From an uncultured Bacilli bacterium (GTDB taxonomy: Bacteria > Bacillota_I > Bacilli_A > RFN20 > CAG-826), in NCBI GenBank assembly GCA_905236715.1, contig CAJOMQ010000002.1:1-64000 (forward strand): a DNA stretch of 64,000 nucleotides, given 5' to 3'. Shown here one piece after another: positions 1 through 64,000 of this stretch. The notes under the pieces are model-generated. The model did no database searches and was not told the DNA's origin. It worked only from the letters and a program-made list of their open reading frames with translations. The position numbers and the translations under genes were made by a program. Positions within the stretch are counted from its first letter, which is position 1; every line of letters starts with the position of its first letter.

Positions 1-28
1 ATGTCTAACTACTACGAGAATGATACCA

Positions 29-75
29 GGAACCGATTTTCCTTAAGTGGAACCGATTTTTGAAAGTCGGAACCG
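29..75. repeat. three GGAACCG repeats at 20-bp period; possible IS21-type terminus
   Basis: GGAACCG occurs at 29-35, 49-55 and 69-75, so the spacing is exactly 20 bp. The first two copies share a longer unit, GGAACCGATTTT. Several regularly spaced transposase-binding repeats near an end are typical of IS21-family elements, whose istA/istB would lie beyond the left edge. The periodicity is seen directly; the IS21 assignment is inference because no transposase is in view. Confidence 0.45.
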
Positions 76-99
76 CTCCCTTTTTAACTGCAATTTTTA

Positions 100-609
100 T
101 TAACGTTTTTTGATAATTGGAGTTACTCGATAAATTGGTTTACTCTCATCTAGGTGATTGTTGGCCAAGATTGTTTTTGGTCTTAAATAGTATTTAGCAT
201 CCACGAATCCTAAAGTGCATTTGCCATCACTTGTTGCAATTTTGCAAACAATTTGATTTTTTATAAAATTTTCTTGCACCATTACTTCATTTTTGAAGAA
301 ATCTCCCATACTTATCAAATTCTTAAGTTTTCTTTTGACTGTTTTCCTATCATTATTAGGTCCAAGCGAATAATCTGATTCAGCAATTGTTCCTTCATAA
401 CACTTTAGGAAAAAATCTTCAGTAGACAAACGTGTTTTTAACCCGGTCAAATGAAGAAAATTAGTTTTAAAGAATTTAAGAATATAACTGTTTGATTGAA
501 CAAAATTGGTTGATTTGATGATAATGTCGCAATTAAGCAATTTAAAATAAGATTGAGCGGAATCAATTAGTGCTTGCTTGATGTTAAATTGTTCTTGATT
601 GATTGCCAT
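100..609 (-). CDS. PBECR4-like (barnase/EndoU/colicin/RelE-like nuclease) domain protein
   Basis: A 169-residue cytosolic protein with no signal peptide or membrane segment. An internal FLHLTGL motif followed by a basic, Phe-rich stretch, and a C-terminal IYRV segment, recall the PBECR4 nuclease-like domain found in mobile elements of Bacillota. I cannot verify catalytic residues, so the assignment rests on family resemblance. The start is the only good ATG. No Shine-Dalgarno is visible, but a strong promoter lies about 115 nt upstream with a foldable leader between. Neighbours are an IS-like terminus on one side and other accessory genes on the other, which fits a mobile-element cargo or toxin-type gene. 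It could equally be an uncharacterised orphan. Confidence 0.45.
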   Translation of the reverse strand: MAINQEQFNIKQALIDSAQSYFKLLNCDIIIKSTNFVQSNSYILKFFKTNFLHLTGLKTRLSTEDFFLKCYEGTIAESDYSLGPNNDRKTVKRKLKNLISMGDFFKNEVMVQENFIKNQIVCKIATSDGKCTLGFVDAKYYLRPKTILANNHLDESKPIYRVTPIIKKR

Positions 610-752
610 ATTACGAAAAAAAGCGTTTTAAGGTGCGCCACCACGTCTATGTCAGTATTTTAGATCGCTGACCCGATGTATAGGGTGGTCTTTTAACGTC
701 TCCCATCCCTCTTGACACTTATATTATCATTTGGCCAATATGCATCTGTCAA
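610..752 (-). promoter_or_regulatory. promoter plus structured leader of the PBECR4-like gene
   Basis: On the minus strand TTGACA (747-752) and GATAAT (723-728) are separated by 18 bp. The implied leader of about 105 nt holds a nested fold: an outer helix CCACC/GGTGG (638-642 with 684-688) enclosing an inner helix GTCAG/CTGAC (651-655 with 668-672). I do not recognise a known riboswitch class. The promoter is well supported; the leader function is unknown. Confidence 0.5.
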
Positions 753-770
753 GAAAAACCATCCTATTTC

Positions 771-810
771 TTTATAAAGAAAACGAGACCATCACTTGCT
801 TAGATGCCTC
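771..810 (-). terminator. likely terminator after the transglutaminase-like gene
   Basis: On the minus strand GAGGCATC and GATGGTCTC pair with one bulge and are followed by GTTTTCTTTAT. It lies just downstream of the stop at 845. Confidence 0.4.
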
Positions 811-844
811 ATTTTAGCACTTAGAACATTTTGATAAAATAATT

Positions 845-1741
845 CTAATTAAGTAATGGCGGCTTAATCATAACAGCAATGTCGGTTGGATTATCGACTT
901 CTTTTTCTAATTTTTCTATTCTTCGTTTGAGATGATTGGCAAACTTACTTTTAAGTTCCGCAGGCATATTTTTTAATCGATATTCAGTATTAAGCAACCG
1001 ATTTTTGCATAAAGAATAGCCATTTGGTATAAAAGTAAAATCTTCTCCCTTTTCTCCAAAGCCATTATAACTAATGAAGCAGAAACAATTTTTGCAAATA
1101 TAATTATTTAGTTGATAGTATTTCTCTTTTTGTTTTTGCATATCCCCTATTGGTTTAGAAGCATCAACAAAAGTCGTAAACGCAAGGTCTTTAAATTTAT
1201 TGCGGATTTCTAACATTGATAAAGGTGTCTTATTTTCATCAATAAAATATCCATTAGTGGTTAGATCAAGCATTATCCATTTATTCATCTTTCGATCAAA
1301 GATTTCCGTGACTACGTGGTTATCAAAATCATATGGTGAATATGGTAAGATAATCACTCTTCTAGCATAAATCCCTAAAGCAAGGCAACATTCTGTCAAG
1401 ATCTTGGATTTGTTTAAACAGTTAATTCCTTGTTTTGGATTATTAAGACTGTATTCTAATAATTTCAAAGAATTGCATTCAATGTGGTTATCGTAATTAC
1501 TTTCATGAGTCAATCTAGGGGCAAGATAATTTAACAATCTTTTAGCGCGCACAAAATCACTGCCTTTTCCCGCGATTTCATCGATATGATATCTATTAAT
1601 TAATTCTTGATATTGAGGACAGGAGAAATCATAAACTATATCTTTGATATCTCCATGTTGAAAATCTGGGTAATTTGCTAAGATACCACAGTAGATATCA
1701 TTAAGTGCTTTATATATTTCTTTAGCTTCTTTATTTGTCAT
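845..1741 (-). CDS. transglutaminase-like (papain-fold) protein
   Basis: 298 residues, no signal peptide. The central part shows the transglutaminase-like core in order: Cys in GINCLNKS (about residue 108), a following helix ending ALGIYARRV, His in NHVVTEIFD (about 142), and Asp in WIMLDLTTNG (about 158). This is the Cys-His-Asp arrangement of transglutaminase/protease-like folds, usually introduced by an ALGIPAR-type helix. Substrate is unknown. The ATG has SD GGGAGG, which sits inside the upstream winged-helix ORF, so the two are translationally coupled with an 11-nt overlap. It belongs to the accessory block left of tRNA-Thr. Confidence 0.6.
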   Translation of the reverse strand: MTNKEAKEIYKALNDIYCGILANYPDFQHGDIKDIVYDFSCPQYQELINRYHIDEIAGKGSDFVRAKRLLNYLAPRLTHESNYDNHIECNSLKLLEYSLNNPKQGINCLNKSKILTECCLALGIYARRVIILPYSPYDFDNHVVTEIFDRKMNKWIMLDLTTNGYFIDENKTPLSMLEIRNKFKDLAFTTFVDASKPIGDMQKQKEKYYQLNNYICKNCFCFISYNGFGEKGEDFTFIPNGYSLCKNRLLNTEYRLKNMPAELKSKFANHLKRRIEKLEKEVDNPTDIAVMIKPPLLN

Positions 1742-1991
1742 GATCTAACGCCTCCCAATAGCCAGTTTTGTTTGATTCATTTCTTTTGAGGATGCCAATT
1801 TGTTGCAGCAGTTTTAAGTCTCTTACAACCGTTGGCTTTGAAATGTTTAATAATTGCGCTATCTCTTTTCTTGTTATCGAAGGGACTTTTTTAATTAGGC
1901 CAATAATCTCGTTTTGACGATTTTTTATTGTATCATTTGTTGTATCATTTATTGTATCATCAAACAATATTTTGATACAAAAAAACCTCAA
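1731..1991 (-). pseudogene. winged-helix DNA-binding ORF, probable C-terminal remnant of a larger AlbA_2/RecG-like regulator
   Basis: The C-terminal 60 residues form a helix-turn-helix winged domain (ITRKEIAQLLNISKPTVV then a wing). The N-terminal part consists of NDT repeats (TINDTTNDTI) encoded by near-identical 12-bp units. Such NDT tracts before a winged helix are typical of the tail of putative DNA-binding AlbA_2/RecG-like proteins. No ATG exists, only TTG codons without a clear SD, and a tRNA gene begins just upstream, so the front of the protein seems lost. It could instead be a small TTG-started regulator of the downstream transglutaminase-like gene, which it overlaps. Confidence 0.5.
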
Positions 1992-2022
1992 TACGAATTG
2001 TATTAAGGACTAAGTACTTAGA

Positions 2023-2096
2023 TGGTGCCTCCTGCCAGAATCGAACTAGCAATAGATCCTTACCATGGATCCGTTATACCACTTAACTAAGGAGGC
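2023..2096 (-). tRNA. tRNA-Thr (GGU)
   Basis: A full cloverleaf: acceptor GCCTCCT with AGGAGGC, D-stem GTTA/TAAC, anticodon stem GATCC/GGATC with loop ATGGTAA (anticodon GGT), T-loop TTCGATT, encoded CCA. A perfect palindrome CTAAGTACTTAG (2010-2021) follows the 3' end. The accessory genes lie on the 3' side. Confidence 0.93.
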
Positions 2097-2148
2097 ATAA
2101 TTTACGTTGCAAATAAGATTTAACCATATTGCATGATTGATATCAAGA

Positions 2149-3453
2149 TTAATCTTGTATTTTTTCTTCTATATATGAACCCATTAAATCATAGACAAAA
2201 GCATCTTCTATCTTTACAGTGACTTTATTTCCTTCTTTTAATGTTTTATCCGCTTTAAAGAAGATTTTACCATCGACATCATCAGGAGCGTTCCAATAGC
2301 TTCTTAAGAGATAATAACCATTTTCTTGTCCGACGATTAATCCTTCCATTATTTCCCCAATATGTTTTTTATTTTGTTGATAAGAAATCTTTTGTTGCGC
2401 TTGCATGACGCGTTTAAGTCTTTGTTTTTTGACTTTTTCGCTTATCTGTGGCTTAAAATGATACGCTCTAGTTCCTTCTTCGCGTGAATAGGTAAAAGCC
2501 CCGACATGGTCGAATTTGATATCTTGTAAAAAGGTAATAAGATTATCAACATCTTCTTCCGTTTCACCCGGGAAACCCACCATGACAGTGGTTCTTAAAA
2601 TAGCGGTTGATACTTTATTTCTAATTTTGGTGAATAAATCTTTTAAAAACTCTTTGTTCCCACGACGATTCATGTCTTTGAGGATATGGTCTTCACTATG
2701 TTGAATCGGGACATCAAAATAAGGTGTTAATCTCTTTTCACTCGCGATTAAATCAATTAATTCATCACTGATTTCATCGGGATATAAATATAATAGACGA
2801 ATATAAGCAAACTCTTTGATGGCTAATAATCCTTTTAACAAAGAGACAATATTATGACCATCTTGTTTCCGGTCGATACCATATTTGGTGGTATCTTGTT
2901 GTAAAACAATGATTTCTTTAATACCGGAATCGGCAAGTTTATGGGCTTCTTCCATAATATCTTCATAAGGACGAGAAACAAAACCACCACGGATGATGGG
3001 TATAGCGCAATATGAGCAGCGGTTATCGCATCCTTCACCAATCTTCAAATAAGCGGAATATGAACCAGTAGAAATTAAACGATAATGATCATCAATACCA
3101 TCGCATCGAGATAAAGATGGGTCCACTTTTTGTAAGAATTTATTAAATTCATTATATGAACGAATCGGAATAAAAGTGGCTTCTGGTATTTCTTTGGTTA
3201 ATTCTTTTTCATATCTTTGCGCCAAACAACCGGTGACCACCACTTGTTTGCCTTTATCAATCATCTCAAATATCGTGGTGATTGATTCTTTTTTACTCGC
3301 ATCGATAAAGCCACATGTATTGACGATGACAATATCACTATCACGGACATTGTTCACGATTGTGTAACCATCATCTTGGAGCAACCCTAAAATATTCTCA
3401 CTATCGACGAGATTTTTCGCACATCCTAAAGAAATTAAGCCAATTTTTTTCAT
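2149..3453 (-). CDS. rimO: ribosomal protein S12 methylthiotransferase RimO
   Basis: 434 residues, a radical-SAM methylthiotransferase that adds a methylthio group to an aspartate of ribosomal protein S12. The UPF0004 domain opens with KIGLISLGCAKNLVDSE, the RimO form rather than the MtaB/MiaB form. The radical-SAM cluster motif is GCDNRCSYC (Cys-x3-Cys-x2-Cys, about residue 145), and a TRAM-like tail closes the protein. Its start lies 1 nt after the stop of the large ABC gene, so the two are probably co-transcribed, although the functions are unrelated. A second methylthiotransferase, mtaB, lies at 31731-33008. Confidence 0.95.
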   Translation of the reverse strand: MKKIGLISLGCAKNLVDSENILGLLQDDGYTIVNNVRDSDIVIVNTCGFIDASKKESITTIFEMIDKGKQVVVTGCLAQRYEKELTKEIPEATFIPIRSYNEFNKFLQKVDPSLSRCDGIDDHYRLISTGSYSAYLKIGEGCDNRCSYCAIPIIRGGFVSRPYEDIMEEAHKLADSGIKEIIVLQQDTTKYGIDRKQDGHNIVSLLKGLLAIKEFAYIRLLYLYPDEISDELIDLIASEKRLTPYFDVPIQHSEDHILKDMNRRGNKEFLKDLFTKIRNKVSTAILRTTVMVGFPGETEEDVDNLITFLQDIKFDHVGAFTYSREEGTRAYHFKPQISEKVKKQRLKRVMQAQQKISYQQNKKHIGEIMEGLIVGQENGYYLLRSYWNAPDDVDGKIFFKADKTLKEGNKVTVKIEDAFVYDLMGSYIEEKIQD

Positions 3454-3454
3454 T

Positions 3455-6400
3455 TTATTCGGTTCTTAGCGCGACCACGGGGTCTTGTTTAGAAGCTTTC
3501 ATCGAAGGAATTAAACCAGAGATGACATTTAAGAAGATGGATAAGGCCACCATCACAAGGGCCATCCAAATTGGTAAGGCGGCAATGCCATATACGCCGA
3601 GGTGCATGACTGATAAATTCAAAATGAGTTGTAATAAATAAGTCACCAAGACACCAATAACACCACTAGCTAGGCCAATGATAAGGGTTTCGGCAATAAA
3701 TAGACGTGAAACATCTTTCTTTCTGCCGCCCAAAGAACGAATAACGCCGATTTCCTTGACCCTTTCCATCGTGGAAATATAAGTAATAACAGCGATCATA
3801 AAGCAAGAAACCACTAATGATAATGAAGTGAAAACAATCAAAGATATGGTCACCGCTAAAATGAGAGAATTCACAATTTCAATAATTAATTCAATGGTAT
3901 CAATATAGGTGAGTTCATCTCTTTCAGCACCAGTACGAGTAACATCACTACCATCGATATTAACGGTGATATCTTTTTTGGTATCATTCCATTCATCAAG
4001 ATATTTGGTAATTTTATTTTTTTCTGCAAAATTTTTAGGATAAATAAATATATCTTGCGGTAAATCTTCAAAATCATAACCGACGATTATGTCATCATCG
4101 TTAGTGAGATATTTAGTGGCTTGACCGCATAATTGACGTAAAGCAATTTTATCGGTATCAAAAGCACTAGAAGAGGAAAAGGAAATTAAATTAGATAAAT
4201 CAGAACCGGTATTTAACGCATTTGCGTAACCATTGATGCCATATTGTATTTCATCATCCTTATCACCTTTACGAAAAGATGTATATTGGTATTCCACGAA
4301 TGCTTCAAATGGTTCACCATCGTTTTCATCTTCCCCACCGATATAATTCTTCAATCCATATAAGGGATGAGAAACAATGTTGCTATCTTTTGCATCTTTC
4401 ATCAATTTCTTGGTTAAAGCGGGGGTGTAATAAGCACCACTACTTAAAGTACCAAACATATGGCCTTCTTTTTTCTTTAATAAACCAACAATTTTCATTT
4501 CTTGGCCATCTTCCCAATGAATACCATCTGGGGTACCAGCCATTGCATCATAATAATAGGTGTTTTTATTTTCTTCTTTCACAGTGTAAACGCCAACAGG
4601 ACCTAAAACAGTAGGAGGTAATAAAGAACCACCATATTCGCTTGTTAAATAGATTGTGCCGTCAGGATTTACCACTAAAATAAGACTCATTGTGTTGTCT
4701 TCATTGACGGGATAATTGAAGAGCACCCAGCGACCAGCATAATCTTTTTCACTATCTTTTCCATTTTCGTCATAACGTGGCATTTGCACATCAAAAGTTA
4801 AACCATTATAGAATTCACTAGAACTTGCGGTGCCTTCTAAAATATCTTCTCCTTCGTTATAGGAAACATTAATTTTAATATCAAAAGGATCCTTTGTGGG
4901 ATCTGGCGCAAATGTCGCGGGATCTAATTGATACATTTGCACAGTGCTACGCACACTTTGAATACTCTTTTCTTTATATGTCCAAATGGAATCATGAGGA
5001 TAATAGGTGAATTTTTTATTGAGAATATCGGTCATTTTATATTCGTGAGGATAGGGATATTTTTTATAAAGTTCATCACGTTCTTGCTCATATTCTTCTT
5101 CGGTGATTTCACCTTTATTTTTCATATCGCGTTTTTCATGTAATTTAATTGCACATTTAGCGATATTTAAGAATTCGTTTTCTTGGAAATAACCTAATTG
5201 AGCAAACAAGAAATCAGTCATCGTTTGATCATCATCAAGAACGAGTAACATTTCATTTTCATTGGTGGGGAAGTGAGCCTTTTCTCCTAATAAGTCGTAT
5301 TGACTTAAAATATAGTCTTCACCAGCAGGTAATTCCTTTAAGAAATTGGTGAAATAACGAACAAATTGTGCATATTGAGAAAAACCTGATACAGTCTTTA
5401 ATTCGGAAATATACATTTGGGTCAAGCCATTAAGAGAAATGTCATAATGAGCGGTTTTATCTCCTTCGGTTTTTCCGGCACCTCTCACCCAATCAGTAAA
5501 GATATTGTTCGTAGGGTCTAAACCATAATTATAAGATAAGGCCGCTACACTTTCTTTTGGAGCGCCTTCAACATAGGCCATTAAGAAATCATCGATTTCG
5601 TTAGTTTTAACGGAAGTGAAATCTTGATATTTATCCATAAGATAATTAATCATGGAATCAACACCAACTTCGGTTTTTAAATCAAAATTACTTAATTCCT
5701 TTTTATCCCAAGAAGATAATCCGTTAATTAAAGATGTGTAATCAACTGCGGTTTCACTAATTTGAATGGGATATTCGGAAAGCATATCATCTTGCATGTT
5801 ATCGATATAATTTTGAACACCAAAAGAAACCGCTAAAACGGAAGAGACACCAATAATGCCAATACTTCCCGCTACCGCGATTAATATGGTTCTTTTTAAT
5901 TTGGAAACGAGATTAGCGAAAGATAAACCAGTGGCGGTAAAGAAAGACATCGATGATTGTTTTTTATTACCTTTTGCAGCAATAATCTCCGCTTTTTTGG
6001 CTAAAGCGGCATCTAAATCGGCTTTACTTTCTCCACCATAGGGATTGCTATCATCAAGCAATAAACCATCGCTCATACGGACAATACGGTTCGCATATTG
6101 ATATGCTAAATCTGGATTATGCGTCACCATGATGACCAAGCGATCTTTAGCGACATCTTTTAATAAATCCATAATTTGGACACTGGTTTCACTATCAAGA
6201 GCGCCTGTGGGTTCATCCGCTAAAAGGATTTCGGGATTATTGACCAATGCACGGGCAATCGCCACTCTTTGCATTTGCCCACCACTTAATTGGTTGGGTT
6301 TTTTCCTTTCCATGCCTTCTAAGCCGACCCTTTGCAAAGCATCAAGAGCTCTTTGTTTTCTTTCTTCTTTGCTGACGCCAGATATAGTTAAAGCTAATTC

Positions 6401-6715
6401 GACATTTTTTAATAAAGATTGGTGCATGATGAGATTATAGGATTGGAAAACAAAACCAATGGAATGGTTACGATAAGTATCCCAATCACCATCTTGATAA
6501 TCTCTAGTGGATTTACCTTCGATGATTAAATCACCATCGCTGTAGCGGTCTAAACCACCGATGATGTTTAACAATGTGGTTTTACCACATCCAGAGGCAC
6601 CGAGTATGGCGACAAATTCATTACGTCGGAAATTAATTGTTAAACCTTTTAAAGCGTGTACAGTTGGTACGCCTTTAGTGACATAATCTTTTTTGATATC
6701 TACTAATTTCAACAT
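3455..6715 (-). CDS. giant ABC transporter: ATPase fused to FtsX/MacB-type permease
   Basis: About 1086 residues. The N-terminal ATPase (1-225) has Walker A GASGCGKTT, signature LSGGQMQR and Walker B LLADEPTGALD. A first membrane helix follows (about 270-300), then an extracytoplasmic domain of roughly 550 residues with no family I recognise, then three C-terminal helices with the FtsX-type segment MERVKEIGVIRSLGGR. This is the MacB architecture (mechanotransmission-type ABC), usually used for lipoprotein, peptide or antibiotic handling; here the periplasmic part is replaced by a much larger surface domain. I use ATG 6715 because GGGGGAC lies at the right spacing; the ORF track begins 9 codons earlier. 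An inverted repeat CTTGT-AA-ACAAG (6783-6794) sits in its promoter region, and a TetR gene is nearby. Confidence 0.85.
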   Translation of the reverse strand: MLKLVDIKKDYVTKGVPTVHALKGLTINFRRNEFVAILGASGCGKTTLLNIIGGLDRYSDGDLIIEGKSTRDYQDGDWDTYRNHSIGFVFQSYNLIMHQSLLKNVELALTISGVSKEERKQRALDALQRVGLEGMERKKPNQLSGGQMQRVAIARALVNNPEILLADEPTGALDSETSVQIMDLLKDVAKDRLVIMVTHNPDLAYQYANRIVRMSDGLLLDDSNPYGGESKADLDAALAKKAEIIAAKGNKKQSSMSFFTATGLSFANLVSKLKRTILIAVAGSIGIIGVSSVLAVSFGVQNYIDNMQDDMLSEYPIQISETAVDYTSLINGLSSWDKKELSNFDLKTEVGVDSMINYLMDKYQDFTSVKTNEIDDFLMAYVEGAPKESVAALSYNYGLDPTNNIFTDWVRGAGKTEGDKTAHYDISLNGLTQMYISELKTVSGFSQYAQFVRYFTNFLKELPAGEDYILSQYDLLGEKAHFPTNENEMLLVLDDDQTMTDFLFAQLGYFQENEFLNIAKCAIKLHEKRDMKNKGEITEEEYEQERDELYKKYPYPHEYKMTDILNKKFTYYPHDSIWTYKEKSIQSVRSTVQMYQLDPATFAPDPTKDPFDIKINVSYNEGEDILEGTASSSEFYNGLTFDVQMPRYDENGKDSEKDYAGRWVLFNYPVNEDNTMSLILVVNPDGTIYLTSEYGGSLLPPTVLGPVGVYTVKEENKNTYYYDAMAGTPDGIHWEDGQEMKIVGLLKKKEGHMFGTLSSGAYYTPALTKKLMKDAKDSNIVSHPLYGLKNYIGGEDENDGEPFEAFVEYQYTSFRKGDKDDEIQYGINGYANALNTGSDLSNLISFSSSSAFDTDKIALRQLCGQATKYLTNDDDIIVGYDFEDLPQDIFIYPKNFAEKNKITKYLDEWNDTKKDITVNIDGSDVTRTGAERDELTYIDTIELIIEIVNSLILAVTISLIVFTSLSLVVSCFMIAVITYISTMERVKEIGVIRSLGGRKKDVSRLFIAETLIIGLASGVIGVLVTYLLQLILNLSVMHLGVYGIAALPIWMALVMVALSIFLNVISGLIPSMKASKQDPVVALRTE

Positions 6716-6782
6716 ATTCACTTGTCCCCCTTTTTTTAGCATTAAAAAATATCTTGCATTACACTAGCACTTTTTTTAGTCT

Positions 6783-6794
6783 CTTGTAAACAAG
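6783..6794. promoter_or_regulatory. dyad CTTGTAAACAAG upstream of the ABC gene
   Basis: A 5-bp perfect inverted repeat with a 2-bp centre, about 70 bp before the ABC start and overlapping the likely -35 region (TTTACA). It is a candidate operator, possibly for the nearby TetR protein; this is inference. Confidence 0.3.
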
Positions 6795-6817
6795 AATGCA
6801 TTAATTAAACAAAAAAG

Positions 6818-7258
6818 TTATTCTTTGTTACGAACTTTATTGATTTTGTTTAAAAATTCAGCGTCGGTCTTAGGCTTTTCATTGATGATTTTGCTGAAAG
6901 TTCTCATTCTCAAATATGTAAAAAGCACAGTGATGATAAGAAATATTCCTGCGGGTAAAATAAAGGCCCACCAATAGGTCTTAGCTAATTCTTTGTTTAC
7001 CAAAAACATGATGAGCATCACAGTGACTAATAAGAACGCTACTATCGATGTAATAACAAATAAGATAACGGATGGGTATTGATAATTAGGATATTGTTTC
7101 TCTAATTTGACTAATTCGGAATAATAGGTAGTTTGATTATCTCTTTGGAAAAATAATTTATTATTTTCTTCTTTGACTAATTGCCATTCGAAAAGTTTGT
7201 ATTTTTCTTTGATGACAGTTTTATTTTCTTTATTTGTACGAACAATCTTTTCTTCCAT
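6818..7258 (-). CDS. small two-helix membrane protein, unknown
   Basis: 146 residues from ATG 7258 (the track starts earlier at a non-ATG codon through the promoter). A charged N-terminal cytosolic domain of about 60 residues is followed by two hydrophobic helices (VILFVITSIVAFLLVTVMLI and AFILPAGIFLIITVLFTY) and a basic tail. No family recognised. It is divergent from the TetR gene with only 78 bp between, and it lies just upstream of the large ABC gene, so all three may form one regulated locus. There is no SD; the promoter suggests a leaderless transcript. Confidence 0.6.
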   Translation of the reverse strand: MEEKIVRTNKENKTVIKEKYKLFEWQLVKEENNKLFFQRDNQTTYYSELVKLEKQYPNYQYPSVILFVITSIVAFLLVTVMLIMFLVNKELAKTYWWAFILPAGIFLIITVLFTYLRMRTFSKIINEKPKTDAEFLNKINKVRNKE

Positions 7259-7265
7259 AACCACT

Positions 7266-7294
7266 ATTTTATAGAGGGGATTAAAGATTGACAA
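7266..7294 (-). promoter_or_regulatory. promoter TTGTCA-17-TAAAAT, leaderless type
   Basis: TTGTCA (7289-7294) and TAAAAT (7266-7271) have a 17-bp spacer. The -10 ends 7 nt before the ATG at 7258, so transcription should begin at or next to the start codon. No Shine-Dalgarno is possible in that space. Confidence 0.6.
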
Positions 7295-7336
7295 GCGGTG
7301 ATGAAAAGGGAAAAATAAAGTTACTAGTGTCACAAA

Positions 7337-7894
7337 ATGAAAACACAAAAGACTATTAATCATACAAAAAATCTCATTTCTTTTGCTTTAGTGCAACTAA
7401 TGTGGAAGAAAGATTATGAAAATATTACCATCAAAGAATTATGCGAAAAAGCGGGTGTTTCTCGTATGTCTTTTTATCGATATTACGATAACAAGGAAGA
7501 TATATTTATCGATTTTTGTGATGAGAGATTTGAAGAATTTTATGAAACCTACCTCAATACAACCTCGATTCGTTTTGAAGATTTTATCTTAAATCTATTT
7601 ACCTTTTTCAAAAAATATAATCGTCATTTGATTATTTTACGGAGAGCAGGAAAACAACAAATTTTATTAGCCCAATTTAATAATTACTTTAAATATTTGG
7701 TCTCTAAATCTAATTCTACGGTTATTCTCATGCAATCGAAAAATCCTGTTTTAGGTCCCTTATTAGCGGGTGGTATTTATAATGTTTTGATGGATTGGCT
7801 TGATGATGGCATGGAAAAAACACCAGAAGAGATGACAAAACTCATCTTATCGGTGCCATATATGATTTATGAAGAAATAATCCGCACAAACTAG
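7337..7894 (+). CDS. TetR/AcrR family transcriptional regulator
   Basis: 185 residues. The N-terminal helix-turn-helix covers residues 30-50 (ELCEKAGVSRMSFYRYYDNK), the characteristic TetR pattern ending in FYRYY. The remainder is helical, with a C-terminal part (LGPLLAGGIYNVLMDWLDDG) like the TetR_C domains of many Bacillota regulators. It is divergent from a membrane protein and near the MacB-type ABC gene, the usual arrangement for efflux regulators. The inducer is unknown. The stop overlaps the convergent VTT-protein stop by 4 nt. No SD is seen, so it may also be leaderless. Confidence 0.88.
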   Translation: MKTQKTINHTKNLISFALVQLMWKKDYENITIKELCEKAGVSRMSFYRYYDNKEDIFIDFCDERFEEFYETYLNTTSIRFEDFILNLFTFFKKYNRHLIILRRAGKQQILLAQFNNYFKYLVSKSNSTVILMQSKNPVLGPLLAGGIYNVLMDWLDDGMEKTPEEMTKLILSVPYMIYEEIIRTN

Positions 7895-8697
7895 GGGTTA
7901 TTTTCTTGGTTATTATCTTCTAGCGCTTTATTAAGCGCTTTTTTCTTTAAATACAAACTCAAATGTTTATCTATTACGCGAGCAATGATAAGAACAGTGA
8001 CTACACAAAGGGCCAAAGCAAAGAATAATTCGAAATATTGATAAAAATGATTACCGATAAATCCCCAATCAAATTTCTTGAGAGGTTCTAAAAGATTTTC
8101 TGGCAAGATATTGATGCCAAAGACAATGGTCGCGCATCCTACACCACGACATAAAATAATTTCAATAAGGTGGGTGATGAATTTCATCTTAGTAGCTCCC
8201 ACTACCATGCATATCGCATCATCTGGGAAAACGGGTAATAGATACATGACTGGTACATACACCATTCCTTTTTCCTGCACCAGCACCATCGCGGATTCAT
8301 AATCTTCTTTCCCAATGAGGGCTTTAATTAATTTTGATCCACCAAAACGACCAATTAAATCCATGACTACGCTAGCTAAAACAACGCCTGAAAAGCAAAT
8401 AAGGAAAGTTTTCCAATTAGCCCCAAACATCGCTACTGCAATCAAAATAAAAGTCATGCTAGCCCCAGGAACAAAGGATAAAAGTGTCGTAAATGCAATA
8501 TAAACTAATAGGTAAACAACAACAGACCAGGCACCAGTTGATTGAATAAATGACTGTAATTTATCAACATTAGTAATCCCAGTCGCGCGAAAAACAAAAT
8601 ATAGACTGACAGAAATAGCAATAATAACCAAAAGGGCAATCAAAACGCGTAACAATTTGATCTTTTTCTCTTTTGACCATTTTGGTTTATTTTTCAT
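7891..8697 (-). CDS. TVP38/TMEM64 family (VTT domain) membrane protein
   Basis: 268 residues from ATG 8697. A basic N-terminus is followed by a helix, then the VTT/SNARE-associated core (SFVPGASMTFILIAVAMFG, then FGGSKLIKALIG, then VYVPVMYLLPVFPDDAICMV) and two more helices. This DedA-related family is linked to lipid scrambling or membrane homeostasis; substrate unknown here. The ORF track start would run through the promoter. The true start lies only 9 nt after a perfect TATAAT, so a leaderless mRNA is likely. The stop overlaps that of the convergent TetR gene. Confidence 0.85.
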   Translation of the reverse strand: MKNKPKWSKEKKIKLLRVLIALLVIIAISVSLYFVFRATGITNVDKLQSFIQSTGAWSVVVYLLVYIAFTTLLSFVPGASMTFILIAVAMFGANWKTFLICFSGVVLASVVMDLIGRFGGSKLIKALIGKEDYESAMVLVQEKGMVYVPVMYLLPVFPDDAICMVVGATKMKFITHLIEIILCRGVGCATIVFGINILPENLLEPLKKFDWGFIGNHFYQYFELFFALALCVVTVLIIARVIDKHLSLYLKKKALNKALEDNNQENNP

Positions 8698-8706
8698 ATC
8701 GGAAAT

Positions 8707-8735
8707 ATTATAACAATTGATTGTTATTGGGTAAA
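8707..8735 (-). promoter_or_regulatory. promoter TTTACC-17-TATAAT with dyad in the spacer, leaderless type
   Basis: TTTACC (8730-8735), a 17-bp spacer and TATAAT (8707-8712); the ATG begins 10 nt downstream of the -10 box. AACAAT-TG-ATTGTT (8712-8725) is a perfect 6-bp dyad inside the spacer and could bind a repressor. Confidence 0.65.
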
Positions 8736-8810
8736 TTATAAATCTTCGTGTCGAGGCCTTGCCACCGACATAAAAAAAGATATTCATAGCGAATATCATT
8801 TTGTGTAATG

Positions 8811-8886
8811 TGGTGGCTCAGGCCGGGAGCGCGCCGGCGACACTCAGATTTTCAGTCTGATGCTCTACTAACTGAGCTACCGAGCC
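8811..8886 (-). tRNA. tRNA-Phe (GAA) with abnormal D/T-loop elbow
   Basis: Acceptor GGCTCGG/CTGAGCC with encoded ACCA, D-stem GCTC/GAGC, anticodon stem TCAGA/TCTGA and loop CTGAAAA give tRNA-Phe. The T-stem GCCGG/CCGGC is perfect but its loop reads CGCGCTC instead of the near-universal TTCRANN, so T54, T55 and A58 are absent. The D-loop AGTTAGTA has A in place of G18. Both partners of the G18-psi55 contact have therefore changed. tRNA-Asp lies 65 bp away with normal loops. Confidence 0.85.
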
Positions 8887-8951
8887 ACGATGAGTTTGTC
8901 GAAGTAGAGCAGACTGATAATCTTTGTTAACCCTCTTCTTTAAAAAAATGC

Positions 8952-9027
8952 TGGCGGGTCATACGGGAATCGAACCCGTGATCTTCTCCGTGACAGGGAG
9001 ACATGTTAACCGCTACACCAATGGCCC
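8952..9027 (-). tRNA. tRNA-Asp (GUC)
   Basis: Anticodon stem TCTCC/GGAGA with loop CTGTCAC, T-arm ACGGG-TTCGATT-CCCGT, discriminator G and encoded CCA. The acceptor stem GGGCCAT/ATGACCC has one C4-A69 mismatch. Confidence 0.92.
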
Positions 9028-9136
9028 AGCAATCCAGCGAGAATTATTATAACAAAACGCTATAAAGTTGCAAGAATTATTTCAAGCAAGATTTTCTCGC
9101 TGGTTTATTTCGGTGTTTTTTTACTCGTTAATATAA

Positions 9137-9676
9137 TTAATAATTAGCGACTGATAATTCAAAATAGCTCTTCGCGTGGTTGCAGACAGGGCACACTTCT
9201 GGGGCTTGTTTACCGATGACGATGTGGCCACAGTTACGGCATTTCCAAACGACAACATCTTCGGAAATGAAGACTTTACCTTCTTTGACATTCTCTAATA
9301 ATTTGAGATATCTCTTTTCGTGTTCAGCTTCAATCTTACCCACTAATTCAAATTTAGCAGCGATTTCTAAGAAACCCTCTTCACGAGCTTCTTGGGCCAT
9401 TTTTTTATACATGTCGGTATATTCGTAATTTTCTCCGGCAGCAGCATCCGCTAAATTTTCTAAAGTGGTTGGTACTTTTCCACCATGGAGATATTTGAAC
9501 CAAATTTCCGCGTGTTCTTTTTCATTACCTGCGGTTTCTTCGAAAATAGCTGCGATTTGTTCATAACCTTCTTTTCTGGCTTTGCTAGCAAAGTAGGTAT
9601 ATTTATTTCTCGCTTGGCTTTCACCGGCAAAGGCGATTTGTAAATTCTTTTCGGTTTTACTACCTTTTAATTCCAT
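9137..9676 (-). CDS. rbr: rubrerythrin
   Basis: 179 residues from ATG 9676, preceded by AGGAG at good spacing; the track start 18 codons earlier is not needed. The N-terminal ferritin-like four-helix domain carries the diiron ligands (ESQARNKY near residue 20, EETAGNEKEHAEIW near 50, EAEHEKRY near 120). The C-terminal rubredoxin domain has two Cys pairs (WKCRNCGH and CPVCNHAKSYFE). It reduces hydrogen peroxide in the cytosol of anaerobes using electrons from rubredoxin or NADH oxidoreductases. It stands alone behind two tRNA genes. Confidence 0.97.
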   Translation of the reverse strand: MELKGSKTEKNLQIAFAGESQARNKYTYFASKARKEGYEQIAAIFEETAGNEKEHAEIWFKYLHGGKVPTTLENLADAAAGENYEYTDMYKKMAQEAREEGFLEIAAKFELVGKIEAEHEKRYLKLLENVKEGKVFISEDVVVWKCRNCGHIVIGKQAPEVCPVCNHAKSYFELSVANY

Positions 9677-9740
9677 AATTGTTGTTCTCCTATGTGTTTT
9701 TATTGTGTTTGATTTGCTTCTTAAAAGCAAGAAAAATGCA

Positions 9741-10772
9741 TTATTCAGTCAATAACTTTTTGATAGAAGCATCAGATAAGAAATCATAAAGGCTTTCATA
9801 AGAAGTAAAATTCATATCTTTCGTCAAAAAATATAATTTATTGATGATTTTATCATATGTATTTTTGGCCTTTTGATAATCTTTGTCCTGATAACCTTGA
9901 ATAGATTCCTCGACAAGTGTTAAAAGGCATCTTCTTCCCATCGCAAGAAGTGATTTTTCTAACCAATAATAACATTTCCCTTTAAATTGCTTAGTGGAAT
10001 GTAAGAACATCCAATAAAGAGGAAAACCATCTTCGGGATTATGCCATATATCCATAAACATGCAATCAAAATCATTTTGCGGGTGGTTTTCCAAATAATG
10101 AAAAGCGTCATCATAGACAATTTCAAAAGGAATTTTATTATCCAATTTGGATGCAATGAATTCTTTAAAGAAATTGATAATGTCCATGTTATTTTCCACT
10201 ATCACTATTTTTTCTACTTTGTTATTAAGGCTAGCCATATAGGGAAAATAGCCCATACCAAGACCAAAAATTAGTATTTTTCCATGCATTTGTTCAATGA
10301 TTGGAGCCATTGTATTTATTTCATCAGGATCTAAAGACATCCAAACCGTATCGTTTTCTAATAAAGCGGGATAAGTAAAATCATCAAGAAAATAACCTTG
10401 TGAACTTTTTTCTAAATATAAATCCTCAATTTGAATATCATCATAGGGAAGAGGACGATATTTCTTAATCGTTAATTCTTTTAACTGATATTTCCCTTTC
10501 TTTGCGGAAACCCCTTTTAACTTTTTCGCATAGGGGTTGTTGATATATTTTTCTTTATCTAAAGAAATAAAAACATTAGAGAAATATTTTTCAAAGAAAA
10601 ATTCTTCTTCGAAATTAGATAAATCTAAATCAAGAAAATTATCAATTTGATCATACGCTAAATCGGCATAAGAAAAAGAAAACAAAGCTTCCGCAGAAGC
10701 GATGTTATATTCTTTTATTTTTAATAATTCCTGCACTTTGGCAAAGTCTTTTTGACTAATATTGAGATGCAT
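9741..10772 (-). CDS. SAM-dependent methyltransferase-like protein, function unknown
   Basis: 343 residues from ATG 10772. The C-terminal half has a class I methyltransferase/spermidine-synthase-like Rossmann core: KILIFGLGMGYFPYMA (motif I), VEKIVIVENNMDIINFF (acidic end of strand 2) and NDFDCMFMDIWHNP (motif with acidic residue). The N-terminal 130 residues are Phe/Asp-rich and unrecognised. Polyamine synthase catalytic residues are not clear, so activity is uncertain. Its start lies inside the 3' end of the upstream membrane-protein gene (17-nt overlap), so the two are coupled. Confidence 0.6.
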   Translation of the reverse strand: MHLNISQKDFAKVQELLKIKEYNIASAEALFSFSYADLAYDQIDNFLDLDLSNFEEEFFFEKYFSNVFISLDKEKYINNPYAKKLKGVSAKKGKYQLKELTIKKYRPLPYDDIQIEDLYLEKSSQGYFLDDFTYPALLENDTVWMSLDPDEINTMAPIIEQMHGKILIFGLGMGYFPYMASLNNKVEKIVIVENNMDIINFFKEFIASKLDNKIPFEIVYDDAFHYLENHPQNDFDCMFMDIWHNPEDGFPLYWMFLHSTKQFKGKCYYWLEKSLLAMGRRCLLTLVEESIQGYQDKDYQKAKNTYDKIINKLYFLTKDMNFTSYESLYDFLSDASIKKLLTE

Positions 10773-11100
10773 ATTTGATAATACCCAAAATAGCAAAGAC
10801 AATGCCGGTGATGACAAGAGCGGTTGTTACAACCGCACCAACGGCAATCGCCACAATGCTAAATGGTTTAGAAATATTTTTAAAAGCGGAAAAAGGCCTT
10901 CTAGTCACGGATTTAGCACCGTTATGCAACGATAAACCGACAATACCTAGTACCACTGCGGGAAGGCTTAAAACACCAGTAATAGAGAAAAATAAACCGA
11001 TAGTTGAGACAATAAAAGCGGATAAGGCTTTACCAATCGGCTGTCCTTCTTCTTTTTTGGGTTCTTCTTCGACGACAACAGGGAGTTCCTTTTCTTCCAT
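10756..11100 (-). CDS. two-helix membrane protein (DUF4190-like)
   Basis: 114 residues: an acidic N-terminal tail rich in Glu and Pro, then two hydrophobic segments (LSAFIVSTIGLFFSITGVLS with a Gly-rich continuation, and VAIAVGAVVTTALVITGIVF). Spacing and Gly content recall DUF4190-type small membrane proteins of Bacillota. Role unknown. A possible -10 TATCAT lies 7 nt before the ATG without an SD, again a leaderless arrangement but with a weak -35. It overlaps the methyltransferase-like gene. Confidence 0.55.
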   Translation of the reverse strand: MEEKELPVVVEEEPKKEEGQPIGKALSAFIVSTIGLFFSITGVLSLPAVVLGIVGLSLHNGAKSVTRRPFSAFKNISKPFSIVAIAVGAVVTTALVITGIVFAILGIIKYASQY

Positions 11101-11136
11101 GGCTAAAATGATAGAACATTGTGAAGCAAAATAAAA

Positions 11137-11153
11137 GGAGTCAAGTTGACTCC
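11137..11153 (-). terminator. terminator of the feo operon
   Basis: GGAGTCAA-G-TTGACTCC is a perfect 8-bp inverted repeat; on the minus strand it is followed by TTTTATTTTG. It lies just after the HMA-domain gene. Confidence 0.75.
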
Positions 11154-11158
11154 ATATA

Positions 11159-11425
11159 TTATTTGTGAAAGATTTTTGCCCAGAATCCTTTTTTCTTTTC
11201 TACTTGTGTCCTAACAATTTCCTCGACGATATAACCGGTTGCACCGATTTTATCCTTTAAAAATTGTTCATCGATTTCCTTTTCAGAGTAGATAATAGTT
11301 TGATTTTTGTGAAAGGAAGAAGAGACATTTTTAATACGGAAATTTTGCCGAATGACATCATTGATATGTGCTTCGCACATTCCACACATCATCCCATTGA
11401 TTTTTAAGACATATTTATAGTCCAT
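11159..11425 (-). CDS. heavy-metal-associated (HMA) domain protein
   Basis: 88 residues with the ferredoxin-like HMA fold. The metal-binding pair is in KINGMMCGMCEAHIND (Cys-x2-Cys near residue 15), followed by VIRQNFRIKNV and a second-half KDKIGATGYIVEEI. Stand-alone HMA proteins move or buffer copper or related metals in the cytosol. It is the last gene of the feo operon, 5 nt after the Cys-rich gene, so it may serve metal handling after ferrous import. Metal specificity cannot be read. Confidence 0.85.
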   Translation of the reverse strand: MDYKYVLKINGMMCGMCEAHINDVIRQNFRIKNVSSSFHKNQTIIYSEKEIDEQFLKDKIGATGYIVEEIVRTQVEKKKGFWAKIFHK

Positions 11426-11430
11426 AATTT

Positions 11431-11682
11431 TTATGACAAGGTGATTGGTCTTTCTCCTTTTGACGGATTTTTGATCTCTTCTTTTTTGCCATATTTTTTA
11501 TGGTAGGCTCTTAAAAGCCTTTTCCCACTGCCACTATGATGACAAGAACAGGTTTCTAAAAAGATGGAAACTTGGCCTTTTTTCTTTCGTCTAGCATCAT
11601 AAACAAATATACCAATGACATATAAGACAATGATGGTCAATAACACAACGGTAGTAATGATTCCAAGGACATCTTTTGGCAT
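11431..11682 (-). CDS. FeoB-associated Cys-rich membrane protein
   Basis: 83 residues: an N-terminal membrane helix (GIITTVVLLTIIVLYVIGIF), a basic stretch and a short CSCHHSGSGKR motif, then a basic tail. Small one-helix proteins with a Cys/His motif directly after feoB are common in Bacillota and are thought to assist FeoB, partly filling the place of FeoC. It begins 1 nt after the feoB stop. Confidence 0.7.
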   Translation of the reverse strand: MPKDVLGIITTVVLLTIIVLYVIGIFVYDARRKKKGQVSIFLETCSCHHSGSGKRLLRAYHKKYGKKEEIKNPSKGERPITLS

Positions 11683-11683
11683 A

Positions 11684-13918
11684 TTATGCTCCTAATAATG
11701 ACATTTCTTCCTTTTTGCAAGCGTGGCGATACCACAAATAGGCAGCGACAAAGATAGCGGCAATAACAGCGACGACAATGAAGGTGGTCCACCACCAATC
11801 AAACATCAAGCGCACCATTAAAGCGACGACATAAGAGGTGCCAAGCCAGAAGAGAATGGTCCATTTTAATTGGCCTTTTGGCAATTCCGCTTTCGCGGTG
11901 GCTACCGCGGCAAAGCAAGGAACAGTTAATAAATTAAAGACTAAGAACGCTAGTAAACCACCTAAGGAAATATTTGTGGCCAACACAAGCGCTTCCACTG
12001 CTTCTTCGCCACCAGCAATCGTGATGAGTGTATCAGCGACGACTTCTTTTGCAACTAAACCAGTAATAGAAGCTAAGGTTAAAGCCCATCCTTCACCTGC
12101 TAAATTGTTACCAAATCCTAAGGGGAAGAAAATTGGCGAAATAAATTGACATAATCCTTTTAAGATTGATCCTTCAAAATCAGCCACTGGTTCGCCAAAT
12201 TCATCAACCAAATCGGGGATATATTGCCATGTGGGTGTGAAATTGGAGAATAGCCAAATAATCAAAGCGGCTAAAATAATAATGGTGGCGGCTTTTTTAA
12301 TAAATCCTTTAGTTTTATCCCAAATGTGGATGCCTAAAGCTCGCCATTGGGGCGCATGATAGGCTGGTAATTCCATAATAAAAGGTGGAACTTTTTCTCT
12401 TTGTGTGGTCCAATGCATTAAAATGACCATCGCAATAGCAACAATTAAACCTAATAAATACATCGAAAAGCCCACTAAAGCGGCATTCCAACCAAAGGCT
12501 TCACTGGCTAAAATAGCGGCCACAGCATCCACAGCGGCTACTTTGGCGCCACAGCAGAAGAAAGCGATAACACGAATAGTTTGAATTCTCTCTTTATCGG
12601 TATTTAAGGTACGCGTATTAATCATCGCGGGAACCCCACAACCATATCCCATTAACATTGGGATAAAAGCTCTTCCGGATAAACCAGCACGACGGAAGAT
12701 ACGATCAAAGACAAAGGCAACACGGGCCATATATCCAGAATCTTCCATGAGTGAGAAGAAGAAGAATAAACAGAGAATTTGTGGTAAAAAGCCAATTACC
12801 GCAAAGAAACCATCGGCAATGACAGACATTAACAAACCAATCAACCAATCTGGGGCATGCATAGCGCCTAATCCCATTTCAATTAAACTAGCTAGCCAAC
12901 CGGTAATGCCATTGGTTAAATTAGCTAAGATAACACCTGGCGAATTAATACCGGCATCAGTCCAGAATAATCCTTCAAAGAATTCATTTCCTTCAAAATT
13001 CATGCTAAATGGCACACCCAATCTTCCTAAGAAGAATAAATCTTCCGAGAAAGTGAGAGCGAAAACGATTAATAAAGCCACTAAAAAGATAGGAATAGCG
13101 GCCCAACGATTGGTTAAAACTTTATCGATCTTATCGGAAAGAGTTAATTTATCTTTCGATTTTTCTTCCTTGACACCCAATTTAAATTGGGATAATTCAT
13201 CAGTGATAAATTTATATCTTTCATCTGCGGAAACCGCATCAAATTCCACACCTTCCACGATGGAATTAACTTTCTCGCAAACTTTTTTGTTAGTTTCTGC
13301 TTCTAATTCATCATTTTCCAAAGCTTTAATCGCGTGGAATAAAGGATTTTCAATGCTTTCATCTTGATATATTTTATGTGCCTCTTCGACATATTTGTCT
13401 TTTAAGACAGTACGTCCTTCTCTTTTGCTTTCGCAAGCGGCGCTAGCCATTTCCATCAAATGATGAATACCACGATTTTTTAAAGCGGATATTTCAATGA
13501 CGGGGACACCTAATTTTTTGCTTAGTCCCGCAACATCGATTCCTTGATTTTGTTTTTCCAAAACATCGGACATATTTAACGCCACAACGATCGGAACATC
13601 CATTTCTAAAAGTTGGGTGGTTAAATATAAATTACGTTCTAAATTAGTGGCATCGATAATATTAATTATCGCATCTGGCTTTTCATTTAAAATGAAATTA
13701 CGAGAAATAACTTCCTCTGGTGTATATGGAGAAAGAGAATAAATACCCGGCAAATCAACGATTGACGCTTCAATACCACTTTTTTTGTAGGTACCTTTTC
13801 TTTGTTCAACGGTGACACCAGGCCAGTTTCCAACATATGCGGTAGCGCCTGTTAAACCATTAAATAAAGTGGTTTTACCACTATTGGGGTTACCAGCAAG
13901 GGCAATAACTTTACTCAT
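11684..13918 (-). CDS. feoB: ferrous iron transporter FeoB
   Basis: 744 residues. The N-terminal G-protein domain has G1 AGNPNSGKTTLFN, G3 VDLPGIYSL and G4 ALNMSDV (residues 8-125), followed by a GDI-like helical spacer to about 260. The membrane part has the two conserved Gate/core repeats with pore cysteines (FIPMLMGYGCGVPAMI near 425 and FLVFNLLTVPCFAAVAT near 660). It imports Fe(II) across the cytoplasmic membrane. It is second to last in a feoA-feoA-feoB-Cys-rich-HMA operon, with a promoter flanked by two dyads. Length is normal for the family. Confidence 0.97.
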   Translation of the reverse strand: MSKVIALAGNPNSGKTTLFNGLTGATAYVGNWPGVTVEQRKGTYKKSGIEASIVDLPGIYSLSPYTPEEVISRNFILNEKPDAIINIIDATNLERNLYLTTQLLEMDVPIVVALNMSDVLEKQNQGIDVAGLSKKLGVPVIEISALKNRGIHHLMEMASAACESKREGRTVLKDKYVEEAHKIYQDESIENPLFHAIKALENDELEAETNKKVCEKVNSIVEGVEFDAVSADERYKFITDELSQFKLGVKEEKSKDKLTLSDKIDKVLTNRWAAIPIFLVALLIVFALTFSEDLFFLGRLGVPFSMNFEGNEFFEGLFWTDAGINSPGVILANLTNGITGWLASLIEMGLGAMHAPDWLIGLLMSVIADGFFAVIGFLPQILCLFFFFSLMEDSGYMARVAFVFDRIFRRAGLSGRAFIPMLMGYGCGVPAMINTRTLNTDKERIQTIRVIAFFCCGAKVAAVDAVAAILASEAFGWNAALVGFSMYLLGLIVAIAMVILMHWTTQREKVPPFIMELPAYHAPQWRALGIHIWDKTKGFIKKAATIIILAALIIWLFSNFTPTWQYIPDLVDEFGEPVADFEGSILKGLCQFISPIFFPLGFGNNLAGEGWALTLASITGLVAKEVVADTLITIAGGEEAVEALVLATNISLGGLLAFLVFNLLTVPCFAAVATAKAELPKGQLKWTILFWLGTSYVVALMVRLMFDWWWTTFIVVAVIAAIFVAAYLWYRHACKKEEMSLLGA

Positions 13919-13920
13919 GA

Positions 13921-14166
13921 TTATTTTTCCTCGCTTTCTTTAAGTTCGCATTCAACCCATTGGGCTTCATCTTTACGAAGAGATAATTCATATCCGCGTA
14001 AAGTAATTTCAATTGGATCGCCCATCGGTGCGACTTTGCGGAGATAAACTTCCGCTCCTGGGGTGAGGCCCATATCAAAAAGTCTTCTTCTGACTCGTCC
14101 TTCACCACCGACTTTGATAATGAATCCTGATTCACCAATCTTAAATTCATCAAGTGTTTTTGTCAT
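13921..14166 (-). CDS. feoA: FeoA family protein (copy 2)
   Basis: 81 residues, SH3-like FeoA fold: RRRLFDMGLTPGAEVYLRKV, then IEITLRGYELSLRKDEA. FeoA supports FeoB function. It stops 2 nt before the feoB start. The overlapping 13911-14153 ORF is a frame shadow. Confidence 0.92.
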   Translation of the reverse strand: MTKTLDEFKIGESGFIIKVGGEGRVRRRLFDMGLTPGAEVYLRKVAPMGDPIEITLRGYELSLRKDEAQWVECELKESEEK

Positions 14167-14181
14167 ATTCTTTGAACCTTT

Positions 14182-14394
14182 CTATGAGACCATAATGGCT
14201 CTTGCTGTATCTATATCGAGAGCTAGTTTGGAACCAAAAACATATAAAATTAAGGCGCCTTTATCCTTTGATATTACTCTCACTTTAGCGCCCACAGTTA
14301 AACCAAGGTCTTGGAGATGCTTAGATGTTTTTCCATCCCCATGAATATGTGTGATGGTTATTTCCTCATTTAAGGGTGCTAAGAATATCGGCAT
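14182..14394 (-). CDS. FeoA family protein (copy 1)
   Basis: 70 residues with the same SH3-like fold: HLQDLGLTVGAKVRVISK and ALILYVFGSKLALDIDTA. It is the first gene of the feo operon; two separate FeoA proteins before FeoB are common in Bacillota. Start follows the promoter at 14433-14460 with a short leader. Confidence 0.88.
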   Translation of the reverse strand: MPIFLAPLNEEITITHIHGDGKTSKHLQDLGLTVGAKVRVISKDKGALILYVFGSKLALDIDTARAIMVS

Positions 14395-14403
14395 AATTCT
14401 ATT

Positions 14404-14484
14404 GTTAGTGGTGACTAACCCTCCCGAACATTATTATAGGCGCATTCAAAAATATAGCAATAAAAAAATTAGTTATGGCTAACT
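14404..14484 (-). promoter_or_regulatory. feo promoter flanked by two DtxR-like dyads
   Basis: TTGCTA (14455-14460), a 16-bp spacer and TATAAT (14433-14438). Dyad 1, AGTTA-TGGC-TAACT (14471-14484), lies just upstream of the -35. Dyad 2, GTTAGT-GGTG-ACTAAC (14404-14419), lies just after the start of transcription. On the minus strand dyad 1 reads AGTTAGCCATAACT, similar to the DtxR/IdeR box core GGTTAGSCTAACC and unlike a Fur box. A DtxR-type iron repressor binding both sides is inferred. Confidence 0.6.
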
Positions 14485-14536
14485 TTTCTTATAATCGACA
14501 ATAATTGAATAAAAATTTATTAACCTATTTTATTAT

Positions 14537-15061
14537 TTAGAATTTATATTTGATTCTTTGCTTTTTGATGATTCCAGTGCGGATAATAATTTGTGAGACA
14601 ATGCCAACAAAAATACCAGTTATGATGGAAGAAATCATGATAAATGGAAGATATAAAATAACAACAGAACTTCCTAAATATAACATCGCAATTAATAACT
14701 GTGCGGTGACATGGGCAATTGATCCTAAAACACTGACACCGATAATAGAAAATTTACGAATACACAAATAGAACAAAAGCATTACTAGGTAAGATAATAT
14801 AGCCCCGCTTAATGACATCAAAAATCCCATGCCAAGAATCGTCCCTCTTAATAAATTGGCTAAATAGACACGTGATAAATCGATGAATAAAGCTTCTTTA
14901 GGACCAATCTCATACATCGCCACTAATATTAGAATATTAGCTAATCCTAGTTTGATGCCTGGAATACCAAAACTTGGGATAAATCCTTCCACGATAGAAA
15001 GGATAATCGCGCCAGCGGTTAAAACGGCTAATAATGATACTTTGTGAGCGTTCTTAAACAT
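14537..15061 (-). CDS. Gx transporter family membrane protein
   Basis: 174 residues from ATG 15061 (SD GAGG at 9 nt). Five to six hydrophobic helices with the characteristic SIVEGFIPSFGIPGIKLGLA segment followed by NILILVAMYEIGPKEAL. This is the Gx transporter family, often annotated near heptaprenyl diphosphate synthase, resembling ECF S-components. It closes the rnf-apbE-NusG-II cluster, 1 nt after the NusG-II stop, the context in which such proteins occur with extracytoplasmic flavoproteins. Substrate unknown; a flavin or isoprenoid precursor are possibilities, both inferred. Confidence 0.8.
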   Translation of the reverse strand: MFKNAHKVSLLAVLTAGAIILSIVEGFIPSFGIPGIKLGLANILILVAMYEIGPKEALFIDLSRVYLANLLRGTILGMGFLMSLSGAILSYLVMLLFYLCIRKFSIIGVSVLGSIAHVTAQLLIAMLYLGSSVVILYLPFIMISSIITGIFVGIVSQIIIRTGIIKKQRIKYKF

Positions 15062-15062
15062 C

Positions 15063-15446
15063 TTAACCAACCTCTACATCGCTATAGGAAGAGCCCACGA
15101 TTTCAATATAAACAGCGTTATAGGCACAGACTATTGGTCTATTCGTGGTATTTACATAGCCCATTTTTTCACAATCATGATGAGGACAATTTCCTTCAAG
15201 TACCGCAATAGCACCATCATGAGTGTGAATGCGTAATCTCGTATGAGTGCCATTGACGTAATAATATTTATCTTCTTTTTTACTTAAATCGATGGTTTCT
15301 ACTAAATCATTTTGTACATAAATCTTCGCGGTTAAATTATCCTTTTTTTGTAAAAGTAAAAGAGGAATTAATCCACCGATGGCGATAAATAATAAAATGG
15401 CAATCAGGATGATATCATTACGGATTTTTTTCTTATCCATTACCAC
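15063..15446 (-). CDS. NusG domain II-containing membrane-anchored protein
   Basis: 127 residues: a basic start, one helix (IILIAILLFIAIGGLIPLLLL), then an extracytoplasmic beta-barrel domain with EGNCPHHDCEKMGYV, the conserved Cys/His segment of NusG-II-like proteins found beside apbE and FMN-binding proteins. Despite the name it is not the transcription factor NusG. A GTG start (15446) has GAGG at 7 nt; ATG 15440 overlaps the apbE stop as TAATG and is the alternative. Confidence 0.82.
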   Translation of the reverse strand: MVMDKKKIRNDIILIAILLFIAIGGLIPLLLLQKKDNLTAKIYVQNDLVETIDLSKKEDKYYYVNGTHTRLRIHTHDGAIAVLEGNCPHHDCEKMGYVNTTNRPIVCAYNAVYIEIVGSSYSDVEVG

Positions 15447-16393
15447 TGTTTCACCTCAATATTTGCGCTTTTATAAATTTGCTTTTTTTCTTTATAAATT
15501 AAAACAGAGACATTTTGTTCTTGTTCTATCTTTTGAATGTCAGAAATATCAAGCATCATAAATGTGGTGGCTAAAACATCACTTAATGCCCCATTATTGG
15601 CTAAAACAAGAGTGAAATCATAATTATTAATGACGGAACCATTGAAAGGATTAACAATATGGGAATATGTTATTCCATCAATTTCCACACCTTGTTCACT
15701 CACCCCAGATGCTCCTAAAAAGCAATTTTTGGTTTGAATATAATATTTACTTTCTAATCCAGGTATATTCAAAGTCACATTAAATAAACCATCTTTTGTG
15801 GGCTTTTCGCCAAACAATAAAGAAGAAGATCCAGCGTCAATTAAATATTGGTTGATTTCATTTTGGTCTAAATAATCTTTGATTAAGTCTAAAGAATAAC
15901 CTTTAGCAATAGCACCAAAATCTAAAGTGGCGTCCCCCACTTTTAGAGCTTTATTATCTTCTTTTAATTCAATAGAGGAATGGGCTATTTTATTTAATTC
16001 TTCTTCGATTATTTCGGAAGATAATATTACTTCATTATCTAAAGATTCTTTCCATTTCTTACTCAAGGAACCGACAAGCGGTTGAAAATACCCATTTGTG
16101 ATTGGGACCATTTTTAAAGAACAATCGATTAAATCATAAAGTGTGGAAGAAATTGTAACTTCTTCTCCACTATTATTGAGTTGGTATAAATCATTTTTCG
16201 TCAAATAATTATCGCTATGTTCATCTACTTCCGCAAAAATATTATCAATATCCAAGATATTATTTTTATTTCCTTCATATAAACGAATGGATGTAAAAGT
16301 ATCAAAATAATAACCATAAAAATCATCCATATAACTATTGTTACAAGATGTCAGAGCTAATATTGGTAATAATAAGAGGAAATATTTTTTCAT
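15440..16393 (-). CDS. apbE: FAD:protein FMN transferase, ApbE lipoprotein
   Basis: 317 residues. The signal peptide ends in lipobox ALTSC (Cys16), so it is membrane-anchored outside the cell. ApbE motifs in order: YYFDTFTSI near 28, DATLDFGAIAKGYSLDLI near 170, YLIDAGSSSLLFG, and a C-terminal SHIVNPFNGSVI with later LSDVLATTFMML. It attaches FMN covalently to threonines of RnfG and RnfD, both encoded in this operon. It sits 27 nt after the short rnfB. Confidence 0.95.
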   Translation of the reverse strand: MKKYFLLLLPILALTSCNNSYMDDFYGYYFDTFTSIRLYEGNKNNILDIDNIFAEVDEHSDNYLTKNDLYQLNNSGEEVTISSTLYDLIDCSLKMVPITNGYFQPLVGSLSKKWKESLDNEVILSSEIIEEELNKIAHSSIELKEDNKALKVGDATLDFGAIAKGYSLDLIKDYLDQNEINQYLIDAGSSSLLFGEKPTKDGLFNVTLNIPGLESKYYIQTKNCFLGASGVSEQGVEIDGITYSHIVNPFNGSVINNYDFTLVLANNGALSDVLATTFMMLDISDIQKIEQEQNVSVLIYKEKKQIYKSANIEVKQW

Positions 16394-16420
16394 ATAAGAA
16401 AAATAAGGAACTAGTCCTTA

Positions 16421-16738
16421 TTATAGATGAACTTTAACTTTGCTGCCATCTTCGTTAGGATGAGCATCTAAATATTCGATAATTGGTTTGAAATTCGTTT
16501 CTTCTTTGCCGGGCTTACATTTACGGAGGTTTTCTTCTTTGCCGGTGACAATCGCTTCCGCGAGAGATTTACAGCCAGCATAACCACAACTACCACAATT
16601 ATAATTGGGTAATTTTTTCGCTACTTCTTCAATTCTTTCATCTTCTTTGACATGCAAAACTTTGGCCGCAATCGCTAAACCAAGGCCTAATAATATACCT
16701 AAGCCTAATAAGATAAGAACACCCCATAAAATTTCCAT
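16421..16738 (-). CDS. rnfB: RnfB, truncated to helix plus one 4Fe-4S domain
   Basis: 105 residues. An N-terminal helix (GVLILLGLGILLGLGLAIAA) is followed by the Fes-type Fe-S domain CGSCGYAGCKSLAEAI with a fourth Cys in LRKCKPG. Usual RnfB proteins are about 250-330 residues and carry at least two further ferredoxin-like clusters, which receive electrons from ferredoxin. Here the protein ends about 25 residues after the Fes domain, and apbE begins 27 nt later, leaving no space for a separated tail. It overlaps the small Cys-rich gene by 1 nt. Role: cytoplasmic electron-entry subunit of Rnf, in reduced form. Confidence 0.9.
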   Translation of the reverse strand: MEILWGVLILLGLGILLGLGLAIAAKVLHVKEDERIEEVAKKLPNYNCGSCGYAGCKSLAEAIVTGKEENLRKCKPGKEETNFKPIIEYLDAHPNEDGSKVKVHL

Positions 16739-16941
16739 TATTGTTGTTCCTCCTTATCTTTTCCTTGATAATTAGCGCATTCACTATGGCCACACATTGA
16801 GCAATGTTCATCATTAATTTGGATATCTTCGCATCCTTTTGGGACAGGTGTTTTCCGATATAAAACAAAAGATATGATAAAAACCGCTAATAAAACAATG
16901 AGGATTGATATTGCAATGATTAAATAACCCGTTGTTGTCAT
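16738..16941 (-). CDS. one-helix Cys-rich protein, NqrM-like, in the rnf operon
   Basis: 67 residues: an N-terminal helix (YLIIAISILIVLLAVFIISF), a short basic hinge, then four Cys spaced C-x9-C-x2-C-x4-C (GCED...HCSMCGHSEC) and a charged tail. This layout matches NqrM, which helps load the Fe-S site shared by the NqrD/NqrE subunits, homologues of RnfE/RnfA. Its place between rnfA and rnfB, with 4-nt and 1-nt overlaps, supports an Rnf role. Sequence identity to NqrM cannot be tested here; it could instead be an extra Fe-S or electron-transfer subunit making up for the short RnfB. Confidence 0.6.
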   Translation of the reverse strand: MTTTGYLIIAISILIVLLAVFIISFVLYRKTPVPKGCEDIQINDEHCSMCGHSECANYQGKDKEEQQ

Positions 16942-17546
16942 AAAGTAATACCTGAGAATAATCCTTGTAACCCCATAAATGCCATCGCCATGATAGCAGC
17001 GGTAATTAAGGCAATGGGTAAGCCTTTAAACGCTTTTGGTGTATTAGCGGATTCTAAACGAACGCGGATACAACTAAAGACGACAATAATTAATAAGAAA
17101 CCTAAGGAAGTACCAAGCCCATTAGCAAGAGCTTGTAAAAAGGTATAACCTTGATCAGTATTACCTTGCGCGACACCTAATACCGCACAGTTAGTGGTAA
17201 TTAAAGGGAGATAAATACCAAGGCTCTTATATAAAGAAGGGGAATATTTTTTGATAAATAAACCCACTAATTGGACTAAAGAAGCAATGACTAAAATATA
17301 AGCGGCGGTATCCATAAAGGGAATACCAGCGGGAACCAAAATGTAATTATATAAAGGCCAACAAATAATTGTCGCTAAAACAATGACAAAGACTACCGCA
17401 ATACCCATGCCAGTCGCTGATTTAACTTTTTTCGAAACGCCTAAGAAAGGACAAATGCCATAAAAGCGCGATAAAACGACATTATCAATGAGCATTGAAG
17501 AGACAATGGCTAATAAGAAAGTAATCATTCCTTGTAAAAAGACCAT
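16938..17546 (-). CDS. rnfA: electron transport complex subunit RnfA
   Basis: 202 residues, six membrane helices. It has the RnfA/NqrE hallmarks DNVVLSRFYGICPFLGVS and LITTNCAVLGVA, whose cysteines contribute to the membrane Fe-S cluster shared with RnfE. Part of the ion-pumping ferredoxin:NAD oxidoreductase (Rnf). It overlaps rnfE by 1 nt (start/stop junction). Confidence 0.97.
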   Translation of the reverse strand: MVFLQGMITFLLAIVSSMLIDNVVLSRFYGICPFLGVSKKVKSATGMGIAVVFVIVLATIICWPLYNYILVPAGIPFMDTAAYILVIASLVQLVGLFIKKYSPSLYKSLGIYLPLITTNCAVLGVAQGNTDQGYTFLQALANGLGTSLGFLLIIVVFSCIRVRLESANTPKAFKGLPIALITAAIMAMAFMGLQGLFSGITL

Positions 17547-18292
17547 TATTTATTACCTCCTTCAACTGCGTTTGCTTTACTAGCTTCTAAAGCGGCTTTG
17601 GCTTCTGCGGCTTTACGAATTTTTTCTTGTTTTTCCATATAGGCTTTCTTTTCGGCTTTACGATTTTTAATAAAGGTAATGACCGCTAAGATGATACCGA
17701 AAACGAGGAATGCCCCAACAGGATTTTGGAACATGTTGATCGCGTAATTTTTCGGAATAATTTGTAATGTGGCTTTCGGAATGAAGGTAAAAATATTGCC
17801 AATAGTAAAGCCACCAGTGCCGAGGAATTCTCTAAAGAATGCCATGATACATAAGGCCATCGTATAACCGATACCCATACCAACAGCGTCAATAAAGGAA
17901 TCAAAGACATTGTTTTTTGAAGCATATGCTTCTGCACGACCTAAGACAATACAGTTAACCACAATTAAGGAAATGAAAACTCCTAATGTGGAATATAATT
18001 CCGGCAAGAAGGCATTGGTGAACATTTTCACAATGGTCACAAATGTGGCAATAATCACGATATAAGCGGGTGTTCTTATTTCTTCCGCAATAATTTTTCT
18101 TAGTAAAGAAACAATGACATTAGAACAAATTAAAACGATGGTAAATAATAACCCCATACCAATTGCGGCTTCAATGGATTTCGTGGTGGCTAAAGCTGGG
18201 CATGTACCTAAAACAGACACAAATAAAGGATTTTCCGCGATAATGCCTTTTAAAAAGTTATTCTTCGTGTAACCTTTTTCTCTTTTTGCCAT
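17546..18292 (-). CDS. rnfE: electron transport complex subunit RnfE
   Basis: 248 residues, paralogous in fold to RnfA. Hallmarks are ENPLFVSVLGTCPALATT near the N-terminus and SLIVVNCIVLGRAEAYAS in the middle, each with one cluster cysteine. The C-terminal 40 residues are a basic, coiled-coil-like cytosolic tail rich in Lys, Glu and Ala, longer than in many RnfE proteins. Membrane subunit of Rnf. Confidence 0.97.
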   Translation of the reverse strand: MAKREKGYTKNNFLKGIIAENPLFVSVLGTCPALATTKSIEAAIGMGLLFTIVLICSNVIVSLLRKIIAEEIRTPAYIVIIATFVTIVKMFTNAFLPELYSTLGVFISLIVVNCIVLGRAEAYASKNNVFDSFIDAVGMGIGYTMALCIMAFFREFLGTGGFTIGNIFTFIPKATLQIIPKNYAINMFQNPVGAFLVFGIILAVITFIKNRKAEKKAYMEKQEKIRKAAEAKAALEASKANAVEGGNK

Positions 18293-18296
18293 GTTA

Positions 18297-18824
18297 TTAA
18301 CCTTTCAAATTGGCGCTGGCCCAGGATTGTGCTTCTTCCGCCATCGCTTTGATTAATTTTCCACCAAATGTCGCCCCACATCTCACATCTTGATCATTCA
18401 TTTTTTTATCACCGTTGTTATAAGGGGTGACAAATTCATCAACGAGAGTTTGGGCATATGTTTGTTCATTGACAATCAAATATATTTTGCCAATATCAAA
18501 TTCTGTATTAATGCCAACAAGCATGGAAATTTGGCCATACATATTGCTACCAGTCACTTTAAAAGCGTAGCCTAGTAATTCTTCTTCCTTATTCGCGGTA
18601 TAATAGCAATCTAAATAATCACCATCATCAATATCAATAGCTTCGCTAAAAGTGGCATCATTACCATAAATTTCCACTAAACCGAGTTCAATTTTCTTAG
18701 TCGCGTTAGCGGCAATACGTTCTTTGGTAATGAAATTAGATAAACCAATCAAAGCGGCACTACCAGCGGCAATAACCCCTAATGTTAAAGCGGTAACGAC
18801 ATATTTTTTGACATTTTTAGACAT
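18297..18824 (-). CDS. rnfG: electron transport complex subunit RnfG (FMN-binding)
   Basis: 175 residues from ATG 18824, since GGAGG lies 8 nt before it inside the rnfD 3' end; the track start is 5 codons earlier. One N-terminal helix, then an extracytoplasmic FMN-binding domain. The flavinylation site appears as RCGATFGG, matching the S/T-GAT core with Cys at the first position. ApbE from the same operon would attach FMN to the threonine. Confidence 0.93.
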   Translation of the reverse strand: MSKNVKKYVVTALTLGVIAAGSAALIGLSNFITKERIAANATKKIELGLVEIYGNDATFSEAIDIDDGDYLDCYYTANKEEELLGYAFKVTGSNMYGQISMLVGINTEFDIGKIYLIVNEQTYAQTLVDEFVTPYNNGDKKMNDQDVRCGATFGGKLIKAMAEEAQSWASANLKG

Positions 18825-19938
18825 GATAAATACCTCCATAACTGAGGGCTAACCAAATAATTAACGCGGGTATGACAATCAATAATCCCATCGCTAAGAA
18901 TTTTTTCCATGTATAACGAGGATTGCTCCATTCGTAGTGGTCTAAAACCACCGCAAACATATTGGCAATAAGGATGGAGAATCCAACACCTTCTGGTAAA
19001 GCGGCAAATAAACGAATGAAAATTGTACAAATAGCAGCCACAATGCCATACATATAACGAGATGGAGAATTAATTGGGGAAGTGACGGGATCAGTCAACA
19101 TAAAGACACCACCAAATAAAACACCACCACTTAATAAACTATAGGCTGTGAAATAGAATGGGTTAATGGATTTATCTAAACCCCATAAACTCAATCCAGC
19201 GATAAGAGCAAATAAAGTGAAGGAGCCAAGATAACCAACCACAATTCGATAATCAATACTTCTTCTAATTAATAAGTATATTAATCCGATAAGAATTGTT
19301 ATCGAATATACTTCACCTAAAGTGCCAGGAATACGGCCTAAAAACATATCTAATAAATTGTATTGGCCAAGGGCGTTAAATCCACCATTATTGATAACCG
19401 CTAAAGGAGTCGCCCCAGCGGCCGCATCAGGAATGGAATAATACCAAGTTGAGGTCACGGTTTGATATTGACTACCAAAACATAATTTGGCAAAAATCAT
19501 GCCAACGGCAGCGGGATTAAAAATATTACTTCCTAATCCACCAAATAACAATTTGCCAAAAACAATTCCCGCTAAAGCGCCGATAGCAACAGCATATAAC
19601 GGAGCACCAGCAGGCATAATAAGAGTGTATATGACAGCGGTAACCGCGCAAGATAAGAAAGTATTTTGGTTAAAATGACCTTTATAAGCGTAGATAAATT
19701 TTTCTTTAAAACGATGCTTTTGATCATCTTTTGGCATCATGTTTTTTAAACCAATATAGATAAATTCACAAGCTAACATGATGGAAACAGAAATTAAATA
19801 AACATATAAAGTGTTCAAAGGAAACACAACAAAAGCAAAAATCAGTGTTGGTGCTAAAGCAATCAACACATCCACCATCATTCTCGTGACCGTGGCTTTT
19901 CTTCTTAAATGTGGAGCGGTTTCTTTGACAATATTCAT
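18817..19938 (-). CDS. rnfD: electron transport complex subunit RnfD
   Basis: 373 residues with about nine helices. Hallmarks: an N-terminal APHLRRKATVTRMM amphipathic stretch, GLGSNIFNPAAVGMI, and GGVFMLTDPVTSPINSP. RnfD carries flavins and forms the ion path. It overlaps rnfC by 4 nt and rnfG by 8 nt. Confidence 0.97.
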   Translation of the reverse strand: MNIVKETAPHLRRKATVTRMMVDVLIALAPTLIFAFVVFPLNTLYVYLISVSIMLACEFIYIGLKNMMPKDDQKHRFKEKFIYAYKGHFNQNTFLSCAVTAVIYTLIMPAGAPLYAVAIGALAGIVFGKLLFGGLGSNIFNPAAVGMIFAKLCFGSQYQTVTSTWYYSIPDAAAGATPLAVINNGGFNALGQYNLLDMFLGRIPGTLGEVYSITILIGLIYLLIRRSIDYRIVVGYLGSFTLFALIAGLSLWGLDKSINPFYFTAYSLLSGGVLFGGVFMLTDPVTSPINSPSRYMYGIVAAICTIFIRLFAALPEGVGFSILIANMFAVVLDHYEWSNPRYTWKKFLAMGLLIVIPALIIWLALSYGGIYHV

Positions 19939-21242
19939 AATTTAGCAATTAATTTGGCTTTTCTAATATAATCGGTGACTTGAATTTTGGAAGTACACGA
20001 ATAGGCACATAGACCACATTCAATGCATTTTAAAGGATTCAAGGCTTTAATTCTTTCTTTATCTAATGTTTTGACCGCGTTCATAATTTGCACCGGTTCT
20101 AGATGAACAGGACAAGATAAAACGCAGCTTCCGCATCTAATACAAGGTTCTTCTTTTTCGTTTACTTTGTCTAAAACAATAATAGAGGTCACGGTTTTGG
20201 TGATAATACAATCATCACTTGGTACAGATGCACCCATCATCGGACCACCTAAAATAAAGACTTTTTCTTTATCGGGATTTTTATATCCACCACATAAGGG
20301 GATTAAATCACGAATAGAGGTGCCGACACGGACACGGAAATTTTTCGGAAACATAATCCCATCACCCGTGACAGTGATATCTCTTTTGACAACGGGCATA
20401 TTATATTTCACCGCTTTATAAATACCCACCATCGTGGAGACATTGAAGTTCATAATGCCACGATTTGAAGGTAATTCGCCGGAATTTAATTGAATACCGG
20501 TCGCGGATTTAATCATTTCTACTTCCCAACCTTGGGGGTAATAATTACCAACGCAACAAAGTTCAATGCCAGAACCAGCATATTCTTTTAAGACTTGGGT
20601 ATAGACCGCTTTGATATCTTTATATTTAGATTTGATACAAATTTTCGCGTGTTGACATTTAAATGTCTTCATCACATAAGTAATCGCATCCATAATGCGG
20701 TAAGGAAATTCCAACATTAAGCGGTGATCCGCGGTGATATATGGTTCGCATTCAATACCATTAATCAAAATCATATTGATGGGTTTATCGGTTTTGAATT
20801 TGATATATGTGGGGAAAGAAGAACCTCCTAATCCCACCATCGCACAATTTTTCATTAATTCGGTCATCTTTTCTTTATCGTTGACCAATTCTTCAATTTC
20901 TTCGGGGGTGCGAATAATCGCGGAAGGATCTAATGTGTCTAAAAAATCATTTTCAATTTTGATGAAATCCGTCAATTTGCCGTTGCGGTGATAATGCTTT
21001 TCATAGCCGACAAAAGTGCCAGAACATGTGGCGTGGATGGGTTGTTCAAAAAAGGGACCATAACGCATGCCGATGACTTGACAGACATTGACGTGTTCGC
21101 CTTCTTTGACAAAAACTTCCGCTTTTGGACAACGGGCATTGGCGGTTGCTAAATAAATATATTTGGGATTAGTATATCTAATAGCAGGCAAAGAACTCGT
21201 GAGATTTTTAGTATCGTGAATCTTGGTAGTTTTTGCAATCAT
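19935..21242 (-). CDS. rnfC: electron transport complex subunit RnfC
   Basis: 435 residues. An N-terminal beta-rich domain, then the NADH/FMN-binding part with GLGGSSFPTYIKF and INGIECEPYITADHRL, and two C-terminal 4Fe-4S motifs (CIRCGSCVLSCP near 375, CIECGLCAYSC near 412). It exchanges electrons with NAD on the cytosolic side. First gene of the rnf operon; there is no Shine-Dalgarno and the promoter points to a leaderless transcript. Confidence 0.97.
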   Translation of the reverse strand: MIAKTTKIHDTKNLTSSLPAIRYTNPKYIYLATANARCPKAEVFVKEGEHVNVCQVIGMRYGPFFEQPIHATCSGTFVGYEKHYHRNGKLTDFIKIENDFLDTLDPSAIIRTPEEIEELVNDKEKMTELMKNCAMVGLGGSSFPTYIKFKTDKPINMILINGIECEPYITADHRLMLEFPYRIMDAITYVMKTFKCQHAKICIKSKYKDIKAVYTQVLKEYAGSGIELCCVGNYYPQGWEVEMIKSATGIQLNSGELPSNRGIMNFNVSTMVGIYKAVKYNMPVVKRDITVTGDGIMFPKNFRVRVGTSIRDLIPLCGGYKNPDKEKVFILGGPMMGASVPSDDCIITKTVTSIIVLDKVNEKEEPCIRCGSCVLSCPVHLEPVQIMNAVKTLDKERIKALNPLKCIECGLCAYSCTSKIQVTDYIRKAKLIAKL

Positions 21243-21250
21243 ACTTAATA

Positions 21251-21279
21251 AGTATAAACTACTTTTTTTCTATTTCCAA
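21251..21279 (-). promoter_or_regulatory. rnf operon promoter TTGGAA-17-TATACT, leaderless type
   Basis: TTGGAA (21274-21279), a 17-bp spacer and TATACT (21251-21256). The rnfC ATG starts 9 nt downstream of the -10 box, so the message would start at or within a few nucleotides of the ATG. Confidence 0.65.
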
Positions 21280-21388
21280 TAAGTAAAAACGAGGGGCAAT
21301 AAGTAAATTTTATAATGGGAAGCAAAAATCAAAGACTAGTCAAGATAACGAATTGTGTTAAAATGAGAATTAATCCGAGGAAATTATT

Positions 21389-21913
21389 ATGTTTGGAAAA
21401 GAATTAGCGCATGATGAAACCTATTACAAAGAATATGGTGAATACAAAGTGAGCAGCAGTTTTACTGTCTACGAAGCTTTTATTGAGGTCTTAAGAGATA
21501 AAGATGGTCAAGTGATGACTAATAAAGATGGCAGTGAAAGATATCGTATCATCGATGAAAAAGATGTCGTCACTTTATCAGAACAAAAAAGAGTCAAAGA
21601 AATTCGTGAAGGACTATATAAAGATGTCTTTGATGTTAACGGCGATGTTGTGGAACTCAATGAAAGAGATGGCAAAAGGGCCTACTTTGTGGTCGCGCCA
21701 GAAAAAATTAAAATTCTTGAAGAAGGCACCAGCGTTGTCTTTAGAAACGGTTTATATCGTCTAGCGAAAGAAATCGGTTATGTTCTTGTCGATGATGTAG
21801 AAATTGAAAAACCCAAGATTCTTACCGTGCGTAAATTCAAAACTGATGACCATCAAAAAGAAGCGGAAGAAATCATTAAAGCCCGTACAAGAAAATTTCG
21901 TCAAGAAGACTAA
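21389..21913 (+). CDS. hypothetical charged cytosolic protein
   Basis: 174 residues, no helix long enough for a membrane segment and no signal peptide. Very rich in Lys, Glu and Asp, with beta-type segments such as YRIIDEKDVVTLSE and VVFRNGLYRLAKEIGYVLV and a helical, charged C-terminus. I do not recognise a family. The ATG has a good SD (CCGAGG at 8 nt), TAAAAT upstream, and its own bidirectional terminator, so it is a single-gene unit divergent from rnfC. Confidence 0.6.
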   Translation: MFGKELAHDETYYKEYGEYKVSSSFTVYEAFIEVLRDKDGQVMTNKDGSERYRIIDEKDVVTLSEQKRVKEIREGLYKDVFDVNGDVVELNERDGKRAYFVVAPEKIKILEEGTSVVFRNGLYRLAKEIGYVLVDDVEIEKPKILTVRKFKTDDHQKEAEEIIKARTRKFRQED

Positions 21914-21927
21914 AATATTTATATTTT

Positions 21928-21955
21928 AAAGGCCTCGAATTGAGGCCTTTTTCTT
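21928..21955. terminator. bidirectional terminator
   Basis: AAAGGCCTC-GAATT-GAGGCCTTT followed by TTCTT, between the convergent genes ending at 21913 and 21954. Confidence 0.9.
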
Positions 21956-22856
21956 ATTTCAAGATGAAGTCGAGAATGTCTTGATAAACTTCTTCACGAA
22001 TGTCTTCGTTATGAATTTCGTGACGAGCGTGTGGATATAGTTTTAAAGTGACATCTTTAACACCAAGAGAGTCATATTTTTTCTTCAACCACTTGGGACC
22101 TTTACCGTTTTGTCCAACCGGGTCTTCTTCACCAGAAATAATGAAAATCTTTTCTTCTGGTGAGACCTTTTTCATGTTTTTCTTGTCCCAAAGATGGGCC
22201 ATTTCCTTAAGAAATTCTTTCCAGAAACCACCGGTATTATAATGGCCGCAATAGGGATCAGCGATATATTTTTGCACATTTTCTTCATTATAAGATAACC
22301 AGTCGAGGTCCGTTTTGCGGTCTTTAATAGCTTTGGCGTAACCACCTAAACCGAGATTTTGTAACATTGGGCATTCTAAGTCCCAATTCTTTTTGTGAAC
22401 TTTCATCTTCGCTAAGGTATAGCCGATTTTCATTAGGCCACCTTGTCCACCATTACTGCCACAAATGATAACTTTATCAGTGAAATGAGGGTAATTTTGG
22501 ATGAGAGATTGCGTCATAAAAGAGCCCATTGAATGTCCCATTGTCGCTAATGGCACCCCTTTAACTCTACTCATCTCATTCATTAAATGAATACCTTCAA
22601 CATTTTTCTTAAAAGCGTCAACCGGCCATTTCCCTTGATCATCTGGGTTTGGGGCGTTTAAACCTTGACCGAAAGCATCTAAAACATATAAAGAGACATT
22701 TCTTTCGTTTAGCCATTTACCAAAATCAGCATATCTTTTAGCATATTCCGCCATACCAGTTTGAATATTTAAAACCGCGACAGGGTGTTCCACGACCATC
22801 GCAAAACCTTTTAATTCTTCTTGGCTCGATAAAACCACTTTAAATTCTTTTTCCAT
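21954..22856 (-). CDS. alpha/beta hydrolase, lysophospholipase-like
   Basis: 300 residues of the Hydrolase_4 (monoglyceride lipase/lysophospholipase) type. Nucleophile elbow TMGHSMGSFM near residue 107, oxyanion/early motif VVEHPVAVLN, late acid in IISGEEDPVG, and catalytic His in YPHARHEIHNE near 280. No signal peptide, so cytosolic. Substrate likely a glycerolipid or ester. SD AAGGA precedes the ATG. It is divergent from plsX, and a lipid role would fit that neighbour, but this is inference. Confidence 0.88.
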   Translation of the reverse strand: MEKEFKVVLSSQEELKGFAMVVEHPVAVLNIQTGMAEYAKRYADFGKWLNERNVSLYVLDAFGQGLNAPNPDDQGKWPVDAFKKNVEGIHLMNEMSRVKGVPLATMGHSMGSFMTQSLIQNYPHFTDKVIICGSNGGQGGLMKIGYTLAKMKVHKKNWDLECPMLQNLGLGGYAKAIKDRKTDLDWLSYNEENVQKYIADPYCGHYNTGGFWKEFLKEMAHLWDKKNMKKVSPEEKIFIISGEEDPVGQNGKGPKWLKKKYDSLGVKDVTLKLYPHARHEIHNEDIREEVYQDILDFILK

Positions 22857-22931
22857 AATTATGATTCCTTTGTGCTAAAAATATTTTAAAACAATTAACC
22901 TTTTTGCAAAACAACAATCTCCATTTATGGA

Positions 22932-22959
22932 TTGAAAACAATTTTGTTTTTGTTAAAAT
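22932..22959 (+). promoter_or_regulatory. plsX operon promoter TTGAAA-16-TAAAAT
   Basis: TTGAAA (22932-22937) and TAAAAT (22954-22959) with a 16-bp spacer. The transcript leader is about 50 nt and holds SD AGAGG before the ATG at 23016. Confidence 0.6.
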
Positions 22960-23015
22960 GTTTGCGTAATTAAGTAAACATTATTAATGCGTTTTATCAA
23001 AAAAAGAGGATAGAT

Positions 23016-24008
23016 ATGGACAGAAAATATCGCATTGTTATTGACACCTTGGGTGCCGATGCTGGCCCTTTAGAAGTTTTAAAAGGTGCTAACATGATAT
23101 TAGAACAACATCCTGAGGTTGTTTTAACGATTGTCGGAGATAAAGCGACGATTGAAGAAAATATGACATCCTTAGATCGGGTGGAAATTATTGACACTGA
23201 TGTCTATTTTTCTAATGACGAAAACATCATGGAAGCATTAGCGAAAAAACCTAATGCCTCAATTTTATTAGCGGCGAAAGCCTGTAAAGAAAAAGAAGAT
23301 TGCATTGGTTTATTGACCGCGGGAAATAGCGGATCTGTTTTGGTGAGTTGTGTGAAATATCTTTTAACTCCGGAAATGACGCGTCCTTGTATCGCGGGAA
23401 TTTTACCAAATGAAAAGGATTTTTATACTTGTTTAGTGGATTGCGGGGCTAATATCGATTGCACCGCGAGTCAATTGCATCAATTTGCGAGATTAGGTCG
23501 TGATTTTATGCAAAATCTCTATGGTTTAGAATCACCTAAGATTGGTTTACTTTCTAATGGTGTGGAATCCCATAAAGGTAATAAATTAGTGAAAGAAACT
23601 TATCCAATTCTAAAAGAAGATAAGACACTTAATTTTGTCGGCAATATCGAAGGTAATCGCGCTTTATCGGGTGATTGTGATGTCTTAGTAGCGGATGGTT
23701 TTGCGGCTAATCAAGTGTTAAAAGTCACCGAAGGCACCGCGACCAGAATGATTAAAGATATGGTTAAATATAGTCAAAAACACCAACAACCAGAAATTAT
23801 GGAATTGGTGAATTATTTAATGATGACTTATGACCTATCTGCTTTAGGTGGAGGTGTCGTTTTAGGAGTGAGTAAACCCGTGATTAAATCACGTGGAAAT
23901 AGCAAAGCTATTACATTCTTTAATACTGCGGATATGCTCATCAATATCGCTAATAACAAAACGATTTTTAATAATCGAGATGTGAGGCTAGCCAATGATC
24001 GAAATTAA
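23016..24008 (+). CDS. plsX: phosphate acyltransferase PlsX
   Basis: 330 residues, converts acyl-ACP and phosphate to acyl-phosphate, the donor for PlsY in phosphatidic acid synthesis. Recognised by RIVIDTLGADAGP at the start, LLTAGNSGSVLV near 110, GLLSNGVESHKGN near 185 and VADGFAANQVLKVTEGT near 225. The usual D-A-M-G-G-D start motif appears here as DTLGAD, a mild variation. First gene of a three-gene operon with a GNAT protein and an acyl carrier protein. Confidence 0.95.
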   Translation: MDRKYRIVIDTLGADAGPLEVLKGANMILEQHPEVVLTIVGDKATIEENMTSLDRVEIIDTDVYFSNDENIMEALAKKPNASILLAAKACKEKEDCIGLLTAGNSGSVLVSCVKYLLTPEMTRPCIAGILPNEKDFYTCLVDCGANIDCTASQLHQFARLGRDFMQNLYGLESPKIGLLSNGVESHKGNKLVKETYPILKEDKTLNFVGNIEGNRALSGDCDVLVADGFAANQVLKVTEGTATRMIKDMVKYSQKHQQPEIMELVNYLMMTYDLSALGGGVVLGVSKPVIKSRGNSKAITFFNTADMLINIANNKTIFNNRDVRLANDRN

Positions 24009-25125
24009 AGAAGTAAAAACCAAGAAACAAATCCGTGATTTCATATTATTTCCCGTTAAATTATATAAAGGAAATGATTATTATGTCCCGGAATTATATG
24101 GGGATGTCAAAAAGCTTTTCACGGCGAAAAATTTTAATGACAAAATCTCCAAAACCGTCTTCTATCTTGCCTATAAAAATGGCAAGGTCGTAGGCCGTAT
24201 TCAAGGAATTATTCAATTTCAGGCTAATGAAAAAAATAGCGAAAAGAAAGCGCGTTTCACACGTGTTCATTTTATCGATGACAAAGAAGTTGTTTCTGCG
24301 CTTTTTAACGCGATAGAAAATTGGGCCAAACAAGAAGGGATGACCGCGATTGTGGGTCCATTAGGATATGATGATTTACAAAGAGAAGGGTTATTAATTG
24401 AGGGTTTTGACCAATTATCAACTTTCGAAGAAGAATATAATTACCCCTACTACCAACAAAGAATTGAAGAATTAGGATATAGCAAAGATGCCGACTGGTT
24501 TGAATTTAAATTAAAATATCCCAAACAAGTTGATACAAGATTACAACAATTAACTGATTATTCGATGAAGATGAATAAATTACATATCGCGGATACAGAA
24601 TCAGTGACTAAAAAGCAATATATCAATAAATATCGCGATGGCTTTTTCCATGTTTTAGATGAAGCTTATTCAAAACTTTATGGAACCGTACCTATTAGTA
24701 AAGAAGCCCAAGATGGCTTAGCCAAACAATTTATGCAAATCGTGAACAAAAAATATTTATTATTTGTTTGTGATGAAAAAGATAATGTTGTCGCCTTTGC
24801 TTTATGTTTCCCGTCATTATCCAAAGCGATGCTAAAATCAAATGGTAAATTAACGTTAGTAAGATTATTAAAAATCTTCCATGCGGTTAATCACCCCACC
24901 ACGATTGATCTCGGTTTAGTGGGCATATTGCCCGAATATCAAAAAAGAGGGGTCAATGCGGTGGTCATTAATGGCTTATTAGAAATCTTAAAAGATAAAA
25001 AGATTACTCACGCGGAAACAAATTTAAATCTAGAAACTAATGTCGCCGTGATGAGCCAATGGAAATTCTTTGATGCAGAAAATCATAAAAAGAGAAGATG
25101 TTTTATTAAACAGTTAGGAGAATAG
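23995..25125 (+). CDS. GNAT-fold N-acyltransferase family protein in the plsX-ACP operon
   Basis: 376 residues. The start IEIKEVKTKKQIRDFILFP followed by LYKGNDYYVPELYGD is typical of the large YghO-like GNAT family. A central IVGPLGYDDLQREGLLIEGF segment corresponds to the conserved GP-x-F-D type motif, and the C-terminal GNAT core shows VGILPEYQKRGVNAVVINGL with acetyl/acyl-CoA-binding pattern. It overlaps plsX by 14 nt and ends 3 nt before acpP, so all three are made together. I infer that it may use acyl-ACP as donor for an amino-containing acceptor; family members have no settled function. Confidence 0.75.
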   Translation: MIEIKEVKTKKQIRDFILFPVKLYKGNDYYVPELYGDVKKLFTAKNFNDKISKTVFYLAYKNGKVVGRIQGIIQFQANEKNSEKKARFTRVHFIDDKEVVSALFNAIENWAKQEGMTAIVGPLGYDDLQREGLLIEGFDQLSTFEEEYNYPYYQQRIEELGYSKDADWFEFKLKYPKQVDTRLQQLTDYSMKMNKLHIADTESVTKKQYINKYRDGFFHVLDEAYSKLYGTVPISKEAQDGLAKQFMQIVNKKYLLFVCDEKDNVVAFALCFPSLSKAMLKSNGKLTLVRLLKIFHAVNHPTTIDLGLVGILPEYQKRGVNAVVINGLLEILKDKKITHAETNLNLETNVAVMSQWKFFDAENHKKRRCFIKQLGE

Positions 25126-25128
25126 AAA

Positions 25129-25353
25129 ATGTTTGAACAATTAAAAAAATTAATTAAAAGAAGCATGCCAGATATCGATATTGAAAAAGCCACACTCGAT
25201 TCGCGTTTAGTGGAAGATTTGGGTTTTGATTCTTTAGGCATGATGCTATTGGCCATGACCGTTGAAAATGAAATGGGAATTCAATTTTCGGAAGAAACCC
25301 TTAATTTTGTCACTGTTGGTGATGTCGTCAAATATTTAGAAGAACATCAATAA
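25129..25353 (+). CDS. acpP: acyl carrier protein
   Basis: 74 residues, acidic four-helix protein. The phosphopantetheine serine is in VEDLGFDSLGMMLLAM (Ser near residue 36). It ends the plsX operon and could supply acyl groups to PlsX and the GNAT enzyme. No other fatty-acid synthesis genes are in the window. Confidence 0.95.
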   Translation: MFEQLKKLIKRSMPDIDIEKATLDSRLVEDLGFDSLGMMLLAMTVENEMGIQFSEETLNFVTVGDVVKYLEEHQ

Positions 25354-25374
25354 TATTTTAAAGATAAGAAAATA

Positions 25375-25396
25375 GCCACCTTAAGGTGGCTTTTTT
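25375..25396. terminator. terminator after acpP
   Basis: GCCACC-TTAA-GGTGGC followed by six T. It also faces the convergent gene ending at 25411. Confidence 0.92.
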
Positions 25397-25410
25397 CGTT
25401 AGTGAATATT

Positions 25411-25983
25411 CTACGCTTTTTTATGGAAATTAATGCTTTTAAATCTCTTAGCGAGGCTCTTCATATAATTTCTTCTTTCGCTATGTTCCACGATGAAGAT
25501 ATCAAGAGCTTCCCAAATGGTGACCCAAGAAGCAATTTCAATAATCGCAACAATGATTTCTTTTAACGCTCTTTCTTCTTGCCATAAAGCCGCGACTAAT
25601 ATCATCGCAACGAGGAAAATAATACCAGTAGCAAATAAACTTAAGGCGATTTTTGATTTATATTTTTGATTTCTTTGTGAAACTTTTAATTCAAGGGCGG
25701 CATTTTTGATGAATATTTCTTTTAATTGTTCTTCGCTATATTCACCTAAATCATCAAAAGTAATATCTAAATCGATTTTATATCCCTTGGGGGCATATGC
25801 AAAAGCGGACTTTAACCATTCGGAAAATTCATCATTAAAAATAGGAATTTTGGTAATGGAATTTTTATCAAACACTTCATCAGTATTAGCGAATTCCAAT
25901 TTCATAAAAGCGATTTTATTTTCTTTATCTAATTGAAAAAATTCTTCTTCAATATTCGCTAATTCTTTAATCTTTTCATTCAT
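25411..25983 (-). CDS. two-helix membrane protein, unknown
   Basis: 190 residues from ATG 25983, which has AGG at 8 nt; the track begins at an upstream TTG that is too close to the SD. An acidic N-terminal cytosolic domain of 105 residues is followed by helices ALSLFATGIIFLVAMILVAA and EIIVAIIEIASWVTIWEALD, then a short basic tail. No family recognised. Confidence 0.6.
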   Translation of the reverse strand: MNEKIKELANIEEEFFQLDKENKIAFMKLEFANTDEVFDKNSITKIPIFNDEFSEWLKSAFAYAPKGYKIDLDITFDDLGEYSEEQLKEIFIKNAALELKVSQRNQKYKSKIALSLFATGIIFLVAMILVAALWQEERALKEIIVAIIEIASWVTIWEALDIFIVEHSERRNYMKSLAKRFKSINFHKKA

Positions 25984-26081
25984 CTTCAAATCCTCGCGGG
26001 TTTAATTTTAACAAATATTACCTCAATTGACATATATGAGAAACAAAACAGTCTATTTCGTAACATCAGGTAGAAAGAAAA

Positions 26082-26097
26082 GCCGCTTAAAAGCGGC
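26082..26097 (-). terminator. terminator of the SDR gene
   Basis: GCCGCT-TAAA-AGCGGC; on the minus strand it is followed by TTTTCTTTC, 29 nt after the SDR stop. Confidence 0.8.
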
Positions 26098-26125
26098 CTA
26101 ACTTATATTTTTAATATATTTTTTC

Positions 26126-26887
26126 CTACATTTTGCAGGTTTGCCCACCATCGACATAGATAACTTGGCCAGTGCAAAAACTAGAAGCGTCTGAGGCTAA
26201 ATAGATCAATATGCCATCAAGTTCGCCTTCTTTACCAAAACGACGCATCGGTAAAGTGGCTTTTTGCGCTTCCGCCATTGGGCTATCAAGAGAAGATTCG
26301 GTGAGTTCAGTAGCAAAAACACCAGGAGCGATGGCATTAACGTTAATGCCTAAAGGTGATAATTCACAAGCTAAGGCTCTCGTTAAATTAGCAATAGCGG
26401 CTTTGCTGGCATAATAAGAAGGTGATCCAGCTTCACCACCGTGGGAAGCGATGGATGCTGTATTAATAATTCTCCCACTACCTTGTTTAACCATAAATTT
26501 AGCCGCTTCTCTAGAGGCAATATAGGCGCCAGTCACATTCGTGGACATCGCTCTATTCCAACCTTCGGTTGTGGAATCAAGTAATCCATCCCAGACGATG
26601 ATGCCAGCGTTATTAACTAAAATATCTAATTTACCGAATTTATTAATTACTTCATTGATACACGCAATAATGGATGCTTCATCATTGACATCACATCTAA
26701 CGGTGATACAAGTTCCACCTATTTCTTCCACTAATCTTTTGGTTTCTTCTAATTTTTCTATTCTTCTAGCGGCAACAGCAACCTTGGCGCCTTGATTGGC
26801 TAACGCTTTGGCAAATTGACGGCCTAAGCCTGATGATGCGCCAATAACTAACGCTACTTTACCGGTTAAATCAAAATAATTAATCAT
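26126..26887 (-). CDS. SDR-family oxidoreductase (gluconate/ketogluconate dehydrogenase-like)
   Basis: 253 residues, classical short-chain dehydrogenase. NAD(P) motif VIGASSGLGRQFA, the NNAG motif ILVNNAGI, catalytic Ser in NTASIAS, YYASK for Tyr/Lys, and a C-terminal SFCTGQVIYVDGGQT. The opening FDLTGKVALVIGA and overall form match the 2-deoxy-gluconate/gluconate 5-dehydrogenase group, but substrate cannot be fixed from sequence. SD GGAGAATATC precedes the ATG. Monocistronic. Confidence 0.88.
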   Translation of the reverse strand: MINYFDLTGKVALVIGASSGLGRQFAKALANQGAKVAVAARRIEKLEETKRLVEEIGGTCITVRCDVNDEASIIACINEVINKFGKLDILVNNAGIIVWDGLLDSTTEGWNRAMSTNVTGAYIASREAAKFMVKQGSGRIINTASIASHGGEAGSPSYYASKAAIANLTRALACELSPLGINVNAIAPGVFATELTESSLDSPMAEAQKATLPMRRFGKEGELDGILIYLASDASSFCTGQVIYVDGGQTCKM

Positions 26888-27147
26888 GATATTCTCCTTA
26901 AACTTTATACATTTCTTTTATCATATATCGGAAATAATGTCCACATATGTGCAGTAAAATTCTAATCTAAAATTATAGTTTCTGAAGTTTTGCTCGCTAG
27001 CCATAACCTTGGAGGTCGTGTTATCCACCTCCTAACCACAAAAAAAGACCCATAGGGTCTATTTTTTTCGTTTGGGGGCAGAATACTAAAGTGGTACTTT
27101 TTGCCCTAAAAAGTTGGGGTGTATACATCTTAAGTGATACACTTTAA
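26888..27147. other. intergenic region at accessory-segment boundary
   Basis: No gene seen. It contains hairpin GGAGGT-10-ACCTCC (27011-27032), terminator AGACCC-ATA-GGGTCT with T-run (27046-27068), and GTACTTTTTGCC (27094-27105), which is similar in inverted orientation to GGCAAAATGGTAC at 29709-29721 beyond the IS3 transposase. Confidence 0.4.
27046..27068. terminator. bidirectional hairpin terminator
   Basis: AGACCC-ATA-GGGTCT then ATTTTTTT, with A-run on the other side, between the SDR and XRE genes. Confidence 0.8.
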
Positions 27148-28485
27148 TTAATCAAACAAATTTGAGAAATCTTGAGCAGATACCACTTTATACATTTTGC
27201 TATTGTATGAGAATCTATTTGATGTAAAAACCTCAATATCAGCAATATAACCAGTTATTTCGTAAGTGGCTTCAAGTGTTTCATCATAAGTTTCTTCATT
27301 TGGCCATTCAACAAATTCTAAATTATATAAGTAAGAAATAGGATATCTAGATAGAGTAGGCTTTTTAACCGCTTCAATATTGTTTCCGTATTGATTAATC
27401 ATATAACGATGCTCTGTATATTGAAGGGGCTCAGCAAATATTTTTTCAATCAAATATCTCGTGCCAGACACAGCCGTATTGAGACTTTTTCCTGTGATTG
27501 AAATGCTTTTGCTTGGTATGTTGTTAAAGTTGTATTCTAAAACGCTAGTGCCTGCACCAGAAACGTTTAAATCTTTATTTGTCTTATAAATGTTGTTTTC
27601 TAAGAAATCATATGCAACATCAATATCAGTTTCTCCGCTAGAATAATAAATGTTTCTAAAATAATCAGGTCCTAAACTACTATTTGAATATTCATATCTT
27701 AAGCTTTGAATATTTGATTTAGTAACTTCATTTATCCAAGGGCAAACGTCTTTTAAAGTAGCTTTGTAATTATTCCAAGTACTATTGCTATTATCGATTA
27801 TGAAATTTAGATGATTTTTATACGAATCAAAAGAATAGTTAAGGGTGTATGTGCCCTCTTTTTTAAATTCAATTCGATATCTTGGTTTTTCGCCATATTG
27901 ATTTCCGACATAATATGAATTTGAGAAAGAATGATCATGGTTAAAAATCGCGTGATCACCAGTAAAAACAACATCTTTGCTTCCGATATGAAGCGGGTAG
28001 ATACCAATTTCAAAGTCCAAGAAAGTATTTACGTAATAATATATTTCTTTTGTGTCTTGGTCCTTATAAGTGCTGACTAACTCAGCTGAATTGCTTATTG
28101 CGACATAGGCATCCACTCCAGTGATAATTGCTTTGCCGCCACCAGGAAGGCCACCATGATTATTATCGCTTTTATTAAGACCAATTATTCCGAGAGTTAT
28201 TCCAGTAGCGGTCCCACCTATAAGCAGAACTGCCAAAGCAATAATTCCAGCTTTAATTAAAAACTTATTCTTTTTATTCTTTTTTATAATGTTATCGCTT
28301 CTAAGTTCATCAACTTCCACACCAAAATAAACCGCTAATGCCTTTAGGGTTTCTTCACTTGGGTTGCCATTGCCGTTTTCATATTTCGCAATTGCAGATC
28401 TCGAAATATGAACGGCTTCAGCTAATGCTTCTTGTGATAATCCGTTTTCCTTTCTTAACTTTTTTAGTTTGTCTTTAAAATCCAT
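27148..28485 (-). CDS. XRE-type HTH protein with membrane helix and large extracytoplasmic domain
   Basis: 445 residues. The N-terminal XRE helix-turn-helix (KLRKENGLSQEALAEAVHIS, then SAIAKYENGNGNPSEETLKA) covers 1-65. After a Lys/Asn linker there is one helix (FLIKAGIIALAVLLIGGTAT), a Gly-rich hinge, and an extracellular region of about 330 residues rich in Tyr, Asn and beta-type segments that I do not recognise. This is the form of a membrane-bound regulator whose outer domain might sense a signal. Neither a partner operon nor a ligand is clear. It is divergent from an IS3-family transposase. Confidence 0.7.
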   Translation of the reverse strand: MDFKDKLKKLRKENGLSQEALAEAVHISRSAIAKYENGNGNPSEETLKALAVYFGVEVDELRSDNIIKKNKKNKFLIKAGIIALAVLLIGGTATGITLGIIGLNKSDNNHGGLPGGGKAIITGVDAYVAISNSAELVSTYKDQDTKEIYYYVNTFLDFEIGIYPLHIGSKDVVFTGDHAIFNHDHSFSNSYYVGNQYGEKPRYRIEFKKEGTYTLNYSFDSYKNHLNFIIDNSNSTWNNYKATLKDVCPWINEVTKSNIQSLRYEYSNSSLGPDYFRNIYYSSGETDIDVAYDFLENNIYKTNKDLNVSGAGTSVLEYNFNNIPSKSISITGKSLNTAVSGTRYLIEKIFAEPLQYTEHRYMINQYGNNIEAVKKPTLSRYPISYLYNLEFVEWPNEETYDETLEATYEITGYIADIEVFTSNRFSYNSKMYKVVSAQDFSNLFD

Positions 28486-28589
28486 AAATCAACTCATATA
28501 TATTTTAACTTTTTTTCATAGAAATGTTTGTTACTTATTGTTACTTTTATTGATTATCGTTGTTACTTTGTTTTAAGGTGGAAGAAAAA

Positions 28590-28667
28590 ATGATTAGAAA
28601 GTCGCAATTAACAGAAGAAAACAAGAAATTGAAAAGAAAATTATTTATTTGGAACATATCGGGGTAA
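28590..28667 (+). CDS. short orfA-like reading frame upstream of the IS3 orfB
   Basis: 25 codons (IRKSQLTEENKKLKRKLF) with SD AAGGTGG at good spacing. Its end resembles the coiled-coil tail of IS3-family OrfA, and OrfB lies in the -1 frame relative to it with an A-rich overlap (AAAAGAAAATTATTTATTT), as in programmed -1 frameshifting. The OrfA helix-turn-helix is missing, so the element may be 5'-truncated, or this is its true minimal leader. Confidence 0.45.
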   Translation: MIRKSQLTEENKKLKRKLFIWNISG

Positions 28668-29587
28668 GCATTAATTCTTCAGTTAAAGAAAAAGAAATCG
28701 CTGCGGAAAAGTTTTTAAATGAACATCCTGATTACAATCTTTATGAAGTTAGTGACACCATCAAAATCAATAGAGGAACCTTATACCACCACCTTTATAC
28801 AAGAGTGGAAAAACCTTGGTATGTTGAAAAGATGGAAACTTTATCAAAAGAGGTAATTGAAGTGTTTGAAGAATCTAAAAGACTATATGGTGCAGAAAAG
28901 ATAGTCCTCGCTCTGAAAAGAAAAGGGATTACAACTGACAAAAAAATGGTTCTAAAGATAATGAGGGAAAATAAGCTAGAGAAAGCCATCGTCGTTAAAA
29001 AGAAGAAACCCACTATTAATTCTTGGAAATATAAAAATTTTAAGGATTTAGTGAATAGAGATTTTAAACAAGAAGCACCAAATAAAGTTTGGACCAGCGA
29101 CTTTGCCGAAATAAAAGTTAGAGGAGTTAAATTCTATCTATGTATCATCTTGGATTTATATGCAAGAATGGTCGTTGGGTGGCGATTATCTCATAATAAA
29201 AACGAGAATTTAGCCATCAATACATTCAAGGATGCATTTGAAAAACGAAACGAACCTAGGGATTTGATTTTTCACTCGGATAGAGGAGCGGAATATACTT
29301 CCAATAATTTTAGAAAACTATTAGAAATGCTGGGTGTCCAACAATCATTTTCTAGGCCTGCTTCTCCAAATGATAATGCCTGTACCGAAGGTTTTATTTC
29401 TAGACTAAGAAGAGAAGAAATCAATGTCATCATTGAAAGATATGAAAATTCTATGGTGATGCGAGAGTATTTAAGTCAATATTTCAATTTCTATAACAAT
29501 AAAAGAATTCATACATTTAATAATGGTCTAACCCCAAAAGAAAAAGAGGATGAATATTACCAAAATCACCCTCAAAAACAGCCATAA
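28649..29587 (+). mobile_element. IS3-family transposase OrfB (DDE integrase core)
   Basis: 312 residues. An N-terminal helical HTH_21 part (RLYGAEKIVLALKRKGITTD) is followed by the rve core with the catalytic triad: Asp in VWTSDFAEIKV, Asp in LIFHSDRGAEYTS and Glu in NACTEGFISRLRREE, then the usual C-terminal NNKRIHTFNNGLTPKEKEDE. The triad is intact, so it could be active if expressed. It has no ATG; expression probably needs frameshifting from the small upstream frame. Clear terminal inverted repeats were not identified with certainty. Confidence 0.88.
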
Positions 29588-29610
29588 TTTTTTATTTATC
29601 TATAAATAAA

Positions 29611-29635
29611 GCCGGAATCTATGTTCAATTCCGGC
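29611..29635. terminator. hairpin after the IS3 transposase
   Basis: GCCGGAAT-9-ATTCCGGC, 24 nt after the orfB stop. Stable stem; a weak T-run, so termination is uncertain. Confidence 0.5.
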
Positions 29636-29724
29636 ATACTGTACGTTTGGAAATGAGCGAAAGAAATAATACAATTTTCGTTTTCTTTGAAAAAATGGTA
29701 CAACACCAGGCAAAATGGTACAAA

Positions 29725-30204
29725 CTAATTCTTAAAATTAGTTGTTGATAAAGGATAAAGTTTCTTAAAGATATCTATGTATTTATCTTCTTTTGAAGTC
29801 ATAGCCATGAATGTGCTATCAAATGCATCAATTTCCAAAACGGCTAGTGGGTGTTGTATTGTTGACTTATTATCGTCAAATAAATGCGGCCTAGGATGCT
29901 CATCGCCAATTCCCGGTAATTCTTCAACTAAAATCTTATCTAATGATATGGTTGAATAAAATAATGAAAATACGGCCCAAATCCATTGAACATCGTCTTT
30001 TTCCAGCCATGTCATGAGTTCTTTGTGAGTACAAATGAAGCATTCGGAGTTATTTGCAAGAAACAAATCAAATTCTTGATCAATGCTATAAGCTTCGATG
30101 TCTGTAACTAACCATTTATAATCATCTGGTATTTGAAGTTCTTTAAATAGCGACCTTAAATGAGTATAAGATTTACAATCATTAATAGAAATTAAACGTT
30201 TCAT
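29725..30204 (-). CDS. hypothetical cytosolic protein in accessory segment
   Basis: 159 residues, acidic, no membrane segment. Sequence shows YKWLVTDIEAY near 30, WLEKDDVQWIWAVFSLF near 65 and a C-terminal YIDIFKKLYPL. Single-domain proteins of this size and Trp pattern sometimes act as immunity proteins, but nothing specific supports that here. A possible -10 TATGAT sits 6 nt before the ATG with no SD, another leaderless arrangement. It lies between the IS3 element and the initiator tRNA. Confidence 0.5.
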   Translation of the reverse strand: MKRLISINDCKSYTHLRSLFKELQIPDDYKWLVTDIEAYSIDQEFDLFLANNSECFICTHKELMTWLEKDDVQWIWAVFSLFYSTISLDKILVEELPGIGDEHPRPHLFDDNKSTIQHPLAVLEIDAFDSTFMAMTSKEDKYIDIFKKLYPLSTTNFKN

Positions 30205-30283
30205 GTTTAAATCATATCATCTACTTTGATGATGAGTGAAATAAAAACAGTACTGACATTGTATCAATACTGTTGTTTGCATT

Positions 30284-30359
30284 TGGTTGCGGAGGGTGGA
30301 TTTGAACACACCGACCTCCAGGTTATGGGCCTGACGAGCTACCACTGCTCTACTCCGCG
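30284..30359 (-). tRNA. initiator tRNA-Met (CAU), degenerate
   Basis: Acceptor CGCGGAG/CTCCGCA has the initiator hallmark C1-A72 mismatch, discriminator A and encoded CCA. The anticodon loop reads CCCATAA, so position 33 is C instead of U. Only two of the three G-C pairs of the initiator anticodon stem remain (TCAGG/CCTGG, A29-U41). The T-stem carries an extra nucleotide (GGTG-T-G with CCACC), giving a bulge. It may be functional with unusual structure or a decaying copy. Confidence 0.8.
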
Positions 30360-30381
30360 AGATTGTGGTAGCTCGTCGGCC
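30333..30381. repeat. inverted repeat between the tRNA D-arm and its 5' leader
   Basis: GACGAGCTACCAC inside the initiator tRNA (30333-30345, plus-strand sense) is matched exactly inverted by GTGGTAGCTCGTC (30365-30377) in the leader, and both arms continue with GGCC across a 1-nt bulge. In the precursor RNA the leader could pair with the D-arm and anticodon stem. End positions are approximate by 1-2 nt. Confidence 0.8.
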
Positions 30382-30404
30382 ACCAACACTGGAGTTAACA
30401 ATTT

Positions 30405-30581
30405 TTATTTGCGGTTTTTGCGTCGAGCGTTTTCACTCTTCACTTTTCTCTTAAGAGATTTCTTTAAGAAAAATTCTCTTTTACGAGCTTCTTGGATAGT
30501 TCCAGCTTTGTTAACTTGACGTTTAAATCTGCGTAATGCATCATCTAAACTTTCGTTTTCACGAACTACAGTCTTTGGCAT
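30405..30581 (-). CDS. rpsU: 30S ribosomal protein S21
   Basis: 58 residues from ATG 30581, preceded by AAGGTGGTGACAGCA; the track adds four codons that include the [22 protein letters not shown] followed by a basic [17 protein letters not shown] and an Arg/Lys tail are diagnostic for S21. No clear terminator separates it from the initiator tRNA downstream, so read-through into the tRNA is possible. Confidence 0.96.
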
Positions 30582-30688
30582 TGCTGTCACCACCTTTCCG
30601 CTTACTAAAAAGCGCCTTGTATATTAAAACACAGAGCGCCTTTTTATGTCAACCTTAATTATTAAATAATTCTCGGTTATTTATATGT

Positions 30689-31324
30689 TTATAAGATTTT
30701 TGTGCCGTTAGAAGTACCGATACGATTAGCGCCAGCTTCCACCATCGCTAATAGATCTTCATGGGTTCTCACTCCACCTGAGGCTTTCACGCCCATTTCT
30801 GGTCCGACAGTCTGACGCATTAGGGCCACATCGTGCACAGTGGCGCCTCCTGTAGAAAAGCCTGTACTTGTTTTGACAAAATCAGCACCTGCTTTTTTCG
30901 CGGCTAAACACGCTCTTACTTTTTCTTCATCGGTTAATAAGCAAGTCTCGATAATTACTTTAAGAATTCTGGAACCGGCGACTGATTTTAATTCACGAAT
31001 TTCTTCTTGTACATAATCATCATGTCCGGCTTTTAACATACCGACATTAATAACCATATCAATTTCATCGGCTCCTTCTTTGATGGCTAATTGGGCTTCT
31101 TCAATTTTGGTTTTTGTTAAATTCATTCCCAAAGGGAATCCAATGACCGTGCAGACTTTGACATCACTATCTTTTAAGCATTGTGCCGCTAAAGGGACAT
31201 AGGCAGGATTTACACAGACCGACATAAAAGAAAATTGTTTGGCTTCTTCACAAAGTTTGACAATTTGTTCTGGTGTGGCATCTTGTTTTAAAAGGGTATG
31301 ATCAATTAATTTGTTATATTGCAT
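30689..31324 (-). CDS. deoC: deoxyribose-phosphate aldolase
   Basis: 211 residues, a class I aldolase splitting 2-deoxyribose 5-phosphate into glyceraldehyde 3-phosphate and acetaldehyde. TIM-barrel motifs: [15 protein letters not shown] at the start, [14 protein letters not shown] with catalytic Asp, [15 protein letters not shown] with the Schiff-base Lys, and [17 protein letters not shown]. With add (42847-43842) it points to nucleoside salvage and use. SD AGAGG. Monocistronic. Confidence 0.96.
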
Positions 31325-31344
31325 AAAATTATCCTCTTTCCCAT

Positions 31345-31374
31345 TATAACAAAAAAGAAAAGGTCTAACGACCT
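31345..31374 (-). terminator. terminator of rpmF
   Basis: AGGTC-TAAC-GACCT, with TTTTCTTTTTT following on the minus strand, just downstream of the rpmF stop. Confidence 0.75.
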
Positions 31375-31379
31375 AATCT

Positions 31380-31637
31380 TTATTCTTGCTCGGCTTTTTT
31401 GCTGGCTTTCTTGGCTGGCGCTTTTTTCGCGGGAGCTTTTTTGGGTTCTTCTTTAACAACTTTACCGTTTAAATAAACAGGTTTGCCATTATAATAACCA
31501 CATTTTGGACATACTTGGTGAGATTTAATCATTTCACCACAATGTGAACAGGTCACAAGACCAGTAACATTTAATTTGAAATGGGTACGTCTTAATCTTT
31601 TTCTTGTTTTGCTAATTCGTCTTTGTGGGACTGCCAT
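31380..31637 (-). CDS. rpmF: 50S ribosomal protein L32 with Lys/Ala/Pro tail
   Basis: 85 residues; L32 is normally about 57-60. The core [20 protein letters not shown] and a zinc ribbon (CSHCGE and [10 protein letters not shown], four Cys) are complete. About 25 extra residues follow, in a repetitive [16 protein letters not shown] pattern that is probably disordered and basic. SD AAGGAGG. Confidence 0.95.
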
Positions 31638-31730
31638 AGGGGTTTCCTCCTTGTTTACAACGCTACTAATTATATTAGTTGGTCAAGACTAGTGTCAATA
31701 CTTTTTAGACAAGTTATAAATAAACGCAAT

Positions 31731-33008
31731 TTATTTAGATATAATCATACTTTTTTGTAGTTTGATTTTTATTTTTTGGCCAATTTTTTGTTCATTATCC
31801 GCGATTTTAACATCAATATAGTTGCTTGTGTGGCCAATGTTATAACCACCATCGTATTTCTCAATTAATACTTCAACTTCTTTATCAATGAATTTATCAG
31901 TGTAATTGTTCCATAATTCCTGACTGAGCTTAAGTAATGTGTCCACGCGTTGAGCTTTAATTTCTGGTTTAATTTGATCAGGCATATAAAATGCTTTGGT
32001 ATTTTCTCTTGCGGAAAAAGGGAAAACATGAAGCATATGGAAGCCACATTGTTTGATGAAAGTCACGGTTTCATTAAATTCTTCTTCTGTTTCACCGGGG
32101 AAACCGACAATAACGTCTGTCGTTAAAGCAATATCGGGATTTGCTTGTTTGATTTTATCAATTTTATTTAAAAATTCTTCGGGATTATATTTTCTATTCA
32201 TTCTTTCTAAGACGGTTTTTGAACCCGATTGAATAGGAATATGGAGATGTTTTGCTAAACAATCATTATCTTTTATTAATTGAATTAATTTGTCATCAAT
32301 TTCACTTTCTTCTATAGAAGATATTCTTAATCCTTGGATATGAGGAATTTGGCATAATTCTTCCACTAAGTCAGAAAAAGAAGTGTTTTGTAAATCTTGT
32401 CCATAGCCACCGACATGAATACCGGTTAAAACAATTTCTGGATATCCTTTTTCCACTAAATAGGTGGCTTCTTTGATGACGTCTTCTTTATTTCTACTAC
32501 GCATTTTTCCTCTTCTTAAAGGAATCAAACAATATGAGCAAAAATTATCACAGCCATCTTGAATTTTTAAATAAGCACGGACATTTTCACAAAAAGAAGT
32601 GATGCCCATCTCTTCGTATTGAAAACGACGGGTGTTTTGGTCCACTTTTATTATTTGTTTTCCATTGGTTTTAAATTCATTAATAAGAGACACTATTTCA
32701 TTGCGATGATTAGTGCCTATGATGATGTTGGCCTGAATATCATTAACAATATAAGAAGCATTTCCTTGTGAATAACAGCCCATCACCACACTGATAGCGT
32801 GGGGGTTTTGTTTCATCATTTTACGAATGTGTTGGCGGGATTTTTGATCTGCAGTCGCAGTAACACTACAAGTGTTAATAACCACCACATCCGCTTCCTC
32901 TTTGTTACATTCTTCCCATCCTTGACGATTAAAAGCATCTCGCAAAGAGGCACATTCATAAGAATTAACCTTGCATCCTAAAGAAATAATTTTATATTTC
33001 ATATTCAT
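31731..33008 (-). CDS. mtaB: tRNA t6A37 methylthiotransferase MtaB
   Basis: 425 residues. Starts KYKIISLGCKVNSYECASLR, the MtaB version of the UPF0004 motif, with a later INTCSVTATADQKSRQ. Radical-SAM motif DGCDNFCSYCLIPLRRG and a TRAM-like C-terminus follow. It converts t6A to ms2t6A at position 37 of tRNAs. The ATG overlaps the upstream stop as ATGA, giving an rsmE-orf-mtaB operon that is all about RNA modification except for the unknown middle gene. Confidence 0.94.
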   Translation of the reverse strand: MNMKYKIISLGCKVNSYECASLRDAFNRQGWEECNKEEADVVVINTCSVTATADQKSRQHIRKMMKQNPHAISVVMGCYSQGNASYIVNDIQANIIIGTNHRNEIVSLINEFKTNGKQIIKVDQNTRRFQYEEMGITSFCENVRAYLKIQDGCDNFCSYCLIPLRRGKMRSRNKEDVIKEATYLVEKGYPEIVLTGIHVGGYGQDLQNTSFSDLVEELCQIPHIQGLRISSIEESEIDDKLIQLIKDNDCLAKHLHIPIQSGSKTVLERMNRKYNPEEFLNKIDKIKQANPDIALTTDVIVGFPGETEEEFNETVTFIKQCGFHMLHVFPFSARENTKAFYMPDQIKPEIKAQRVDTLLKLSQELWNNYTDKFIDKEVEVLIEKYDGGYNIGHTSNYIDVKIADNEQKIGQKIKIKLQKSMIISK

Positions 33009-33763
33009 TTATTTTTCTTGATTAAATCCAACATTTTGGATGAAATAAAGCCATTATCATATAAAGATTGAATAAAACCTTCTCTATCATTAGCGAAAAA
33101 TTTATCAATGACAGGTGTGATTCTTTCTAACATATGACTTGTCGTTGGACGTTTTAGATATTTATCAAATAAAACAATTTTAATATCGAGTCTACCTTGG
33201 GCATTGACGATATAAATCGTATTTGTGTCGTAATGGAAATAAGCTACTTCTTTACCATTGGTTCCCACTTTGACGAGGTGAGTGAAAAACGAATTAAATA
33301 AATCTGGACCATATAAATCAAAAGGATCAATACATGAATTGACAAAATTATCCTGCAAATTACTATATGGCTCGCTTAAAAGTTTTAATGGTTCGTTCGT
33401 GTAAATTTGATTTAAAGCACGTGGAAAAAACGGGATATAAATCTTCATGTTATTACTGGAAAAGTATGGTAAATCAACAAGTCTTTCTTTTAATGAATCA
33501 AGGAAGGCTGGAACATCTTGTTTTTGTTGATATTCATCAAGTGATTTAACTTCCGCTTCGATGGTTTGTTTGTTTAATAAACCAGTAATAATAATATTGG
33601 CCCGCATAATATTAAAATCATTGCCTTCACTATCGTATAAGAAAGAGAATTTGTTTATTTTACCGAGCTCATGACGGTGTTCCATGAAAAAAGAAAATTC
33701 TTCGGTATTTTCAATACCTTTTCTTTCTTTTTGTTTGGCTTCTAATAATTCAAATAAGTTCAT
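33005..33763 (-). CDS. hypothetical protein between rsmE and mtaB
   Basis: 252 residues, soluble, helical N-terminus (LFELLEAKQKERKG) and an alternating alpha/beta body containing YDSEGNDFNIMRANIIITGL and EVAYFHYDTNTIYIVNAQGR. No family recognised. It starts 1 nt after the rsmE stop and overlaps mtaB by 4 nt, so it is co-translated with two RNA-modification enzymes. Confidence 0.7.
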   Translation of the reverse strand: MNLFELLEAKQKERKGIENTEEFSFFMEHRHELGKINKFSFLYDSEGNDFNIMRANIIITGLLNKQTIEAEVKSLDEYQQKQDVPAFLDSLKERLVDLPYFSSNNMKIYIPFFPRALNQIYTNEPLKLLSEPYSNLQDNFVNSCIDPFDLYGPDLFNSFFTHLVKVGTNGKEVAYFHYDTNTIYIVNAQGRLDIKIVLFDKYLKRPTTSHMLERITPVIDKFFANDREGFIQSLYDNGFISSKMLDLIKKNK

Positions 33764-33764
33764 A

Positions 33765-34481
33765 TTATTTTTCTAACATAAATCCGGCAACGCTTAAAGC
33801 ATATATTGCCGCGGTTTCACTTCTTAAAATACGTTTTCCTAACGAAACAGGTTTAAATTTTAGAATATTTCCAATATATTCGGCTTCAGAAGGAGAAAAT
33901 CCTCCTTCGGGACCCACTAAAAAGGAAACGCTTTTATGACAATCTAACAATGCATCAAAAAGGTTTGTAGTATTTCCAGCTTCTTTTTCATATGCAAAAA
34001 GATTTAAATCACATAATAATTCTGGTTTAATTTCTTTTATTGTATAAACACCGATGATTTCTGGAATGACAGAGCGATGAGATTGTTCGCTAGCTTCTTT
34101 AGCAATCTTTTGAAATCTTTCCAATTTGCGATTAATTTCTTTTTCATCCCATTTCACCACACAGCGTTCTGTAGATAATAAAACAATCCGTTTTACTCCT
34201 AATTCAGTGGCTTTTTGGACCACTAAATCAATCTTATCTCCTTTCGCAAGGGCATAAAATAATGTCACATCATAAGGTATTTCACTATTTGTGGATAAGG
34301 GATGATTTATTTTTATATCAAAAGAAGAAAAAGAAATGATGGAAGCATTATAAACGATGCCGTTAATAACGACTTCGATTTTATCACCAATTTTCATTCT
34401 CATTACATGAGATATATGATGTATATCCTCATCACTAAGAATTATTTTTTGATCATTTAATTGTGCAAAATATCTTTGCAT
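33765..34481 (-). CDS. rsmE: 16S rRNA m3U1498 methyltransferase RsmE
   Basis: 238 residues: an N-terminal PUA-like domain (HHISHVMRMKIGDKIEVV) and a SPOUT knot domain with QKATELGVKRIVLLSTERC, SFLVGPEGGFSPSEAE and SLGKRILRSETAAI. These are the SAM-binding trefoil-knot motifs of the family. It methylates U1498 of 16S rRNA. Start and stop share a TAATG junction with the upstream gene. Confidence 0.96.
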   Translation of the reverse strand: MQRYFAQLNDQKIILSDEDIHHISHVMRMKIGDKIEVVINGIVYNASIISFSSFDIKINHPLSTNSEIPYDVTLFYALAKGDKIDLVVQKATELGVKRIVLLSTERCVVKWDEKEINRKLERFQKIAKEASEQSHRSVIPEIIGVYTIKEIKPELLCDLNLFAYEKEAGNTTNLFDALLDCHKSVSFLVGPEGGFSPSEAEYIGNILKFKPVSLGKRILRSETAAIYALSVAGFMLEK

Positions 34482-34921
34482 TAACGGACAAATTCTCCTT
34501 TACCATCTTTTAGATTTGGCAAGAATAAAGCAATAACACCAAATAAAATATTGATGAAATATGAGATAAATAAGGGGATTAAAAAGCTCCATAAAGCCGG
34601 CATCTTAGCGGCAAAAAATAAAATACATCCTAATCCACCGATAAAAAGAAGATTAGAAATTAACCAAATAAATCCCGCTCTTAAATATTTCATATAGAAA
34701 AATTGGATGCCAAAAGGACCTAACAAGCTGGAAAATAGACAAATAAGTGATCTTCTAACTGGTTTAAATTCCTTAAATTCGGGATTTTTTAAATCTATTT
34801 CGCTAGTAATTTCAACGGTTTCACTACTGACACCTTCTAGTGGTTTTAAAGTCCCACAAATAGGACACATATCTTTATCAAATTTAGTAATTCTGGCTCC
34901 ACAATTTTTACAATTTGGCAT
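34481..34921 (-). CDS. zinc-ribbon TM2-type membrane protein
   Basis: 146 residues from ATG 34921 (SD GAGG). An N-terminal zinc ribbon (CKNCGARI and CPICGTL), an acidic linker, then a TM2-like pair of helices with LGPFGIQFFYMKYLRAGFIW, the typical GxxGxHxFYLG-type motif lacking the His, and a further helix (LWSFLIPLFISYFINILFG). Role unknown. First gene of the rsmE-mtaB operon. Confidence 0.75.
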   Translation of the reverse strand: MPNCKNCGARITKFDKDMCPICGTLKPLEGVSSETVEITSEIDLKNPEFKEFKPVRRSLICLFSSLLGPFGIQFFYMKYLRAGFIWLISNLLFIGGLGCILFFAAKMPALWSFLIPLFISYFINILFGVIALFLPNLKDGKGEFVR

Positions 34922-35043
34922 ATGATACCTCAAACTTTCATTGTTGCTGTTATTTAATATTTTACCCAATTATCCTTTAAAAGGATAGAAAAACAAAATT
35001 AAAAAAATAATATCGGGAAATAATTAAATAAAAATAGGTTAAT

Positions 35044-35718
35044 TTATTTTTTCAGAGATTTGAAAAGAATTAAATCTTCCATTGTGGTAATTTTAAAGTT
35101 TCTTTTTGATCCTTTTACCAAGTGAATATCAAACCCACTTTCGAAAACTAATTTACAATCATCAGTGATTTCAAAATCCTGATTTTTTAACGATTGTGCA
35201 TGTTTGATGATGTCATATTTAAATGTCTGTGGGGTTTGTTCTAAAAACATTTCACTACGATTGGGAATATCATTGATAAAGTCGTTGACCGAATGCACCA
35301 CGGTATCAACTGACGGAATCGCTGTCACTACTGCACCATATTTTTGACATTCAAGAATATTATCAGTAATGATTTCTTCACTCACTAATGGGCGAGCACT
35401 ATCGTGAATGATAATAACATCATTGGGATTAGCACTAATAGCGTGCAGCCCATTTTCCACCGATTCACTACGCGTAGCTCCACCAGGAACAATATCAATG
35501 ACTTTATCAAATGATTCTTCTAAACACCACTGTCTAACAAAATCGACATAATCTTTATTGGTGACGATATAGATTTGATCAACTAAATTATGTTCTTGAA
35601 AAGTTCTCACAGAATAAAACATTAATGGGGTTCCATCGACATCCAAAAATTGTTTTGGGACATCCGTTTTTCCCATTCTGGTTCCATTTCCACTAGCAAG
35701 AATAAGAGCGATATTCAT
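35044..35718 (-). CDS. ispD: 2-C-methyl-D-erythritol 4-phosphate cytidylyltransferase (IspD/TarI family)
   Basis: 224 residues from ATG 35718. IspD/TarI nucleotidyltransferase motifs: ALILASGNGTRMG, VPKQFLDVDGTPLMFYSVRT, HDSARPLVSEEI and the C-terminal KITTMEDLILF. It transfers CMP to MEP in isoprenoid synthesis. TarI (ribitol-5-phosphate cytidylyltransferase) is the alternative; there is no tar gene nearby, and the Gx-type protein near rnf only weakly hints at isoprenoids. Confidence 0.82.
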   Translation of the reverse strand: MNIALILASGNGTRMGKTDVPKQFLDVDGTPLMFYSVRTFQEHNLVDQIYIVTNKDYVDFVRQWCLEESFDKVIDIVPGGATRSESVENGLHAISANPNDVIIIHDSARPLVSEEIITDNILECQKYGAVVTAIPSVDTVVHSVNDFINDIPNRSEMFLEQTPQTFKYDIIKHAQSLKNQDFEITDDCKLVFESGFDIHLVKGSKRNFKITTMEDLILFKSLKK

Positions 35719-35877
35719 TTTCTTCTTTTCAATAAATTTTCTATTTCTTAAATCATAATACAATTTTATTGAAGGACATAAAACTTTATTTTTGGACGCC
35801 GGACACTTCTAACCAATTGAGTATTTATTTTAAGAAATAATCGTGTATAATATTGCAAGTGTCGCAAAACACCAGGT

Positions 35878-35954
35878 GGACCGCTAACTCAATTGGTTAG
35901 AGTGGTCGGCCCATAACCGATATGTTTCGGGTTCAAGTCCTGAGCGGTCCACCA
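35878..35954 (+). tRNA. tRNA-Ile2 (CAU, lysidine type) with C33
   Basis: Acceptor GGACCGC/GCGGTCC, D-arm ACTC-AATTGGTTA-GAGT, anticodon stem GTCGG/CCGAT with loop CCCATAA, T-loop TTCAAGT, encoded ACCA. Anticodon CAT with a GGACC acceptor end fits the minor Ile tRNA read after lysidine formation. Initiator and elongator Met tRNAs are separately present. Position 33 is C rather than U. TATAAT lies at 35846-35851. Confidence 0.75.
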
Positions 35955-35966
35955 AACCATTTAAAA

Positions 35967-36057
35967 GGAGAATTACCCAAGCGGTTGAAGGGGTCGGTCT
36001 TGAAAACCGATAGGGGATGCAAGTCCCGCTGGAGTTCGAATCTCCAATTCTCCGCCA
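35967..36057 (+). tRNA. tRNA-Ser (UGA)
   Basis: A class II tRNA of 91 nt with long variable arm; anticodon stem TCGGT/ACCGA with loop CTTGAAA, T-loop TTCGAAT, acceptor GGAGAAT/ATTCTCC, discriminator G, encoded CCA. It is 12 nt after the Ile2 tRNA. Confidence 0.95.
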
Positions 36058-36069
36058 AAAACGAAAAAA

Positions 36070-36104
36070 AAACACCTTAATGGTGTTTATTTTTATATTT
36101 TTTT
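36070..36104. terminator. terminator of the Ile2-Ser tRNA unit
   Basis: AAACACC-TTAAT-GGTGTTT followed by ATTTTTATATTTTTTT; A-rich on the left, so it may also serve the convergent gene. Confidence 0.85.
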
Positions 36105-36111
36105 GAATTAA

Positions 36112-36393
36112 TTAAACATCAATCGCGTTATCTTTATCGATTTTGGTTTCTTTCTTTTCATCTTCTTCATCTTTGAAAGTATCACAAGCGGCTTTACCAA
36201 GGGATTGGCCAGCGGATCCAAAAGATTTACCGGTTTCACTCCAAACTTCTTTTAATTTGGAATTACCATTCTCATCCACTTTTTCTTCGTCATCAAAAGT
36301 GACTTTTCCAGTTGTCCAAAGGGCTTTACCAAAATTTTTAAAAGCACGTCCTGTTTTTTTACCAAAATCTTTCCAACTATCTTTCTTTGACAT
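36112..36393 (-). CDS. small basic/acidic helical protein, unknown
   Basis: 93 residues from ATG 36393 (SD GGGAG within the upstream gene end). It contains a repeated GK-x2-G-x-A-x2-x-F pattern (FGKKTGRAFKNFGKALWTTG, then TGKSFGSAGQSLGKAA), which would form amphipathic helices, and an acidic C-terminus. No family recognised. It overlaps the esterase-like gene by 17 nt. Confidence 0.6.
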   Translation of the reverse strand: MSKKDSWKDFGKKTGRAFKNFGKALWTTGKVTFDDEEKVDENGNSKLKEVWSETGKSFGSAGQSLGKAACDTFKDEEDEKKETKIDKDNAIDV

Positions 36394-37264
36394 TTTCATT
36401 CTCCCAATATAAGGCGCCATTTATAAAATGTTTACTCCAAGCCTTTTCACTATGTCCCATATTATTATCCACCACTAATTTGATATGGTTATCATCATAT
36501 CCAATATCTTTGAGATAATTATACATTTTGATTGTACCGGGTAATATCTTTATGTCTAAATCTTTATTTCCGGAATAAAAATAGAATTTTTGTTCATTAA
36601 TGGTAAATGGGCGATTTTTAATTTCATCTCGATATTCTCTTTGTTTTAAAACAAAGAATGCAGGTGAAAACACGAGAGCGAAAGAGAAAATCTCGGGATG
36701 TAAAGAGACAATGTCAAAGGAACATAAACCACCCATTGAACTACCTCCAAAGGCGGTATGATTTCTATCTGGCAAAGTTTTGAAATATTTATCCACAAGT
36801 GGTTTTAAAGTATTGATGATAAAATCGGCATATTGTTCACCATGTGTTTCAAAACTGACATTTCTTCTCGTTTTAATATGCGCTTTTGTTATCGTATATT
36901 CTTTCATGCGGTTATAGGGATTTTTGGGGCAATCAATACCCGCGATAATGAAAGATTGATGACCACTTTTAATTAGTGCATGCATATGTTCATCAATATC
37001 CCATTCACCATAGGCGGTCAGATATTTATCAACAGCGTTTTGTACATCGCTCATATACATAACAGGAAAAGACTTTTGCCCATCATAATCTTCTGGTAAA
37101 TAAACACGGGCCATCCGCTTTGTTTCAAAAGGGAGTCCAGTGTCAATTTCAAAATTATACAAAGCCCCATATTTAATAGCGTTTGGGACACCAGTGTATT
37201 TGACAAAAGGACCAATTTGCGATGGATATGAGTTTGTTTTCACATAAAAAGTATAACTTTTCAT
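36377..37264 (-). CDS. esterase D/enterochelin-esterase-like alpha/beta hydrolase
   Basis: 295 residues from ATG 37264; the track adds four codons from a TTG. Esterase-family motifs: RVYLPEDYDGQKSFPVMYM at the start of the fold, nucleophile FGGSSMGGLCSFD near 190, and a C-terminal His in NNMGHSEKAW. No signal peptide. The substrate could be an ester of sugar, siderophore or feruloyl type; undetermined. It forms a two-gene unit with the small helical gene. No SD seen before either start. Confidence 0.85.
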   Translation of the reverse strand: MKSYTFYVKTNSYPSQIGPFVKYTGVPNAIKYGALYNFEIDTGLPFETKRMARVYLPEDYDGQKSFPVMYMSDVQNAVDKYLTAYGEWDIDEHMHALIKSGHQSFIIAGIDCPKNPYNRMKEYTITKAHIKTRRNVSFETHGEQYADFIINTLKPLVDKYFKTLPDRNHTAFGGSSMGGLCSFDIVSLHPEIFSFALVFSPAFFVLKQREYRDEIKNRPFTINEQKFYFYSGNKDLDIKILPGTIKMYNYLKDIGYDDNHIKLVVDNNMGHSEKAWSKHFINGALYWENENVKER

Positions 37265-37337
37265 ATTGTAATTCAAAATAAAAATGTGTATTCTTTTTTA
37301 TGCCGCGTTTGAATAATATGAAAGACAAGGCACAAAT

Positions 37338-37413
37338 GGGTCTGTAACTCAGCTGGGAGAGTACCTGATTTGCATTCAGGAAGTCGAGAGTTCGAGCCTC
37401 TTCAGATCCACCA
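37338..37413 (+). tRNA. tRNA-Ala (UGC)
   Basis: Acceptor GGGTCTG/CAGATCC contains the Ala identity pair G3-U70. Anticodon stem CCTGA/TCAGG with loop TTTGCAT, T-loop TTCGAGC, encoded ACCA. Confidence 0.93.
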
Positions 37414-37416
37414 CTT

Positions 37417-37493
37417 GGCTGAGTAGCTCAGTTGGCTAGAGCAGGAAGTTCATACCTTCAAGGTCGCTGGTTCAAGTCCGGCCTCAGCTACCA
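37417..37493 (+). tRNA. elongator tRNA-Met (CAU)
   Basis: Three nucleotides after tRNA-Ala. Acceptor GGCTGAG/CTCAGCT, loop TTCATAC (CAT with normal U33), T-loop TTCAAGT, encoded ACCA. The end of the anticodon stem has a G27-A43 mismatch. Confidence 0.88.
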
Positions 37494-37504
37494 AATTGAA
37501 TATT

Positions 37505-37534
37505 AGGATTGATTAAATCAATCCTTTTTATTTT
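37505..37534 (+). terminator. terminator of the Ala-Met tRNA unit
   Basis: AGGATTGAT-TAA-ATCAATCCT followed by TTTTATTTT, partly overlapping the 3' end of the convergent gene. Confidence 0.88.
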
Positions 37535-38301
37535 GCTTTCCCTTTCTTAAAAACGACATAATGCTGCTCGATGTATGTTAAATCAGAAAATAAACGGCTC
37601 CACCATATGGAAATACGTTTTCTGTTGAATTCATAATTCTTGGATTCTTTACGAACAGTTTTTGGAGCGAATTGCAAAGGTCCGATATGTGGATTATCTA
37701 AAAAATCCCATTCCTTCGTTTGAATGTATCGTAAAACTTGTTCACGCGATACCACAGTCGCCACTTTGTTTGGTTCGTAATGGAAAATATAATCCGCGAC
37801 AATGCCATCTGTGGCTTTGCCATCAAAGGTGACCTTTTCAATGACTTTTTGGATGATTGTTTTATCGGCGTTCATCTTTTCGTTGAATTTTTTCACGATT
37901 TCTGGGCAATATTCCACTGCGGTACTTTGACGGAACACTCTTTCACCGCTTCCATCTAAGGTATTGTCACCCCAGAATAGATAGCGCATTAAATTGAGTG
38001 CTTCATTATCAACTCCAAGTGAAGATAGAAAAGCGATAAAACTTTCTAAATTTTCTTCGTGTAAGGTGTGGGAATCACCGGTTTTCATTGAAATGAATTT
38101 CTTTTCACCTTTATAAATGACATAGAAATCGGGTTTACGAAAATCGTTGATAATCTCACTCCTTACTATTTCTTCATCGTCTAATTCGCCGTAGATCGCT
38201 CTCATAAAAGCGCGAGCGTCTTTGTGCATATCTTTTATTTTGGTGCCATCAAGAAGATAGACGAATGTTTTTTCTTGATAACGTCCTAAATTGTAACCCA
38301 T
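37528..38301 (-). CDS. unknown protein with possible PD-(D/E)XK-like nuclease core
   Basis: 257 residues, soluble. The stretch KPDFYVIYKGEKKFISMKTG (residues 54-73) has the order Pro-Asp, about 12 residues, then hydrophobic-x-x-Lys, as in PD-(D/E)XK endonuclease-like folds. The second acidic residue of the D/E-x-K half is replaced by Ser-Met, so the match is partial. The rest (about residues 100-257) is basic with many aromatic residues. SD GGAGG. It stands alone after the tRNA pair. No methyltransferase partner is adjacent. Confidence 0.4.
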   Translation of the reverse strand: MGYNLGRYQEKTFVYLLDGTKIKDMHKDARAFMRAIYGELDDEEIVRSEIINDFRKPDFYVIYKGEKKFISMKTGDSHTLHEENLESFIAFLSSLGVDNEALNLMRYLFWGDNTLDGSGERVFRQSTAVEYCPEIVKKFNEKMNADKTIIQKVIEKVTFDGKATDGIVADYIFHYEPNKVATVVSREQVLRYIQTKEWDFLDNPHIGPLQFAPKTVRKESKNYEFNRKRISIWWSRLFSDLTYIEQHYVVFKKGKAK

Positions 38302-38412
38302 AATTTTTTACCTCCTTTTGGGTTTTCTCTACTAATTTAATAGGGAGGAAAATGGCAAATTTACCAAAAATTTTTTTATTTTTTTATTTTTTTAATGAGT
38401 TACAACAAAGTT

Positions 38413-38440
38413 GTAAAAAAAATCGAGATTTTTCTCGATT
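38413..38440 (-). terminator. terminator of gpmA
   Basis: AATCGAG-loop-CTCGATT with eight T on the minus strand. A second small hairpin ACAAC-AAA-GTTGT (38402-38414) follows. Confidence 0.9.
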
Positions 38441-38460
38441 CTTCTTTTCTTAAAGATTAA

Positions 38461-39204
38461 TTATTTGGCTTTTCCTTGATTAGCGACAGCGGTCATTTTC
38501 GCTTTTAGGGCTTCTTGATCACCTAAATAATATTTCCTGAGGAATTTACCATTATCATCTAATTCATAGACAAGTGGTACACCAGTAGGAATATTAACTC
38601 CGATAATTTCTTCATCACTTAAATTTTCAAAATATTTCACTAAAGCACGTAAGGAATTACCGTGCGCGGCGATGATGACTCTTTTACCCGCTAAGATGTT
38701 AGGTAAAATTTCTTGTTCATAATATGGAACCGCACGGGCAATAGTATCTTTTAAAGATTCCGTCAAAGGTAATTCTTCTTTGACATCACGATAGGGAGTT
38801 TGTCTCGCGGGGTTTCTTTCATCTTTTGGTTCTAAGGCTGGTGGTTGTACATCAAAACTACGACGCCAAATTTTTACTTGTTCTTCACCAAACTTAACCG
38901 CGGTTTCTGCTTTGTTTAAACCTTGTAGAGCACCATAATGACGTTCATTTAAACGCCAAGTCTTAATAACAGGAAGCCATTCTCTATCTAAACCTTGTAA
39001 AGTGTAATTTAAGGTATGAATCGCTCTTTTTAAATAAGAGGTATAGCAAAGATCAAAATCATATCCTTCTTCTTTTAATAAAATGCCAGCGGCTTTGGCT
39101 TCTTCAACGCCTTTGGGGGATAAATCAACATCGGTCCAACCAGTGAAACGATTTTCTAAATTCCATTCCGATTCCCCGTGGCGTAATAACACTAATTTTT
39201 TCAT
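38461..39204 (-). CDS. gpmA: 2,3-bisphosphoglycerate-dependent phosphoglycerate mutase
   Basis: 247 residues, interconverts 3- and 2-phosphoglycerate in glycolysis. Phospho-His motif [35 protein letters not shown], and second His in [13 protein letters not shown]. Length and motifs are standard. SD GGAAGG. With fba it gives two glycolytic enzymes in the window, at separate loci. Confidence 0.97.
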
Positions 39205-39278
39205 TTTTTTACCTTCCTAATGTAATCACTTCGTCTATTATTCTATTGAGCAAAGATAACTTTTTCAACAAAAAGCAC

Positions 39279-39953
39279 CTAAAGGTGAAATTTAAAATCG
39301 CATTTACGACACGAAAAGTGGTTATTTGTAGTTTCGATTATTGCTCCACCACATTTAGGACATTTCCGATTTTCAATTGCATAGCGGATGTCATCGTGCC
39401 TATCGTTTCTTTCTTGTTTTATTTTTTCAATGTTTGCGAGATGACTTTCCATAGAAGCATCACTTTCTTTATAGAGAAGACACTTATAAATGGAATCAAT
39501 TTCATCATTAGTTAAATTCCTTTGATTTGGATATTCATTAACAAAAAGAGATAAATCAGAAATGTTAATAACATTTTCATCGGGAAAATATGGAGCGTTA
39601 TCTAAGGTGAAAATAACACCAGATATTATTTCTACATTGGGGCCTAATATTTTTCTGACAATCCGGACATGACTATTATTTTGTAAAAGAGGGTTATGGA
39701 TATTAATTTTCTTGCCTTTGATGATTTTATACCAAATGGTATCGTGAGCATCGCCATGAATCTCACCATAAAGGGATTTACTTTCCAAAATAAAAACACC
39801 ATGTCGATTGATAAAGATATGGTCTATTTGGTGTGTCATACCATTATTACCTTCTAGAGTGAGATTATTAATAAGACGAAAATAATCTTTTTCTTTCTCT
39901 AGTAAGGCAATAACTTTTTGTTCGCCTTTATCTCCACGTGATTTTTTTGACAT
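39279..39953 (-). CDS. NERD domain protein with C-terminal zinc ribbon
   Basis: 224 residues. NERD (nuclease-related) domain: GDKGEQKVIALLEKE, QIDHIFINRHGVFILESKSL with the D...E-x-K type acidic/basic residues, and a final zinc ribbon CPKCGGAI and CRKCDFKFH. NERD proteins are thought to act on DNA, but few are characterised. TATAAT ends 6 nt before its ATG (minus strand), without SD, consistent with leaderless expression. Only 27 nt separate it from the divergent GH13 gene. Confidence 0.85.
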   Translation of the reverse strand: MSKKSRGDKGEQKVIALLEKEKDYFRLINNLTLEGNNGMTHQIDHIFINRHGVFILESKSLYGEIHGDAHDTIWYKIIKGKKINIHNPLLQNNSHVRIVRKILGPNVEIISGVIFTLDNAPYFPDENVINISDLSLFVNEYPNQRNLTNDEIDSIYKCLLYKESDASMESHLANIEKIKQERNDRHDDIRYAIENRKCPKCGGAIIETTNNHFSCRKCDFKFHL

Positions 39954-39980
39954 AATTTAATTATAAGGGTGAAAAAAACT

Positions 39981-41060
39981 ATGGATAAGAGATATCAAGT
40001 AATCTATCAAATATTTGTCAGAAATTATTCTAAAAAAGGGACACTAGAAAAAGTTCGTCAAGATTTAAAAAGAATCAAAGATTTAGGTGTTGATATTATC
40101 TATTTAACGCCCATTCATGAAATAGGCTTTAAGAAAAGGAAAGGCAAATGGGGCTCACCATATGCGATAAAAGATTATTTTTCTATCTCTTCTGATTTAG
40201 GAACATTTGAAGATTTCAATAATTTGGTAAACGAAGTCCATCACTTAGGAATGAAAATTATTTTAGACATGGTTTTTAATCACACTTCTCCGGATAATGT
40301 ATTGGTCAAAGAGCATCCAGAATATTATTTTTATAAAAACGGAAAAAGAGGAAATCGCGTCGGTGATTGGTCCGATATTGTTGATTTAGCCACGGATAGA
40401 GAAGATGTTCAACAATATTTAATTAATGTTTTGTCTTTTTGGCGGCAAAAAGGGGTTGATGGCTTCCGTTTTGATGTCGCTAGCACAATTCCCTTATCTT
40501 TCTTTTTAAAAGCCCGTGAAGCGCTTGGAAACGATGTCTTTTTGCTTGGTGAATCGGTGGATAAAGGTTTTGGAAGATATTTGCAAAGCATCAACGCGAC
40601 ATATGTTGATGATGAATCATTAGGCCAAGTAATGGATTGTTTATACAATTATAACTACCTCAATGAAATGATTAGCTATCTACATAAAGAAATACCATTA
40701 GATGATGTCGTTGATAAAATCGAAGATGATGGAACGCAAATTGTGCGCGTTAATTGTTTAGAAAATCACGATAAAGAGAGATTTGCGTCTTATTTTGATG
40801 ATGAAAACAAGATGTGGGAATGGGTGGAATTTATATATCGATTAAATGGACACGCATTCATCTATATGGGACAAGAATATGGTTTAACACATCGGCCCGA
40901 TCTTTTTGAAAAAGACCCTGTGATATGGGATAAAAATGAAGAATGTTATCAAAAATATCAAAAATTAAATGAATGGAAGCATCATCAGGATGATTCTAAA
41001 GCCACGATAAAAAGAGAAAATAATTTCATATTTATTGACGGAAAGGGCTATAAATTATAA
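39981..41060 (+). CDS. GH13 alpha-glucosidase/amylase-type enzyme, cytosolic and short
   Basis: 359 residues from ATG 39981 (SD AAGGG); the track uses a GTG four codons earlier. GH13 regions: ILDMVFNHTS (I), VDGFRFDVAS with nucleophile Asp (II), VFLLGES with acid/base Glu (III), and CLENHDKERF (IV). No signal peptide. It ends soon after the barrel and has only a very short C-terminal domain, unlike most GH13 enzymes of 450-600 residues. It probably acts on maltodextrins delivered by the surface amylase encoded at 51952-55011. Confidence 0.88.
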   Translation: MDKRYQVIYQIFVRNYSKKGTLEKVRQDLKRIKDLGVDIIYLTPIHEIGFKKRKGKWGSPYAIKDYFSISSDLGTFEDFNNLVNEVHHLGMKIILDMVFNHTSPDNVLVKEHPEYYFYKNGKRGNRVGDWSDIVDLATDREDVQQYLINVLSFWRQKGVDGFRFDVASTIPLSFFLKAREALGNDVFLLGESVDKGFGRYLQSINATYVDDESLGQVMDCLYNYNYLNEMISYLHKEIPLDDVVDKIEDDGTQIVRVNCLENHDKERFASYFDDENKMWEWVEFIYRLNGHAFIYMGQEYGLTHRPDLFEKDPVIWDKNEECYQKYQKLNEWKHHQDDSKATIKRENNFIFIDGKGYKL

Positions 41061-41107
41061 GAAAAATGGACGTGATTTGATTCACCAATAAATGCAAACT
41101 TTTTCTC

Positions 41108-41137
41108 TTGCTACTATTTTATAGTGAGTGCTATAAT
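41108..41137 (+). promoter_or_regulatory. promoter of tRNA-Cys/Arg unit
   Basis: TTGCTA (41108-41113), an 18-bp spacer and TATAAT (41132-41137), 15 nt before tRNA-Cys. Confidence 0.75.
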
Positions 41138-41152
41138 AACATGCGCTGTGAT

Positions 41153-41227
41153 GGTTCCTTAGCCAAGTTGGTAAGGCAATTGACTGCAACTCAATGATCG
41201 CTGGTTCGAATCCGGCAGGAACCTCCA
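41153..41227 (+). tRNA. tRNA-Cys (GCA)
   Basis: Acceptor GGTTCCT/AGGAACC with U73 (Cys identity), anticodon stem ATTGA/TCAAT and loop CTGCAAC, T-loop TTCGAAT, encoded CCA. Confidence 0.94.
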
Positions 41228-41273
41228 ATCGAAGGTTTCAAACTTGGCTGCAAGAAAAATCTTCACATAATGC

Positions 41274-41350
41274 GCGCCTCTAGCTCAACTGGATAGAGTG
41301 TCAGACTACGAATCTGGAGGTTACGAGTTCGATTCTTGTGAGGCGCGCCA
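41274..41350 (+). tRNA. tRNA-Arg (ACG)
   Basis: Acceptor GCGCCTC/GAGGCGC, anticodon stem TCAGA/TCTGG and loop CTACGAA, T-loop TTCGATT, discriminator G, encoded CCA. A34 would need conversion to inosine by TadA. Confidence 0.94.
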
Positions 41351-41363
41351 AAAAGAAAAAATT

Positions 41364-41391
41364 CCCTTGGCTTTCAAGGGTTTTATTTTAT
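41364..41391 (+). terminator. terminator after tRNA-Arg
   Basis: CCCTTG-GCTTT-CAAGGG followed by TTTTATTTTAT. Confidence 0.88.
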
Positions 41392-41419
41392 AGTCACGAA
41401 GAGTCTTTGTTTCAAATCC

Positions 41420-41496
41420 TGGTCGGGACGACAGGATTTGAACCTGCGACCTTCTGCTCCCAAAGCAGACGCGATACCAAGCTACGCTACGTCCCG
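41420..41496 (-). tRNA. tRNA-Pro (UGG)
   Basis: Acceptor CGGGACG/CGTCCCG, anticodon stem TCTGC/GCAGA with loop TTTGGGA, T-arm GCAGG-TTCAAAT-CCTGT, discriminator A, encoded CCA. Convergent to the Cys-Arg unit. Confidence 0.94.
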
Positions 41497-41753
41497 AGAT
41501 ATTCCCCTATATCTAATAAGTATTTGCGAGTTTTTATGATTACGATATAGGTTTATGGTGTTTCAAGCCTTTTCAATGGGGCTTAAAATCACGCTTAAAT
41601 AATATAAACTTTATCAATTTAGATTGCAACATTGATTTTATTTATAAAAACCCGTCCCACAAGCATGACAGGTTTTTATGGTTTTAAAATAACTTGCTGT
41701 CTATATTTCTTGTTTATTAATCCCACTATGCCTTCCTATTTTTTCAAAATATA

Positions 41754-41782
41754 TTGCCATTTTTAAAGTGGCAGTTTATAGT
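41754..41782 (+). promoter_or_regulatory. promoter TTGCCA-17-TATAGT, leaderless type
   Basis: TTGCCA (41754-41759), a 17-bp spacer and TATAGT (41777-41782); the ATG at 41793 begins 11 nt later with no SD. Between tRNA-Pro and this promoter (41497-41753) I see only an imperfect hairpin AAAACCCGTC/GACAGGTTTT near 41648-41678. Confidence 0.65.
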
Positions 41783-41792
41783 GTTTTCAAAT

Positions 41793-42854
41793 ATGAAAAA
41801 CAAAGCATTATTTACGAGTATTTTAGTAGGAATTTCCTTATCTACATTAGTCGGTTGCCAACAAAAAGATAATCGCATCCGTTTATCTTTTGGTTCACCA
41901 CTGGCGACTGAAGCGACGGAATTAACATATGCCGAATTAGTGGCCCGTATGGATAATGGGGAAAATATGATCGTTGTCACCTATGATTCCATTTATTCCG
42001 CGGATTGCTCTTGCTGGACCAATTTTAAGAAAATTGTCGATAAATATGTCGATGATAACGACACAATTATTTATCAAATTGACCGTAACGAATTTGAGGG
42101 ACATGAAGAAAATTATGGCCTCACCTTATTAAAAGAAAATAGCAACCCCACTTGTTTTATTGCTAGCCACGGGGAAGTGAAAAATGAATATCGTGCGGGT
42201 AGCAAAAATAATGAAGCTATTTTTAAAACCGAAGACGGTTTCTCTTCCATTATTAAAAAAGTGACAAAACCCGCACAAATAATGCTCGTAAATAGAGATT
42301 ATTTAAGAAACGCGATTGATTCTGGTGATAAATTAATTGTTTATCAAGCCAGAAATGCTTGTGGTGATTGCAATTATTGCACACCTAATTTCCTTTTACC
42401 TTATAGTGATAACAATGAATTAAAAACCAAAATCTTTTTAATGGATTTACAAGTTCCTGGTATCTATTATGATGCGGAAATGAATATGGATACTGAAACA
42501 TATGCCGCTTATAAAAATGAATATCAAATGACAGAAGCCACAAATGCGAAATATGGTTATATCACGGGTGTGGTTCCTACTTTCCAAGTTTGGGAAAATA
42601 AAGAATTAAAAGATGCTTGTGTTTATTTTAATGATTCATTAACAAAAGTCGATGATAAATGGGTTGTTGATACCACTTATTACACTAGTGAACGCGTTGG
42701 TAATTTAGCTTATACCAACACCGTTTTAAAAGGAAAAGTAGTCGCTGATGAAGATGTCTTTATTTGGGGCGATAATGGTTATTGGAACCAAGACGCCGCG
42801 GCCAAAGAACATAACCCCATCTTAGAAAGTTTCTTAAATTATTACGCTAAATAA
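41793..42854 (+). CDS. lipoprotein with two thioredoxin-like domains
   Basis: 353 residues from ATG 41793. Signal peptide ends in lipobox STLVGC. Two thioredoxin-like segments follow: the first with SADCSCWTNFKKIVDKYV (Cys-x-Cys, near residue 70) and a cis-Pro-like SNPTCFIASHG; the second with CGDCNYCTPNFLLPY (Cys-x2-Cys-x2-Cys, near 190) and GVVPTFQVWENK as cis-Pro region. So it is a membrane-anchored, extracellular redox or adhesion-like protein. Thiol-oxidase activity is not shown. Its stop overlaps the convergent add stop by 8 nt. Confidence 0.72.
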   Translation: MKNKALFTSILVGISLSTLVGCQQKDNRIRLSFGSPLATEATELTYAELVARMDNGENMIVVTYDSIYSADCSCWTNFKKIVDKYVDDNDTIIYQIDRNEFEGHEENYGLTLLKENSNPTCFIASHGEVKNEYRAGSKNNEAIFKTEDGFSSIIKKVTKPAQIMLVNRDYLRNAIDSGDKLIVYQARNACGDCNYCTPNFLLPYSDNNELKTKIFLMDLQVPGIYYDAEMNMDTETYAAYKNEYQMTEATNAKYGYITGVVPTFQVWENKELKDACVYFNDSLTKVDDKWVVDTTYYTSERVGNLAYTNTVLKGKVVADEDVFIWGDNGYWNQDAAAKEHNPILESFLNYYAK

Positions 42855-43842
42855 TTTTTTGATAAAATTTAAAAATTTTATTTTTAAGAAGAGATAACAA
42901 CTCTTCTTTTTTATTTTCATCAGTAAAAGAATATTTAATGGAATTGGTTAATAATTGTTCCACTTCTTTTTGGGATAGTTGAAAAGTTTCTACCATATAT
43001 TGAAATTCTTTTATGACATCCGTTTGTGAGACAGTCATATTATCACTATTGATGGTCACTGGTATTCCTAATTCCATGAATTTTCTTAATGGAACATCTT
43101 GATAACATTTAAGTGATTTAGTTTGTAAATTACTGGTGGGACAAAATTCAAAACAAATGTTGTTCTTTTTCACAAAATCCACGGTTTGATTGTCCAAAGA
43201 TAAATGGACTCCGTGTCCAATTCTTTGTGCACCATTAGCAATCGCCATCATAATTTCATCACTGCCAGTGGCTTCGCCAGCGTGGATGGTAATATTTAGT
43301 CCATATTCCTGGGCTTTTTGGAAAATACGAGAATAAAAAGATGAAGGATGTAATCGTTCTGCGCCCGCTAAATCAACCGCCACTACTTTGCTACCTTTTA
43401 ATTTATGGGCAACTTCAATAGTTTCTAAATTAGTTTGTTCATCGGCGTGACGCATGCAACACAAAATGATATTAGCGTCAAAACCCGGACAATCTTTTAA
43501 GGCTTTATTTAATCCCTTTAAAACCGCTTCCACAACTTGTAGTTGTTTGAGACCTTTTTGTAGATGTAATAAAGGAGCGAAACGGATTTCGGCATAAATA
43601 TAACCCAATTTATATAATCTATGGACAAGAGAAGAAGTTGCATATTCTAAAGATTCGGCATCTTGTAAGAGCAAAAGAGGAAAATCAAACCTCTCTAAAT
43701 ATTCTTCTAAAGAAGAACAATCTTTTGCAACATATATATTTCTTGGAAATTCTTTTCCTAAATCAATATTATTTTTCTTTCCTAGATAAAGGAAATCTTC
43801 TTCACTTAAAGAACCATCAAGATGGAGATGAATATCAATCAT
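42847..43842 (-). CDS. add: adenosine deaminase
   Basis: 331 residues from ATG 43842 (SD AAGGG); five upstream codons on the track contain the SD. Zn-dependent amidohydrolase motifs: IDIHLHLDGSLSEE with metal His pair, ITIHAGEATGSDEI (catalytic Glu), GAQRIGHGVHL, FEFCPTSNLQT and VTINSDNMTVSQT with Asp metal ligand. Converts adenosine to inosine. The start lies within the 3' end of the MBL gene (8-nt overlap), so they are coupled. Confidence 0.95.
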   Translation of the reverse strand: MIDIHLHLDGSLSEEDFLYLGKKNNIDLGKEFPRNIYVAKDCSSLEEYLERFDFPLLLLQDAESLEYATSSLVHRLYKLGYIYAEIRFAPLLHLQKGLKQLQVVEAVLKGLNKALKDCPGFDANIILCCMRHADEQTNLETIEVAHKLKGSKVVAVDLAGAERLHPSSFYSRIFQKAQEYGLNITIHAGEATGSDEIMMAIANGAQRIGHGVHLSLDNQTVDFVKKNNICFEFCPTSNLQTKSLKCYQDVPLRKFMELGIPVTINSDNMTVSQTDVIKEFQYMVETFQLSQKEVEQLLTNSIKYSFTDENKKEELLSLLKNKIFKFYQKII

Positions 43843-44464
43843 GATAATCCCCTTCACTACTTAATAATATTAATGATGGTTTTGCAAAAATAGATTCGTC
43901 CACAACAAAGGAAGATTCGTTGATTTCTTGATAATCAAAGATTCTTTTGAAAATATCTATTTGGTTACCATCAAAATATCCTGATTTATTTTCTTTGCGG
44001 TAATAATGCATTGGCACCACTAATCGTGGTTTGATGAGATCCGCTAATTGTCTTAATTCTTCTGCGGAAATGGTATAAAAACCATTTATCGGAGCAAAAA
44101 CGATATCTAATCCTTTTAATTTCTCGAGAATTTCTTCTTTGGGAATGCAGCCAATATCACCCAAATGGGCAATTTTATATCCTTCCAACGTAAAAATATG
44201 GATGGTATTTAAGCCACGTTTCTCACCATTATGGTGATCATGAGGAACAATGATTTTTTCCACTTCTATTTGTTCTTGGCAAGGAAAAACTTTGATAAAT
44301 TCAACGGCGTCGTGATCAGCGTGATGATGCGAACAAAAACAATAATTTGTATTTACCATCGGCATTTGTAAGTTATCTACACCACGATAAGGATCAAAAA
44401 TAACTGAGATTTTATCAGCAATAAATTGAAAACATGAATGTCCGTAATTAATAACTTTTAACAT
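43835..44464 (-). CDS. MBL-fold metal-dependent hydrolase (UlaG-like)
   Basis: 209 residues from ATG 44464. Metallo-beta-lactamase fold: VINYGHSCFQF at the start (the GHSxF motif of the UPF0173/UlaG group), CSHHHADHDAVEF with the HxHxDH metal site, AHLGDIGCIPKE and LVVPMHYYRKEN with further ligands. Substrate unknown. It precedes add in one unit. TACAAT lies 9 nt before the ATG. Confidence 0.88.
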   Translation of the reverse strand: MLKVINYGHSCFQFIADKISVIFDPYRGVDNLQMPMVNTNYCFCSHHHADHDAVEFIKVFPCQEQIEVEKIIVPHDHHNGEKRGLNTIHIFTLEGYKIAHLGDIGCIPKEEILEKLKGLDIVFAPINGFYTISAEELRQLADLIKPRLVVPMHYYRKENKSGYFDGNQIDIFKRIFDYQEINESSFVVDESIFAKPSLILLSSEGDYHD

Positions 44465-44584
44465 AACACCACTATTGTAACAAAAATCAGCCACCATAAA
44501 TACTTCAATTTGATTTTTAATAAATAAATTTATTTTTTAGCGGGATTGCTATAAAATACAGGTTAGAAAGGAAATCATAGTATT

Positions 44585-45265
44585 ATGGCAAAAAAGGAAA
44601 AGAAGGCAAAAAAAGGAAAAGGTTTGTGGGCTGAATTTAAAGAATTCATCAACAAAGGTAATGCATTCATGCTTGCTGTTGGCGTCGTTATCGGCGGTGC
44701 GTTCTCTGCGATTGTTAACGCGTTCGTCAATATCTTGATGTCATTAGCTACATGGGCAGTCCCTGGAGGCTTAGCAGGATTGGTTACCGTTTTGCCAGCC
44801 TTAAATGATGCACAAAGAGGTTTAAATGAAAGTTTAGGTTTAGGCGGCTCCTTTGCAAAAGGTGAATTACAAACTTTAGCTACTGCATTAGCCAACGACA
44901 CATATGGTGAAGCTGTTGTTGCCGCTAACCCCAACTTAATCGAAAGTGTTAAAGGCACTATTACTGCTAATTACACCTTACACGGAACAACCTACACATA
45001 TAATATGCGTGCTGTTATTGACTGGGGTGCGTTAATCAACGCCGTTATTGCTTTCATTATTATTGCTATCGTTTTGTTCATCATCGTTAAAGTTGTTAAC
45101 ACAGTACAACGCAAAAACGAAGAAATTAAAGCGAAAGCTCAAGAAGCTTATTACGAAAAACATCCTGAAGAAAGACCAGTTCCACCAGAACCAGGCAAAC
45201 CTGCTCCAACCGATGTTGAATTATTAGCAGAAATTCGTGATTTGCTAAAAGCGCAAGCAAAATAA
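44585..45265 (+). CDS. mscL: large-conductance mechanosensitive channel MscL, enlarged loop
   Basis: 226 residues, against about 120-150 in most MscL. Basic N-terminus, then the conserved first helix FINKGNAFMLAVGVVIGGAF, an extracellular loop of roughly 90 residues (normally about 30), the second helix with VIDWGALINAVIAFIIIAIV, and a Pro-rich stretch before a helical C-terminal bundle (DVELLAEIRDLLKAQ). The channel opens under membrane tension to release solutes. SD AAGGA and TGCTATAAAAT extended -10 upstream. Pairs functionally with mscS at 57713-58732. Confidence 0.93.
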   Translation: MAKKEKKAKKGKGLWAEFKEFINKGNAFMLAVGVVIGGAFSAIVNAFVNILMSLATWAVPGGLAGLVTVLPALNDAQRGLNESLGLGGSFAKGELQTLATALANDTYGEAVVAANPNLIESVKGTITANYTLHGTTYTYNMRAVIDWGALINAVIAFIIIAIVLFIIVKVVNTVQRKNEEIKAKAQEAYYEKHPEERPVPPEPGKPAPTDVELLAEIRDLLKAQAK

Positions 45266-45282
45266 CAAATTTATGATGATTA

Positions 45283-45308
45283 AGGCTGTGAATTTCACAG
45301 TCTTTTTC
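45283..45308 (+). terminator. terminator of mscL
   Basis: GGCTGTGAA/TTCACAGTC with one G-U, then TTTTTC. Confidence 0.8.
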
Positions 45309-45326
45309 TTTGCTTGGTAAAAGAAA

Positions 45327-45346
45327 ATCCCCTTTATTAAGGGGAT
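45327..45346 (-). terminator. terminator of fba
   Basis: ATCCCCTT-TATT-AAGGGGAT with TTTCTTTT on the minus strand. Confidence 0.88.
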
Positions 45347-45366
45347 GTTTTCAATTTGAGGATTAA

Positions 45367-46347
45367 TTAGATTTTATCGTTAGAACCTAAGACATCAATA
45401 ATCTTATGTTTGACGATGGCTTTGACATATTCTCTACCTTGTCCAACATATTGACGAGGATCAAAGTGATCTGGATGTTCTTCAAAATGTTGTCTGATAC
45501 CAGCGGTCATCGCTAAACGAAGGTCACTATCGATGTTGATTTTACAAACGGATAATTGCGCAGCGTGACGTAATTGTTCTTCGGGAACACCAACCGCGTC
45601 CACTAATTTGCCACCATGTTCGTTGATTATTTTCACATATTCTTGGTTAACAGAAGAAGAACCATGGAGGACAATGGGGAAGCCTGGTAATCTCTTGCTC
45701 ACTTCTTCTAAGATGTCAAATCTTAATGGAGGAGGTAATAAGATACCGGTTTTGGGATCTCTTGTACATTGTTCTGGTTTGAATTTATAAGCACCGTGAG
45801 AAGTACCAATAGCAATAGCTAAGGAGTCGCAACCTGTGCGTTTAACAAATTCTTCAACGTCTTCTGGACGTGTATATGATTCGTTTCCGTGTTCCACTTT
45901 TACTTCATCTTCAATACCGGCCAAAGTACCTAATTCAGCTTCAACGGTCACATATGGGTGTTTAGATGTATCGTGAGCGTATTCCACGACTTTTTTGGTT
46001 AAAGCGATGTTTTCTTCAAAAGATTTGCTGGAAGCATCAATCATGACGGAGGTGAATCCACCATCGATGCAATCTTTACAAAGTTCAAATGTATCACCGT
46101 GGTCTAAATGTAAGACAATGGGGATACCGGTATCTTCAACAGCGGCTTCCACTAAATGTTTGAGATAACCCGCTTTGGCGTAATTTCTCGCCCCTTTACT
46201 ACATTGAAGAATGACGGGGGAATTACATTCTTTCGCCGCTTCGGTAATGGCTTGGACGATTTCCATATTGTTGCAATTAAAAGCACCAATTGCATAGCCA
46301 CCATCATAAGCTTTTTTAAACATTTCAATTGTGTTAACTAATGGCAT
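45367..46347 (-). CDS. fba: class II fructose-bisphosphate aldolase
   Basis: 326 residues, Zn-dependent aldolase of glycolysis. Motifs: YAIGAFNCNNMEIVQAI, VLHLDHGDTFELCKDCI (metal His and catalytic Asp), VEAELGTLAGIED, GTSHGAYKF and IVLHGSSSVNQEYV. Length fits the family. SD AAGGAAG. Monocistronic with its own terminator. Confidence 0.97.
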   Translation of the reverse strand: MPLVNTIEMFKKAYDGGYAIGAFNCNNMEIVQAITEAAKECNSPVILQCSKGARNYAKAGYLKHLVEAAVEDTGIPIVLHLDHGDTFELCKDCIDGGFTSVMIDASSKSFEENIALTKKVVEYAHDTSKHPYVTVEAELGTLAGIEDEVKVEHGNESYTRPEDVEEFVKRTGCDSLAIAIGTSHGAYKFKPEQCTRDPKTGILLPPPLRFDILEEVSKRLPGFPIVLHGSSSVNQEYVKIINEHGGKLVDAVGVPEEQLRHAAQLSVCKINIDSDLRLAMTAGIRQHFEEHPDHFDPRQYVGQGREYVKAIVKHKIIDVLGSNDKI

Positions 46348-46445
46348 AATTTTTCTTCCTTATTCGTTTTTATAGTAATACTTTTAAGTATTGCCAAACA
46401 ATATGATAATATTTTTTCTTCCTTTTAGCAAAATAAATTATCTAT

Positions 46446-47159
46446 CTATTTTTGGACCTTTTTGGTTAAATCATCATAAATTTTTTCATTGAAATAAGAT
46501 TTATTTAAAGGAACGATAGAAACAATACCATGTTCGACTTGATAACAATCACTATCAGGGTGGCTATCATAACCTTTTTCTAATTTCCGATAGGCAAAGT
46601 AACCATCGCCTTCTTTTTCCATATATTGATAATCGTTTCGATAATATAAAGTACCAAGAGACAAACCTTTATATTCTTTAAAAGGGAAATTGACATTTAA
46701 AAGATATTCTTTACTGATTAATTCATTTTTCAAAATGAAAGCAAATACTTCATCAAATTTTTCTTCAATGACCGAAAAATCATCATATGGGGTAGAAAAA
46801 GCAATTGAAGGAACTCCAAACATCAAAGCTTGTTGAGCGGCGCCTATGGTACCACTATACATCGTGTCATAAGAGATATTTAAACCGTTATTACAACCAG
46901 AAATAACTAAGTCAAAATCAATATTTAAAAGCGATAATCCCATTGATACACAATCAACAGGTGTAGCATCACAGGAAAAGACATTTTTTTCTTCTTCTTT
47001 AATATGGATGGGATGACCAATAGTTAAAGAACATGATTTAGCGCTCATTGGGGAATCAGGTGCCACAATCACCACTGTGCCATATTTTTCTAATTTATCT
47101 TTTAATAGACGAATGCCATATGAATTATAGCCATCATCATTCGTTAATAATATCTTCAT
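46446..47159 (-). CDS. surE: 5'/3'-nucleotidase SurE
   Basis: 237 residues. SurE motifs: ILLTNDDGYNSYGI at the start (metal Asp pair), VVAPDSPMSAKSCSLT, and DLVISGCNNGLNISYDTMYS. Dephosphorylates nucleotides. ATGA overlap with the NUDIX gene indicates co-translation; both act on nucleotides, a possible house-cleaning pair. Confidence 0.96.
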   Translation of the reverse strand: MKILLTNDDGYNSYGIRLLKDKLEKYGTVVIVAPDSPMSAKSCSLTIGHPIHIKEEEKNVFSCDATPVDCVSMGLSLLNIDFDLVISGCNNGLNISYDTMYSGTIGAAQQALMFGVPSIAFSTPYDDFSVIEEKFDEVFAFILKNELISKEYLLNVNFPFKEYKGLSLGTLYYRNDYQYMEKEGDGYFAYRKLEKGYDSHPDSDCYQVEHGIVSIVPLNKSYFNEKIYDDLTKKVQK

Positions 47160-47662
47160 AATAATTTCTTCGCTTTCTTTAAGATGGGAATTTCTCTTTG
47201 CATCACTAATCTAGCCACGGGAGAGACATCCATATTTTCCATTAAGGCAATAGCCTTATCAATTGGTACCCAGATTAATTTTTCAATCATTGTCTTTTCA
47301 TAATTATCGAGATTTTTACCAACATAAACCACCGTTTTGCATAGATAATAGAAATTTTTATTATGCCGATGAATGAGATTATAATAATCATCCACAATGC
47401 CAATCGGACAAATAATTTCACATTGATAGCCGGTTTCTTCTTTTAATTCGCGCAAAACGGCTTGTTTTGATGTTTCATTTTTATGAAAACCACCACCGGG
47501 CGTCTCATAATAATTACGGGATCCAAACATATCTTCCCCGTGTAATTTATTAAGAGCAATTTCGCCTTTTTCATTTATCAAAATGGCTCTTGCTACTTTA
47601 CGAGTGTGGTCGATATATGTATAGGGAAATTCATTATCTTTGAAGTGCAAAATAGTTTTCAT
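47156..47662 (-). CDS. NUDIX hydrolase
   Basis: 168 residues. The Nudix box is complete: GGGFHKNETSKQAVLRELKEETGY (G-x5-E-x7-REUxEExGU; two pieces shown as one motif). Opening strands (RKVARAILINEKGEIALNKL) are typical. Substrate not determined, likely a nucleoside diphosphate derivative. It leads surE in a two-gene unit. Confidence 0.92.
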   Translation of the reverse strand: MKTILHFKDNEFPYTYIDHTRKVARAILINEKGEIALNKLHGEDMFGSRNYYETPGGGFHKNETSKQAVLRELKEETGYQCEIICPIGIVDDYYNLIHRHNKNFYYLCKTVVYVGKNLDNYEKTMIEKLIWVPIDKAIALMENMDVSPVARLVMQREIPILKKAKKLL

Positions 47663-47696
47663 GTTTCTATTTTCTCTTATTTTCCTATAAAAGAAA

Positions 47697-47714
47697 AGAC
47701 CTCATTAGAGGTCT
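47697..47714 (-). terminator. terminator of the EF-G-like gene
   Basis: AGACCTC-ATTA-GAGGTCT with TTTTCTTTTAT on the minus strand. Confidence 0.85.
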
Positions 47715-47722
47715 AATCGGTT

Positions 47723-49774
47723 TTATTGACTGATTTTATTTTCCTTAATGACTTTGTCTTTTAAGAATTCGGGAACTTCTTCATAATCGACAAATTCTCT
47801 GTTAAAGAAGCCAGAAGCTTGGGTCAATGATTTTAATTGAGTGGCATAATCAATGATTTCCGCTTCAGGAATGAGAGCTTCGATTTCTTGACCATGTTCT
47901 CTTTCTTCGATGTTTTGAATACGAGCACGTCTAGTATTTAAATCACTTAAGACATCACCAGTATATTTACTTTCCACATTCACCTTAATGCGCATAATGG
48001 GCTCTAAGATGATGGGGTTACATCTCGCATAAGCATCTTTAAAGGCTAAGATACCCGCCATTTTGAAAGCTTGTTCATTACTATCGACGGGGTGATATTT
48101 ACCATCAACTAAAACACCTTTCACACCGATAACAGGGAAACCGGCTAATAAGCCAGAATTGAGGGCTTCAAAGAAACCTTTTTCCACGGCAGGAAAATAG
48201 TTCTTTGGAACGGCACCACCGAATACTTCTTCGGCAAAGACATTTTCTTCGGATGGTTCAAAACGCATTTTGACCACGCCATAGAAACCACTACCACCAG
48301 ATTGTTTGACATAACGGCCATCACCTTCGGCGGTCTTTTTAATGGATTCACGATAGACAATTTTCATTTGTTCGGTAGTCACTACGATTTTATAGACGGT
48401 TTTTAATTTGTCGATGACAAATTGGATGTGCGATTGAGAAACACCACCTAATAATAATTGTTTGGTTTCAATGTTACGTTTGACTTCCACACATGGATCT
48501 TCTAATTGGATTTTCGCTAAAGCGGGACCCATTTTCGCTTCATCATTTTTATTGGCCATGACAATGGCTTTAAAAATAACCGCGGTTGGATAATGGACTG
48601 GTTTATATACACAAGTGGCTTTGGGGTTAGATAATGTATCACCAGATTTCACTTTTTCTAAACGTGTAACTGCGGCAATATCACCAGCATGGACTTCGGT
48701 AATGGTATTAAGAGTTTTACCACACATTGAATAGAGCATGGAAATTCTTTGGGTACTACCATTGACAAAGACATCATCACCAGCGCGTAAGACACCAGAA
48801 TTCACTTTAATTAAATTAATCGTGCCAGAATATGGATCAACGATGGTCTTAAAGACATAAGCTGAGAATGGTTCATCATCATTAGTGTCACGGGTGATGG
48901 GATTACCTAAATCATCAGTAGCTTCAAATGGTTTTAAATCCGCGGGGCTTGGTAAATAATCAACCAGCATTTCTAATAAGACTTCCACACCGATATTTTT
49001 GGTGATAGAGCCCACTAAAACGGGAACAATTTCACCAGATAATACTTCTTTTCTTAAAGCATCTTTAATTTCTTCTTTGGTGAATTCTTCACCCATAAAG
49101 AATTTTTCCAATAAAGCATCATCGGCTTTCGCCACTTCTTCCATTAAAGCGTTGTGTAATTCATCCGCTTTCGCTTTTTTATCAGGATAGACTTCCGCTT
49201 CTACCATCTTTTTGCCATCAAATTTATAGGCTTTGCAATCAACTAAATTGACAAATCCATCAAAGCCAGCATCATGACCTAATGGGAAACAGAATGGGAT
49301 GGCTTGTTTACCTAATTGGGCGTGAATATCATCTAATACTTCGTCAAATTTGACATTTTCTTTATCCATCTTATTTAAGAAGATGAATGTGGGAACACCT
49401 CTTCTTCTTAAATTATTCCAGTGTTTGACAGTACCGACTTGGACACCGACAGAAGCATCTAATAATAAGACCGCACCTTTAACAATACGTGTGGCACCCA
49501 TATATTCGGAAATAAAGTCATCATTTCCCGGAACATCGATGAGGTTGATTTTATATCCATTTCTTTCAATGGGGATAATCGCGGTTTGAATAGAAGCACC
49601 ACGGGCTTTTTCCGCATCGGTATAATCGGATAAAGTATTTTTCTTTTCGACTTCTCCTTTATTAGGAATAAGTCCTGAAATAAAGGCTAAAGATTCCACC
49701 ATACTGGTTTTACCAGAAGATTGGTGACCTAATAAAACAACGTTTCTAATTTTTGTAGCATCATAATTTGCCAT
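47723..49774 (-). CDS. elongation factor G-like GTPase (EF-G paralogue)
   Basis: 683 residues, five EF-G domains. G1 LLGHQSSGKTSMVE, switch I region ARGASIQTAIIPI (canonical EF-G reads RGITI), G3 DVPGNDDF in place of DTPGHVDF, G4 FLNKMDKE. Domain IV shows GSGFYGVVKMRFEP. These changes place it in the EF-G-like (EF-G2) group, not the canonical fusA. His of the PGH motif, needed for GTP hydrolysis, is Asn here (VPGN), so activity may differ. SD AAGGAG. Monocistronic. Confidence 0.9.
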   Translation of the reverse strand: MANYDATKIRNVVLLGHQSSGKTSMVESLAFISGLIPNKGEVEKKNTLSDYTDAEKARGASIQTAIIPIERNGYKINLIDVPGNDDFISEYMGATRIVKGAVLLLDASVGVQVGTVKHWNNLRRRGVPTFIFLNKMDKENVKFDEVLDDIHAQLGKQAIPFCFPLGHDAGFDGFVNLVDCKAYKFDGKKMVEAEVYPDKKAKADELHNALMEEVAKADDALLEKFFMGEEFTKEEIKDALRKEVLSGEIVPVLVGSITKNIGVEVLLEMLVDYLPSPADLKPFEATDDLGNPITRDTNDDEPFSAYVFKTIVDPYSGTINLIKVNSGVLRAGDDVFVNGSTQRISMLYSMCGKTLNTITEVHAGDIAAVTRLEKVKSGDTLSNPKATCVYKPVHYPTAVIFKAIVMANKNDEAKMGPALAKIQLEDPCVEVKRNIETKQLLLGGVSQSHIQFVIDKLKTVYKIVVTTEQMKIVYRESIKKTAEGDGRYVKQSGGSGFYGVVKMRFEPSEENVFAEEVFGGAVPKNYFPAVEKGFFEALNSGLLAGFPVIGVKGVLVDGKYHPVDSNEQAFKMAGILAFKDAYARCNPIILEPIMRIKVNVESKYTGDVLSDLNTRRARIQNIEEREHGQEIEALIPEAEIIDYATQLKSLTQASGFFNREFVDYEEVPEFLKDKVIKENKISQ

Positions 49775-49805
49775 AATTTATTCTCCTTAATTATTGTTAT
49801 TTGTT

Positions 49806-50843
49806 TTATGTACGGAAATATTTTGAATAACGGCCTTTGGTAATCAGTTGAATACGGCCATCTTTTAATAAACGGGCTAAAGATTTTTCAATCGTCGCTT
49901 TGGAAGTGCTATATAAGACATTATTAACCACACTTTTACCAATCGGTGTGGAGCTATCCATGACAATTTTATAGACTTTTTCGTCGATATCGGCATCCAT
50001 ATTATTAATTTCCATAATATAATCCAATTTGCGATAAGCTTCTAAAATTCTCTTTAAGACGAAAGTCACAAAGGCGGTGTAATTATTTTCATTATCCGCC
50101 CAGCCCTTGGAAGAGGCTTCAAAAGCATCGATATATTCGTTGATGTGTTGTCTCATCAAATATGGAATCGCGAAATAATTATCGATATCATAACCAAATT
50201 TCTTTAATAAGAAATCAAGAATTAAACGTGAGACACGACCATTCCCATGGTTATAGGGGTGAATGCACATGAAATCGAGCATAAATGCCGCGATAAGAAT
50301 GAGTTTATTACATTCTTCATCTTGTGCACATTGATTGAATTGATAAATTAAATTTTCTAATAAAGGCAAAACTTCTTCGGGAGCCGCGGACACAAAAATT
50401 GTACGGAATGTGCCGTCGGGTCTAGCTTCTTGAATATAGTTTTGTGAATCTTTAAATTGTCCACCAAATTCCGGATTGTAATCGCGGTAAATGTAATAAT
50501 GAAGAGTGGAAATAAAACTACGATCAAATGGTTGATATTTATACACTTCATCGATTAAATCAAGAGCATTGTTATAACCACGAATCATATATTCTTGGAG
50601 GGTTTCCGCTGGTTCTTCACGATTGAAAATAGCCTCTAATCGACTTTCATCGGCATAAACAGAGCCGATAGCGTTAGATGCTAAAACATGTGATTGGCGG
50701 GCAATCTCTTTCAATTGATCCACTTTTTTCATTTTTTCAATGCCAAAGGTCTTACCCTTGTACATTTCAATGTAATTGAGCAAAGAAATAATGCTTGGCG
50801 TGGACATAGCCAAAACAGTTCCTTTTAAGTCAAACATTTTCAT
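49806..50843 (-). CDS. Fic family protein with C-terminal winged helix
   Basis: 345 residues: a helical N-terminal part, the Fic core with MCIHPYNHGNGRVSRLIL (near 195-210), and a C-terminal winged helix (SKATIEKSLARLLKDGRI). Fic enzymes usually AMPylate proteins through HxFx(D/E)GNGR; here Phe is Tyr and the acidic residue is His. The region where the inhibitory S-x3-E-(G/N) helix is expected reads SNAIGSVYADESR, without the usual Glu. The winged helix suggests autoregulation, and CGGTAATT-type repeats lie upstream. Confidence 0.85.
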   Translation of the reverse strand: MKMFDLKGTVLAMSTPSIISLLNYIEMYKGKTFGIEKMKKVDQLKEIARQSHVLASNAIGSVYADESRLEAIFNREEPAETLQEYMIRGYNNALDLIDEVYKYQPFDRSFISTLHYYIYRDYNPEFGGQFKDSQNYIQEARPDGTFRTIFVSAAPEEVLPLLENLIYQFNQCAQDEECNKLILIAAFMLDFMCIHPYNHGNGRVSRLILDFLLKKFGYDIDNYFAIPYLMRQHINEYIDAFEASSKGWADNENNYTAFVTFVLKRILEAYRKLDYIMEINNMDADIDEKVYKIVMDSSTPIGKSVVNNVLYSTSKATIEKSLARLLKDGRIQLITKGRYSKYFRT

Positions 50844-50902
50844 AAAGTATGAACCTCACTGAGTATATTATCTAGCAAAGGAAATATCATTGCAACTTAA
50901 TT

Positions 50903-51027
50903 CGGTATTTTTTTAATTTTTTTACCGAGTTATTTTTCTAAAGCGTGATAATTACCGAAATAATTACCTATTTTTTAAATATTTATAAGGAATAATATGT
51001 TTTTCTTGTTTTTAAATAACGGTAATT
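50903..51027. promoter_or_regulatory. cluster of CGGTA(ATT)/(AAT)TACCG motifs in the fic-fthC intergenic region
   Basis: CGGTA at 50903-50907, TACCG at 50923-50927, ATTACCG at 50951-50957, AATTACC at 50962-50968 and CGGTAATT at 51020-51027. Five copies in 125 bp, some inverted. They fit an operator array for a winged-helix regulator, possibly the adjacent Fic protein. Confidence 0.5.
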
Positions 51028-51031
51028 GCAC

Positions 51032-51037
51032 TATAAA
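51032..51037 (+). promoter_or_regulatory. -10 box TATAAA 6 nt before ATG, leaderless type
   Basis: TATAAA-AGAAAT-ATG; no SD can fit. The -35 is weak. The last CGGTAATT repeat overlaps the upstream part of this promoter. Confidence 0.5.
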
Positions 51038-51043
51038 AGAAAT

Positions 51044-51568
51044 ATGGATAAAGATGAATTAAGAAAAATAATCCTCCAGGAAAGAAAGAATATTGAAGAT
51101 AAAGAGAATAAAGATGCTTACATCTGTCAAAAGATTATTTCTTCCATTCATTTTATGAATAGTAAAACGATTGCTTTTTATATGGCAAAAGATGGGGAAG
51201 CTGATATCATCACTGCAACTATAGAGGCCTGGAAATCAGGAAAAACCGTGGTTTTACCAAAAATTATCAATAACGAATTAAATTTTGTACTCTATCAACA
51301 AGGAGATACCTTATTAAGAGGGAAATTCAATATCTTGGAGCCAAAAGAAAATATCATTGTTCCTCCCGGAGATATCGATTTATTTATTATTCCTGGTCTG
51401 GCCTTTGATGAAAAATATCATCGCTTAGGGTATGGAAAAGGTTATTACGATCGATATTTAAAAAATGTTAATGCTTATAAAATTGGTGTTTGCTATAAAA
51501 AATTTCTTTTTAAAGAAATACCCTATAATCAAAACGATGTATTAATGGATGAAATATTAACAGAATAA
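51044..51568 (+). CDS. 5-formyltetrahydrofolate cyclo-ligase
   Basis: 174 residues from ATG 51044 (the track start lies in the promoter). Motifs of the MTHFS family: SKTIAFYMAKDGEADI, LFIIPGLAFDEKYHRLGYGK then GYYDRYL, the phosphate/ATP-binding Gly-rich region. Converts 5-formyl-THF to 5,10-methenyl-THF with ATP. Monocistronic and probably leaderless. Confidence 0.93.
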   Translation: MDKDELRKIILQERKNIEDKENKDAYICQKIISSIHFMNSKTIAFYMAKDGEADIITATIEAWKSGKTVVLPKIINNELNFVLYQQGDTLLRGKFNILEPKENIIVPPGDIDLFIIPGLAFDEKYHRLGYGKGYYDRYLKNVNAYKIGVCYKKFLFKEIPYNQNDVLMDEILTE

Positions 51569-51571
51569 AAA

Positions 51572-51591
51572 AGACTAGTTTTACCTAGTCT
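51572..51591. terminator. hairpin between convergent genes
   Basis: AGACTAG-TTTTAC-CTAGTCT between the stops at 51568 and 51598, with an A-run on the left for the minus gene. Confidence 0.65.
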
Positions 51592-51597
51592 ATTCCA

Positions 51598-51822
51598 CTA
51601 CTTTTGGATTTTGCCTTTGTTTTTGCCTTTAGAAGCGTGAACAAGAACGGTTCTTCCGGTGGATTCCGCTTTATCATTCACCCAAGCTTCAGCTTCCGCT
51701 TTGGTGGCGAATAATTTAATAACTTTATCACTGCCCGCTAAGAAGACTTGCCATTTGCCATCTTCTTTTCTTTTGCTCACGTGATAAGCTGCGTTCGCGG
51801 CTGGTCCTTTTTTCTCTGCCAT
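51598..51822 (-). CDS. DUF2188 domain protein
   Basis: 74 residues, basic. Core AAYHVSKRKEDGKWQVFLAG, then KLFATKAEAEAWVNDKAEST and VLVHASKGKNKGKI match the small DUF2188 fold (Trp-x-Val, then an Ala-rich helix, then a basic end). Function unknown. SD AGGAG. Confidence 0.85.
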   Translation of the reverse strand: MAEKKGPAANAAYHVSKRKEDGKWQVFLAGSDKVIKLFATKAEAEAWVNDKAESTGRTVLVHASKGKNKGKIQK

Positions 51823-51916
51823 ATTAAAACTCTCCTATTTGTTTATTATTTTATAACAATAATCACAAAAATAAATACTTTTTCTTTCTATAATTAAAAA
51901 TATTTTTCCATATAAA

Positions 51917-51935
51917 AAGACCCATTAAGGGTCTT
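51917..51935 (-). terminator. terminator of the surface amylase gene
   Basis: AAGACCC-ATTAA-GGGTCTT with TTTTTAT on the minus strand. Confidence 0.82.
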
Positions 51936-51951
51936 ATATATTTAATATGTT

Positions 51952-54900
51952 TTAAGATGCGGGGGAAATATAGCAGGAATAAGTGTGATTAGAATAAACT
52001 TTGTAATAAATGTCATAATTACCAGTTTTTACGACTTCGACATTATTACCGCCATATCCATCACTAACTAATTTCATATCACCATTAGCGAGGCCACCAG
52101 CGCTAGTTTCCCAACCGCTACTAATCCAGTCGGTGCCATTAGTTAATTTCCAGACATCACCTTTAGTGAAATGAACGTTTGTCACATAATATTCGGTGCC
52201 GTCACCACTATAGGCGCTATTGACGGACATAGCAACGCCAGAAGAAGTTGTCCAAGCACTACCACTAACGAATGATCCTTCACCAACAATATACCAAATA
52301 TCACTGCTAATCGGGGCATCACCACCAGTTGTGCCACCAAATTGCGCGACAATATTGCCGTTATTATCCACTAAAACAGCGCTACGAGCACCAATCTTAC
52401 TAATTTTTTCGTTATAAACATTCAATTCAGTATTGCCAAAATTGACATAGAAACGATAAGTTGTGGAGCCTAATGTACGATAAATCACCGCCGCATTATG
52501 ACCAGTTTCACTACCAGCTTCAATAGGGAGAACTTGATAATTACCTCTAATTAAAGCGGGGGTTGTGGATTTGATTTTGGCGAATGCGGAGATATTTTTA
52601 TAATGCGAACCTTCAGTAGCGGTTTGTTCAGAGGCGGATTTCACCACATTTGTGCTATTGATATCATCCCAAGAGACACTTGTGCCACTACCAGTGATTG
52701 AATAACCAGTTGTCATAGAACCATCACCGACTTGTCCATCCGCGGTCCATTTCATTGGTTGACGATAAACCAAATCAGCATAGCCGTCAGTCGCGGTTTT
52801 GCCTTGTAAATTACCAGTCATACCTAATTCATCACCATAATAAATCCAAGTACAACCAGGTAACATTAATTCGGTTAATTCCACTAAAGTGGACATCGTG
52901 TCTAATGTTTCATAATTAGAAGAAGTAACTTCGCCTTGGGCTTCTAAGCCATTAAGAGACCAAGTATTACCAGCAATACGGTTAATACATCTAGCAATAT
53001 CATGGTTAGAAGTAAAGGCACCATTAATCATTGAATAGCCAGAACTAGAGGCACCAGTACCACTAGTACGATATTTGTTGTTGGTGTTTAAAACACCACG
53101 TAATGTCCAATTATCGCCATATTTAATGCTGCTACTAGAGCCAGATAAATCAGTATCAGAAGAAGCACTATATGGTGTGAGGCCACCTTCCCAGTTGATA
53201 TCTTTATTAAGAGAACCATCAACGCCTAAATAGGAACATAATAATCCCCAATATCCACTCGTGGAATCGCCACCACTATAGCCGTGCCAGGCACGAGAAG
53301 CGATAGAAGTTAAATTGAAATAAGAATAAAAATCAAATAAAGAATCAAATCCTTCATAATATGGAGCAACGTGATAGGCGTGACCATCGAAATTCTCACC
53401 CACAATAAAGGCGTTAGGATAATCTTGCTTGATGGAATAATTTAATTCTTTCCAGAAATTCAAATTTTTCGTTAAATCGGAAGAATAATCACCACTAGCG
53501 GAAACATCGGAAATAACTGTATCTGTGGAGGCTACATCAATTTCATCTTTTAAGAAGATGTGTTTAACAGCGTCCATTCTGAAGCCATCAACACCAAATT
53601 CTAACCAGTTCTTCGCCATGAGTTCGACAGCAGTTCTGGTACCGACATAGGCATAATTTAATTCAGGCATTGAAGAACCAAATTTCGCGTAATAACTATA
53701 AACATGGTCGCCATATGGATACCAATATTTCGTTTCATTAATATCGGTGGCTTGTGTTTGATTATTACCCCATTGATAATAACCACGGTAATTTTCTTCT
53801 AATTGGGCAGAAGAAATGAACCAGTTATTAGAGGTAGAAGTATGATTAAGCACTAAATCCATGATAACCGCCATATGTTTTTCATGAGCGGCATCAATTA
53901 AAGATTTATAATCCGCTTTGGCGGTTTTACTATTGACCTTGCCTTCCTTAATAGCAGCAGGAGAAACACTACTACCGAATTTAGGATCAACAGCAAGATA
54001 ATCGGAAATATCATATCCATGATATGAATCGGATAATTGAATTGGTGTGAGCCATAAGACATTAACACCTAATTCTTGTAAATAATCTAATTTTTGTTCA
54101 ATGCCGTAGATATCACCAAAGCCATCACCATCGCTATCAGCGAAAGAAGACACCATGATTTGATAACCGACACCAGCACCATTAGTTAAGATATCTCCAC
54201 CAGTTAAAAATTCAGGAGAAGTGGCTTGCACTGGTTTATCGTTCCAATCCGCATTGTTGTAATCATTTTTACCATATGTCACATTAGTGCCGTCATCATT
54301 GATAAATGGATCAACAATATCACCATTAACAGGAGGTGTTTTTGTCGGTTTTTGTCCATGGTCTTGTAAAAGGAAGACATGGTAAGAAGTCGTATTATCT
54401 TTATTCTTTAAAGAATAATCTTCTAAAGAAATATAAATATTGGAACTATCATTTTTCCAGAATCCGGAAGAAGAAGTACGGGATGCTGATTGAACAATTT
54501 GAATGCCAACTTCACTATCTAATGTAGTTTTTGCTTCATCAGCATAGAAATTAGTGGCTTTTCCACCCATGGTCTTGCTGCTAGCGTTCCAACCACCATC
54601 GTAATCTTTGGTTAAATCAATATCAGCGCAGACATAATTTAAATTATCAATTGTGGCGTTTCCAGTCGCACTCATGCGATCTGCGGAAGAAGTTCTTCCT
54701 TGCCAATCAAAACGATAACCTTCCCCTTCTTTGGGTTTATAAGGCCATGCCCAAACATCCCATTGGTCATAATAAGCATTAGAGGGATTAAAGCCAAGAT
54801 AATGGACATATAAATGGTCTTTGACGGAAGTTTTGGCTAATTCTTCCATATATTCTCTTACTTCATCCGCATCATAGGTGGACGTAGAGGAAGAACTGCT

Positions 54901-55011
54901 GTTATTGGAACTTTGGGAAGAATTTTCACCACTACTGGAGGCAGGTGTTCTAGCACAACCAATAAGCAAAAAAGCACTACTCAGCAAAGCAAATAAAGTC
55001 GATTTTTTCAT
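51952..55011 (-). CDS. cell-surface GH13 amylase lipoprotein with N- and C-terminal starch-binding-like domains
   Basis: 1019 residues. Lipobox LLIGC, then a Ser/Asn-rich linker. Residues 45-200 form a pullulanase-type N-terminal domain (YVHYLGFNPSNAYYDQWDVW). GH13 barrel: AVIMDLVLNHTS (I), VDGFRMDAVKHI with nucleophile Asp (II), AFIVGENFDG with acid/base Glu (III), GAFTSNHDIAR (IV). The last 120 residues repeat aromatic and Gly-rich beta segments (WKLTNGTDWISSGWETSA) like an outer-surface starch-binding module. It would degrade starch at the cell surface, with the short cytosolic GH13 acting next. SD GAGGAG. Confidence 0.92.
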   Translation of the reverse strand: MKKSTLFALLSSAFLLIGCARTPASSSGENSSQSSNNSSSSSTSTYDADEVREYMEELAKTSVKDHLYVHYLGFNPSNAYYDQWDVWAWPYKPKEGEGYRFDWQGRTSSADRMSATGNATIDNLNYVCADIDLTKDYDGGWNASSKTMGGKATNFYADEAKTTLDSEVGIQIVQSASRTSSSGFWKNDSSNIYISLEDYSLKNKDNTTSYHVFLLQDHGQKPTKTPPVNGDIVDPFINDDGTNVTYGKNDYNNADWNDKPVQATSPEFLTGGDILTNGAGVGYQIMVSSFADSDGDGFGDIYGIEQKLDYLQELGVNVLWLTPIQLSDSYHGYDISDYLAVDPKFGSSVSPAAIKEGKVNSKTAKADYKSLIDAAHEKHMAVIMDLVLNHTSTSNNWFISSAQLEENYRGYYQWGNNQTQATDINETKYWYPYGDHVYSYYAKFGSSMPELNYAYVGTRTAVELMAKNWLEFGVDGFRMDAVKHIFLKDEIDVASTDTVISDVSASGDYSSDLTKNLNFWKELNYSIKQDYPNAFIVGENFDGHAYHVAPYYEGFDSLFDFYSYFNLTSIASRAWHGYSGGDSTSGYWGLLCSYLGVDGSLNKDINWEGGLTPYSASSDTDLSGSSSSIKYGDNWTLRGVLNTNNKYRTSGTGASSSGYSMINGAFTSNHDIARCINRIAGNTWSLNGLEAQGEVTSSNYETLDTMSTLVELTELMLPGCTWIYYGDELGMTGNLQGKTATDGYADLVYRQPMKWTADGQVGDGSMTTGYSITGSGTSVSWDDINSTNVVKSASEQTATEGSHYKNISAFAKIKSTTPALIRGNYQVLPIEAGSETGHNAAVIYRTLGSTTYRFYVNFGNTELNVYNEKISKIGARSAVLVDNNGNIVAQFGGTTGGDAPISSDIWYIVGEGSFVSGSAWTTSSGVAMSVNSAYSGDGTEYYVTNVHFTKGDVWKLTNGTDWISSGWETSAGGLANGDMKLVSDGYGGNNVEVVKTGNYDIYYKVYSNHTYSCYISPAS

Positions 55012-55144
55012 AAATCTTCTCCTCGCTAGAAAAAGACATTAATAACTAATAGCCTTTTCTATTTTTTGTCAATCTTCTTAATTATAAATTAATAAAGAAA
55101 AAATCCATAGTTTTTTTGTTTGTGGAAAGAAATTATTTCCTGAA

Positions 55145-55181
55145 TTGCACTAATTTTCTATCACAATATAAAATTTGTGAT
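55145..55181 (+). promoter_or_regulatory. cobW promoter with overlapping operator
   Basis: TTGCAC (55145-55150), a 16-bp spacer and TATAAA (55167-55172). ATCACAA (55160-55166) and TTGTGAT (55175-55181) form a perfect 7-bp inverted repeat with an 8-bp centre that covers the -10 box. A second -10 TAAAAT lies at 55181-55186. A metal-responsive repressor is a possible ligand. Confidence 0.6.
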
Positions 55182-55210
55182 AAAATGCTAGCGGAAAAGG
55201 AAGTAACATT

Positions 55211-56437
55211 ATGTCAACATTTCAAACTGTTCCTATTACCTTAATTACTGGATATTTAGGAAGTGGTAAAACCACTTTAATCAATCATATTTTAAAAAAT
55301 AGCAAAGGCCACAAGATGGCAGTTATCGTTAATGATATTGGTGAAGTGAATATCGACGCCGATTTAATTCAAGCGGGTGGTATCGTCAATTCCAAAGATG
55401 ATAATTTAGTCGCCTTATCTAATGGTTGTATTTGCTGTACATTAAAGAAAGATTTAATTAACCAATTAGCGGAATTAGTCAATTCTGGTAAATTTGATCA
55501 CATTTTAATTGAAGCATCCGGCATTTGTGAGCCTGTTCCTATCGCGCAAACTATTACCTATATGCAAGATGAATTCAAAAAACAAAAATTACCAGAATTT
55601 TATAAATTGGATGCGATTATTTCCGTCACCGATGCTTTACGTTTAAAAGATGAATTTGGCTGTGGGGAATCCCTAGAAAAAGCTCACCGTGGAGAAGAAG
55701 ATTTGGAAAATCTTGTTATCCAACAAATTGAATTTTGCGATATCGTCTTATTAAATAAGGCTAGTGAATTGACAAAAGAAGAATTAAAACGAGTGAAAAT
55801 GACCGTGAAAGCCATTCAAGAAACCGCGAAAATTGTGGAAACGGATTATTGTCAAATTGATGTGGATGAATTATTAGATACTAACCTATTTGATTTTGAA
55901 AAAGCTTCCACCAGTGCGGCGTGGGTCAGAGAATTTGAAGACTGGGACACCGATGTGGAAATTCACGAAGATGATGACGATGATGAAGAAGATGAACACG
56001 AGCATGAACATGAACATCACCATCATCACCATCATCACGAAGGTGTGGAAAATGAAGATGAAGGCACCGCTTTAGAATACGACATCAATACCTTTGTTTA
56101 TTATCGTCGTAAAGGTTTTGATGAAAAGAAATTTAACGAGTGGGTGGAAAATAATGATAAACACAGAATTATCCGCGCTAAAGGTATTTTGTATTTTGAA
56201 AATAAACCCGATTATGTCTATATTTATGAATCCGCTGGAAGACAAAAAACATTAGGTGTCCAAGGCAAATGGTATAGTGCGCAATTAAGCAAAAAGCAAC
56301 TACAAAAAATGGTTGAAAATGATGTCGGATTTGCCCATGACTGGGATGATAAATATCAAGATAAACTAATAAAATTAGTTTTCATCGGACAAAACCTCGA
56401 TGAAAAAGCCATTAGGCAAGAATTAGATAGAATTTAA
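55211..56437 (+). CDS. CobW/ZNG1-type GTPase with His-rich loop
   Basis: 408 residues. G1 TLITGYLGSGKTTLINH, the CxCC metal motif GCICCTLKKD near 75, EASGICEPVP and G4 VLLNKASEL. The linker holds EDDDDDEEDEHEHEHEHHHH and a further His run, a putative metal-holding loop. A C-terminal CobW_C domain (GILYFENKPDYVYIYESAG) follows. Such GTPases insert zinc or related metals into target proteins. SD GGAAG. The upstream dyad suggests metal control. Confidence 0.9.
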   Translation: MSTFQTVPITLITGYLGSGKTTLINHILKNSKGHKMAVIVNDIGEVNIDADLIQAGGIVNSKDDNLVALSNGCICCTLKKDLINQLAELVNSGKFDHILIEASGICEPVPIAQTITYMQDEFKKQKLPEFYKLDAIISVTDALRLKDEFGCGESLEKAHRGEEDLENLVIQQIEFCDIVLLNKASELTKEELKRVKMTVKAIQETAKIVETDYCQIDVDELLDTNLFDFEKASTSAAWVREFEDWDTDVEIHEDDDDDEEDEHEHEHEHHHHHHHHEGVENEDEGTALEYDINTFVYYRRKGFDEKKFNEWVENNDKHRIIRAKGILYFENKPDYVYIYESAGRQKTLGVQGKWYSAQLSKKQLQKMVENDVGFAHDWDDKYQDKLIKLVFIGQNLDEKAIRQELDRI

Positions 56438-56494
56438 AAATTTTTATATATCACTTTTTCCTAATCGAAAATGATATTATTTCAATATAAAAAT

Positions 56495-57682
56495 ATGAAA
56501 GTATTATTCGTTATTAATGGATTCTACACCAAGGGAAATGGTTTAGCGGGATCGGCAAGAAGAACGGTGAAAAAATTAATCGAAGCGGGCATTGATGTCC
56601 GTGTTTTATCTGGCGCTAATCCTGACCCCACAGGTCCACAACCGGAATATTGTTTGGAAGATTTCCATATTCCGTTTTTTGATGTGTTAATTCAAAAGCA
56701 AGGTTATAGTTTTTCCAAAACCGATAAATTAATAATGGAAGCAGCGATTGCCTGGGCGGATATTGTCCACATGGAAGAGCCTTTTACGTTACAAATGGAA
56801 GCCTGCAAAATCGCTAATAGATTGAATAAGCCTATCACTGGCACCTATCACCTGCATCCGGAAAACTTATTTGCCTCCGTGGGCTTACAAAAAAGTCGTC
56901 TTTTTAACGATACGACCATGCGTTTATGGAAAAAATGGGTCTTTGATAAATGTTTAATCCTTCAATGCCCCACAGAAAACGTTAAAGAAAGATTAATGAG
57001 ATGGAAATTTAAATCCGAATTAAGAGTGATTTCTAATGGTTTAGTCATGGAAGAATTAATGACCAAAACGGATGAAGAAGCCGCGAAACAAATTTCTGAT
57101 GCTAAATATCGTATTATCACTATTGGGCGTTTCTCCAAAGAAAAAGACTTAAAAACGCTTTTGAATGCGATGAAATATTCCAAACACGCCAAAGATATCC
57201 GTTTAATTTTTGCGGGACGGGGTCCACAAAAAGAAAAATTAGAAAAAATGGCTAACCAATTAGTGGAAAAAGGCGTTCTTAAATATCCACCGATTTTTGG
57301 ATTTTATTCATTACAAGAACTGCAAAGAATTTCTTGCACGGTTGATCTATACATCCATTGTGCCTATATCGAAGTGGAAGGCTTATCTTGTATGGAAGCC
57401 ATTCAAGTTGGTATTGTTCCTATTATTGCCAAAGGTCAATATACCGCGACTAGTCAGTTCGCTCTTTCTAAACAAAGTGTATTTAATGCGAGAAGCCCCA
57501 TTGATTTGGCTAAAAAAATTGATTATTGGTTAGGACATGAGAAAAGAAGAAAAGAAGAAGCCAAAAAATATATTGGCTTAGGGAATAAATACAATATTGA
57601 ATATTCCATCGAGAAATTAATAGAGATGTTTGATGATGCGATAAAAAAGCATAACGAGCAACAAAAAACCACCAAGAAGTAA
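56495..57682 (+). CDS. GT4-family glycosyltransferase
   Basis: 395 residues from ATG 56495; eight upstream codons are weakly supported. GT-B fold: KVLFVINGFYTKGNGLAGSA for the first half, and the GT4 C-terminal domain IITIGRFSKEKDLKTLLNAM, LIFAGRGPQKEKLE, and the donor-site EGLSCMEAIQVGIVPII with E-x7-E. It probably glycosylates a lipid or surface polymer; acceptor unknown. No SD seen. The stop codon lies inside the terminator stem. Confidence 0.88.
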   Translation: MKVLFVINGFYTKGNGLAGSARRTVKKLIEAGIDVRVLSGANPDPTGPQPEYCLEDFHIPFFDVLIQKQGYSFSKTDKLIMEAAIAWADIVHMEEPFTLQMEACKIANRLNKPITGTYHLHPENLFASVGLQKSRLFNDTTMRLWKKWVFDKCLILQCPTENVKERLMRWKFKSELRVISNGLVMEELMTKTDEEAAKQISDAKYRIITIGRFSKEKDLKTLLNAMKYSKHAKDIRLIFAGRGPQKEKLEKMANQLVEKGVLKYPPIFGFYSLQELQRISCTVDLYIHCAYIEVEGLSCMEAIQVGIVPIIAKGQYTATSQFALSKQSVFNARSPIDLAKKIDYWLGHEKRRKEEAKKYIGLGNKYNIEYSIEKLIEMFDDAIKKHNEQQKTTKK

Positions 57683-57710
57683 GAAACTTGGTGGTTTTAA
57701 TTTCTTTAGA
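57666..57710 (+). terminator. terminator overlapping the glycosyltransferase stop codon
   Basis: AAACCACCAAG-10-CTTGGTGGTTT then TAATTTCTTT. The left arm encodes the last codons and the loop contains the TAA. Confidence 0.85.
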
Positions 57711-57712
57711 AA

Positions 57713-58732
57713 TTATTTCTTTTCTTCGAGGTCTTTGGATAAACCTTTTTGTTCTTCGACGAAATTACGAGCGGCGTCTTTCACTTTTTCGCTCACCTTG
57801 CGGTCATTACCTTCATCATAAGAAACAGTGACTTGTGGGAAGGGGATATTGATGCCATTATCGTCAAATAAGATTTTGATTTCACGATTTAAATCACGTT
57901 GTACTTGATAAATATCTTCTTCTTTACATTTCGCTAAGAACAATAAGACAACTGCACTATCGGCTAATTCGCTGACACCTTTATAGAAAGGACCATCGAT
58001 AATCGCAGGGATTTTTTCTTTCATCTTACCGATATTATCCGCGATGATTTTTTCCACAAATTCAATACGTTCGCCATAAGAAATGCTCACATAGCAAACG
58101 GCCACCGAATATTCTTTGGTTTGGTTAATGATAGAACGAATATCACTATTATTAACGATTTTGATATTGCCACCCCAGTCAATTAATTTAGTGGTACGGA
58201 TACCAATGGAGACAACTTCACCTCTCCAACCATCGATGATGATAATATCACCAACTTGGAAATCGCTTTCAAAGACGATAAATAAGCCCGCTAAAATATC
58301 CGCGACAATCGCTTGTGAACCAAGGCCAATGATAAGAGTTAAGACACCAGCACTAGCCAGCATCATGGTCGTATTAGCGCCCCAAGCCGCGAGGATGAAG
58401 AAGAAGGCAATAATCGCGATTAACCATTTAATTAAATTGAGTAACAATTTAGAAATCGTAATAGCGCGTTTGGAATGGAAGGTAATTTTCGCTAATAATT
58501 TCAATAAATAATGGAATAAGATAGCAATTACCACTATTTCTACGGTTCGAATAAGTGCAGGAATAGCTCTACCAAATAAATATTGCACTACTTGGTTATC
58601 ACTAACAGTTTGCTTAAATACCGCACCATCACCAAATATTTGTTCGTTAAAAACAAAGGCGACGACTGTGCCAACGGTCAGTAGGCATAATATGACCCAC
58701 CAAATAATGTCATTTTTCGTGATTTTTTTCAT
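57713..58732 (-). CDS. mscS: small-conductance mechanosensitive channel MscS
   Basis: 339 residues. Three to four N-terminal helices, then the pore helix SAGVLTLIIGLGSQAIVADI with Gly/Ala packing, and the beta domain start GLFIVFESDFQVGDIIIIDG, then WRGEVVSIGIRTTKL. C-terminal charged extension of about 40 residues. Gates under membrane tension. SD AAGGAGG. With mscL it completes an osmotic-release set. Confidence 0.93.
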   Translation of the reverse strand: MKKITKNDIIWWVILCLLTVGTVVAFVFNEQIFGDGAVFKQTVSDNQVVQYLFGRAIPALIRTVEIVVIAILFHYLLKLLAKITFHSKRAITISKLLLNLIKWLIAIIAFFFILAAWGANTTMMLASAGVLTLIIGLGSQAIVADILAGLFIVFESDFQVGDIIIIDGWRGEVVSIGIRTTKLIDWGGNIKIVNNSDIRSIINQTKEYSVAVCYVSISYGERIEFVEKIIADNIGKMKEKIPAIIDGPFYKGVSELADSAVVLLFLAKCKEEDIYQVQRDLNREIKILFDDNGINIPFPQVTVSYDEGNDRKVSEKVKDAARNFVEEQKGLSKDLEEKK

Positions 58733-58750
58733 TGTGAATTCCTCCTTGAA

Positions 58751-60997
58751 TTAATCAGCGAATGTAAATGTAATATTTTTCATAATGGTAAATTCTCTCG
58801 TCCAAGGCATATCACTATCATAAAAACTAGCGGCAATGACGATATCAAGTGGATGAGAATCGTGTTCGATAATATCTATTATTTCTTCAGGAATATGGAC
58901 TCCTTCGTTTTCCGTATAATAAAGCGGGAAACTGATGAGATTAGTGTCATCTACGACAGTACGCGTACTAATACTAGAAGAATAGAGTAAAGTATCGGAA
59001 GAATAATCAAAATTATAGCGTGTTGTCATGTAATACAATCTGATGGACATATCAGTGATATTAGAAACGTTATGATTTGAAAGCATATATAAATTGATAG
59101 TTGGTTCGGATCTATCTAAAACATAAGAATCGATAACCGCACCAAAGGGATTAAAATCATCATCATTTGCTATTGAAAATAATGGCAATGAATATTCGTC
59201 ATAATATTGTTCAAAGATAATGTCGTTATTATATTTGATGCCAACATAGGTGAAAGAAATTAAGCTATCATCCACAATTGAAGAGTCAACTTCTATAAGC
59301 CAACTTCTATTTAGGCCATTTGGATGCTCAGCGTCCGCTAAAGTGATGGGTGTTGGCGATTCATACAATGTGTCATCATTTTCTACTTTATAGACAAAAG
59401 AAGCGGAAGATGCGGAATAATCCACTGTCTGTGAATCTAAAACCACATAGACAGGAATATATATCTCACCATCATTATCGTAATAGAACCCATCTCCATC
59501 AAAACCACCGATAACAAGACCCATAAATTTATTTTTTTGTCTAAAATAAGGGGCCACAGAACCACTATAAATAGGATCGTTACTGCCACTTATATAGATT
59601 TCATAATCATAGACATAGGTAAAAAATTCCGAGAAAAATGGCGTGTCTGAAGTTAAAGACCCAGATGTCAAGGCGGGATCAATATCTAATGAACAAGACA
59701 CTAATTCTTCGTCATCACTATAAATAAATTTAATTGAGAAATCTTTATCGACAAATTTTTCTTCTTTTCCGCTTGTCGTATATGAATAATCAGCGGTAAA
59801 GAAATCATTATCAATCACAAAATTAGTAAATGCAAAATTGCTTATTGATGGATCAGAATTGGTAAATTTCACCTTGCCAGTTTCCACCACTATGTTATTT
59901 TCTCGATTTCTACTATAAGTGAAGGAATAATCATACGTTTCATCAAAAGACATAGTTTGCAAATTCAAAATCACTGTTTGTGTGCCTTCGGCAATATTCA
60001 GTTGATAAGTTTCTTCACTTGGTCCACCAGTGGGGCTTTCTTCACTAGTTAAAGTTAAAGCAAAATTGCTCAAAGAACCATCATCACGATAATTAATGGA
60101 ATATTCCATTTCACCAGTAGAAGCACTATAGGATTTATCCCAAGTGATGCCATAAATACCTGGTTCATCAAGAACAAAGCTTGCATATAGATTCAAATTA
60201 GAAGTAACGGGGGTATCAAAATCATATGGTGTATATGTGTCGGGATTAGTGGACCATCCTTTAAATATATATCCCACTTTTTTCGGATCTTCTGGACGCG
60301 TTACATAGCCATTTTCTTCCACATTTTGTACGGTGTAATCATCATCGATATAAAATCTTACTTCGTAAGTAACAACATTTCTTGATAAAGTAGTCACTAC
60401 TTCTTTATAGACGGGATAATTATCTCTTGTTTGATTGATGATTGATAAATTATATTCAGTATCGGGAATTAAATCCTCAAAAGAGCCTTCGTTATTGCCT
60501 TCGATTAATTCTTGATAAGAATCATAGGCAAAGTCTTCATTTTCTAATTTAATGACATAGTCATCATCAAAAGTATCAGTGATATCTAGGTTATATATTA
60601 ATTCAACAGGGGTCAGGGAAAGATCGTTCATCTTTACTTTTGCCCATACATAAGCATTAATACCCACTAAAACAGATATGGTGGTCACACTTACCACGAC
60701 TGTACCGACTACGGTAGCGGCGACCGAACCAGAAGTAGAAACACCAGAAGAAGTCATTTTACCTTTTGATGAATTATCGCTAGAAAATTGACGTTTATTT
60801 TCTTCTTGATGGCGCATTTGCTCATCCTTTTTACGATAAGCGTTTTGCGCATAATTATCGTTTATTTCACATTTATTAGTGTTTTTATTGGCTTTATATG
60901 AGGTGAATTCATGCGATTGACGATAACCAAATTCGGAAAAAGAAGCGTTATTTTTTCCGTTATTTACCTGATTGTCGTTAAATTCGTTTTTTCTCAT
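58751..60997 (-). CDS. large membrane-anchored surface protein with InlB B-repeat
   Basis: 748 residues. A polar, Asn/Lys-rich N-terminal tail of about 85 residues stays inside, followed by one helix (SVAATVVGTVVVSVTTISVL). The outer part begins with a fibronectin-III-like segment and an InlB B-repeat (RPEDPKKVGYIFKGWSTNPD, then LNLYASF), then several beta-rich Ser/Asp/Tyr-rich domains to the end. No cell-wall sorting signal. Probably adhesion or binding; unproven. It lies 18 nt upstream of mscS on the same strand. Confidence 0.75.
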   Translation of the reverse strand: MRKNEFNDNQVNNGKNNASFSEFGYRQSHEFTSYKANKNTNKCEINDNYAQNAYRKKDEQMRHQEENKRQFSSDNSSKGKMTSSGVSTSGSVAATVVGTVVVSVTTISVLVGINAYVWAKVKMNDLSLTPVELIYNLDITDTFDDDYVIKLENEDFAYDSYQELIEGNNEGSFEDLIPDTEYNLSIINQTRDNYPVYKEVVTTLSRNVVTYEVRFYIDDDYTVQNVEENGYVTRPEDPKKVGYIFKGWSTNPDTYTPYDFDTPVTSNLNLYASFVLDEPGIYGITWDKSYSASTGEMEYSINYRDDGSLSNFALTLTSEESPTGGPSEETYQLNIAEGTQTVILNLQTMSFDETYDYSFTYSRNRENNIVVETGKVKFTNSDPSISNFAFTNFVIDNDFFTADYSYTTSGKEEKFVDKDFSIKFIYSDDEELVSCSLDIDPALTSGSLTSDTPFFSEFFTYVYDYEIYISGSNDPIYSGSVAPYFRQKNKFMGLVIGGFDGDGFYYDNDGEIYIPVYVVLDSQTVDYSASSASFVYKVENDDTLYESPTPITLADAEHPNGLNRSWLIEVDSSIVDDSLISFTYVGIKYNNDIIFEQYYDEYSLPLFSIANDDDFNPFGAVIDSYVLDRSEPTINLYMLSNHNVSNITDMSIRLYYMTTRYNFDYSSDTLLYSSSISTRTVVDDTNLISFPLYYTENEGVHIPEEIIDIIEHDSHPLDIVIAASFYDSDMPWTREFTIMKNITFTFAD

Positions 60998-61200
60998 ATG
61001 ATTCTATGAAAAGAAAAATAATTATTTCTTGTTTTTATCTTATTATATTGAATATTTTTATTCAATCATTTCCCTTGTTTTATAATAGATAACCTCAAAA
61101 TTCTTTTTAAATAACAAAAAGAGGGACGAATCCCTCTTATGTGATTCTCTATCTATAGTTGCGATTTTACTAGATAGAGATTTTGATAAGTCGTTAATGA
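60998..61200. other. intergenic region with two hairpins
   Basis: No gene seen. AAGAGGGA-CGAA-TCCCTCTT (61119-61138) is followed by TTTTTGTTAT on the minus strand, so it terminates the 61201-63024 gene. TCTCTATCTA-15-TAGATAGAGA (61146-61180) is a second stem nearer that gene. Confidence 0.7.
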
Positions 61201-63024
61201 TTATTTTGGTTGGAAATCATCACTAACTTTAATGAGATGGAAATCAATATTTTGGTTGTTAATAAGTCTATTATCAAAGGCCACGATGATGCCTTTACTA
61301 GCATTATAATAAGCGGTATCACGTCTGGCAATTCTTAAAGAGATTGGATCATATTGGACGAAGCCATTCGCTAATAAGGTATCAATATAACTACTGGCAT
61401 AGGTTTCACGTTCATCAACCGTGAAGAATTCTAAATCGATGGATAAGATATCTTTTTGATAAATACCAGCATCATACATGTAATATAATGTCGCATCTTT
61501 GATTAATGATTCATGATTAGTGACATCAATAAGGGGGAATTGATAAGAATTCATCCAATCAATAGCATATTCATCACTATAATATTCGACATACCAGAAG
61601 ACCATATGGATATTTTCACCATCAAGACCAACACTCAAACGTGAGGAATATTGTTCACCGGTGGTTTTGGAAATATAAGAATTTTTACGATTGAATCCTT
61701 GCTCTTCTAAGGCGGTATAATAGGCTTCTAAATAGGCTTCAGCTTGTGCTTCATTAGTGTATTTAATGGTGACATTAAGCGCTTTCTTATAAGTGGTTAA
61801 GAACATGTAACTTTCATTTTGAATGAAGGTTTCATCATAGAATTCATAATTGGTTAAATAATCCGATTGTGGTAATGGTAAGAACTTCATATCTTTTAAG
61901 AAGTAATTCAAAGATCCACGACCTTGATATTTAATTTGGTTATAACTTTGTTCCAGAAGGAGTTCTACACCATCTTCTTCCGTGTAACTGATATAGATAG
62001 AAGAATAAGCGTGATAGATGTCCTCATAGTCATATAAGAATTTATCGTAACGATCCACAATGACACCATCGATTAATTCACTATGTTTTTCATAACCATA
62101 ATCTTTGATTAATTTCGATGTATATTTATCAACATCTTCTTTTTTCGCTAAAGTATCGGTCGCGTAGAAATTCATCACAAACGTTTCATTTGGATAGCGA
62201 TAGAAGGTTCTACTGGCAAATTCACTGGGGAAAGGAATAACATCATCCATCTTATCGGAACGAATACGATAGAAGACACTATTGAAGGCAAATTCATCAT
62301 TGTCATCCCAAGATGTTTTACTTTTTGGATAAGTTCTATTGGGATCTTCAAGCCAGGAATCAACGATGGTCTTTTCGCGTTTGATACCAAAATTAATGGT
62401 GGTGACAAGTGGACCTTTGATGTCTTCTACTTCTTCATCGAAATTAATTTCAATGTTGGCTTTCGTCGGAACAGGATTATCCATCACGACATCAATTGTG
62501 GTGACATCCGCTTTAAATTCATGCGGAACATTACCTAAATTTCCTAATACTTGGGCAAAGATATTGCTGTCATTAACAAGTGAGAAACGGAGTTCATCAT
62601 CAGGATGATTGGTGAAAACTTCCCAAATGTTATCCTGACATTGTTCTTTCCAATGACTAATGAGATATTCACTAGGTGCGGCTTCAAGAGCTTTTTGCTT
62701 TCCTCTAAAGGAAATTTTAGAGATATCTAATTCCGTATCATCTTCATACGCTTTAGCGTAATATAGTTCTTGCGGGTTAGTGTTCATATAATAATAGACA
62801 CTACCGAGAAGACTTATACGAATAAATTCATCGGAATAAACATCGGTGTGTAGATAATCAGGACTATCGATTGAATAATTGTTTTCATCTATTTTATTTA
62901 AGAAATTATTCAATATTTGTTCTGGAGTATATTGTGTTGGAGTATTAGATCCATGGGAGTTTTGACCACAAGCAGTCAATAGACCGAAGGAAGATAAGAG
63001 TAATAACAAATTTAATTTTTTCAT
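61201..63024 (-). CDS. lipoprotein with three internal repeats, unknown
   Basis: 607 residues. Lipobox LLTAC after a hydrophobic signal. Residues about 25-215 are unlike anything I recognise. The rest appears to contain three diverged copies of a domain of about 100 residues, each with a pattern of Tyr-x3-Tyr, Leu, Gly-Phe/Tyr (DVDKYTSKLIKDYGYEK; AEAYLEAYYTALEEQGFN; RETYASSYIDTLLANGFV) near residues 290, 415 and 540. Extracellular and membrane-anchored. SD AAGGG and a strong promoter. Confidence 0.7.
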   Translation of the reverse strand: MKKLNLLLLLSSFGLLTACGQNSHGSNTPTQYTPEQILNNFLNKIDENNYSIDSPDYLHTDVYSDEFIRISLLGSVYYYMNTNPQELYYAKAYEDDTELDISKISFRGKQKALEAAPSEYLISHWKEQCQDNIWEVFTNHPDDELRFSLVNDSNIFAQVLGNLGNVPHEFKADVTTIDVVMDNPVPTKANIEINFDEEVEDIKGPLVTTINFGIKREKTIVDSWLEDPNRTYPKSKTSWDDNDEFAFNSVFYRIRSDKMDDVIPFPSEFASRTFYRYPNETFVMNFYATDTLAKKEDVDKYTSKLIKDYGYEKHSELIDGVIVDRYDKFLYDYEDIYHAYSSIYISYTEEDGVELLLEQSYNQIKYQGRGSLNYFLKDMKFLPLPQSDYLTNYEFYDETFIQNESYMFLTTYKKALNVTIKYTNEAQAEAYLEAYYTALEEQGFNRKNSYISKTTGEQYSSRLSVGLDGENIHMVFWYVEYYSDEYAIDWMNSYQFPLIDVTNHESLIKDATLYYMYDAGIYQKDILSIDLEFFTVDERETYASSYIDTLLANGFVQYDPISLRIARRDTAYYNASKGIIVAFDNRLINNQNIDFHLIKVSDDFQPK

Positions 63025-63047
63025 AATTTTTCCCTTTCGATACCTCT

Positions 63048-63075
63048 ATCATAGAACAAATTAAAACATTGTCAA
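63048..63075 (-). promoter_or_regulatory. promoter TTGACA-16-TATGAT
   Basis: TTGACA (63070-63075) and TATGAT (63048-63053), with a leader of about 17 nt carrying SD AAGGG. Confidence 0.75.
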
Positions 63076-63360
63076 CTACTTTATTACTTAAATAGTTAAC
63101 CATAGAGCAAGAAAAGTAAAGCATAGCAAAGCTATGATGATTTAAATATAATTGTGGATTTTTTAAATATTGCCAAAATAACCAAGTAACGCAAAAAAGT
63201 TCCACTACTTCAACTAGGTGTTATTAGAAAGATATTATAATAGTAAAGGTGAAGTTTATCTTAATATTTACTATACCTGTCACGGCAACCCCAAGACACA
63301 TTCATTGGTTCAAAGATAAAATGGCGGTTTAAAGCCAGGAAAATGGGAGGATTTCCAATA
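63076..63360 (+). other. intergenic region with promoter and structured leader
   Basis: TATAAT (about 63235) is followed by a leader of about 120 nt before the ATG at 63361. It has TTTATCTT (63255-63262) matching AAGATAAA (63313-63320), an inner CCAA/TTGG pair (63291-63294 with 63305-63308) and GGC-GGTTTAAA-GCC just before SD GGGAGG. A small hairpin CATAGC-AAA-GCTATG lies near 63122-63136. No known riboswitch class recognised. Confidence 0.4.
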
Positions 63361-63606
63361 ATGACATCTGAGCGTATTGAAACATTAATTGATGAAAATA
63401 GAGAAATAGAATTTATTTATAAAGGAACACGTTATTCCATTACCTATTACAACGACAACAGGGAAAAATACATCTCGGTTTGCGAATTTTATAAAGAACC
63501 AATCGATGTAAAAAATGTAGATGAATTACTTAAACTTAAGATTGGTAAATACACATTGAAAGAGATATTTGAATCCCTACCAGATTCTGCGTTTGATATT
63601 TATTAA
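63361..63606 (+). CDS. small hypothetical protein
   Basis: 81 residues from ATG 63361, with SD GGGAGG at suitable spacing (the track starts six codons earlier, within the SD). Two beta-hairpin-like segments (IEFIYKGTRYSITYYNDN, then YISVCEFYKEPIDV) and a C-terminal helix (YTLKEIFESLP). No family recognised. Its long foldable leader is the most notable feature. Confidence 0.6.
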   Translation: MTSERIETLIDENREIEFIYKGTRYSITYYNDNREKYISVCEFYKEPIDVKNVDELLKLKIGKYTLKEIFESLPDSAFDIY

Positions 63607-63618
63607 CAAAAATTATTT

Positions 63619-64000
63619 TTATAAATCGACATTTGCGAAGGCTTTTGCACCACTTCTATATCCAATATAGGAGAACAAAATAAAGAATATAATTCCCCCT
63701 ATCAGTGTGCTGATTTGGGTAATTAAACCTATTTGATCATATTCTCTAAACGCGGGAACAAAAGCGATTAAGAAACTTCCAATAGCTAAAATTATTATAC
63801 AAACAAATAAAGAGATTAAATTAGGTCCAGTTAACCGTTTATAGGGATTACGATAATATAAACCAACAAGAACCGCGTTCATCACCCCAAAAGATAAAAA
63901 GGCAAATCCCAATAAAGAAACGGTGGGTTTAGTCGAAGAAAAATATTGTAATTCATCGGTATTGACCGGTTCTTTATATAAGAATATTCTGATAATTCCT
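63619..64000 (-). CDS. membrane protein, 5' end beyond window
   Basis: The frame stays open from the right edge (…KEPVNTDELQYFSSTKPT) into the track ORF, whose TTG start at 63912 is therefore probably internal. Four hydrophobic segments are visible (GFAFLSFGVMNAVLVGLYY, SLFVCIIILAIGSFLIAFVP, ITQISTLIGGIIFFILFSYI). No family recognised. Stop at 63619. Confidence 0.6.
   Translation of the reverse strand, partial: GIIRIFLYKEPVNTDELQYFSSTKPTVSLLGFAFLSFGVMNAVLVGLYYRNPYKRLTGPNLISLFVCIIILAIGSFLIAFVPAFREYDQIGLITQISTLIGGIIFFILFSYIGYRSGAKAFANVDL

Follow-up and report, generated by a model that had tools for sequence, protein, structure and literature searches.

A minority of the genes that lead transcription units in the uncultured Bacilli genome analyzed here have a housekeeping-type promoter immediately adjacent to the start codon, and we consider it very likely that these genes are expressed from leaderless or near-leaderless mRNAs. 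Shine-Dalgarno (SD) sequences are absent from these genes, and for several of them, including rnfC, the first gene of the rnf operon, both the start and the promoter position recur in related species. The window, by which we mean the whole stretch of DNA that was analyzed (64,000 nt, GC content 35%), is part of a 1.29-Mb metagenome-assembled genome (MAG; G000) comprising 25 contigs, and its rnfC has relatives at 74–84% identity in bins from ruminant and other metagenomes that bear the titles Bacilli, Bacillales or Erysipelotrichaceae bacterium.

Transcription normally starts ~6–8 nt beyond the end of the −10 box, and therefore gaps of 6–8 nt between box and ATG would place the transcription start on the AUG or immediately beside it, while gaps of 9–10 nt would leave 0–4 nt; genes of the latter kind may carry a leader of 2–4 nt. 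The first nucleotide transcribed by RNA polymerase would thus be the A of the AUG or lie 1–4 nt upstream of it, and a ribosome bearing initiator tRNA would recognize the 5′-terminal AUG of the SD-free mRNA directly. From the promoter positions we infer both these transcript 5′ ends and initiation of the 70S/IF2 type. Many other genes, including the later rnf genes rnfA and rnfB, use ordinary SD sites.

Near-ATG promoters are confined to genes without SD sequences

To compare promoter position with SD content, we sampled 384 kb of the genome outside the window, one 20-kb stretch per contig, containing 147 unit-leading genes, which were defined from gene order only as having a divergent neighbor or an intergenic gap of at least 60 nt. 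Gene starts were picked by a script that uses coding potential and is blind to SD and promoter signals, so some of the genes scored as lacking an SD will be miscalled starts. Promoters were scored with a fixed sigma-A-type model (−35 box, spacer and −10 box) drawn from general knowledge and unfitted to this genome, with a threshold score of >5; bare boxes near the ATG were defined as TANNNT with at least 5/6 matches to TATAAT. The organism's own 16S rRNA was not found in the MAG. A clade-wide promoter set was biased, many of its loci having been fetched via rnfC and the 6818 gene (described below) themselves, and the statistics therefore rest on the genome's own sample outside the window.

In this sample, promoters with gaps of 5–10 nt were found in 12/70 no-SD leading genes, 0/56 SD genes and 1/99 operon-internal genes (Fisher p = 0.001 versus SD genes and p = 0.0001 versus internal genes). 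With the window included, the corresponding counts were 16/85, 0/72 and 1/116. Among no-SD leading genes the distribution of gaps peaked at 6–9 nt and was empty at 11–13 nt, while SD genes had promoters only from a gap of 18 nt and beyond. The start codon was ATG in all 16 above-threshold near-ATG cases, and those in the window matched an SD at 0–3 bases, in line with the claim that these leading genes lack one. In stretches taken at random from three related genomes, the counts for gap 5–10 promoters were 2/38 versus 0/35, a weak result in the same direction.

One alternative is that, in a genome of 35% GC, the near-ATG boxes are TA-rich hexamers that arose by chance and the true promoters lie upstream of AU-rich, SD-less leaders. 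The count of bare boxes lends this some weight, being only moderately above expectation (23/184 unit-leading genes; mean 13.1 and maximum 23 in 200 shuffles). Even so, an SD was absent in all 23 of these genes and a box was present in 1/115 internal genes, and the full promoters at gaps of 5–10 nt fell in no-SD genes and in none of the 56–72 SD genes, which argues against chance. Together with the recurrence of the rnfC box described below, this leads us to regard the chance explanation as unlikely.

Direct detection puts the leaderless share at ~8% of unit-leading genes. Among SD genes, the full model detects a promoter in 36%, and correcting for promoter detection, on the assumption that promoters are equally strong in the SD and no-SD classes, raises the share of leaderless or nearly leaderless genes to roughly 19%. 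The proposal of mixed leaderless and leadered initiation is thus supported by position statistics and conservation, and the word “widespread” used for it holds only if a minority of genes is meant. Cases outside the window included genes for an AraC-type regulator, a DUF3990 protein with an HTH, an EAL/GGDEF protein, an LPG-synthase-type membrane protein, a UvrD/PcrA helicase and an aldose epimerase, and no functional theme was evident among the near-ATG promoter genes of the genome sample.

The rnfC promoter and start codon

The rnfC gene (19935..21242, minus strand; TIGR01945, E = 6.5e-98) begins at the ATG at 21242–21240. Its −10 box TATACT (21251..21256, minus strand) ends 8 nt before the ATG and is preceded, across a 17-nt spacer, by the −35 box TTGGAA (21274..21279, minus strand), exactly as the original prediction had described; the promoter scored 7.3. 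The start residue is conserved in 29 clade members, which align from residue 1. A TANNNT box lies 4–11 nt before the ATG in 23 of these 29 (shuffle mean 10.4, maximum 18 in 500 shuffles), and its gaps cluster, at 6 nt in 9 genes and 8 nt in 12 genes, within upstream DNA that has otherwise diverged, a pattern that speaks against chance hexamers. The box is missing in 6/29 relatives, and five relatives have an SD-like match of 4–5 bases.

Two more distant loci (L083 and L084) start rnfC at the same residue, at a GTG preceded by AAAGGGTG, an SD, and by apparent coding sequence. The shared residue indicates that the rnfC start is correct, and that lineages have switched between the two modes of initiation at one start codon.

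We also considered a 7-bp inverted repeat spanning the rnfC −10 box and start (ATACTTA T TAAGTAT) and rejected it, as it is not kept in relatives. In one relative (L064), upstream of position 4001, the inverted repeat TTGTTAATAAATAACAA, which resembles a Rex-type operator, lies just upstream of the rnfC promoter; it is absent from most relatives.

Other unit-leading genes in the window

The boxes and gaps described for five further genes were all present in the sequence, and three of these genes are the stronger candidates. The gene for a VTT-domain membrane protein (7891..8697, minus strand; PF09335; ATG at 8697), predicted to be leaderless, has a −10 box TATAAT (8707..8712, minus strand) at a gap of 9 nt and, across a 17-nt spacer, a −35 box TTTACC (8730–8735). 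A gene for a small membrane protein, likewise predicted to be leaderless and here called the 6818 gene (6818..7258, minus strand; ATG at 7258), has the −10 box TAAAAT (7266..7271, minus strand) at a gap of 7 nt and the −35 box TTGTCA (7289–7294), again with a 17-nt spacer. The third candidate encodes a 353-aa protein with a lipoprotein-like N-terminus (41793..42854, plus strand; ATG at 41793), for which Pfam and NCBIfam searches did not confirm the description “thioredoxin-like”; its −10 box TATAGT (41777..41782, plus strand) at a gap of 10 nt and −35 box TTGCCA (41754–41759), with a 17-nt spacer, gave the best promoter score of the sample (9.0). The promoters of these three genes and of rnfC are among the 16 above-threshold near-ATG promoters of the genome sample.

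Orthologs of the three genes mostly repeat the geometry within the genus or family. For the VTT gene, same-genus orthologs (L191–L193) keep the −10 box beside the ATG, and one from another family (L197) has an SD; the six nearer orthologs of the 6818 gene (L234–L239) have a TATAAT-like box beside ATGGAA without an SD; and seven orthologs of the 353-aa gene (L206, L208, L209, L211, L214, L215 and L220) keep the arrangement, while more distant ones have SDs. The SD-bearing leaders of some distant VTT and 353-aa relatives would also suit the chance explanation considered above. A second alternative, that the start codons were wrongly called and the genes start at SD sites elsewhere in the frames, would fit the predicted nature of the gene starts and the VTT gene, whose start is less clear than that of rnfC, with further in-frame ATGs upstream at −90 and −102 (34 codons), but is highly improbable given that rnfC relatives share one start residue, even where they use an SD, and that orthologs of the 6818 and 353-aa genes begin within ~1 residue of the same place.

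The remaining two genes of the predicted set of six are weak cases. The 5-formyltetrahydrofolate (5-FTHF) cyclo-ligase gene (PF01812; ATG at 51044) has TATAAA (51032..51037, plus strand) 6 nt before its ATG, a box with no T at position 6 and no evident −35, and only 2 orthologs were found among 33 genomes. The NERD gene (PF08378; ATG at 39953) has TATAAT (39960..39965, minus strand) at a gap of 6 nt, with no TTG-like −35, and the box is not kept in two relatives (L246/L247). Both are individually unconvincing as leaderless genes.

Further features of the rnf operon

RnfB (16421–16738, minus strand) is only 105 aa long, with a transmembrane segment and the PF04060 Fe-S motif, and lacks the ferredoxin-type domain that TIGR01944 has at its C-terminus; its short length and C-terminus are conserved in ~28 relatives examined, and no second match to the RnfB N-terminus was found in its own genome. 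Between rnfA and rnfB, and overlapping both, lies an unlisted 67-aa ORF (16738–16941, minus strand) with one transmembrane helix and a conserved cysteine motif of the KTPxPKGCExx...KCxxCxxxxC type, present in 13/13 relatives inspected and matching no Pfam family, which is possibly an extra Fe-S subunit accompanying the short RnfB. In the outgroup rnf operon of L083 (6485–9292), a very long RnfG-like ORF of 936 aa with repeated units is still open where the locus ends.

Ribosomal protein S1

A match to multi-domain, rpsA/YpfD-type S1 was absent, as sampled, from five members of the family (G000, G016, G022, G023 and G063; family f1) and from one further genome of the same order (G035). These genomes gave single S1-domain matches only, and the multi-domain match was present in many other Bacilli. 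We rejected S1 loss alone as the cause, since four other genomes that also lack it (G060, G067, G081 and G111) show little near-ATG promoter signal (~100 kb per genome, small samples). It is a speculative and rather improbable proposal that, in an S1-less Bacilli lineage, particular operons would use leaderless initiation as a conserved means of regulation, with the Rnf pump tied to 70S/IF2-dependent initiation and the later rnf genes to SD sites, so that energy conservation would be linked to the state of the ribosome.

Relation to known leaderless systems

Leaderless initiation is itself already known, the established route, worked out in E. coli, using a 5′-terminal AUG, initiator tRNA and IF2 (PMC10783764, PMC6431027). 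The view that a mixed system is unusual for Bacillota outside mycoplasmas proved wrong. By mapping of transcription start sites, leaderless mRNAs make up 8.6% of mRNAs in S. pyogenes and 9% in both S. agalactiae and S. pneumoniae, with leaderless status 81% conserved between two streptococci (PMC6431027), and nine leaderless transcripts are known in M. gallisepticum (PMC4245973). Zheng et al. (2011) predicted leaderless genes in 56/209 Firmicutes genomes, and in Lactobacillales and Mycoplasma, with TA-like-signal leaderless genes in, e.g., Lactococcus, Leuconostoc and Mycoplasma (18.3% on average) (PMC3160421), and GeneMarkS-2 is cited as predicting leaderless transcription in 21.6% of bacterial species (PMC9581028).

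The streptococci resemble our case in being low-GC Bacillota with mixed leaderless and SD genes and leaderless status conserved among species; they differ in that 5′ ends were mapped there and are predicted here, and in belonging to a different Bacilli lineage (PMC6431027). Unlike in streptococci, no multi-domain S1-type protein was found in the sampled members of this family. The TA-like genes of Zheng et al. share a TATAAT-type box at a distance fitting a transcription start at the translation initiation site (PMC3160421), whereas in our genome the strongest cases also draw on −35 boxes. The GeneMarkS-2 leaderless class is alike in placing a promoter beside the start codon of the first genes of units and SDs before others (PMC9581028).

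In the open-access literature searched, we found no report of leaderless genes in this lineage, and what is new seems to be the lineage, unreported so far. The finding adds an uncultured Bacilli lineage of the ruminant gut to those with mixed leaderless and SD initiation; in its MAGs, SD-reliant start prediction can misplace or miss such genes. The leaderless status of the rnf operon and of the VTT, 6818 and 353-aa genes seems to be conserved, and the gene set is useful for studying why leaderless starts persist in some operons over long evolutionary times.
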